Assembly: GCA_009861545.1 (NCBI GenBank)
Contig: VXME01000063.1
Location: 1 to 34,334 of the forward strand
Source: Acidobacteriota bacterium
GTDB taxonomy: Bacteria > Acidobacteriota > Vicinamibacteria > Vicinamibacterales > UBA8438
Length of the DNA stretch: 34,334 bases
Direction of reading: 5' to 3'
The translations under genes were made by a program, and so were the position numbers. This document shows positions 1 to 34,334 of this stretch, piece by piece. Positions within the stretch are counted from its first letter, which is position 1; the number at the start of each line of letters is the position of its first letter. The notes beneath the pieces were generated by a model. It searched no databases, was not told the origin of the DNA, and saw only the letters and a program-made list of their open reading frames with translations.

Positions 1-62
1 ATAGCCGTCAATCCACTGGCGGTAAACGAGGGGTTGGCTAATTTGCCGGTCAGTATCTGACT
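1..62. other. AT-richer edge segment, possible mobile-element remnant
   Basis: The first ~60 bases are visibly richer in A+T than everything to their right and contain a small inverted repeat GTCAG-TAT-CTGAC at about 51-63. The segment abuts the truncated 3' end of the nucleotidyltransferase gene. It could be the end of an insertion element or a recombination scar. No transposase is visible because the window stops here. Confidence 0.25.
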
Positions 63-473
63 CTATGTTCGCGTGGTGGCCTCCCTGCCGTCGACGCGCG
101 CTCGTCGATGACCGATCCGCGGTTGCGGTTCGGCAGCCAGCATCTCGATCTTCGACTCGGCGAAGACGATCTGGCTGAAACGACCGAAGCTGATCTTGCT
201 GGCGCCGGTGGCTTCAAGCCGACGGTGCAATTCCGGCGCAGCCGCCGGTTGCAGGAACCGCGTCTCGGTCCGGGGGTGGACCAGCAGGTCTATGTCCCGG
301 CTCTCCCGATGCCGCCAGCGCGCGGACAGGATGGTCCCGCCGCCGATTATACAGCCGCTCCGGTCCGGCGTTCGCGGCGTGACGTACGTGTCGAGGATTC
401 CGCGTGTTCGGCTGAGAAGGGTCCGGGCGGGTTCCGGCAGCGTCAGGTCTTCCGCCTTCGGTTGGGAAGTCAT
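63..473 (-). CDS. Nucleotidyltransferase, AbiEii/AbiGii toxin-like, probably 3'-truncated
   Basis: The 136-residue product carries the MNT-fold signature IGGGTILSARW followed by RESRDIDLLV, the GG-x(n)-R-x-S-x-DIDL pattern of AbiEii-type toxin nucleotidyltransferases. Such enzymes transfer nucleotides to RNA or protein targets and arrest growth. Family members usually exceed 200 residues. This one stops soon after the VDGRE segment, where the base composition changes, so the C-terminal half is probably lost. The ATG start at 473 overlaps the stop of the upstream gene by four bases (ATGA), so the two are co-transcribed and probably translationally coupled. The family call rests on the N-terminal motif only. 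Truncation probably makes it inactive, but that is inference. Confidence 0.6.
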   Translation of the reverse strand: MTSQPKAEDLTLPEPARTLLSRTRGILDTYVTPRTPDRSGCIIGGGTILSARWRHRESRDIDLLVHPRTETRFLQPAAAPELHRRLEATGASKISFGRFSQIVFAESKIEMLAAEPQPRIGHRRARVDGREATTRT

Positions 474-913
474 CGTCGCGCGAGCCGGTTCAGTTCTCTC
501 GCGACCACGGGGTGATCGGCCTTCGCTCTGTGAATGGCCGCGACCAGCTCGCGCACCGTGTACACCTCTTCGGCCCACGCCAGGACGATCTCGTCGGACC
601 GCGCCTCCTTCGTCCACATGCGGATCAGGGCGCGCTGCCGCTTTGTCGGCATCTCGGCGTGGATTGCGTCGTAGAACTCGGCGCTCGTCGGCTGGGTCGC
701 CCACCCGCAACAACTGCTGTTGATGCGGCCGTCCACCGTACTGCTGCGCGCGCGGATGGCGGACGGATCGTGTCCCGGCAGGTACTCGTCGCGAAGCCTC
801 GCGTCGGCCCCGCGGTCGCTGAACGCCTCCGGCGGCGCCAGAACATCGGGTTCCTCGTCCCGGTTCGTGACCTTCGCCTGCCGGCGCAGGGCGCGCCACT
901 CGTCCAGTGTCAT
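470..913 (-). CDS. Hypothetical protein, probable antitoxin or partner of the nucleotidyltransferase
   Basis: The 147-residue, charged, mostly helical product starts MTLDEWRALRRQ. No catalytic motif or membrane segment was recognised. It lies immediately upstream of the AbiEii-like gene with a 4-base ATGA overlap, the usual antitoxin-first order of type IV toxin-antitoxin pairs, so a partner role is inferred from position alone. A GAGGAG lies about 19 bases before the ATG, too far for an ideal Shine-Dalgarno. A TAGAAT -10-like hexamer on the minus strand at 943-948 could belong to its promoter. It is not obviously a winged-helix AbiEi protein. Confidence 0.5.
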   Translation of the reverse strand: MTLDEWRALRRQAKVTNRDEEPDVLAPPEAFSDRGADARLRDEYLPGHDPSAIRARSSTVDGRINSSCCGWATQPTSAEFYDAIHAEMPTKRQRALIRMWTKEARSDEIVLAWAEEVYTVRELVAAIHRAKADHPVVARELNRLARR

Positions 914-1092
914 CGTCGTCTCGGATGCAAGACTCCTCTCCGATTCTAGCGCCGCCAAACCCAAGGGCCGTCGACATCTACCGCGCGTCGCGCGATGGCG
1001 TGGAGCTGCCCAAGCCCATCCTGCGTGCGAGTTGATGCGAGACGAAGTTCCCGGCATCGGGCATCGCCCGACAGCAATCTCAATCCTGTCGA

Positions 1093-1530
1093 TCATGACC
1101 GTCGGCGCCCCGGATTGATCCAGCGCAGGTTGGGAAACCGAGCGAAGTCGTTGTCGAAAGAGACGAGCGTGGCGCCGCGAGAAATCGCGAGCGCCGCGAG
1201 ATGGGCGTCGGAAGTGAGATTCCCGCCGGTGCCGGTCTCCGAGAGCAGCCGTTCCAGATGACGCCAATGTTCGTCCGTCTCTCGCACCAGACGAACCGTT
1301 GGCTGGCCAAGCCAGCGGTTGACCCGCCGACACGCCTGCTCGACGGTGAGCGGTCGTGGGAGGGCGGCGGCGTGCGTGCTCAGGCGCAGGAACCCGGTGA
1401 CGACGGACCAGGCGAGACCGACCGGCTCATCGCCGTTGAGCGCGGACTCCCACCACGTGCGCGCCTCGACGTGATGCGCGGCCGCCGTGTTGATGGCGTA
1501 GAGGACGACGTTGAGATCGACGAGCGTCAC
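1093..1530 (-). CDS. vapC: VapC-family PIN-domain ribonuclease toxin
   Basis: A 145-residue PIN-domain protein starting VTLVDLNVVLYA. PIN toxins are Mg-dependent endoribonucleases that cut tRNA or rRNA. Acidic residues fitting the active site are Asp5, Asp108 (in TSDAHLAALA) and Asp126/Asp128 (in SFDNDF). The segment around residues 40-50 (WSVVTGFLRL) lacks the usual mid-domain Glu, as I recall for one VapC subfamily. The conserved C-terminal FARFPNLRWINP is present, so the domain looks complete. The start is a GTG at 1530 overlapping the vapB stop by four bases (GTGA), which implies translational coupling. Toxin and antitoxin would form a complex that represses their own promoter. Confidence 0.88.
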   Translation of the reverse strand: MTLVDLNVVLYAINTAAAHHVEARTWWESALNGDEPVGLAWSVVTGFLRLSTHAAALPRPLTVEQACRRVNRWLGQPTVRLVRETDEHWRHLERLLSETGTGGNLTSDAHLAALAISRGATLVSFDNDFARFPNLRWINPGRRRS

Positions 1531-1793
1531 TTGCGCTGCTCGAGCTTGCGAAGCGTTTCCTCGTCTTCGAGTTGCGCAGCAAGCGCCAAGGCGCGATCGA
1601 GGTTCACGCGCGGCTCGCCCAGATCGGCCACCTCTTCCCGGTAGCGCCGGCGCGGGCGAGAAGTGCTGGCGCGACGATCCAGTCCGACACGCAGTACGTC
1701 GTTCGCCACACGCGTCAACGACACGCCCGTCTCGTGAGCGCGTGCCTTCATCTCTCGGAGGATATCGTCGGCGATGGTCAGCGTGGTACGCAT
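1527..1793 (-). CDS. vapB: VapB-family ribbon-helix-helix antitoxin
   Basis: An 88-residue protein beginning MRTTLTIADDILREMK, the N-terminal pattern of ribbon-helix-helix VapB antitoxins: a DNA-binding strand, then two helices through about residue 40. The charged C-terminal half would wrap the PIN toxin. It is the first gene of the pair and overlaps vapC by four bases. There is no Shine-Dalgarno before the ATG. Instead a TGATGC/GCATCA palindrome abuts the start codon and a -10-like hexamer ends six bases upstream of it, so the mRNA may be leaderless. Its first 16 bases overlap the 3' end of the co-directional secA-like gene. Confidence 0.85.
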   Translation of the reverse strand: MRTTLTIADDILREMKARAHETGVSLTRVANDVLRVGLDRRASTSRPRRRYREEVADLGEPRVNLDRALALAAQLEDEETLRKLEQRK

Positions 1794-4024
1794 TGATGCA
1801 CCATAGCATCATTATTAGTGTCATCAATATGAAACCGTCGGATCTCCACCTCCATGCGGTCGTAGATGTCGACGACCTCGTCCGTGAAGCGGGCCAGCGG
1901 GTCCTGTTGGCCGAGCCGGACCAGGTGAATGCCTTCCCGGAGGTCGGCGCACCTGGCGAGGTGCTCGGACCACGCCTGGTCGATCTCGTGAAGCGTCACC
2001 GCGACCTCGGCCCGGCGCACGGCGTCCTCTCCGCACGCCGCGACGAGCTCGCCGTAGCGGTCGGGTACGCTGCGCCAGACGGCCGGCGCCTCGCGGCCGT
2101 GCAGCAATGCCCGCCGGCAATCCATCAGCCTTCTGCGCTGCTCTTCGACGATCTCGGTGTAGCGGGAGAGGGTGCTCCTGATCTCGTGGTTCTGCCCTTC
2201 CACGATCCGCTGTGCGCGGGCAATCTCCTCCCGCACGATCGGCTGCTCGATCGGCTCGTCGTGGCGCGCCGGCATGATGCGCGCCGGAATGAGATTCCGG
2301 ATGCCGTACCGCACCAGCAGATCGTCCTCCAGGCTCACGAAGAAGCGGGACTCTCCCGGATCGCCCTGGCGGCCGGCCCGCCCGCGGAGCTGCAGATCGA
2401 CGCGGCGGCTCTCGTGACGGTTGGTGCCGATGACGTGCAGCCCGCCGAGGGCGACCACCTGATCGCGCTCCGCTTCGTCCGCGCCTCCGAGCCGGATGTC
2501 GGTGCCGCGGCCGGCCATGTTGTTCGAGATGGTGACGGCGTCGAGCCTTCCGGCGCGCGCGACGACACGCGCCTCCGCCGCGTCGTTCCTGGCGTTCAGG
2601 ACCTCGCACGCCACGCCCGCCGCACGCAGCCGTGCCGCCAGGCGCTCCGATTCCGCGACGGTGAGCGTGCCGACGAGGACCGGCCGCCTCCGGGCGTGCA
2701 CGCGCCGGATCTCGTCGACGACGGCCAGCTCCTTGGCCTCGCGATGCGTGAACACCACGTCCGGCCGGTCCATGCGCACCGTCGGCCGGTGCGTCGGCAC
2801 AACGACCGTCTCGAGCCCGTACAGGCCCCTGAGCTCGTCCGCGGCGTCCTGCGCGGTCCCGGTCATGCCGCATAGATGCGGGTAGCCGCGGAAAAAATGC
2901 TGCAGCGGTATCGAGCCCAGAATCCGCCCGTCCGCATCGGGCGCGATGCCCTCCTTGGCTTCGAGCGCGGCCTGCAGACCGTCCGGCCAGTGGCGGTCCG
3001 GGACGACACGGCCGGTGAACTCGTCGATCATGGCGATGCGCCCGTCGCGGACCAGGTAGTCGACGTCTCGCCGCAACAGTACCCGGGCGTGCAGAGCGCA
3101 GTTGAGCTCGGTCAGCAGCGCGCACTGCCCGGCATCGTGCAGACTGGACACGCCGAGCACCTGCTCGAGTTGGGCGAGTCCCGTCTCGGTCAGCTCGACG
3201 CTCCGGCGGTACTCGTCGGTGTCGAAGTCGACGCCGGCCGCCAGCGCCGCCACGATCTCCGCGAGCCGCCGCGCCCGGGAATCGCGCGGCTCTGCCCGCC
3301 CGGCGACGACCAGCGGGACGCGGGCCTCGTCGATGAGCAACGAGTCCGCTTCGTCCACCAGCGCCATGTGGAACGGCCGGTGCACGACATCGTCGGGGTC
3401 GGTCGCCCGCAGGTCGCGCAGGTAGTCGAACCCTGCTTCCCTGGCCGTGACATAGGTGACGTCCGCGCGATACGCGCGGTGCCGGACGGCTGGGGTCATG
3501 CCCTGCTGGACGGCGTCCACCGAGAGGCCGAGCATGCGGTAGACCGGTCCCATCCACTCCGCGTCGCGGTGGGCGAGGTAGTCGTTGAAGGTCAGGACGT
3601 GCACGCCGTTGCCGGTCAGCGCGTGGAGGGCCGCCGGCATGACCGCCGCCAGCGTCTTGCCTTCCCCGGTCTGCATTTCGACCACCCGGCCCCGGGCCAG
3701 AGCAAGCGCCGCGACCACCTGCACATCGAACGGCCGCAGGCCGAGGGTACGGCCGGCGGCTTCCCGCACCAGCGCGAAGAGCGGCGCCTGGAGCGCGTCG
3801 AGCGCGAGCCCGGCCTCCGCCCCGGCACGCAGCTCGGCCGCCCGCCGCGTGATCCGTTCATCGGACAGGCCGGCGACCTCGTCTTCGAGCCGGGCGATGT
3901 CGGCGAGCGGCTCGTCGAACGCGCGCAGGTCGAGTTCGACCGGGGACCCGCCGAGTCGGGCGAGGCGGTGCCGCCATCCGATGCGGTTGCGTACTCGGGG
4001 GACTGCGCGATGCGATGCGATCAT
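1778..4024 (-). CDS. SecA-type preprotein translocase ATPase, accessory (SecA2-like)
   Basis: The 748-residue product has the SecA DEAD motor: Gln102 region GLRPFDVQ, Walker A MQTGEGKT (117-124), TFNDYLAHRDAEWM, Walker B VDEADSLLIDEAR (from about 223), CGMTGTA, NMAGRGTDIRLGG and LRGRAGRQGDPG. SecA drives proteins through SecYEG. It is shorter than housekeeping SecA (about 850-900 residues) and has no cysteine-rich zinc tail, so it is probably an accessory SecA with a special substrate. The ATG at 4024 follows AGGAGG with good spacing. The last residues (from about 730) are encoded by AT-richer DNA holding the vapBC promoter and overlap vapB by 16 bases, so the native C-terminus may have been replaced. 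No secY, secE or clear substrate is adjacent. Confidence 0.85.
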   Translation of the reverse strand: MIASHRAVPRVRNRIGWRHRLARLGGSPVELDLRAFDEPLADIARLEDEVAGLSDERITRRAAELRAGAEAGLALDALQAPLFALVREAAGRTLGLRPFDVQVVAALALARGRVVEMQTGEGKTLAAVMPAALHALTGNGVHVLTFNDYLAHRDAEWMGPVYRMLGLSVDAVQQGMTPAVRHRAYRADVTYVTAREAGFDYLRDLRATDPDDVVHRPFHMALVDEADSLLIDEARVPLVVAGRAEPRDSRARRLAEIVAALAAGVDFDTDEYRRSVELTETGLAQLEQVLGVSSLHDAGQCALLTELNCALHARVLLRRDVDYLVRDGRIAMIDEFTGRVVPDRHWPDGLQAALEAKEGIAPDADGRILGSIPLQHFFRGYPHLCGMTGTAQDAADELRGLYGLETVVVPTHRPTVRMDRPDVVFTHREAKELAVVDEIRRVHARRRPVLVGTLTVAESERLAARLRAAGVACEVLNARNDAAEARVVARAGRLDAVTISNNMAGRGTDIRLGGADEAERDQVVALGGLHVIGTNRHESRRVDLQLRGRAGRQGDPGESRFFVSLEDDLLVRYGIRNLIPARIMPARHDEPIEQPIVREEIARAQRIVEGQNHEIRSTLSRYTEIVEEQRRRLMDCRRALLHGREAPAVWRSVPDRYGELVAACGEDAVRRAEVAVTLHEIDQAWSEHLARCADLREGIHLVRLGQQDPLARFTDEVVDIYDRMEVEIRRFHIDDTNNDAMVHQCVPR
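1794..1827 (-). promoter_or_regulatory. vapBC promoter and putative autoregulatory operator
   Basis: On the minus strand, TTGATG (1827-1822) and TATGGT (1805-1800) are separated by 16 bases, an acceptable sigma-70 pair. A perfect inverted repeat TGATGC-N6-GCATCA at 1794-1811 covers the -10 and touches the ATG at 1793, a natural site for VapB binding. The whole element lies inside the last codons of the secA-like gene. Confidence 0.5.
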
Positions 4025-4111
4025 GGAAGCCTCCTGCTGATTTCTGCACCCGGAGCGTGGCGAGCCACCCAACGCAGAGAGTCGGCTCGCCGGCCGTCGA
4101 GACGACGGCGG

Positions 4112-4348
4112 CTACACGAGGGCGAATCGAGCAGGAGGAGCGCGCGAGGGAACGAGCGCGAGCAGCGCGAGGAGGCGTTGGTTGCCGCGAGCCGCGGCGG
4201 GCCGCCGTAACCGGACGGCGAGATCCGCGTACAGAATCCACAGCGGCGCGAGCAGCGCGGCGAGATCGCCGGCCACGGACGCGGTGACCGCCGCGAACAC
4301 CACGAGCCCGACGCACAGCCAAGTGAGCGACTTCCGCAGGTGGATCAT
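4112..4348 (-). CDS. Small predicted membrane protein
   Basis: A 78-residue frame with a basic N-terminus and two hydrophobic stretches (about residues 8-26 and 29-45), ending in an Arg/Ala-rich tail. It lies 87 bases upstream of the secA-like gene on the same strand, so the two may form a transcription unit. A weak purine run (GAGAGAG) precedes the ATG. No family was recognised. A membrane partner for the accessory SecA is possible by position, but the frame could also be a chance opening in GC-rich DNA. Confidence 0.4.
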   Translation of the reverse strand: MIHLRKSLTWLCVGLVVFAAVTASVAGDLAALLAPLWILYADLAVRLRRPAAARGNQRLLALLALVPSRAPPARFALV

Positions 4349-4524
4349 CGGGCTCTCTCGACGCTATCGCGGATCCCGACCCAGGTCAAATGCACCGCTG
4401 CCTACGGCCACAACCCAGCACCACCGCGACTTCGCCTTCCAGGCCGGGCACGCCGACGAGGACGGCGCGCTCGACACCTTGCGGGTGGCCGCTGGACCCG
4501 GGGGAGACCATGCGCTCCGGCCGC

Positions 4525-4938
4525 CTACCGCCACAGTCCCAGCACCGCCGACATGATCGCGATGGACGCGATCTGGTAGCCGGCGTCGATCAGCCACACG
4601 CTCAGCGGCTTGCTCGAGAAGCGGTTGTTGGTCAGTCCCACGGTGGCCGAGAACCCGAGCCACATGTGCAGGCCGACCGCGAAGATCGTGCCGGCGCTGT
4701 CGCCGAAGTGCGGGGCGATCATCGCCAGCATGGTGGCCATCACGAACCAGCAGACGAACGAGATGACGTAGTTCGTGCCCACGCTCGCCTGCATGGCCTC
4801 GACGTCCGCCTGCGTGTAGCCGTGTCCGGCCATCCACGACTTGGCGAAGAGCAGGGGCGAGTACCACAGCGCGCCGAGGCCGAAAGTGAGAACCGTCGCC
4901 AGGCCCACCGCCAGGAAGTTCACGTCCGACAGGTGCAT
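4525..4938 (-). CDS. DUF1761-family integral membrane protein
   Basis: A 137-residue protein with four hydrophobic segments and the signature GALWYSPLLFAKSWM near the N-terminus, typical of DUF1761 proteins. Their biochemical role is unknown. AAGGA lies seven bases before the ATG at 4938. The 176 bases between this gene and the small membrane-protein gene downstream show nothing recognisable, so co-transcription is uncertain. The upstream side is a roughly 290-base gap shared with the divergent antitoxin gene at 5226. Confidence 0.75.
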   Translation of the reverse strand: MHLSDVNFLAVGLATVLTFGLGALWYSPLLFAKSWMAGHGYTQADVEAMQASVGTNYVISFVCWFVMATMLAMIAPHFGDSAGTIFAVGLHMWLGFSATVGLTNNRFSSKPLSVWLIDAGYQIASIAIMSAVLGLWR

Positions 4939-5164
4939 CGGTTCATCCTTCGCTGTTCTTGTCGTTCATCGACGGTATCGTTTCCGCCATCGGGCCGGGC
5001 TTGGTCGTGAGCCTGCGGTCATGTCGTACAAGCTTCCTGTCCGCACACATGGAGACGATCTCACGGGCTGCGATGTTCCGCCCGTGCGGTCGGCGGGCAC
5101 AGTTCCCGTAGCACACGACGCTCGGCAATCGGAGACGGACGCACGGGATCTGGACGCGTCATTT

Positions 5165-5225
5165 TGATGCGCAGACAGCATCATTGTGGTGCTATTCTTG
5201 AAGCGTTGGCGGGAGGAGTGCATTC
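5165..5225 (+). promoter_or_regulatory. Putative operator and leader of the Xre/RES operon
   Basis: A perfect inverted repeat TGATGC-N7-GCATCA (5165-5183) is followed by a -10-like TATTCT (5193-5198) and a strong Shine-Dalgarno GGGAGGAG just before the GTG start at 5226. The repeat arms are identical to those in front of vapBC. It is a candidate site for autoregulation by the Xre-type antitoxin; no good -35 was found. Confidence 0.45.
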
Positions 5226-5678
5226 GTGACGCAGGGAATCGTCGCCCATGGGGTTGCGGGGCGGCCGGCGGGTGGGATTGCGGACATCGATGTCTCGCCC
5301 GCTGCTTTCGTCGATCAGCCCGTGTTCATCGAGGCTGTCCGAACCGGACTACGTGGGGAAGTCGTGAAGCAGACCCTCGATGTCGTCGGATACCGGGAAC
5401 TCATCGTGCGACTGCTGGGTACGACGTCCGGCAACCTGCACCGGGTATACCGCCGCAAGGCCCTCGGTCAGGCGCAGTCCGAAGCGCTCCTCGATGCGCT
5501 GCGGGTCTTCGATCACGCCGAGCGGACGTTCGCGGGCCTTGATCCGGCGCGTGAGTGGCTGGAGGCGGCGCTTCCGGCCCTTGGCGGCCAGCGGCCGATC
5601 GATCTCTGCGACACGTTCGAGGGACGACGCCTGGTGCAGAACGCGATTCGCAGAATCGAGTACGGCGAGTTTCCCTGA
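5226..5678 (+). CDS. Xre/MbcA/ParS-type antitoxin with toxin-binding domain (DUF2384)
   Basis: A 150-residue protein whose C-terminal part (RRKALGQAQSEALLDALRVF, then the AREWLEAALPALGGQRPIDL region and the NAIRRIEYGEFP end) matches the Xre/MbcA/ParS toxin-binding domain of RES antitoxins. The N-terminal half would hold the Xre-like DNA-binding helices (YRELIVRLLGTTSGNLHRVY). The antitoxin blocks the RES active site and represses the operon. The GTG at 5226 is chosen because GGGAGGAG sits seven bases upstream. Its stop shares one base with the ATG of the RES gene (TGATG), implying translational coupling. Confidence 0.88.
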   Translation: MTQGIVAHGVAGRPAGGIADIDVSPAAFVDQPVFIEAVRTGLRGEVVKQTLDVVGYRELIVRLLGTTSGNLHRVYRRKALGQAQSEALLDALRVFDHAERTFAGLDPAREWLEAALPALGGQRPIDLCDTFEGRRLVQNAIRRIEYGEFP

Positions 5679-6163
5679 TGCGCCTGTACCGCATCTGTCA
5701 TGTCGATCATCTCGACGACTACAGCGGACTTGGGGCGAGTTACCGGGACGGCGGACGCTGGAACGAACCCGGCGTAGCGGTGCTCTACTTCGCCGCGACG
5801 GCGAGCGTCGCGATGCTGGAGATGGCGAACTACCTGCCGTCACCCCGCCTGGTACCCGCGGGCTACCGTTTGGGCATCTACGACATCAGCGGGAGTCCGT
5901 CCATGGAGCGCTGGACGGTGGATGACCTGCCGTCCGACTGGGATCGGTTTCCGTATCCGCCGACCACCCAACGAATGGGTTCCGACTGGTTGAGGCACGG
6001 GACTGCGTCCCTGCTCGCGATCCCGAGCACCACCGTGCCTGGCGGACTCGAGAACATCGTCCTCGCCAGTCCGGCTCGACTCGGCACGGTGTCGATTCGC
6101 CTGAGTGCCGTCCAGGAGCGCCTCTACAATCCGCGGGCATTCGGGAGCGCAACGGCGAAGTGA
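5678..6163 (+). CDS. RES-domain NAD-degrading toxin
   Basis: A 161-residue RES-domain protein. Family toxins phosphorolyse or hydrolyse NAD+ and deplete the cell of it. The hallmark segment is SGLGASYRDGGRWNEPG near residues 15-31, followed by VLYFAATASVAMLEMANYL, which supplies the conserved Arg, Tyr and Glu, and a later GTASLLAIPSTTVPG with the conserved Ser region. The length is normal for the family and no key block is missing, so the toxin looks intact. The ATG overlaps the antitoxin stop by one base. The gene converges on tctA; a weak hairpin GGCGAG-N11-CTCGCC at 6164-6186 follows the stop and could help termination. Confidence 0.9.
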   Translation: MRLYRICHVDHLDDYSGLGASYRDGGRWNEPGVAVLYFAATASVAMLEMANYLPSPRLVPAGYRLGIYDISGSPSMERWTVDDLPSDWDRFPYPPTTQRMGSDWLRHGTASLLAIPSTTVPGGLENIVLASPARLGTVSIRLSAVQERLYNPRAFGSATAK

Positions 6164-6267
6164 GGCGAGTCGAACACGGTCTCGCCGCTTCTACGATCGA
6201 GGAATCCGCGTCATCGGGCTGACCGCCGACGTGCGACCCGCCGGCGGCAGGCGGCGCGCTTGCGGCC

Positions 6268-7779
6268 TCAGCCGGCTGCCCGCCGCCGCGCCAGGACCGG
6301 CGCCGATGCGGCCAGGACGGCCAGCAACAGCAGGGCCGCCGCGAGCGGGCGGGTGACGAAGACGGTGGGATCGCCGCCGGCAATCGCCATCGCCCGCCGG
6401 AACTCCTGTTCGAGCAGCGGGCCGAGGACCACCGCCAGCACGGTGGGCGCGAGCGGAAGGCCGTAGCGCCGCATGACGCAGGCGAGGAGGCCGAGCACGT
6501 AGACGACGCCGACGTCGAAGATGTTGTTGTTCAGCGTGTAGACGCCGAGGGTGGCGAAGGCCAGCACGGCGGCGAAGAGCAGCGGGGTCGGCACGCGGAG
6601 AAGCTGCACCCAGATGCGGATGAGCGGCAGGTTCAGGATCAGCAGCAGGGCGTTCGAGACGTAGAGGCTGGCGATGAGGCCCCAGACCAGCGTCGTGTCC
6701 TGCGTGAAGAGAAGCGGTCCCGGCTGGAGGCCGTACATCTGGAAGGCGGCGAGCATGACGGCGGTGGTGCCCGAGCCGGGGATGCCGAGGGCCAGCAGCG
6801 GCACCAGGCTGCCGCCGGCGCTGGCGTTGTTGGCGGCCTCCGGTCCGGCCACCGCTTCGATGGCGCCGTCGCCGAACTCCTCCGGCGTCTTCGACGCGCG
6901 CCGCTCGGCGTCGTAGGCCAGGAAGCTCGCCACCGTGGCGCCCGCACCGGGCAGCACGCCGCAGAAGAAGCCGATCACCGTGCCGCGCGTCCAGGCCGGC
7001 CACGACCGGCGCCACTCGGCGCGGGTCAGGCGCACCGGGCCACCGACGGTCTGCCGCTCCTCGGCGGAACCCGACCCTGCGCGGGCGGCACGCGTCGCGG
7101 CGTACCAGAACACCTCCCCGACCGCGAACAGGCCGACGGTGACGACTACCACGTTCACCCCGCCCAGCAGTCCCGCCATCCCGAACGTGAAGCGCGCCTG
7201 TCCGGTCTGCACGTCGATGCCCACCGTGCCGATGGCCAGGCCGATGAGCGCCGCGGCCAGTCCCCTGGCGAGGGAGCCCGGAGACAACCCCGCCAGCGCC
7301 GTCAGCGCGAAGACCATCAGGGCGAAGTACTCGGCGGGGCCGAAGGTCAGGGCGACCTCGACGAGCGCCGGCGCCAGGGTCATCAGCATCAGGGTGGCGA
7401 ACGTGCCGGCGATGAACGAGCCGATCGCCGCCGTCGCCAGCGCCGCGCCGGCGCGCCCCTTGCAGGTCATCCGGAAGCCATCGAGGGCGGTCATCACGCT
7501 CGATGCCTCGCCCGGCATCTTCACGAGGATGGAAGTGGTCGACCCGCCGTACATCGCGCCGTAGTAGAGGCCGCCGAACAGGATGAAGGCGCCGACCGGA
7601 TCGAGGCCGAAGGTGAGCGGCAGCAGCATCGATATGGCCAGCGCCGGGCCGACGCCGGGCAGAACGCCGACCGCGGTGCCCAGGGTCACGCCGATGACGC
7701 CGAGCAGCAGGTTGACCGGCGCGAGCGCGGCGCCGAAGCCGACCGCGAGGTTGTCGCCGAGCTGTGCCAGCGCTCCCAT
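6268..7779 (-). CDS. tctA: Tripartite tricarboxylate transporter permease, large subunit TctA
   Basis: A 503-residue, about 12-helix membrane protein with the TctA signatures [40 protein letters not shown] and [20 protein letters not shown]. It is the main permease of the TTT system, which imports tricarboxylates or other carboxylates using an ion gradient and a binding protein. Glycine-rich inverted-topology repeats are visible near residues 20-65 and again after 250. It is the last gene of a tctC-tctB-tctA operon; its ATG at 7779 lies one base after the tctB stop. The substrate cannot be read from sequence. Confidence 0.95.
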
Positions 7780-7780
7780 G

Positions 7781-8374
7781 TCACGGCCCGAGGAGGCCCG
7801 CCGGCAGCCGGAGTCCCAGCAGGAGACTGAACAGGGCGTAGACGGAGAACGCGACGACCACGGCCGCGAGCAGGTCGCGGCCCCAGCGCCGGCTGCCCAG
7901 CAGGCGCGCTTCGAGGGCGATGAAGGCGGTCGTCGCCGGCAGGTACCCCAGCGGCTCGAGCAGGGCGATGTAGGCGAGGAAGAGGAGCACGCTGGGCGCG
8001 GCGGCCCGCCAGTCGCCGGCAGGTGGAGCGGCGTCGGGGGCCGGGATCGCCTGCGTCCCGGCCTCGTCGGGAGCGGGGGCCTGCTTCCTTGCCGCGCCGG
8101 CCCGCGCGTTCGCCGGGCCGGAGGAGGACGCATCGGCGGCTCCGCGGGCCCGGGCCCGGTACGCCGTCGACAGGGCGACGGCCACGAGCGCGATGCCGAT
8201 GCCGATCGGAAACACGCGCGGCCCGACGGCGGCATAGCCTCCCTCGGGCTCGGAAATCAGGAAGGCGGCCGCCAGGTAGCCGGCGCCGAGAGCGAGGAGG
8301 CCGGCGCCGAGTCGCCACTCGTCCTTGCCGGTCCGTTCTCGGGACTGCGTGTCGGGCGCCGCCTGCCGGGCCAT
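7781..8374 (-). CDS. tctB: Tripartite tricarboxylate transporter small subunit TctB
   Basis: A 197-residue protein with four predicted helices: the first near residue 25 (AGLLALGAGYLAAAFLI), the GGYAAVGPRVFPIGIGIAL region, and two after a long Ala/Pro-rich hydrophilic linker, ending GLRLPAGLLGP. This matches the TctB small membrane subunit. The linker (about residues 75-115) is low-complexity and longer than usual in my judgement. It sits between tctC (29-base gap) and tctA (1-base gap) and is presumably co-transcribed and assembled with them. The ATG at 8374 was chosen as the first in-frame start after tctC. Confidence 0.88.
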   Translation of the reverse strand: MARQAAPDTQSRERTGKDEWRLGAGLLALGAGYLAAAFLISEPEGGYAAVGPRVFPIGIGIALVAVALSTAYRARARGAADASSSGPANARAGAARKQAPAPDEAGTQAIPAPDAAPPAGDWRAAAPSVLLFLAYIALLEPLGYLPATTAFIALEARLLGSRRWGRDLLAAVVVAFSVYALFSLLLGLRLPAGLLGP

Positions 8375-8403
8375 CGGCGTGGTTCTCCGTCCGGCGCGCG
8401 GAA

Positions 8404-9417
8404 TCAGCGGATGAGTCCGATCGCCCGCAGGGTCGTATCGACCGTGGCGATCTCGTCCTGCAGGAACGCCTCGAACGCCGCGCCCGGCAGGAAGCTGTCC
8501 TCCCACTCGTTGGCGGCAAGGATCTCCCGCCACGCTTCCGATTCGCGCATGCCCTCCAGCGCGCGGATCAGCCAGTCGCGGGTTTCGTCGTCGGTCCCGG
8601 GCGGTGCGGAGATTCCCCGCCAGTTCGAGAGGACCACGTCGAGGCCGCTCTCCCGCAGCGTTGGCGTGACGCCGTCGCCGGTGCGCTCGGGCGACGAGAC
8701 GGCTATCGGCCGCATGCGGCCGGAGGCGATGTACGACTTCCACTCGCCCACGCCGGACAGGCCCAGCGTGACGTGACCGCCCATCACCGCCGCCGCCGCC
8801 TCGCCCCCGCCCGAGTAGGCGATGTAGTTCACCTGGCGCGGATCGACGCCGGCCGCCTGGGCAATCAGACCGGCGAGAATGTGGTCTATGCCCCCTGCCG
8901 AGCCGCCGGCCCAGCTTACCGCCGCGGGGTCTCGCCGGAAGTCCTCCAGCAGCTCTTCGATGGTGCGATACGGGGAGTCGGCGGGCACGGTGACCACCTC
9001 GTACTCGTTGAGCAGGCGCGCGAGCGGCACGGTCTGGTCGATGGAGACCGGGCTGGCGTTGGTGCGGATGGAGCCGAGCATCACCTGTCCGAACACCATC
9101 AGGTTGCGCGGGTCGCCGTCGTAACGGGTGACCATGTCGGCGAGCCCTATGGTTCCCCCGGCGCCGCCCCGGTTGACCACCTCCACCGGGACGCCGAGGA
9201 TGCCGGTCTCGGTCCACACCTGCTGGATCTGGCGCGCCGTCTGGTCCCAGCCCCCGCCGGGGTTGGCGGGCGCGATGAGCGTGAGCGCCCCCTGCGGGTA
9301 GCCCGCGGCGGTGGGCGCCAGCGCCCCGGGTGGGCGGTCGGTGTCCGGACCGCCGGCGCATCCGGCTGCGAGGAGCGAGATCGCCAGGAACGCCGCGCGC
9401 AGGTTGGATGACATCAT
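8404..9417 (-). CDS. tctC: Tripartite tricarboxylate transporter substrate-binding protein TctC (lipoprotein)
   Basis: A 337-residue extracytoplasmic solute receptor of the Bug/TctC family, with [18 protein letters not shown] and [16 protein letters not shown], the regions that grip carboxylate ligands, then [12 protein letters not shown] and the conserved GLSGVGEW loop. The N-terminus [20 protein letters not shown] ends in a lipobox, so it is probably a lipoprotein anchored at Cys20 rather than a free periplasmic protein. I chose the ATG at 9417 because it places a proper signal sequence at the start; a longer frame to 9516 would put an implausible Arg/Pro-rich extension before it. It is first in the operon and divergent from the gene at 9655. 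Confidence 0.93.
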
Positions 9418-9492
9418 CGGCTCGTCTCGTGTTCCGGGATCAGGGTACCGCGAGCCGGCAGGCCGCGTCATCCGGTGGAGACGCCTCGGACG

Positions 9493-9521
9493 TTGACGGG
9501 GCACGGCGGCGGCCATAGCAT
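9493..9521 (+). promoter_or_regulatory. Predicted sigma-70-like promoter for the MBL-fold gene
   Basis: TTGACG (9493-9498) and TAGCAT (9516-9521) are 17 bases apart and point toward the gene at 9655, leaving a leader of about 130 bases. The leader contains a GGCGCC-GTC-GGCGCC hairpin. Matches are 5/6 and 4/6 to consensus; no experimental support. Confidence 0.4.
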
Positions 9522-9654
9522 GGCGGGCGTGACGACCGGAAGCCGCATCCGAGCCGCGCCGGCGCCGTCGGCGCCTCCGGCCGCGGGTCTCCGGCCCGCA
9601 CGGCCAGGTCCGGCGTGCCGCACCGTCGTCGACTCACTGCAAAAGGGGGGGATC

Positions 9655-10434
9655 ATGCGTCTTACCAGGCTCACGGCATTCACCGCGTCGCTTCTCCTGA
9701 TCGGCGTCTCCGTCTCGGCGCAGGACCGGATTCCGGCCGAGGGCGGCGATGTCGTCATCACCCCGATCCTCCATTCGAGCGTGCAGATCGAGCACGGCGG
9801 CACGGTCGTGCACATCGATCCGTGGACCGCCGGCGATCTGTCGTCGGCCAAGCCGGCCGACCTGATCCTGGTGACCGACGACCCGGCGCATCATCTCGAT
9901 CCCGCGGCCATCGCGCAGCTCCGCAAGCCGGGGGCCCCGGTCATCCTGACCGCCGCCGCCCACGCGGCGTTCGGCGACGGCGAGGTGCTAGCCAACGGCG
10001 AGAAGGGCGTCTTCGCCGGCGTGCCGGTGGAGGCGGTGCCGGCCTACGACATGACCCCCGGCCAGCCGTGGCACCCGAAGGGGGAGGCGAACGGCTACGT
10101 CATCACGCTCGGCGGGAAGCGGCTGTTCTTCTCGGGCGTGGGAGAGTGCGTGCCGGAGATCCAGGCGCTCGAGGGCATCGACGTGGCGTTCATGCCGATG
10201 AACCTGCCGGTCGACCGCATGCGCCCGATTCCGGTGGCCGAGTGCGTCAAGACCTTCGGGCCGGAGCTGGTCTACCTCATCCATTACGACAACGCCACCG
10301 CGCGCTGGTTCGGCAATCGGGAGCTGCCCCGCCCGAACAACGTCGAGCAGATCGCCGGGACGATCCAGGCGTTGCGGGACGCCCTAGAGGGCGAGCCGAT
10401 CGAGGTGCGCGACGGCGACTGGTATCCGCGATAG
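9655..10434 (+). CDS. Secreted metallo-beta-lactamase-fold protein with altered metal motif
   Basis: A 259-residue protein with a signal peptide (about residues 1-22, cut after SVSAQ) and a UlaG/YtnP-like beta-lactamase-fold layout: VVHIDPW near residue 52, LILVTDDPAHHLDPAAI (70-86), a central VITLGGKRLFFSGVGEC and late FMPMNLPV and LIHYDN segments. The usual HxHxDH zinc motif reads DxPxHH here (TDDPAHH), so at least two ligands differ. It may bind metal differently, belong to a divergent subfamily or be catalytically inactive. AAGGGGGG precedes the ATG. It stands alone, divergent from tctC. Substrate unknown. Confidence 0.75.
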   Translation: MRLTRLTAFTASLLLIGVSVSAQDRIPAEGGDVVITPILHSSVQIEHGGTVVHIDPWTAGDLSSAKPADLILVTDDPAHHLDPAAIAQLRKPGAPVILTAAAHAAFGDGEVLANGEKGVFAGVPVEAVPAYDMTPGQPWHPKGEANGYVITLGGKRLFFSGVGECVPEIQALEGIDVAFMPMNLPVDRMRPIPVAECVKTFGPELVYLIHYDNATARWFGNRELPRPNNVEQIAGTIQALRDALEGEPIEVRDGDWYPR

Positions 10435-10451
10435 GCCCCGTGGGGGTCGAG

Positions 10452-10470
10452 CGCGCGTCCTGGTCGCGCG
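10452..10470 (+). terminator. GC-rich hairpin after the MBL-fold gene
   Basis: CGCGCG-N7-CGCGCG forms a six-pair stem 17 bases after the stop at 10434. No T-run follows, so an intrinsic terminator is only possible. Confidence 0.25.
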
Positions 10471-10514
10471 GTGTCCGGGCGGGTTGCTCCCGCGCACTCC
10501 CCGCGTCAGGTAGC

Positions 10515-10940
10515 ATGGACGTCGTGCGGCGCCTCTACGACGCGGAGCCCGCTGAACGCGAGCGTGTCGTGCACACGCTGACCGCGGCGTTCGAGTCCGA
10601 GCCGGACCTGGAGTTCGCCTGGCTCCACGGCTCGTTCCTCAGTGGCGGCGGCTTCCACGACGTCGACGTCGGCGTCCACCTGAACGGGGCGGAGGACGTG
10701 CGCTCCCGGCGCGCCCTGGACCTGGGGCTGCGGCTGGACAGCGACACCCGGTTCCCGGTCGACGTACGGGTGCTCAACGATGCACCGGTCACCTTCCTGT
10801 TCCATGTCTTCCGGGGCGGGCGCCTGCTGCTCAGCCGGAACGACGAGCGGCTGGCCGATCTGATGGAGCGGACGGTCCGCGAGTACCTGGACATGGAGCC
10901 GCTGCTGCGCCGGGCCACCATCGAGGCATACGGCGCGTGA
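10515..10940 (+). CDS. mntA: MntA-like minimal nucleotidyltransferase antitoxin
   Basis: A 141-residue MNT-domain protein. The catalytic pattern is HGSFLSGGGFHDVDVGV: Gly39-Ser40 followed by Asp49 and Asp51, a GS-X8-DxD variant of the family motif, with a later FPVDVRVL supplying the probable third Asp. In MntA/HepT systems the antitoxin adds AMP to a tyrosine of the HepT ribonuclease and neutralises it. The gene precedes hepT and overlaps it by four bases (GTGA). The Shine-Dalgarno is weak (TCAGG), and the ATG at 10515 was chosen as the first plausible start. Confidence 0.85.
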   Translation: MDVVRRLYDAEPAERERVVHTLTAAFESEPDLEFAWLHGSFLSGGGFHDVDVGVHLNGAEDVRSRRALDLGLRLDSDTRFPVDVRVLNDAPVTFLFHVFRGGRLLLSRNDERLADLMERTVREYLDMEPLLRRATIEAYGA

Positions 10941-11353
10941 CGCTCAACCCGGATGTGATCCGCGCCCGGTGCGCGGAGATCGAGGAATCGGTGCAGCGGC
11001 TGGAGGCGCTGGCCGCCGTTCCTCTCGCCGATTTCCTCGCCGATCGCGACTCGCAGGATATCGCGTCCTACCGTCTCCTGGTCGCCATCGAGGCCGCGCT
11101 CGCGCTCTGCTATCACGTGTCGTCGCGCCGGTTGCGCACCACGCCGGCCGACTACGCCGGTTGTTTCGGGCTACTTGGCGAGGCGGGCATCGTCGCGCCC
11201 GATCTCACCGAGCGGTTGCAGAGCATGGCGAAGTTCCGCAACCTGCTGGTGCATGTCTACTGGGAGGTCGACTACCGGCGGGTGCATGCCGTGATGCAGG
11301 AGAACCTCGGCGACCTGCGGGCCTTCGCGGCGGCGGTCGTGGCGTTGCTGTGA
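10937..11353 (+). CDS. hepT: HepT-like HEPN ribonuclease toxin
   Basis: A 138-residue all-helical HEPN protein with a complete RX4HXY motif: Arg101, His106 and Tyr108 in KFRNLLVHVYWEVD. The arginine and histidine form the RNase site, and the tyrosine is the one AMPylated by the partner in characterised pairs. Upstream helices (LLVAIEAALALCYHVSSRR) match the dimer core. The start is GTG at 10937, overlapping the mntA stop by four bases. The motif is intact, so the module is probably functional. It converges with a degraded coiled-coil remnant and an SDR gene. Confidence 0.9.
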   Translation: MTLNPDVIRARCAEIEESVQRLEALAAVPLADFLADRDSQDIASYRLLVAIEAALALCYHVSSRRLRTTPADYAGCFGLLGEAGIVAPDLTERLQSMAKFRNLLVHVYWEVDYRRVHAVMQENLGDLRAFAAAVVALL

Positions 11354-11548
11354 GTCAGGATGTCGATGGGCTCTGCGCGCGATGACCAAGCCAGCGACGG
11401 CGAGCATCCTCAGAGTCAGATCGGCACGCAGGCCAGCGATCTCCGTCCGCAACTCGGCGAGTCTCGCCTTGCATCGCTCGGATGTAACGTGATCCCCATG
11501 GTCGGCGGCCTGACGGACGGCGTCTGTCACCGGTGCCGCTTCAGCCAC
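11354..11548 (-). pseudogene. Remnant of a small coiled-coil/transmembrane protein (DUF1640-like)
   Basis: In one minus-strand frame this stretch encodes a heptad-rich segment (ARLAELRTEIAGLRADL) followed by a short hydrophobic helix (RMLAVAGLVIA), the architecture of small DUF1640/CCDC90-type proteins. The frame starts at a GTG at 11548 inside the 3' end of the SDR gene and runs without a natural end into DNA antisense to hepT, so it looks like a gene cut off when the mntA-hepT module arrived. Very short, so uncertain. No other gene is seen in 11354-11526. Confidence 0.3.
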
Positions 11549-12534
11549 GCGCGCAGGCGCCCGGCCTCTTCGGACGCGGACGGGTCGAGCTCGGCCTGGT
11601 AGAGCCGGCTACGGACGACGAAGAGGTCCATCTCGTCCGGCGTCGTGTTCCGCTCGACGATTTCGCTTACCTTGTGCCGGAAGAAGGTGGTCCAGTCGGG
11701 CCGGCGTCCGTCGAGATCGGTGAAGCCGTATTCCTTCGCCAGTCCCCAACTGGAGAACAGGCCGCCGCTCTTCTTCGCCACGTGCGGATCGGCGGCCAGC
11801 GCCGCGATGGCCCGGCCGACGAAGCACGGCGTCTCGGACTCGGCGAAGTAGGGATCCTTCTTGATGCCGTCCCGCCAGTTCGCCTCGGTGACGCCGAAGG
11901 AACCGAGAACCGCCTCGGAGCGCAGGAACCCCGGCGTGATCGCCAGCGCGGTCACGTGATGGGCGTGCAGGTCCGCGGCCATGGCGTAGGCGAGCCGGAT
12001 GACGGCGTTCTTGGCGAGATCGTAGAACAGGTTGCCGCGGTAGCCGTGCGTGTCGCCGTCGGTCACCTCGACGATCAGCCCGGCGTTGCGCTCGACCATC
12101 AGCGGCGCGCCGTGCCGGCTGGTGATGATGTGGCTGTGGACGGCGCGTTCGACAAGCTCCTGTCCCCGCGGGATGGAGAGCGTCCAGAACGGCGATCCCC
12201 ACTCGGTCAGCGCGTCGCCGCCCCAGACGTCGTTGACCAGTACGTCCAGTCGGCCCTGCTCGGCGCGCACGCGGGCGAAGAGCCGCTCGACTTCCTCCTC
12301 CACGGTGTGGTCAGTCCGGACGGCGATCCCGCGGCCGCCCTCCGCAGTGACCTTTTCCGCGGTTCCTTCAATCGTCTCCGGGCGCCCCGCGGTGGCGGGC
12401 CGTCCCAGCGTGCTGCGGCCCGTGCAGTACACGGTCGCGCCCGCCGCGCCCAGCATGCGTGCGATGCCGCGGCCGGCGCCGCGCGTGGCCCCCGCGACGA
12501 CGGCCACCCGTTCACGGAGAGGCTGGTCCGACAT
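11527..12534 (-). CDS. SDR-family NAD(P)-dependent oxidoreductase
   Basis: A 335-residue short-chain dehydrogenase with a Rossmann glycine motif GATRGAGRG (15-23), the LVNDVWGG segment near residue 99 in place of the usual NNAG, and the catalytic YxxxK as Tyr171-Lys175 (FYDLAK). The usual active-site Ser before the Tyr appears as Thr in EVTDGDTHG. The C-terminal extension (about residues 250-335) is longer than in classical 250-residue SDRs. Substrate not identifiable. The gene is 60 bases downstream of the DinB-fold gene on the same strand, so the two may be co-transcribed. Confidence 0.88.
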   Translation of the reverse strand: MSDQPLRERVAVVAGATRGAGRGIARMLGAAGATVYCTGRSTLGRPATAGRPETIEGTAEKVTAEGGRGIAVRTDHTVEEEVERLFARVRAEQGRLDVLVNDVWGGDALTEWGSPFWTLSIPRGQELVERAVHSHIITSRHGAPLMVERNAGLIVEVTDGDTHGYRGNLFYDLAKNAVIRLAYAMAADLHAHHVTALAITPGFLRSEAVLGSFGVTEANWRDGIKKDPYFAESETPCFVGRAIAALAADPHVAKKSGGLFSSWGLAKEYGFTDLDGRRPDWTTFFRHKVSEIVERNTTPDEMDLFVVRSRLYQAELDPSASEEAGRLRAWLKRHR

Positions 12535-12594
12535 GGTGCAAGACTTCGTGAAGCGCTGCTCTCGGTGAAGGTCCGCGGTGCTGGCGGCTGCTGC

Positions 12595-13131
12595 TCAGTC
12601 CCAGACCTCGCGCTGGATGAGCCGCTCGATGTGGGCCAGGTGATGCCGACCGTGCCAGGCGTAGGAGCCGACCGTGACCGCCAGCGTGGCGGGGCCCGAC
12701 TCGGGGTGCACGAACTCGCGCCGCAGTTGCGCCCGGCTCAGGCCCCGCAGCAGGCTGACCCAGCGGCCGTGCAGGGCGTCGAGCAGGTCGAGCGAACCGG
12801 CAATCGGCCCCTTGCTGTCGGGCAGCACCGCCCATCCCTTTTCGTCGTAGGCCTTGATCGTCGGCCTGTCCTCGGTCAGCGCCCACTTGAAGCGGATCAG
12901 GCTGTTCATGTGGCTGTCGGACAGGTGATGGACGACTTGCCGCACCGTCCAGCCGTCGGGGCGATACGGCGTGTCGAGCTGAACGTCCGTCAGGCGCACA
13001 ACGGTTCGCCGCAGATCGGCGGGCAGCGCCGCGATGTCGTCGATCCACGCGTGGACCTGTTCCTGCGTGACCGGGTCTGCGGGCGAGAACTGCCCGATGG
13101 GATAGCGGAGATCCGGTGTCTGTAAACTCAT
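12595..13131 (-). CDS. DinB-fold metal-dependent protein (YfiT/BstA-like)
   Basis: A 178-residue four-helix DinB-superfamily protein close to the YfiT/bacillithiol S-transferase group. The family opening LRYPIGQF and the metal histidines in VVHHLSDSHMNS and AWHGRHHLAHI are all visible, so the three-His site looks intact. Family members transfer thiols or act as metal-dependent hydrolases; which applies here is unknown. The ATG at 13131 is chosen because residues 4-14 then match the family start; there is no strong Shine-Dalgarno. It precedes the SDR gene on the same strand. Confidence 0.85.
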   Translation of the reverse strand: MSLQTPDLRYPIGQFSPADPVTQEQVHAWIDDIAALPADLRRTVVRLTDVQLDTPYRPDGWTVRQVVHHLSDSHMNSLIRFKWALTEDRPTIKAYDEKGWAVLPDSKGPIAGSLDLLDALHGRWVSLLRGLSRAQLRREFVHPESGPATLAVTVGSYAWHGRHHLAHIERLIQREVWD

Positions 13132-13340
13132 CGAGTCGGTTCCGGTGCAGAGGTGGCGATACATCGAGAGTAACGGATTCGCCGCGGCGGCGTCCTGATC
13201 GACAGAGGGTGGCGACCCGTCGGGCGCGTTGCGCGGACCGCGATCGAGACCGCCGGATGCCGCCGGCAAGACCGGCGACGTTGCGGGGTGCAGGCACGAG
13301 GGGCGTTGCCGGCCGGCCAGTGCTCCAAGGAGACGATGGA

Positions 13341-14738
13341 ATGAACGTTCCGCATCGACCGTTGACCACCATCCTGACCTCGACTCTGGTGCTCGGGTGC
13401 GTCCCGCCCGCGGGAGCGCAGCCCGTCGACGCCGAGCGCTACTGGGGGCAGTGGCGCGGGCCGGAGGCCAACGGCGTCGCGCGGCATGCCGATCCGCCGC
13501 TCGCCTGGAGCGAGACGGACAACGTCGCCTGGAAGGTGGAGGTTCCCGGCCGCGGGACGGCGTCGCCGATCGTGTGGGGCGACAAGGTGTTCCTGCTCAC
13601 CGCAGTTCCGTTCGGCGATCCCGTGCCGCTGGCCGCGCCGGAGGTTGCGCGGCGCCAGCCGCCGCCGGAGCGCCGTGGGCGTGGGGCAGGTCGCGGCGGC
13701 CGCCGCGGCCGGCGGGGAGCGCAGGAAGTACAAGCGCACCGGTTCACCGTGCTGGCGTTCGACCGGGAGACCGGCGACGTCGCCTGGGAGCGGGCGGCGC
13801 GCGAGGCGCTCCCGCATGAGGGGTACCAGCAGCCGAACGGCAGCTACGCCTCCGGCTCGGCGGTGACCGACGGCGAGCGTCTCTACGCCTTCTTCGGATC
13901 GTGGGGGTTGTACGCCTACGACCTGGACGGCGAGCTGCTGTGGGAGGTCGACCTCGGCGACCGGTTCATGCGCAACGCCTTCGGCGAGGGGACCACGCCG
14001 GCGCTGTACGGCGATACGCTGGTGGTGACCTGGGATCACATCGGCGGCCAGTCGTTCGTCGCGGCGCTCGACGCCCGGACCGGCGAGGAGCGCTGGCGGT
14101 CGAACCGGGATGAGATCGACACCTGGGCCACGCCGCTCGTCGTCGAGCACGGCGGGCGCGCGCAGGTGATCACGCCGGCCATGAATCAGGTCTACAGCTA
14201 CGACCTCGAGACCGGAGAGACCGTCTGGCGCAGCCGCGGCACGACCATGAACGCCATTCCTTCGCCGGTGCACGCCGGCGGCATGGTGTACGTCACGAGC
14301 GGCTACCGCGGAAACAACCTGCAGGCCATCCGGCTGGCCGACGCGCGGGGGGAGATCGCGGGCACCGGCGCCATCGTCTGGCAGCTCGACCGCGACACGC
14401 CCTACGTGCCGTCGCCGTTGCTCTACGACGACGCGCTCTACCTGCTCAAGAGCAACGACGGCATCCTGTCGGCGTTCGATCCGCTGACCGGCGAGCCGCA
14501 CTACGCGCTGCAACGCCTGCAGGGAGCCCCGAACGTCTTCGCCTCCCCGGTCGGCGCCGCCGGGCGCGTCTACATCACCGGCCGCGACGGTGCGACCCTG
14601 GTGATCCGGCAGGGGCCGCTGTACGAAGTGCTCGCGGTGAACCGGCTCGACGACGGTTTCGACGCCTCCCCTGCGGTCGTCGACGACGAGCTGTACCTGC
14701 GCGGCTACCGCCACCTCTACAAGATCGCGGAGAACTGA
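13341..14738 (+). CDS. Exported PQQ-like beta-propeller protein
   Basis: A 465-residue protein with a signal sequence (TILTSTLVLGCVPPAGAQ; either a lipobox Cys20 or a signal-peptidase I site after AGA) and repeated propeller blades with the pattern F/Y-D-xx-TG-x-x-x-W, for example AFDRETGDVAW, LDARTGEERW and YDLETGETVW. It opens WGQWRGPEANGVA, typical of outer-membrane PQQ-like WD proteins. An Arg/Gly-rich insert at about residues 104-130 interrupts the second blade. No cytochrome motif or dehydrogenase catalytic residues were seen, so an adhesion, assembly or sensor role is as likely as an enzyme. AAGGAG lies eight bases before the ATG. Convergent with the enolase-type gene, seven bases apart. 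Confidence 0.85.
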   Translation: MNVPHRPLTTILTSTLVLGCVPPAGAQPVDAERYWGQWRGPEANGVARHADPPLAWSETDNVAWKVEVPGRGTASPIVWGDKVFLLTAVPFGDPVPLAAPEVARRQPPPERRGRGAGRGGRRGRRGAQEVQAHRFTVLAFDRETGDVAWERAAREALPHEGYQQPNGSYASGSAVTDGERLYAFFGSWGLYAYDLDGELLWEVDLGDRFMRNAFGEGTTPALYGDTLVVTWDHIGGQSFVAALDARTGEERWRSNRDEIDTWATPLVVEHGGRAQVITPAMNQVYSYDLETGETVWRSRGTTMNAIPSPVHAGGMVYVTSGYRGNNLQAIRLADARGEIAGTGAIVWQLDRDTPYVPSPLLYDDALYLLKSNDGILSAFDPLTGEPHYALQRLQGAPNVFASPVGAAGRVYITGRDGATLVIRQGPLYEVLAVNRLDDGFDASPAVVDDELYLRGYRHLYKIAEN

Positions 14739-14745
14739 CGAGCCC

Positions 14746-16071
14746 TCAGAACGTGCCCGGCAGGCGCGCGTCCAGGACCATCTCTTCGGTCAGCGTGCTC
14801 CCGAAGCCCGGCGTCGTCGGCGCGACGTAGTCGCCGTTGTCGGAGGGGGGCGACATCGCGTCGAGGATGGGCGACTGGGCCGGGAAGCTCTCGGCCATCG
14901 TGCAGGTACGCGCGGTCAGCGCGATCGGCAACCCCCAGACGCTTCCGCCGCGGTGCGGGATCAACTCCAGCCCGGCGCCCTCTACCAGGTCGCGGATGCG
15001 CTTGCCGGCGGTCAGGCCGCCGCACCAGGTGATGTCGGGCTGCAGAATCTCCGCCGCCTGGTTGCGGACCAGCACGTCGAAGCCGTGCTCGGTGTACTCG
15101 TGCTCGCCGCACGCCACGCGGGTCCATCCCGGACCGCCGCCGCCGATGCGGCGCACCAGCTCCGCGTACCCGAAAACGTCGTCGGGCGAGAGCAGCTCCT
15201 CCATGAAGTAGAGGTTGGCCGGCCGCAACTGTTGCGCGTAGCCGACCGCCCAGTCGGCGGTGCCGTTGCGCGAGACGCAGTCGATCATCAGGTTGGCGTC
15301 GGGCCCGATGGTGTCGCGGGCGGCCAGGACACGCTCGACGACTCGGTTCTGCTCGTCCGGCGGCGTGTGAGGGCCGACCGGCGTGCCGATCTTGAAGTTG
15401 CGGACGCCGCGGGCCAGTGCCTCCGGGATGTTGCCCCCGGTCTGGTAGATCGCGAGCCGCTCGCGCGGCCAGCCGCCGATCATCTCCGTTATGGGGCGCT
15501 CGGCGTACTTGCCGGCGATGTCCCACAGCGCGTTGTCGACCGCGCTCAGCGCCATCGGGAACAGGCCGCGCCGGCCGTAGAGCAGGCCCGAGCTGTACAT
15601 CTGGTCCCAGCGCTGCTCGACGTCGAGCGGGCTGGTTCCGATCAGCAGGTGGCGCAGGTGTCCGCGGATGATCTCGACCGCCGCGGTGCCGCCGGCGCCC
15701 ATGCCGAAGCCGACGATTCCCTGGTCGGTCTTGATGACGGCGATGATGGCCGACGGAAGCTGCTCGAAGGGGCCGCCCCAGCGCCAGCGGCGCGGGTCGT
15801 CGTCGCCGTCGAAGACCGGCGGGTCGAGCAGACCCTCCGACCGCTGGTTGATGTAGATGGGGTAGGCGTCGACCTCGCGGACGGTGATGCGCGGGCCCTG
15901 CATCTCGAGCCCCACCCCGGCCGGCGCCGGACGCGCGCCACCCGGCAGCGGATTTCCGGCCGCGCCGCGGGTCGCGCCGAACGACGCCGCGAGCGCCGCG
16001 AACCCGCCGATTCCACGAAGAAACCGCCGGCGCGAGGGCCGGCCCATGCCGTTGTTGGTCGGGTGGGACAT
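14746..16071 (-). CDS. Tat-exported enolase-superfamily dehydratase (L-rhamnonate dehydratase-like)
   Basis: A 441-residue mandelate-racemase/enolase-superfamily enzyme. Metal ligands are Asp264 (LMIDCVSRN), Glu291 (YFMEE) and Glu323 (CGEHEY); Lys227 lies in NFKIGTPVGP and the Asp346 (LQPD)/His373 (IPHRGG) pair fits the acid-base dyad. The block order resembles L-rhamnonate dehydratase, which dehydrates sugar acids to 2-keto-3-deoxy acids. A twin-arginine leader SRRRFLRGIGG (13-23) with a hydrophobic stretch predicts folded export to the periplasm, unusual for this mostly cytoplasmic family. No Shine-Dalgarno precedes the ATG. The exact sugar acid is unknown. Confidence 0.85.
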   Translation of the reverse strand: MSHPTNNGMGRPSRRRFLRGIGGFAALAASFGATRGAAGNPLPGGARPAPAGVGLEMQGPRITVREVDAYPIYINQRSEGLLDPPVFDGDDDPRRWRWGGPFEQLPSAIIAVIKTDQGIVGFGMGAGGTAAVEIIRGHLRHLLIGTSPLDVEQRWDQMYSSGLLYGRRGLFPMALSAVDNALWDIAGKYAERPITEMIGGWPRERLAIYQTGGNIPEALARGVRNFKIGTPVGPHTPPDEQNRVVERVLAARDTIGPDANLMIDCVSRNGTADWAVGYAQQLRPANLYFMEELLSPDDVFGYAELVRRIGGGGPGWTRVACGEHEYTEHGFDVLVRNQAAEILQPDITWCGGLTAGKRIRDLVEGAGLELIPHRGGSVWGLPIALTARTCTMAESFPAQSPILDAMSPPSDNGDYVAPTTPGFGSTLTEEMVLDARLPGTF

Positions 16072-16237
16072 GCGGCGAGTCTACACCGGCCGCCAGAAGC
16101 TCCGTCGGAGGAGGGATCTCCAAGTTCCTTGTGGACGTTCTCGTTGTCGGCAACGGCCTCCTTGAGGAACCAGGCGATGAGCGGCACTATACTCGCTGCG
16201 AAACCACAGAAACGCGCAGTCTCAGGCGAGGTCAGCC

Positions 16238-18877
16238 ATGAACCGGTTACGAAGCGGACGCGTTCGAGGGATGTCGCAGGCGGCGCTGGCGGCTGCGACG
16301 ATGATGATGGTGGTGGCAACGGGCGCGGCCGTGCCGGCGGCCGGTCAGGCGCCGGGGGAAGGCGCATACACGGCGGCCCAGGCGGAGTCGGGTCTCGCGA
16401 TCTACGAGCGCGAGTGCGCCGTCTGCCACCAGTCCAACCTGCAGGGCACCTTCGAGGCGCCGCAGCTCGCCGGGGAGAGCTTCCTGCAGTTCTGGGGAGA
16501 TCTGAGCCTGGGCGATCTCTTCGTCCGCATCAGCGGCTCGATGCCGCCGGGACAGGCGGGCTCGCTCACCAACGAGGCGTACCTGGACGTCGTGGCCTAC
16601 CTGCTGCAGGCGAACGGCGCTCCGGCGGGCGATGCGGCGTTGACACAGGCCGCGTCCATCTCCATCGGGGCGGCCGTCAACGCGGCGTCCTCGGCAGTCG
16701 CCCGGGCGGGCGGTGGCGCACCGGCGGCGGCCACGGCTGCGCTCTCCGCAGCGGCGCCATCCGCCGAGCCGGAGCCGGGCGGCGTCACCATGGCCGGCAC
16801 GGTCGAGGGCTACCGGCCGGTGACCGACGAAATGCTGCGCGACCCGGACGACGGCGACTGGCTGATGATCCGCCGCAACTACCAGGCGTGGAACTACAGC
16901 CCGCTGGCGGACATCGACCGGTCCAACGCCGGCGAGCTGGAGCTGGCCTGGGTGTGGGCGATGAACGAGGGGGGCTGGAACGCGCCCTCGCCGATCGTCC
17001 ACGACGGCGTCATGTACCTCGCGAGCATCGGTCCGGTGGTGCAGGCGCTCGACGCGGCGACCGGAGACCTCGTCTGGGAGCACGAAGTGGAGGTGGCGAC
17101 GACCGGCTACTCCGGCATGAGCCGCAACCTCGCCATCTACGAGGACAAGCTGTTCATGGCCACCCCGGACGCGCGGCTCATCGCCCTCGACGCGCGCACG
17201 GGCGAGCGGGTGTGGGACACGGTCATCGCGGACCACGCCGAGGGCTTCCGCAACACCAGCGGGCCTGTCGTCGTCGGCGGGACCCTGGTGCAGGGCCTCA
17301 GCGGGTGCGACCGGTACACGCTGGAGAGCTGCTTCATCAGCGGCTACGACGCCGACACGGGCGAGCGGCTCTGGCGCTTCAACACCGTCGCCCGCTCCGA
17401 CGAGCCGGGCGGCAACACCTGGGCGAACGTGCCGGACTACCTGCGCGGGGGCGGCGACACCTGGATCACCGGCAGCTACGACCCCGGCCTCGACCTGGTC
17501 TACTTCGGGGTGGCGCAGGCCAAGCCGTGGGTTGCGCTCAGCCGCGGCATGACGGTGGACGACCCCGCGCTCTACACCAACTCGACCGTCGCGCTGCGGC
17601 CGGGCGACGGAGAGCTGGAGTGGCATTTTCAGCACGTGCCGGGCGAGACCCTGGACCTGGACGAGGTGTACGAGCGGGTGCTGGTGGACGTCGGCGGCCG
17701 CAAGGCGGTCTTCAGCGCCGGCAAGCACGGCATCCTCTGGAAGCTGGACCGTGAGACCGGCGAGTTCCTCGGCCACAAGGAGACCGTCTACCAGAACGTG
17801 TTCGACCATATCGATCCCGAGACCGGCGCCGTCACCTACCGCCAGGACATTGCCGACGCGCAGTTCGAGCAGCTCGTGCCCGCGTGTCCGAGCACCGCCG
17901 GCGGGAAGAACTGGCACCCGATGGGCTACCACCCGGGATCGGGGCTGCTGGTCCTGCCGCTCGCGCAGTCGTGCATGGAGCTGTCGGCCCGTGAGGTCGC
18001 CTTCGAGCTTGGCTCGGGCGGCGTCGGGATGAGCTCGCGGCCGTTCCACGAAATGCCCGGCACCGACGGCCGGCTGGGCAAGCTCGCGGCCTACGACGCC
18101 GAAACGCTGGAGGAGGTCTGGAGCATCGAGCAGCGGCCGACGTTCCTGACCGGCGTCCTCACCACCGCCGGGGGGCTGGCGTTTGCCGGGGACCTCGACC
18201 GCCGGTTCCGGGCGTTCGACGTGGAGACCGGGGACGAGCTCTGGCGCGCCCGCCTCGGGACGTCGGTGCAGGGCTTTCCGATCAGCTTCCGGGCCGGCGG
18301 CAGACAGTACGTGGCGGTGTCGACCGGCCTCGGCGGAGGCAGCCCGCGGCTGATGCCCCGCAACCTCGCCCCGGACGTGCGTCACCCGGGCAGCGGGAAC
18401 GCCCTGTACGTCTTTGCGCTTCCTGAAGTAGAGGATCCGGACGCAGCGGCGGAGGCAATCGCGCTTCCCGAGGAGGAGTCCGTGGTGGCGGAGGAGGTGC
18501 TCGCGCTCGAGAAGCGGATGGAGGAGGCGGTCCTGCACGCCGACGTGGCGTTCCTCGACGGCGTCCTCGCCGAGAACTTCACCTACACGCACGGTGACGG
18601 CTGGACCACGGGCGGCGAGATACTCGGCGTCGACACGCGGGAGGAGTGGCTCGCCTCGCTGTCCGGCCGCTATTCCATGCGGGAGGTCGATTCGCAGCAG
18701 GTGGAGGTCCACGGCGACGTGGCCATCACGATGGGGCGGCTGCGCGCCCGTAGCGGCGGGCCCGTAGCCGAACAGCGCGGCTTCAGCTTCTGGTACGTCC
18801 GCGTCTACGCCCAGCGGGAGGGCGAGTGGAAGTACCTCTCGCACCGCACGGTGCACGGTCCCGTCTACGACGACTGA
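16238..18877 (+). CDS. Quinoprotein: cytochrome c, PQQ-dehydrogenase propeller and SnoaL-like domain fusion
   Basis: The 879-residue exported protein has three parts. After a signal peptide, residues 43-125 form a c-type cytochrome (CAVCH at 60-64, likely Met ligand in SGSMPPG). Residues 180-735 form a PQQ alcohol-dehydrogenase-type propeller with [41 protein letters not shown] and [10 protein letters not shown]. Residues 760-879 are a SnoaL/DUF4440-like domain ([20 protein letters not shown] to [19 protein letters not shown]). Quinohaemoproteins usually carry the haem at the C-terminus, so this order and the added domain are unusual. It probably oxidises an alcohol or sugar in the periplasm and passes electrons to its own haem. 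A TATACT -10-like element sits at 16188-16193. Confidence 0.88.
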
Positions 18878-19009
18878 CCGGAAGGTCCGGCATGGCGTTG
18901 GCCGACCATCGGCATCGCGCTGGCGGTTTGGCCGTGACGGCTCGGGTTCCCTGCGTCATTCCGGTAGCTTCCGGGATATCGTAGGTGCCGATTCCAGAGG
19001 AGAATCCCG

Positions 19010-20026
19010 ATGCACGGACTCATGAAGCAATCGCCGATCCGGCCGGCGCTCGTCCTTGCGCTGGCGGTGCTGCTGCCGGCCGCGGCGCCCGCGCAGTCCT
19101 CGGACGCGCCGCGTACGCCCTGGGGCGATCCCGACCTCGGCGGGGTGTGGGACTACTGGACTTTCACGCCGCTCGAGCGGCCGGAGGAGCTGGCCGACCG
19201 GGCGACGCTGACCGTCGAGGAGGCCGCGGTGGTGGCTCAGGAGGCCAACGCGGCTGCGCTGGCGCGGGACCTCGCGGCGCCCCCGGGGGACCCCGGCGGG
19301 TACAGCCAGGCGGTCTGGACGGATCGCGCCCGTGCGACGGCGCTGACGCAGACGGCGCTGATCGTCGATCCGCCCGACGGCCGGATTCCGGCCCTCACGC
19401 CCGAGGCCGAGGCGCGCGAGGCGGCGCGGCTGGCCGCGGACGGGCAGCCGGTCCGGATCCGTGTCGGGGGCTACGGCACGGCCGGGCCGGAGGAGCGGGG
19501 GCTCGCCGAGCGCTGCCTGCTCGGTTTCAGCACCGGACCGCCGTTGCTGCCGGGCGGCTACAACAACAACGTCCAGATCTTCCAGACGCCCGATGCGGTC
19601 GTGCTGCTCATCGAGATGAACCACGATGTGCGCGTGGTGCCGCTCGACGGCCGGCCCGCCCTGGCCGACGGCATCCGCCAGTGGATGGGCAGCTCGCGCG
19701 GCCGCTGGGAGGGGGATACGCTCGTCATCGATACCCGCAACTTCACCGACCGTACCGCCAGCTTCGCGCTGACCGGTCTGGCCCTGGGCTCGGCCGGCGG
19801 CCTCCATCTGGAGGAACGGTTCACCCGCGTGGACGGCGACTCGCTGCTCTACGAGTTCACCGTCAACGATCCGGCGAGCTTCACGCGCTCGTTCAGCGGG
19901 CGGCTGCCGATGAACCACAGCGAACTGCCGCTCTACGAGTACGCCTGCCACGAAGGGAACTACGGCATGGAGAACCTGCTGCGTGGGGCGCGGGCCGAGG
20001 AGCGGAACGCGGCACAGGAACCGTGA
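19010..20026 (+). CDS. Secreted two-cysteine family protein, paralogue 1
   Basis: A 338-residue exported protein (signal peptide to about residue 29, cut after APAQ) of a family with no function I can name. Landmarks are WGDPDLGGVWDYW, TPLERPEEL, LIVDPPDGRIPALTPEAE, YNNNVQIFQTPDAVV, EMNHDVRVVPLDGRP, SRGRWEGDTLVID, EERFTRV and the ending EYACHEGNYGMENLLRGAR. The mature part contains exactly two cysteines (AERC and ACHEGNY) and two invariant histidines (EMNH, ACHE), which suggests a disulfide or metal site. Three relatives lie at 25565, 28983 and 30062. GAGGAG precedes the ATG. It stands between the quinoprotein and a convergent cold-shock gene. Confidence 0.8.
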   Translation: MHGLMKQSPIRPALVLALAVLLPAAAPAQSSDAPRTPWGDPDLGGVWDYWTFTPLERPEELADRATLTVEEAAVVAQEANAAALARDLAAPPGDPGGYSQAVWTDRARATALTQTALIVDPPDGRIPALTPEAEAREAARLAADGQPVRIRVGGYGTAGPEERGLAERCLLGFSTGPPLLPGGYNNNVQIFQTPDAVVLLIEMNHDVRVVPLDGRPALADGIRQWMGSSRGRWEGDTLVIDTRNFTDRTASFALTGLALGSAGGLHLEERFTRVDGDSLLYEFTVNDPASFTRSFSGRLPMNHSELPLYEYACHEGNYGMENLLRGARAEERNAAQEP

Positions 20027-20071
20027 GAGCGCCCGGGAGCGGACGGGCTCCGGCACACGGAGGACCGTGGC

Positions 20072-20115
20072 GGGCGGTGGGACCGCCCCCCGGCCTCGAC
20101 CGACGGCGCGCCGTC
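20072..20115. terminator. Hairpin and 14-bp palindrome between convergent genes
   Basis: GGGCGGT-GGG-ACCGCCC (20072-20088) is a perfect seven-pair stem with a three-base loop, and GACGGCGCGCCGTC (20102-20115) is a perfect 14-base palindrome touching the cold-shock stop codon. They lie between two convergent genes and probably end transcription from one or both sides, though no clear T-run follows. The core ACGGCGCGCCGT recurs at 26637-26648. Confidence 0.4.
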
Positions 20116-20320
20116 AGACGGCGACGACGTTCTCCGCGGCCGGGCCCTTCTGCCCCTGTACGACGTCGAACTCGACCCGCTGGCCCTCGGCGAGGCTCTT
20201 GTAGCCCTGCCCCTGGATGGCGGAGTGGTGCACGAAGACGTCCTTCTCGCCGTCGTCGCGGGTCAGAAAGCCGAACCCCTTGCTGTCGTTGAACCACTTG
20301 ACGGTGCCGGTTACTGCCAT
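20114..20320 (-). CDS. Cold-shock domain protein (CspA family)
   Basis: A 68-residue cold-shock protein with RNP1 (KGFGFL) and RNP2 (VFVHH), the normal family length and the usual start [15 protein letters not shown]. It binds single-stranded RNA and DNA and melts RNA secondary structure. It lies 81 bases downstream of the RRM protein gene on the same strand, so two small RNA-binding proteins are encoded side by side. Whether it is cold-induced cannot be told. Confidence 0.96.
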
Positions 20321-20401
20321 GTTGCGTACTCCAGACTGCTTGAACGATGTGAACGGTGTTGATTGTGCACTGACGGTGGTGGGTGACGTTGGGCGCGACG
20401 G

Positions 20402-20806
20402 CTAGAAGCCGCGCTTGCGGCCGCGCACGCCGCGGCGGCTGCCCTTCGGCCGGGAGGACTTCGGCGGCCGGTCGGGGCCCCACCCCGGCCGACTGTCCGC
20501 TCCGCCGCCGCCGGGACCTCCGCCCTCGTCCCAGCCGCCGCCGAACGACGGTCGGGGGGCGCGCTCGCGGGCCTCGCTGACCCGCAACGTCCGCCCGCCG
20601 AGCTCGACGCCGTCGAGCTCCTGAATCGCTTTCGACACGAGATCGGAGTCGCTGAACTCCACGAAAGCGAAGCCGCGGGGCCGGTCGGTGGCGCGGTCCA
20701 CCGGCAGGACGACATCGACGACCTGGCCGACTCTGGAGAACGCGGTCTCCAGTTCCTCCCGGGACGTCTCGTAGCTCAGGTTGCCGACGAAGACTCTGGA
20801 AGAGAT
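20402..20806 (-). CDS. RRM-domain RNA-binding protein with apparent ATC start codon
   Basis: A 134-residue protein: one RRM (RNP2 VFVGNL at 5-10, RNP1 RGFAFVEF at about 44-51), then a Gly/Arg-rich basic tail ending GRKRGF, like bacterial RbpA/glycine-rich RNA-binding proteins. A perfect AGGAGG (20818-20813) is followed six bases later by ATC TCT TCC AGA, exactly where relatives have ATG (M-S-S-R). No in-frame ATG, GTG or TTG exists between the Shine-Dalgarno and the RRM core, and the frame upstream is a non-homologous extension. I therefore place the start at the ATC, as in infC-type rare starts, unless the base is a sequencing error. Low expression or autoregulation would be expected. Confidence 0.8.
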   Translation of the reverse strand: MSSRVFVGNLSYETSREELETAFSRVGQVVDVVLPVDRATDRPRGFAFVEFSDSDLVSKAIQELDGVELGGRTLRVSEARERAPRPSFGGGWDEGGGPGGGGADSRPGWGPDRPPKSSRPKGSRRGVRGRKRGF

Positions 20807-21215
20807 GGCGATCCTCCTGACAGATTGACGGCGTCGTGTGCGCTCGCCGGTCGGGGACGAAGCGCGCTGCTCAGCGCTCGCCGTGAGGAGAATCGGGTTT
20901 ACAGGCTCGATCGGCTCGCAACGTGCCAAAGCAGGACGACGCACGGGTAGACGTCCAACACGCCGACCGTCTGTCAAGATACCCGAGCGCCGGCCGTGTG
21001 GCAAGTACCGGCGCCTGCACGAAGCGCGGACCGCCCGGCACGCGGGCCGGCAGCATGATGACGGCGGCGATCCGGCCCGGCACGCCGCCGACCCTGGCGC
21101 GAGACTCCTGGGCACCTATACTCTCCACGAGGGCTGACCGCGGCGCGCGCGGAGCCGTTCCGGACCGGGCGGGTGCGGCAGTGGCGCCGGCGTGGGGACA
21201 CGGCAAGGAGTCGAC
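20807..21215. other. Divergent intergenic region of about 400 bases, no gene seen
   Basis: This gap separates the RRM gene (minus) from the coiled-coil gene (plus). It holds the AGGAGG of the RRM gene (20813-20818), a consensus -35 hexamer TTGACA on the minus strand (20977-20972) without a good -10, and the plus-strand promoter listed at 21094-21122. No convincing coding frame or RNA gene was found. A long structured leader for the RNA-binding protein is possible. Confidence 0.4.
21094..21122 (+). promoter_or_regulatory. Possible promoter for the coiled-coil/DUF1232 pair
   Basis: CTGGCG (21094-21099) and TATACT (21117-21122) are 17 bases apart, about 95 bases before the GTG at 21216. The -10 matches 5 of 6 bases, the -35 only 3 of 6. 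Confidence 0.3.
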
Positions 21216-21521
21216 GTGACGGACGGAGCACCGAAGAGCGCTTACGAGCTCGCAATGGAGAAACTGAAGCGGCAGGACGAGGCCGCCGGCGTCGAGTCGG
21301 TCGAGCTGTCGCCGGCGCAGATCGAGGCGATCGCCGAGGCCCGGCGCACCTGGGAGGCGCGGGTCGCCGAGTGCCGCATCCTGCACCAGTCTGCCGTGGC
21401 GGGCGCCGCCGACGTGCAGGCGCTCCAGGAGATCGAGGCGAACCACCGGCGGGACCTCGCCCGTTTCGCCTCGGATCGCGACAGGCGGATCGAGCGGATC
21501 CGCCGCGGCGAGACGAGCTGA
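21216..21521 (+). CDS. Small coiled-coil protein of unknown function
   Basis: A 101-residue, strongly charged, helical protein with no hydrophobic segment. Residues from about 30 to the end (AQIEAIAEARRTWEARVAE, ALQEIEANHRRDLARF) look like a continuous coiled coil. The GTG at 21216 is preceded by AAGGAG with five-base spacing, which fixes the start. The DUF1232 gene begins 16 bases after its stop, so they form one unit. No family recognised. Confidence 0.65.
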   Translation: MTDGAPKSAYELAMEKLKRQDEAAGVESVELSPAQIEAIAEARRTWEARVAECRILHQSAVAGAADVQALQEIEANHRRDLARFASDRDRRIERIRRGETS

Positions 21522-21537
21522 TCGAGGCGCGGCGAGC

Positions 21538-21849
21538 GTGAAGAGAATCCTGTTCGCGAGGTCCCGACTGCGGTGGACCAACTGGGTTCGAGCCCTGCTC
21601 CGCGACGCGCGGGCGCTCCGGCTCGTGCTGCGCGACCCGCGCACGCCGTGGTACACGCGGTGGTTCGTCACCGGGACGCTGCTGTACATCGTCAGCTCCG
21701 GAGACCTGATCCCGAGCTTCCTCCCGATTCTGCGCGATATCGACGAGCTGTTCATCATCCCCGTCGCCCTCCGGCTCGCGATCGGGATCGTGCCTCGCGA
21801 GATCATGGCCGACTGCCGGAGGCGCGCGCTCATTCTTCATCCGCCGTGA
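21538..21849 (+). CDS. DUF1232 (YkvA-like) membrane protein
   Basis: A 103-residue protein with the DUF1232 core TPWYTRWFVTGTLLYIVSS followed by GDLIPSFLPILRDIDEL, then a hydrophobic ALRLAIGIVP stretch. These small inner-membrane proteins have no established biochemical role. The start is GTG at 21538 with GGCGAG upstream, which is weak. It directly follows the coiled-coil gene. The 3' end converges on the phosphatase gene. Confidence 0.8.
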   Translation: MKRILFARSRLRWTNWVRALLRDARALRLVLRDPRTPWYTRWFVTGTLLYIVSSGDLIPSFLPILRDIDELFIIPVALRLAIGIVPREIMADCRRRALILHPP

Positions 21850-21907
21850 CGAGCGGGGCGTTCGCCGGGCCGGGAGGGCGGAGAGGCGGCGAGCCGGGCC
21901 GCCGGCG

Positions 21908-23314
21908 TCAGTCCGGGATGTCGAGGACCACGAGCGTGAGGTCGTCGTCGAGCCTGAGATCGCCCTTCCCGATCCAGGCGGTCAGCCGCGCCAGCACCCG
22001 GTCCGCCCACACTTCCGCCGAGAACGAGCCCTCGTCGAGCAGCAGGCGGCGCAGCCGGAGCGGCGAGAAGAGCTTGCCGTCGGGGGAGGCCGCCTCCACC
22101 ACGCCGGTGCTGTACAGCACCAGGCGGTCGCCGGGCTCGAGCGAGAGCTCGGTCGTGGCGTATTCCTCGCCGGGGAGCAGCCCGAGCCAGGGCCCGCGAC
22201 TTCCCACTTCTTCCGCCTTCCGGTGGTCCCGCGAGAGCAACAGAGGAGGCACGTGTCCGGCGTTGGCGAGGGAGACGCGGCGGGCCGCCATGTCGACGTA
22301 GGCGTAGATGGCGGTGACGTAGGACTCGTCGAGCTGCCCGTACAGGTAGCGGTTCATCCCGGCCAGCACCTCCGCGGGACGATCCGCCAGGTGCACCTGC
22401 GACGCGGCCCCGGTCTTCACCATCGACGAGACGAGCGTCGCGGGCACGCCGTGCCCGCCGACGCCGGCCACCATGACGCCGAAGCGCTGGTGGTCGACCG
22501 GCAGGAAGTCGTACAGGTCGCCGCCGACCGCCTCGGCCGGAATGTCGCGTACGGCGCACGCCCCTTCCGGCAGGCGCAGGAAGGCCCGGGGCAGCAGGGA
22601 CTGCTGTATCCGCTTCACTTGCCGGGCTACCTGCAGCTCCGCGTCGAGCGCGGCGAGCCGCAACTCGTTGTTCATCGTCCGCCGCACCAGCCCGTAGCCG
22701 AGACACCCGATCCAGATCAGGGCGCCCAGCGGCTGGAGGCTGACGTTCCAACGAAACGCCTCCAGGTGGACGAGCGCGTCGTGGACGATGGTCGCGACGA
22801 GCAGGAGCGTGCTGGCCAGGAAGGCGTGGTCTTCGGGGCTGGTGCGCATCCGGCCGATGACGATGTGCAGCAGAAGCACGAGCATCCAGACGATCACCAG
22901 CAGAAGATGGATGGTCAGCGCCGAGGCCGGCGTGCCGGTGGCGACGTCGACGCCGGCGGCCACGACCGCGAACGCCAGATGGAGCTGCCAGATCCTGCGA
23001 AACCCGGAGTACAGGCCCGCACCCCAGTAGTGCTCCACGAACAAGAACGACACGACCGGCTGGAAGTACAGACAGATCGGCCACGTGTGGTCCCAGACGA
23101 TCGCCGGGACCGGGGTGGCGGAGCGAAAGGACGCGAGGTCCGCAAGAACCCGGAGCCCGTAGATGCACAGCCCCGCGCCGAACGCGGGCACGGCCGGATG
23201 GCGGCGGGATCGGAGAAGGACCGAGAGTACGAGCACCCCCAGGCCGTTGGCGAGCAGCACGGCGCCGAAAGCGAGCGGGATGACCTCGGCCGCGGGCTCA
23301 CTCGCGGGGGGCAT
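21908..23314 (-). CDS. Membrane SpoIIE/RsbU-type PP2C phosphatase with two lost metal aspartates
   Basis: A 468-residue protein: six or seven transmembrane helices (about 10-210), a linker coiled coil (NNELRLAALDAELQVARQVKRIQQSLLP) and a SpoIIE-type PP2C domain. Such proteins dephosphorylate anti-anti-sigma factors in partner-switching stress responses. Asp266 (AVGGDLYDF), NAGHVPP (351-357) and the terminal DDDLTLVVLD are present. The canonical GDVSGHG reads AGVGGHG (Gly284 for Asp) and the canonical TDG in LLLYTDGLTEA reads STG (Thr403 for Asp). Two of the four expected metal ligands are therefore missing, so activity is doubtful. The ATG at 23314 follows GGAGGGG. It lies 70 bases after htpG on the same strand. 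Confidence 0.85.
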   Translation of the reverse strand: MPPASEPAAEVIPLAFGAVLLANGLGVLVLSVLLRSRRHPAVPAFGAGLCIYGLRVLADLASFRSATPVPAIVWDHTWPICLYFQPVVSFLFVEHYWGAGLYSGFRRIWQLHLAFAVVAAGVDVATGTPASALTIHLLLVIVWMLVLLLHIVIGRMRTSPEDHAFLASTLLLVATIVHDALVHLEAFRWNVSLQPLGALIWIGCLGYGLVRRTMNNELRLAALDAELQVARQVKRIQQSLLPRAFLRLPEGACAVRDIPAEAVGGDLYDFLPVDHQRFGVMVAGVGGHGVPATLVSSMVKTGAASQVHLADRPAEVLAGMNRYLYGQLDESYVTAIYAYVDMAARRVSLANAGHVPPLLLSRDHRKAEEVGSRGPWLGLLPGEEYATTELSLEPGDRLVLYSTGVVEAASPDGKLFSPLRLRRLLLDEGSFSAEVWADRVLARLTAWIGKGDLRLDDDLTLVVLDIPD

Positions 23315-23384
23315 CACCCCTCCGGGGCGCAACGGTGCGCGAGCGGCGACGCATCGTCCGGCGCGGTGGCATCGCTCTGGCGGT

Positions 23385-25328
23385 TCAGCCTCCCGGCGTC
23401 CAGATCCGGGACTTCGGCTCGCCGGCCATCGCCAGCATCAGCTCGTTGAGCCGCTTGACGAATCCCGCCGGGTCGTCGAGGTGGCCGCCCTCGGCGAGCA
23501 TGGCCTGGTCGAACAGGATGTGGCTCCAGTCCTTGAACCGCGCGTCGTCCGCCTCGTCCTTCAGTCGCGCCACGATCGGGTGCTCGGGATTGATCTCGAG
23601 TACGAGGGGCACGTTCGGCACGGCCTGGCCGGCCGCCCGCAGGACCCGCTCGAGGTTGGCGCTCATGCCGTCCTGCTCGGTCACCAGGCAGGCGGGCGAG
23701 TCCACCAGCCGGTGCGTCAGGCGCACTTCCCTCGCCTTGTCGCCGAGGGCCTTCCCGATGCGCTCGACGACCGGCTTCATGTCCGCTTCGGTCTCTTCCT
23801 TCTGCTGCGCCTCCTCCTCGCTGTCGGCGAGATTGCCGAGATCGAGATCGCCCTTCGTCACCGACTGCAGCGACTTGCCGTCGAACGCGGGCATGTGCGC
23901 CATCACCCATTCGTCGACCCGGTCGTGCAGCAGCAGGACCTCGATGCCCTTCTTGCGGAACACCTCCAGGTGCGGGCTGTTCCGCGCGGCGGCGAAGCTG
24001 TCCGCGGTGACGTAGTAGATCTTCTCCTGGCCGTCCTGCATGCGCGTCACGTAGTCGGCGAGCGAGACGCTCTGCTCGGCGCTGTTCCGGTGGGTGGAGG
24101 CGAAGCGCAGCAGCTTGCCGAGCCGCTCCTGGTTTCCCATGTCCTCGCCGATGCCCTCCTTGAGGACGCGGCCGAACTCGCGCCAGAAGTCGGCGTACTT
24201 GTCCGGCTCGTTCTCCGCCAGCTCCCCGAGCAGGCCGAGGACCCGCTTGACGGCGGCGTTGCGGATGGCCTCGACGTCGCGGGAGTGCTGGAGGATCTCG
24301 CGCGAGATGTTCAGGGGAAGGTCGTTGGAGTCGATCAGCCCGCGGACGAAGCGGAGGTAGCCCGGCATGAGCTCCTTGGCCCCGTCCATGATGAAGACGC
24401 GCCGGACGTAGAGCTTGATGCCGTGGCGTTGCTCGCGGTCCCAGAGATCGAACGGCGCCCGCCGCGGGATGTAGAGCAGGAGGGTGTACTCCTGCCGCCC
24501 CTCGACGCGCGCGTGGGTGTGCGCCAGCGGCACGTCGAAGTCGTGCGCGACGTGCTTGTAGAACTCGTCGTACTGCTCCTTCGAGATCTCCGTCTTCGGC
24601 CGCGCCCAGAGCGCCGACGCCTGGTTGACCTTCTCGGTGGTCTCGACGTCGCCGGTGTCCGCCTGCCTGCCGGGGACCTCCTCCTTCTTCATCAGGATCG
24701 GAATGGTGATGTGGTCGGAGTACTTCTGCACGATCGCCCGCAGCGCGGGGCTGGAGAGCAGCTCGTCCTCGCCGTCACGCAGGTGCAGGACGACCTCCGT
24801 GCCGCGCGCTTCTCGGGAGACGGCTTCGAGGGAGTACTCGCCCTCGCCGCCGCTCTCCCAGCGCACCGCCTCCCCGGCGCCGAGTCCGGCCCGGCGGGTC
24901 GTCAGCGTGACGCGGTCGGCGACGATGAACGACGAGTAGAAGCCGACGCCGAACTGTCCGATGAGCTGCGCGTCCTGCGTCTGGTCGCCGGTGAGCTGCG
25001 CGACGAACTCGCGGGTGCCCGACTTGGCGATGGTCCCGATGTTGTCGATCACTTCCTGGCGCGACATGCCGACGCCGTTGTCGGTGACCGTGATCGTGCG
25101 GGTGGTCGGGTCGACTTCGACCTCGACCGCCAGGTCGGGGTTCTCCTCGAGCAGAGCCGCCTCGGTCAGCGCTTCGAAGCGCAGCTTGTCGCACGCGTCC
25201 GATGCGTTCGAGATGAGCTCGCGGAGAAATATCTCCTTGTTCGAGTAGAGAGAGTGGATCATCAGATCGAGGAGCTGGCGGGCCTCGGTCTGGAATTCGT
25301 GGGTCGTCCTGGTCGATGTCTCCGACAC
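23385..25328 (-). CDS. htpG: Hsp90-family chaperone HtpG
   Basis: A 647-residue, full-length bacterial Hsp90. The N-terminal GHKL ATPase shows [41 protein letters not shown] and [13 protein letters not shown]. The middle domain has [25 protein letters not shown], and the C-terminal dimerisation part ends near [10 protein letters not shown]. It is an ATP-dependent cytosolic chaperone for stress-sensitive clients. The start is taken as GTG at 25328 because GAGGAG lies seven bases upstream; an in-frame TTG at 25361 lacks one. It is probably co-transcribed with the PP2C gene downstream. A CIRCE-like repeat lies in its upstream region. Confidence 0.97.
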
Positions 25329-25371
25329 GGTACTGCTCCTCGGTCTTCGCGTGGTATCCAACCAGAAAATG

Positions 25372-25420
25372 TAGCACGGGACGTGCGATAGACGCCGGCC
25401 GGGAGCGAACCACCGTGCTA
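25372..25420 (-). promoter_or_regulatory. Long-spaced inverted repeat upstream of htpG, CIRCE-like arms
   Basis: TAGCACGG (25372-25379) and CCGTGCTA (25413-25420) are perfect eight-base inverted arms 33 bases apart. The cores TAGCAC and GTGCTA are those of the HrcA operator CIRCE, but true CIRCE has a nine-base spacer. One arm overlaps a minus-strand TACATT -10-like element. Possible heat-shock control of htpG; unproven. Confidence 0.3.
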
Positions 25421-25564
25421 TTCTGCGGGCCGGGAGTTCCGGCGGACCGGGGTGCCGGTCCTGTTAGCCTGCGGCGACCGCGCCGCGGACTTCTACCGGG
25501 ACGGGAGCGTAGCGCAGCGTAACCGGTAGGCCCGGAGCCGAACGGCCGGGCAGGAGGAATCGAG

Positions 25565-26554
25565 ATGGCACGCCGAAAGTTCGTGTGCGTTCTGGCGGTT
25601 CTGTCGTTCGCGGCGCTCGTGCCCCTCACCGCCGCCGCGCAGGGTGAGGCGCCCCGCACCGCGTGGGGACATCCCGACCTGCAGGGAGTCTGGGACTTCC
25701 GCACCATCACGCCGATGGAGCGTCCCGAGGACCTCGCCGGCAAGGAGTTCCTGACCGTCGAGGAGGCGGCCGAGCTCGAGGAGGTCCGGGCGGCCGAGAA
25801 CGCGGCCCGCGACGATCGGGAGCCGGACGACATAGTCGGCAACTACAACACGTTCTGGTTCGACCGCGGCGACTCCGTCATCGGGACCCGACGCACGTCG
25901 CTGGTCATCGATCCGCCCGACGGCCGCATCCCGCCGCTGACGCCCGAGGCGGAGGGCAGGCGGACGGCGATGACCGAGGCGCGGAAGGACACCGGGCCGC
26001 ACGAGCCCACCCCCGGCGGGTGGGTGGACGATCTCGGTCCGAACGGCCTGCAGGTGCGTTGCATCACCGGGTTCAACTCCGGTCCGCCGATGACCCCTGG
26101 CGCCTACAACAACAACGTGCAGATTTTCCAGACGCCGGATTCGGTGGTGCTCCTCAACGAGATGAACCACAACGTCCGCGTCGTGCCCCTCGACGGACGG
26201 CCGCACATCGATCTGCGCCAGTGGACGGGCGATTCACGCGGCTACTGGGAGGGCGACACGCTCGTGGTCGAGACCATCGGCTTCATCCGCGAGACCAGCT
26301 TCATGCGGGGCGGCGCCAGCGCCGATCTGAACCTGACCGAGCGCTTTACCCGCGTCTCGCCGCAGATCCTGATGTACGAAGCGACGATCGACGACCCAGC
26401 CACCTGGACGCGGCCCTGGAAGTACGAGGTGCCGATGCTGTCGAATCCGGAGCCGCTTTACGAGTACGCCTGCCACGAGGGCAACTACGCGATGGAGGTC
26501 ATCCTCGCCGGCGCGCGCGCCGAGGAGGCGGAGGCCGCCGCGGAGGCACGGTAG
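25565..26554 (+). CDS. Secreted two-cysteine family protein, paralogue 2
   Basis: A 329-residue exported protein (signal peptide to about residue 26, ending TAAAQ) of the same family as the gene at 19010. It has WGHPDLQGVWDFR, TPMERPEDL, LVIDPPDGRIPPLTPEAE, YNNNVQIFQTPDSVV, EMNHNVRVVPLDGRP, GDSRGYWEGDTLVVET, LTERFTRV and EYACHEGNYAMEVILAGAR. The mature chain has exactly two Cys (VRC and ACHE). It is the closest of the set to paralogue 1. AGGAGG with good spacing fixes the ATG. It begins a co-directional run of five secreted-protein genes ending at 31093. Function unknown. Confidence 0.8.
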   Translation: MARRKFVCVLAVLSFAALVPLTAAAQGEAPRTAWGHPDLQGVWDFRTITPMERPEDLAGKEFLTVEEAAELEEVRAAENAARDDREPDDIVGNYNTFWFDRGDSVIGTRRTSLVIDPPDGRIPPLTPEAEGRRTAMTEARKDTGPHEPTPGGWVDDLGPNGLQVRCITGFNSGPPMTPGAYNNNVQIFQTPDSVVLLNEMNHNVRVVPLDGRPHIDLRQWTGDSRGYWEGDTLVVETIGFIRETSFMRGGASADLNLTERFTRVSPQILMYEATIDDPATWTRPWKYEVPMLSNPEPLYEYACHEGNYAMEVILAGARAEEAEAAAEAR

Positions 26555-26617
26555 GAGCAGGCAAGCGCGGTCGGCGCGCGTCGACATGGTCGATGCGGTC
26601 GGCGTGATCGAAACGAT

Positions 26618-26648
26618 TGGCCGCAGGCCATTGACAACGGCGCGCCGT
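26618..26648 (+). promoter_or_regulatory. Hairpin, -35 element and 12-bp palindrome before the Cu-monooxygenase gene
   Basis: A small hairpin TGGCC-GCA-GGCCA (26618-26630) is followed at once by a consensus TTGACA (26631-26636) and a perfect palindrome ACGGCGCGCCGT (26637-26648). A weak CAAAGT (26654-26659) lies 17 bases after TTGACA. This looks like an end-of-gene hairpin plus a regulated promoter for the gene at 26688. Confidence 0.4.
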
Positions 26649-26687
26649 AGGCGCAAAGTTTGCAGTGAGTAGAGGAGGGAACTTCCC

Positions 26688-27983
26688 ATGACATCCAGCG
26701 TCGGAACCCGGCAGTTCGGCTCCCTCGGCGTCGTCGTGCTCGCGGTGCTCGTCCTGTCGGCGGCGCCGGGGACGGCGCTCGCGCAGTCGGACGTCACGTT
26801 CACGAAGGACGTGCTTCCGATCTTCCAGGATTCGTGCCAGACCTGCCACCGCGAGGGCGCCATCGCGCCGATGTCGCTGATGACCTACGAGGAGACGCGG
26901 CCCTGGGCGCGCGCCATCCGCGAGAAGGTGGTCACGCGCACCATGCCGCCGTGGTACATCGACAAGAACATCGGCGTGCAGGGCTTCAAGTACGACCGCT
27001 CGCTGAACGACGAGCAGATCGCCACCGTCGCCGCCTGGGTCGACGCCGGCGCGCCGCGCGGCAACCCTGCCGACGCGCCGCCGCCGCGCGAGTTCGCCGA
27101 CCGCGACCAGTGGCACATCGGCGAGCCCGACTGGATCGTCCCGATCCCCGAACCGTTCACCGTGCCCGCCGACGGCGCCAACTGGTGGGGCGACTTCTAC
27201 GCCGACTCGGGGCTGACCGAGGACGTCTGGATCAGCGCGGTCGAGACGAAGCCGTCCTCCGAGGGCTTCCCGGTCGTGCACCACGCCGTCACCCGCGTGC
27301 AGGAGACGCCCGAGGACACGGAGGGCGATTTCCTGAACGAGTACGCCCAGGGCAAGAACGGCGACATCTTCCCGGCCGGAACGGGCCGCCTGGTGAAGGC
27401 CGGCACCGTCATCCGCTTCAACATGCACTATGCGTCGATCGGCGAGGACCGGACCGACCGCACCAGCGTCGGCCTGACCTTCTACCCGGAGGGCGAGACG
27501 CCGAAGCACGAGGCGTTCTCGCGGGCGCTGGCGCAGAACTACGACCTCGACATCCCGCCGGGCGAGGACAACGTCCGCCACGACAGCTACCACAAGTTCG
27601 AGAACAACGTCCGCCTGACCGGCTTCCAGCCGCACCTGCACAACCGCGGCAAGCGGCAGTGCATCGAGGCCATCTACCCGGACGGCCAGACCGAGATGCT
27701 CAGTTGCGCGACGTGGGACTTCGGGTGGCACATCGTCTACAACTACGCGGACGACGTGCAGCCGCTGCTGCCGGCCGGCACGATGATGCACACCATCACG
27801 TGGCACGACAACTCGGAGGCCAACCGCTGGAATCCGGATCCGCGGAACTGGGCCGGGTTCGGGCAGCGGTCGAGCGACGACATGAGCTTCACGTGGACGA
27901 GCTACTACGAGCTCGACGACGATGACTTCGCCGCCGCGGTGGCCGAGCGGGAGGCGATGAACGCCAACAACAACGACAACTGA
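26688..27983 (+). CDS. Secreted cytochrome c / copper type II monooxygenase-like fusion
   Basis: A 431-residue exported protein (signal peptide to about residue 33). Residues 34-125 form a cytochrome-c-like domain with CQTCH (50-54) and a likely Met ligand in TMPPW (85-89). Residues from about 150 resemble the copper type II ascorbate-dependent monooxygenase fold: VVHHAVTR, RFNMHYAS, QPHLHNRGKR and MMHTITWHDNSEAN supply candidate copper His/Met ligands. Eukaryotic PHM/DBH enzymes hydroxylate C-H bonds; here the haem could be the electron donor in place of ascorbate. The substrate is unknown. A strong AGGAGGG precedes the ATG. It is followed after 13 bases by the next secreted-protein gene. 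Confidence 0.82.
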   Translation: MTSSVGTRQFGSLGVVVLAVLVLSAAPGTALAQSDVTFTKDVLPIFQDSCQTCHREGAIAPMSLMTYEETRPWARAIREKVVTRTMPPWYIDKNIGVQGFKYDRSLNDEQIATVAAWVDAGAPRGNPADAPPPREFADRDQWHIGEPDWIVPIPEPFTVPADGANWWGDFYADSGLTEDVWISAVETKPSSEGFPVVHHAVTRVQETPEDTEGDFLNEYAQGKNGDIFPAGTGRLVKAGTVIRFNMHYASIGEDRTDRTSVGLTFYPEGETPKHEAFSRALAQNYDLDIPPGEDNVRHDSYHKFENNVRLTGFQPHLHNRGKRQCIEAIYPDGQTEMLSCATWDFGWHIVYNYADDVQPLLPAGTMMHTITWHDNSEANRWNPDPRNWAGFGQRSSDDMSFTWTSYYELDDDDFAAAVAEREAMNANNNDN

Positions 27984-27996
27984 CGGAGTCGCCATC

Positions 27997-28875
27997 ATGT
28001 TCAGGGGTGGTTTGCGTTTCGTGCTGCTGTGCGGTGCGGTCGGTCTGGCATGTGTGGTGGCGAGCGACGCGCAGGCGCAGCTCAAGTTCGACCGGGGCCA
28101 GAACGTCGCGCCGGTGTTCGAGGGGTGGGAGCGGAACCCCGACGGGACCTTCAACATGGTCTTCGGGTACATGAACCGCAACTACCGCGAGATGCCGCAC
28201 GTGCCGGTCGGTACGGACAACTTCTTCGAGCCCGGGCCGGCCGACCGCGGTCAGCCGACCCGCTTCCACGTGCGGCGCCAGCAGTTCGTCTTCCGGGTGC
28301 AGGTGCCCGCCGACTGGGGTGACAAGGACCTGGTCTGGACGCTGACCGCCAACGGCCGGACCGACCAGGCGTTCGGGTCGCTGTGGCGGGACTGGGAACT
28401 CGACGACGGCGTCATCAAGGCCAACCGCGGCATGGGCGCCAATGGGTGGCCGGCCGACAACCAGTGGCCCTACATCGAGGTGGAGCCCGGGACGGATCTC
28501 GAGGTCACGCTGCCCGACGCCCTGACGCTGACGGCGCGCGTGAGCGACGACGGGATACCGGGGCCGCGTACCAAGCCGACGACACCGGAGCGGATCCAGG
28601 CGGAGAAAGAGCGCCGGGCGCGCCCGCACCCGATCAACCAGGCGGTGGTCAACGCCTTCGAGGCGGGGGAGACCGGTCTGGCCGTGACCTGGATCCACTA
28701 CCGCGGGCCGGGCAGGGTGACGTTCGACCCGGCGGTCGCGCACATCGAAGGGGGGCGCGGCGGCGAGGTGGTGACCACCGTCACCTTCTCCGAGCCGGGA
28801 ATCCACGTGCTCCGCGGCCACGCCGACGACACCATCAAGATCACGCCGATAGACGTGACGGTCACCGTCAACTGA
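27997..28875 (+). CDS. Secreted beta-rich protein of unknown function
   Basis: A 292-residue exported protein (signal peptide to about residue 28, cut near AQAQ). The mature part has no cysteine and alternates strands typical of a two-domain beta-sandwich: residues 30-190 (VFEGWERNPDGTFNMVFGYM, RRQQFVFRVQVPADW) and a C-terminal Ig-like module after a Pro-rich linker (GLAVTWIHYRGPG, FSEPGIHVLRGHADD). No catalytic motif seen. Only 13 bases separate it from the cytochrome/Cu monooxygenase gene and GGAG serves as ribosome site, so the two are almost surely co-expressed. It may be an accessory or substrate-presenting partner; that is inference. Confidence 0.75.
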   Translation: MFRGGLRFVLLCGAVGLACVVASDAQAQLKFDRGQNVAPVFEGWERNPDGTFNMVFGYMNRNYREMPHVPVGTDNFFEPGPADRGQPTRFHVRRQQFVFRVQVPADWGDKDLVWTLTANGRTDQAFGSLWRDWELDDGVIKANRGMGANGWPADNQWPYIEVEPGTDLEVTLPDALTLTARVSDDGIPGPRTKPTTPERIQAEKERRARPHPINQAVVNAFEAGETGLAVTWIHYRGPGRVTFDPAVAHIEGGRGGEVVTTVTFSEPGIHVLRGHADDTIKITPIDVTVTVN

Positions 28876-28912
28876 CCGACGCGCGTGAGAATCACCTGGG
28901 GGCCATCCGCGG

Positions 28913-28936
28913 CGGTGCGACTCGGTCGCGCCGTTT
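28913..28936 (+). terminator. Stable hairpin with short T-run
   Basis: C-GGTGCGAC-TCG-GTCGCGCC-G forms a nine-pair stem (one G-U) with a three-base loop, followed by TTT and a further pyrimidine-rich stretch. It lies 37 bases after the stop at 28875 and may terminate or attenuate the monooxygenase transcript before paralogue 3. Confidence 0.45.
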
Positions 28937-28982
28937 CGGGTGGCCGCTTCTTTTCTGGTTCATTTCGCGGAAGGAGAGACAC

Positions 28983-29990
28983 GTGACGAAGCGTTCATCC
29001 ATGCGTGCGGCGGCGGGCCTGCTGGCGGCGGCCGCGATGGTGGTCTTCGCGCCGTCCGCCGGCGCGCAGCAGTCCGACGACTGGCAGCCCGAGCGGCTCG
29101 CCGACGGCCAGCCGGACATCCAGGGAATGTGGAACAACACGCGGGCCATCTTCACGCCGCTGGAACTGGCGGACGAGCTCGCGGGGCGGGACGACGTCTC
29201 GACCGAGGAGCTGCAGCAGCAGGCCGAGGCGCGCGGCAGCGGGCGCATCGAACGATCGGAGTGGCGCGGTCACGAGAACAACCGCGGCGGCGTCGGCGGC
29301 TACGGGCTCTACTGGTTCGACTGGTTCTTCGACGACCCGACCGACATCGGGCAGCCGTCGATCATCGTCGAGCCGGCGACCGGCCGCGTCCCCGAGTACA
29401 CCGCCGACGCCAGCGAGCGCATCGCGCTCAACATGGCCCAGCTCCACGACTCCTACGCCAACATGGAGACCGGTGACCGCTGCATCTCGCGCGGCGTGCT
29501 CGGCATGATGATGCCGACCGAGTACAACAACGGCACCCTCATCCTGCAGCCCCCCGGCTACGTGGTCTTCCACAGCGAGATGATCCACAACGCGCGCATC
29601 GTCCCGATCGAGGGCGCCCCGCACGTCGACGCGGGCATCCGGCAGTGGGAGGGCGACCCTCGCGGCCGCTGGGAGGGCAACACGCTGGTGATCGAATCGA
29701 CCAACTTCCGGGCGGTGCGCAACATGCGCGGGCCCAGCGCCGGTATCCGTTCGCGGCAATCGGAGGCGCAACGTATCGTCGAGCGGCTCACCGTCGCCGG
29801 TCCGGACCTGCTGCTCTACTCGGTCACGATGGACGATCCGGAGACCTACACCGGACCGTGGACCGCGGCGTTCCCCTACGACCGCGACGACGGCTACGTG
29901 CAGTTCGAGTACGCCTGTCACGAAGGCAATTACTCGGTGCCCAATGCCCTGGGCGGCGCCCGGAAGGAAGAGGCGGACGCGCAGCGGTGA
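28983..29990 (+). CDS. Secreted two-cysteine family protein, paralogue 3 (divergent)
   Basis: A 335-residue exported protein (signal peptide to about residue 28, ending AGAQ). It keeps the family frame but is the most divergent member: DGQPDIQGMWNN, FTPLELADEL, IIVEPATGRVPEYT in place of DPPDGRIP, EYNNGTLILQPPGYVV, EMIHNARIVPIEGAP, GDPRGRWEGNTLVIES and EYACHEGNYSVPNALGGAR. Again the mature chain has exactly two Cys (DRC and ACHE) and the two invariant His. The start is GTG at 28983 after GGAAGGAGAG. Its N-terminal region is Trp/Gly-rich (GLYWFDWFF). Function unknown. Confidence 0.78.
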   Translation: MTKRSSMRAAAGLLAAAAMVVFAPSAGAQQSDDWQPERLADGQPDIQGMWNNTRAIFTPLELADELAGRDDVSTEELQQQAEARGSGRIERSEWRGHENNRGGVGGYGLYWFDWFFDDPTDIGQPSIIVEPATGRVPEYTADASERIALNMAQLHDSYANMETGDRCISRGVLGMMMPTEYNNGTLILQPPGYVVFHSEMIHNARIVPIEGAPHVDAGIRQWEGDPRGRWEGNTLVIESTNFRAVRNMRGPSAGIRSRQSEAQRIVERLTVAGPDLLLYSVTMDDPETYTGPWTAAFPYDRDDGYVQFEYACHEGNYSVPNALGGARKEEADAQR

Positions 29991-30061
29991 CGCTTGGCAG
30001 CGGTAGTGACGCTGCGGCAGCAATGATGCGGAAGACAGTGACGCGGAAGAGGAGGTGTGCG

Positions 30062-31093
30062 ATGACGAACCGGTTTTTCGCGCGGCTCGTGGTGGTTGGG
30101 TTCCTGGTGGCACTGGTAGCTCCCGCCGCGGCCCAGTCGGCCGACGAAGGCTGGACGGTACCGCGCACCGCGGACGGCCATCCCGATCTGCAGGGCGTCT
30201 GGGCGAGTGACTCGGCGACGCCCCTGGAACGGCCGGGGGAGCTGGCCGATACGCCGTTCCTGACCGACGAGCAGGTGGCGACGCTGGCCGAGCGCGCCGC
30301 GGCGCTCTTCAACGGCGAGACCGACGCGGCCTTCGGCGAGAGCGTGTTCCGCGCCGCGCTCGCCGACCGGACCAACTACCAGTCGGGAGACGGCGTCACC
30401 GAGGAGAACCCGCAGGGCACCGGCAATTACAACCAGTTCTGGCTGATCGACCGCTGGTTCGACAACCGGACGTCGCTCATCGAGGATCCGCCGAACGGGC
30501 GGATGCCCGAGATGACCGAGGATGGGAAGCGACGCGCCGAGGCGCGCGCCGCCGTGGAGCGCCCGCGCTTCCCGGCGGGGCCGGAGGATCTGGGGGCGGG
30601 CCTGCGCTGTTCGGGAGGCCGCGTGCCGATGACCGGGCGGGGCTACAACAGCAACTACCAGATCGTGCAGTCGGCCGACTCGGTCGCCATCCTGATGGAG
30701 ATGATGCACGATACGCGCATCATTCCGCTCGATGGGCGCCCCCACCTGCCGGCCGCTCTCCGCAAGGATCTCGGCGATTCCCGCGGCCACTGGGACGGCG
30801 ACACGCTGGTGGTCGAGACGACCAACTTCAAGCGCGACGTCAACTTCAGTGGCGCGACCAGCAATCTCCGACTGGTCGAGCGCTTCACGCGCGTGGCCGA
30901 GGACCGGCTGCAGTACGAGTTCACGATGGACGACCCGACGACATGGACCCGCCCCTGGATGGCGCGGATCTTCATGCGGCCGGCACCCGGAACCGGGCAG
31001 ATCTACGAGTTCGCCTGCCACGAGGGGAACTACGCCATCGAGAACACCCTGCGCGGCGCGCGGTTACAGGAGGCGCAGGCCGGCGGCCAGTAG
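30062..31093 (+). CDS. Secreted two-cysteine family protein, paralogue 4
   Basis: A 343-residue exported protein (signal peptide to about residue 24, ending PAAAQ). Family blocks: DGHPDLQGVWASD, TPLERPGEL, LIEDPPNGRMPEMT, YNSNYQIVQSADSVA, EMMHDTRIIPLDGRP, GDSRGHWDGDTLVVET, VERFTRV and EFACHEGNYAIENTLRGAR. Two Cys remain in the mature protein (LRC and ACHE). The ATG at 30062 is preceded by AGGAGG; an upstream in-frame ATG at 30024 has a poorer site. It is the last gene of the co-directional run and converges with the P-type ATPase gene. Confidence 0.8.
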   Translation: MTNRFFARLVVVGFLVALVAPAAAQSADEGWTVPRTADGHPDLQGVWASDSATPLERPGELADTPFLTDEQVATLAERAAALFNGETDAAFGESVFRAALADRTNYQSGDGVTEENPQGTGNYNQFWLIDRWFDNRTSLIEDPPNGRMPEMTEDGKRRAEARAAVERPRFPAGPEDLGAGLRCSGGRVPMTGRGYNSNYQIVQSADSVAILMEMMHDTRIIPLDGRPHLPAALRKDLGDSRGHWDGDTLVVETTNFKRDVNFSGATSNLRLVERFTRVAEDRLQYEFTMDDPTTWTRPWMARIFMRPAPGTGQIYEFACHEGNYAIENTLRGARLQEAQAGGQ

Positions 31094-31200
31094 CAGCTAT
31101 GGCCCGTTGCCGCGGACGGCGGTTCGCGATAGAGCGTTGAAGTGGTTCGGGCCGTCGCCCGGCTCGCCCGGTGTGCGGAGCACCATCAGGACAGGAGGCG

Positions 31201-31234
31201 CGGGTCGAGGGCCAGCCACAGGAGCCCGGACCCG
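31201..31234. terminator. Nested hairpin between convergent genes
   Basis: CGGGTC (31201-31206) pairs with GACCCG (31229-31234) around an inner GGGC/GCCC stem and an 11-base loop. It lies between the convergent ends of paralogue 4 and the P-type ATPase gene. No T-run, so intrinsic termination is uncertain. A second small stem CGGGC/GCCCG lies at 31148-31161. Confidence 0.3.
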
Positions 31235-31240
31235 AAATCG

Positions 31241-32500
31241 CTACGTTCCCTGCCCGGCGGCGGCCAGCGCCGGTTCCGCCGACGGCGCGCCCGGCGCGCC
31301 GACCGGCCGCAGCATGCGCAGGCCGTTGAAGGTGACGAGCAGCGATGCGCCCATGTCGGCGGCCACCGCCATCCACAGGGTGGCGGCCCCGAAGACCATG
31401 AACGCGAGGAAGATCGCCTTGGCGCCGAGGGCGACGGTGATGTTCTCGATGATGATCCGCCGGGCGCGCCGCGCGTGGTTCACCACGAACGGGAGCTTCC
31501 GCAGGTCGTCCTGCATCAGCACGACGTCGGCCGACTCGGCCGCGATGTCGGTGGCGTTGCCGTCCATCGCGTTCACCGGCCGCAGCTCGCGCACTTCCGG
31601 CTCGCCGCGGGTGACGATGCCGGTCTTGTCGAACGCCACCGCGCGCAGGCGCCCGAGTTCCTCGAGGTGCGATCCGCCCTTGATCAGCACGCCGTGGCGC
31701 GTGGCCGACGTGATGGCGGCGGCAATCGTCACCGGCGTCGAGATCACGAGCCCGCACGGGCACGAGATCAGCAGGATGAGCATCGCCTGATAGAACCAGT
31801 GCTGCCAGTCGCCGCCGAGCAGCAGCGGCGGCGCCGTCCCGACCGCGAGGGCCACCGCGAACATCAGCGGCGTGTAGTAGCGCGCGAACCGGTCGATGAA
31901 GCGCTCGGTCGGCGCCCGGTGATGGTGGCTCTCGCGGACCATGCGGGTGATGCGGGCCAGCATCGTGTCCGATGCGGCCCGCGTGGTGCGCAGCTCGACC
32001 ATGCCGTGGGCGTTCACGGTTCCCGCGAACGAGCCGATGGCGTTGCGCGCCCGCCGCGCGCTCCAGTTCTCGATCAGCCCCGACAGCCCGTGGAGGAAGG
32101 CCAGCACCGCGGCCTCGGCCCACTCCGCCAGGAACAGGGCGGCGACGACCGACACCAGCACCAGTGCGCTCATGTCCGGCCGCAGGCGTACCAGCGAAGA
32201 CGCCGCCTTCCGCCCCGAGGGAAGGAGCCCGGCGACGATGCCGACGAGCAGCAGCACCGCCACGGACGGGTCGACGTGGTGCGCCCCGTGGTTGTGCGCC
32301 AGAAGGGTCTCGACCACGCCGCCCCCCGCCACCGCGACATGCAGGACGAAACCGGCGACGAGCGCGAGCCCGCTGGTTGCAACCAGCACACGCCGGAGCA
32401 CGGCGACCTCCTCGTTGCAGTCGAGGCCCTCGACGCGGTAGTCCAGTTCTTCGCGGATGCGTGCTCTCCTTGTGGCGGATCGACCTGACCCGCAATTCAT
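31241..32500 (-). CDS. Truncated heavy-metal P-type ATPase lacking actuator and nucleotide-binding domains
   Basis: A 419-residue relative of zinc/cadmium/lead-exporting P1B ATPases. Present: a degenerate HMA-like start ([15 protein letters not shown]), His-rich loop [20 protein letters not shown], the metal motif CPC (247-249), DKTGI (291-295; family DKTGT) and the end [15 protein letters not shown]. Absent: the actuator domain with TGE (expected between residues 158 and 159) and the nucleotide-binding domain plus GDGxND (expected at about 315-316). Both gaps are in frame and no stop intervenes, so ATP-driven transport is unlikely. The coordinates use the ATG at 32500; AAGGAG at 32471-32466 instead points to an ATC at 32458, giving MREELDYRV-like. 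It follows zur by 29 bases. Confidence 0.8.
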
Positions 32501-32529
32501 GCTCCGAACGGGCCCGTCCGTGTTCCCGC

Positions 32530-33036
32530 CTACGCCGCCCCGACTTTCGCGCACTGTGCACACATGCCCTCGACCTCGACCGTGCGACGTGTCGCGACAA
32601 ACCCGAGGGCGGCGGCATCCTCGGCAAGCAGTCCTCCGATCCGCGGATCCTCGAGCTCGACCGACGACCGGCAGCGGCTGCAGATGAAGAACAGGCAGTC
32701 GTGGTCGCGCTCGGGATGGACGCACGGGACGTAGGCGTTCAGGCTTTCGATCCTGGAAACGAGGCCCTGCCCCGTCAGGAACTCAAGCGCCCGGTACACC
32801 GTCGGCGGTCCGACCGGCCGCGAATCTGTGCGCGTGACCGCTTCGATCAACTCGTAGGCGCCCGTCGGCCGACCGCTCGCCCAAAGCAGTTCCAGGATGC
32901 GCCTCCGCATTGCCGTCATCTGTACGCCGCGCCCCTCGCAAATCGATACCGCGAGCGCGACCCGTTCGCGTGGCGAGTGCCGCCCACGGCAATCCGGATC
33001 GGTGCAGGGCCGGGGTCGGATCGACTGTTTGGTCAT
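32530..33036 (-). CDS. zur: Fur-family zinc uptake regulator (Zur-like)
   Basis: A 168-residue Fur-family repressor. The winged-helix core has the Zur-type string [20 protein letters not shown] and [12 protein letters not shown], followed by two structural CxxC pairs (ICSRC and MCAQC) and HDC/His residues for zinc sensing. An extra Cys/His-rich N-terminus ([10 protein letters not shown]) precedes the core. With zinc bound, Zur represses uptake and zinc-sparing genes. The ATG at 33036 has GACAGG upstream. It is divergent from folE, with a Zur-box-like palindrome between them, and probably forms an operon with the small P-type ATPase. Confidence 0.9.
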
Positions 33037-33064
33037 GGCCTGTCTCAACTTGCGGCAGGGACAA

Positions 33065-33082
33065 GCAATACTATAACATTGC
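33065..33082. promoter_or_regulatory. Zur-box-like palindrome in the zur/folE divergent promoter
   Basis: GCAATACTATAACATTGC reads the same on both strands at 14 of 18 positions, and its TATAACATT half matches the Zur-box half-site known from proteobacteria. TATAAC (33072-33077) could also be the -10 for folE with TTGCGG (33050-33055) 16 bases upstream, and TATAGT on the other strand a -10 for zur. A repressor here could control both directions. Confidence 0.55.
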
Positions 33083-33141
33083 ATTCTGCTTCGGAAGAGA
33101 GCGCCATCCGGGGTGGTCCGACACCGACGAAAGGCCGGGAC

Positions 33142-33789
33142 ATGGACAGTGCAGTCGTCGAGCATCGAGCCTCGACCCCATCGCGCAACGCGTCGGAAGC
33201 GCTGCGTCGGCCGAGCCGCGCCGAGGCGGAGGCCGCCGTTCGCACGCTGATCGAGTGGGCCGGGGACGATCCCGACCGGGAGGGACTGAAGGGAACGCCC
33301 GACCGGGTCGTGCGGGCCTACGATGAATTCTTCGCCGGATACGCCGAAGACCCGGTCGCGTTGCTGGCCACGACCTTCGAGAAGCCCGCCTCCTATGACG
33401 AGATGATCGTCTTGCGCGACGTCCGCCTCGAGTCCCATTGCGAGCACCACATCGTTCCCATCCTGGGCAAGGCGCATATCGGTTATGTACCGACAGACCG
33501 CGTCGTCGGGAGCTCCAAGCTGGCGCGCCTCGTCGAGGTGTTCGCCAAGCGGATGCAGATCCAGGAGGCGCTGACGTCGCAGATCGCGGACACCATCCAG
33601 GAGGTGCTGGCGCCGCGCGGCGTCGGCGTCGTCATCGAGGCGGCGCACCAGTGCATGACCACACGCGGCATCCGCAAGCCGGGTGTCAGCATGGTCACCA
33701 GCCGCATGTTGGGATCGTTTCGCGACGACCGGACCACGCGGCAGGAGTTCCTGTCGACAATCCGTAGAGGCACTCTGCCGGAGAGCTGA
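33142..33789 (+). CDS. folE: GTP cyclohydrolase I (FolE)
   Basis: A 215-residue type I GTP cyclohydrolase, the zinc enzyme that converts GTP to 7,8-dihydroneopterin triphosphate for folate or queuosine precursors. Zinc ligands are the Cys and His of ESHCEHH and the Cys of HQCMTTRG. Other family blocks are [40 protein letters not shown] and [14 protein letters not shown]. The N-terminal 25 residues are a variable extension. It is divergent from zur. Zur control is familiar for the zinc-independent FolE2; here the gene encodes the zinc-requiring type. The ATG follows AAGGCCGGGAC. The PIG-L gene starts 14 bases after its stop. Confidence 0.96.
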
Positions 33790-33803
33790 ACACGGGAGGC
33801 ACG

Positions 33804-34334
33804 ATGCACGCCAATCGATTCACAGCGTTCGCCGTATCGCTCCTGGTCGCCGTCGGCGTCCTGGCGACCGCCGTCCAGGCCCAGCCGCTCGAATCCGGCG
33901 AGGGTCGGGCGAAGCTCGGGGTGGCCTTGCGCGCGTTGAACAGCACGGGCGTCTTCCTGTCGGTCGTGGCCCATCCCGACGACGAGAACAACGCGCTGCT
34001 GGCGCGTCTGTCGCAGGGAGAAGGCCACCGTACCGTGCTGCTCTCGGCAACACGCGGTGACGGAGGCCAGAACGAGATCGGCCCCGAGCTGTTCGACGCC
34101 CTGGCGGTGCTGCGGACCGAGGAGCTGCACGCCGCGCACCGCCTGGACGGCGCCGAGCAGTACTTCACGCGCGCCGTCGACTTCGGGTACTCCTTCAGCG
34201 TCGAGGAGACCTTCGAGCGGTGGGGTCGGGAGGAGATCCTCGGCGACTTCGTCCGGATGATTCGCACCATCCGGCCCGACGTCGTCTCCGCCATGTCGCC
34301 GGAGGGGCGCGGCGGCGGCCAGCATCACCAGGCG
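33804..34334 (+). CDS. Secreted PIG-L/LmbE-family deacetylase, 3' end beyond window
   Basis: The first 177 residues of an exported PIG-L (LmbE-like) protein. After a signal peptide (to about residue 27, ending AVQAQ) comes the zinc motif VVAHPDDENNALLARLS, then TRGDGGQNEIG and LRTEELHAAHRLDGAEQYF, all hallmark blocks. These zinc enzymes remove N-acetyl groups from amino-sugar substrates; the true substrate here is unknown. The C-terminal part lies outside the window. GGGAGG precedes the ATG. Its close spacing to folE suggests shared transcription. Confidence 0.9.
   Translation, partial: MHANRFTAFAVSLLVAVGVLATAVQAQPLESGEGRAKLGVALRALNSTGVFLSVVAHPDDENNALLARLSQGEGHRTVLLSATRGDGGQNEIGPELFDALAVLRTEELHAAHRLDGAEQYFTRAVDFGYSFSVEETFERWGREEILGDFVRMIRTIRPDVVSAMSPEGRGGGQHHQA

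Follow-up and report, generated by a model that had tools for sequence, protein, structure and literature searches.

A zinc ATPase gene reduced to its membrane half behind a zur-like gene, and a separate family of similar design in the Vicinamibacterales

P-type ATPases are textbook primary pumps, in which transport is tied to phosphorylation. One gene in the window (the whole stretch of DNA analyzed here, 34,334 nucleotides) raises the question of whether the membrane part of such a pump can persist as a working protein once its catalytic domains have gone, or whether what is left is a gene in decay. A sequence-only reading had described this gene, here called W, as a single open frame carrying the membrane helices, CPC, DKTG and terminal helices of a metal ATPase, and that description holds, with no stop codon and no frameshift in the frame. 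W matches profiles of Zn/Cd P1B ATPases, with scores that fall short of the curated cut-offs set for heavy-metal ATPases. The features of W are as follows.

31241 to 32500, minus strand: engine-less ZntA-like gene W, an open frame matching the Zn/Cd P1B ATPase model and 4UMV
32395 to 32396, minus strand: junction 1, 65 amino acids gone, most of the N-terminal HMA domain
32114 to 32116, minus strand: release-path Glu (E202 of Shigella ZntA), kept
32029 to 32030, minus strand: junction 2, 72 amino acids gone, the actuator domain with TGE
31754 to 31762, minus strand: CPC motif of the intramembrane zinc site, kept
31619 to 31630, minus strand: DKTG remnant
31570 to 31571, minus strand: junction 3, 194 amino acids gone, comprising the entire N domain and the greater part of the P domain, with GDGxND and SEHP
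31418 to 31420, minus strand: M5 Lys (K693 equivalent), kept
31355 to 31357, minus strand: M6 Asp (D714 equivalent), kept

The three junctions come from alignment of W to ten full-length relatives, and each gap is clean and in frame, with every membrane segment kept. The sequence-only reading had recognized two in-frame losses, of the actuator domain and of the P/N region; both are real, but the 65-amino-acid gap in the HMA domain had been missed, and the P/N junction, at 31571/31570, lies about 15 bases from the position first given. Of the HMA domain, only a GLDCNEE stub is left. The actuator domain with its TGE is absent. A complete P domain is no longer present, only its final helix and the strand that bears DKTG, and the N domain and GDGxND both fall inside the third gap. 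The junctions have no repeats and no meaningful microhomology. The DKTGI of W had been taken for a decayed DKTGT; this does not stand, since full-length relatives read DKTGI or DKTGV (DKTGT occurs in a few more distant ones), making DKTGI ancestral in the clade. By these alignments, W arose by three deletions from a full-length copy of a ZntA-type P1B ATPase and retains its membrane half. Because the phosphorylation, ATP-binding and dephosphorylation domains are lost, the domain content of W shows a protein unable to run an ATP-driven cycle.

The length of the protein depends on the start codon, with 419 amino acids if translation begins at ATG 32500 and 405 if it begins at ATC 32458. A Shine-Dalgarno-like aaggag lies 5' of the ATC, and full-length relatives have aaggag or a close variant at the same position, followed by ATC or ATT (ATG in G026). 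Since the stretch at ATG 32500 aligns with a conserved upstream element, the start of W is probably the ATC and not the ATG. In full-length ZntA relatives from the same bacterial family (L026, L033-L037, L012-L014, L017), the ATC or ATT is likewise a possible non-canonical start codon. An AlphaFold model of W, built on a shallow alignment, was poor (pLDDT 44) and uninformative.

What W retains is the intramembrane zinc site. Mapping onto Shigella ZntA places the CPC in M4, the Lys in M5, the Asp in M6 and the Glu on the release path, residues that have been described for ZntA and HMA4 (PMC6305203). Three further features lie next to W.

32530 to 33036, minus strand: Zur-like Fur-family regulator directly upstream of W (PF01475; best NCBIfam match Zur)
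33065 to 33082, no strand assigned: Zur-box-like imperfect palindrome GCAATACTATAACATTGC / GCAAYACTATAACATTGC in the zur-folE interval, with conservation across six related loci (L088, L089, L091-L094)
33142 to 33789, plus strand: folE, GTP cyclohydrolase I (PF01227), divergent from zur

The NCBIfam Zur match has an E value of 1.8e-28, under the curated cut-off of that model. W starts about 30-70 bases downstream of the Zur-like gene on the same strand, and this position, together with the conserved Zur-box-like site, supports the link to Zur that had been suggested from the sequence. When the zur-folE region was searched for palindromes, no inverted repeat came up, so the Zur box is called from conservation and resemblance. 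The zur-folE pair is also present in relatives, and in two of them (G026 and G011) a COG0523 GTPase stands behind zur where the window has W. The locus resembles known Zur/COG0523/FolE zinc-starvation clusters in its Zur-like regulator, Zur-box-like site and folE, but differs from them in having an engine-less ZntA in the place of the GTPase. In the sister genome G001, the flanks are colinear with the window (about 92% on both sides), and a MerC-like gene and other sequence occupy the place of W. The folE adjoining zur in that genome is broken into pieces (L088; G001:C141:55635-56187).

The origin of W was investigated with protein and DNA trees. In the protein tree, W is nested among full-length genes from the bacterial family to which it belongs (enclosing set, 99/99). 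The same genome has an intact paralogue, a 748-amino-acid frame on another contig (G000:C160) that is 76-89% identical to W over the main shared pieces; at the DNA level, the two are 86% identical in the tree comparison, a divergence of 14%. In the DNA tree, W groups with genes from another genus (G013 and G019, about 90% identical), not with its own paralogue. The full-length paralogue and the G013/G019 relatives share the start context of W and about 83-95% amino acid identity in the segments from the actuator remnant to DKTG and in M5-M6, against about 75-77% in the first helices; they differ from W in being about 735 amino acids long, in having all domains and in not lying beside zur. A plasmid search returned, among the matches listed, only partial and distant matches to full-length ATPases, covering a quarter of the query at about 67-69%.

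The reading that competes most closely with a functional W is that W is a recently dead, redundant ZntA copy being removed piecemeal, its frame open by chance, and this reading has a probability only slightly short of even. The intact paralogue would make such a copy redundant, and W is present in a single genome among those searched, with sister species lacking it. In one of these, G003, a scrambled ZntA remnant lies directly behind the MerC-like gene (L094:3507-3706; G003:C68) and consists of 53 bp identical to W plus 147 bp of inverted HMA-domain sequence; this remnant suggests that at least one sister species has lost the gene lineage to which W belongs. In another genus, where the COG0523 gene follows zur, a 49-bp ZntA fragment comes immediately after that gene (L090:7706-7752; G011:C490). 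The leftover HMA and P-domain fragments of W look vestigial, and after 0.05 neutral changes per site, a frame would still be free of stop codons with a probability of about 0.4. On the other side, deletions of the lengths seen in W, placed at random, would spare all membrane blocks in only about 0.17% of cases, and would in addition all be in frame with a probability of about 6e-5, both figures being post hoc calculations.

Codon models bear on both readings. With the W branch set against the rest of the W/full-length set, omega was 0.15 for W and 0.037 elsewhere (2dlnL 17.8), fourfold above a background of 0.037-0.044, and this relaxation is consistent with decay. A fully neutral W branch was nevertheless rejected (2dlnL 18.8). 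The relaxation is concentrated in the first helices, with an omega of 0.33 in the segment MA-M2, the highest value, where neutrality was not rejected. The core from M3 through M4 and the CPC is constrained (omega 0.043; neutrality rejected, 2dlnL 12.7), as is M5-M6 (omega 0.09; neutrality rejected, 2dlnL 6.5). Uniform decay fits worse: one common neutral phase was inferior to segment-specific phases (2dlnL 11.6, 2 df). The dN/dS check proposed with the sequence-only reading thus speaks for constraint on the core and for relaxation at the front. Interpretation is complicated since part of the constraint may be older than the deletions, and it therefore does not prove function. W is young, found once and under relaxed selection, and sits where a zinc-starvation gene is expected; whether it is functional or recently decayed is a call at roughly even odds.

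Stronger evidence that an engine-less pump can be a working protein came from a second family. The sequence-only reading had suggested a search for homologues with the same domain losses; the W copy was found in no other genome searched, but a separate sister family was. Searching 162 genomes of the order for matches to the family query over full or nearly full length yielded 19 loci (18-19 genomes) from one other bacterial family of the order, encoding proteins of about 420 amino acids that are 54-86% identical to the query. The membrane segments are kept, and every aligned member (18/18) matches the HMA and E1-E2_ATPase models and has the CPC, Lys, Asp and Glu of the zinc site, whereas none (0/18) matches the Hydrolase (P/N) model PF00702. 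Both DKTG and TGE are absent from all 18. The HMA domain is kept, with an MDC in 18/18 members and His runs in 10/18. A predicted structure (pLDDT 77.9) matches P1B ATPases, among them 7QBZ (Z 20.5) and 4UMW (Z 16.4 over 295 residues). Purifying selection on the family is strong, with an omega of 0.054 within one genus, similar to the W/full-length background.

The sister family is the older of the two cases, monophyletic (100/100) and separate from W. Membership of W in it was considered and is rejected by the tree, in which W belongs with full-length genes from within its bacterial family, and this topology shows separate origins for the two engine-less architectures. On the sequence evidence, the sister family is near certain to be functional, and its conservation demonstrates that, even with no engine attached, the membrane domain of a ZntA-type pump can form a stable protein under selection; it suggests that engine-less pumps can be working proteins and not broken ones. 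Of recent decay and a preserved ATP-independent protein, two of the outcomes that the sequence-only reading had offered, the second is therefore strongly supported in the sister lineage, while for W itself the two are about equally likely.

A wider scan used one genome per species for 84,980 species, and the best 79 loci were classified. Sixty carry DKTG or TGE and 18 are domain-less (all of L097-L114), with one (L128) left unassigned. Most records of the 18 domain-less loci bear the names of Acidobacteria MAGs, including one of Vicinamibacterales; a few carry titles from other phyla (e.g. L101, L102), and L102 matches G051, a genome of the order, in the sequences compared. Matches from Zixiibacteriota and Myxococcota look contiguous, but they carry DKTG and TGE and were rejected as domain-less forms. 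Among 396 genomes sampled across the phylum, no engine-less form was found beyond the sister family and W; one candidate in this sample, G330, was rejected because its match sits in a 747-amino-acid frame.

Mechanistically, the engine-less proteins can be compared with Shigella ZntA (a P1B-2 Zn2+/Cd2+/Pb2+ ATPase; 4UMV/4UMW). They resemble it in the membrane helices, CPC, M5 Lys, M6 Asp and release-path Glu, and the sister family also in the HMA domain. They differ from it in being without actuator, phosphorylation and nucleotide-binding domains, and no phosphoenzyme is possible. Since loss of the engine left the helices, the zinc site and the Glu of the release path in place, an ATP-independent conduit is the most likely mechanism. 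Zn2+ or a similar divalent ion would be bound and moved without ATP, down its electrochemical gradient, and a flow driven by the membrane potential would run inward. For W, a position behind zur would fit a zinc-starvation module. As the simplest mechanism we infer a conduit driven by the gradient, with a sensor or buffer as the main alternative. Taken as a whole, the reading of W as a zntA-type membrane half whose engine-less design serves ATP-independent binding and movement of Zn2+ is the best explanation, held tentatively and at a little less than even confidence.

A role other than transport, with the engine-less proteins sensing or buffering zinc or acting as regulatory partners (e.g., subunits pairing with full-length ZntA), is rather unlikely. 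It is consistent with the presence of full-length P-type ATPases in every family-bearing genome tested, and with the MDC of the HMA domain and the His runs in the sister family. Two observations weigh against it: the release-path Glu and M5 Lys, expected to matter for ion movement, are invariant in the sister family, and the neighborhoods revealed no obvious metal-related partner gene linked to it. These neighborhoods comprise 20 loci, including two genomes counted under two locus names. The locus is conserved: a gene for an AhpC/TSA-type peroxiredoxin adjoins the family in 15 of the 20, and a protein of about 1000 amino acids is encoded upstream in 18. At L027:7986-8447, the peroxiredoxin gene overlaps the start of the sister-family gene.

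Archaea are known to have stand-alone soluble phosphatases that resemble P-type ATPases, which makes a split ATPase, with a separate soluble protein supplying the missing domains, conceivable, but the idea is largely refuted: searches of 13 genomes with the P/N domains found no soluble partner, the matches lying almost only in ORFs of 610-1145 amino acids, the size of complete pumps, and the one short ORF (134 amino acids, G051) matching weakly over just 54 residues. An assembly collapse, suggested earlier and conceivable where the window is an entire contig (C63) of a 6.35-Mb genome in 174 contigs, is very improbable given the divergence of W from its only close paralogue, its repeat-free junctions and the colinearity of both flanks with a sister species.

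No description of engine-less P-type ATPases was found in the open-access papers searched, and the passages searched in a review devoted to unanswered questions about P-type ATPases (PMC10654040) showed no such form. We consider it possible, at slightly under an even chance, that P1B zinc pumps became ATP-independent conduits or sensors at least twice independently, by clean loss of the catalytic domains, and that one such family has become fixed and is conserved across several Vicinamibacterales genera. If this is true, annotation that names any CPC-bearing match a metal-translocating ATPase mislabels some proteins. CFTR is a comparable natural test case for ABC transporters. A conserved membrane-only family with an intact metal site would provide a natural test of what the membrane part of a P-type ATPase does by itself, be it as a channel, a carrier or a sensor.
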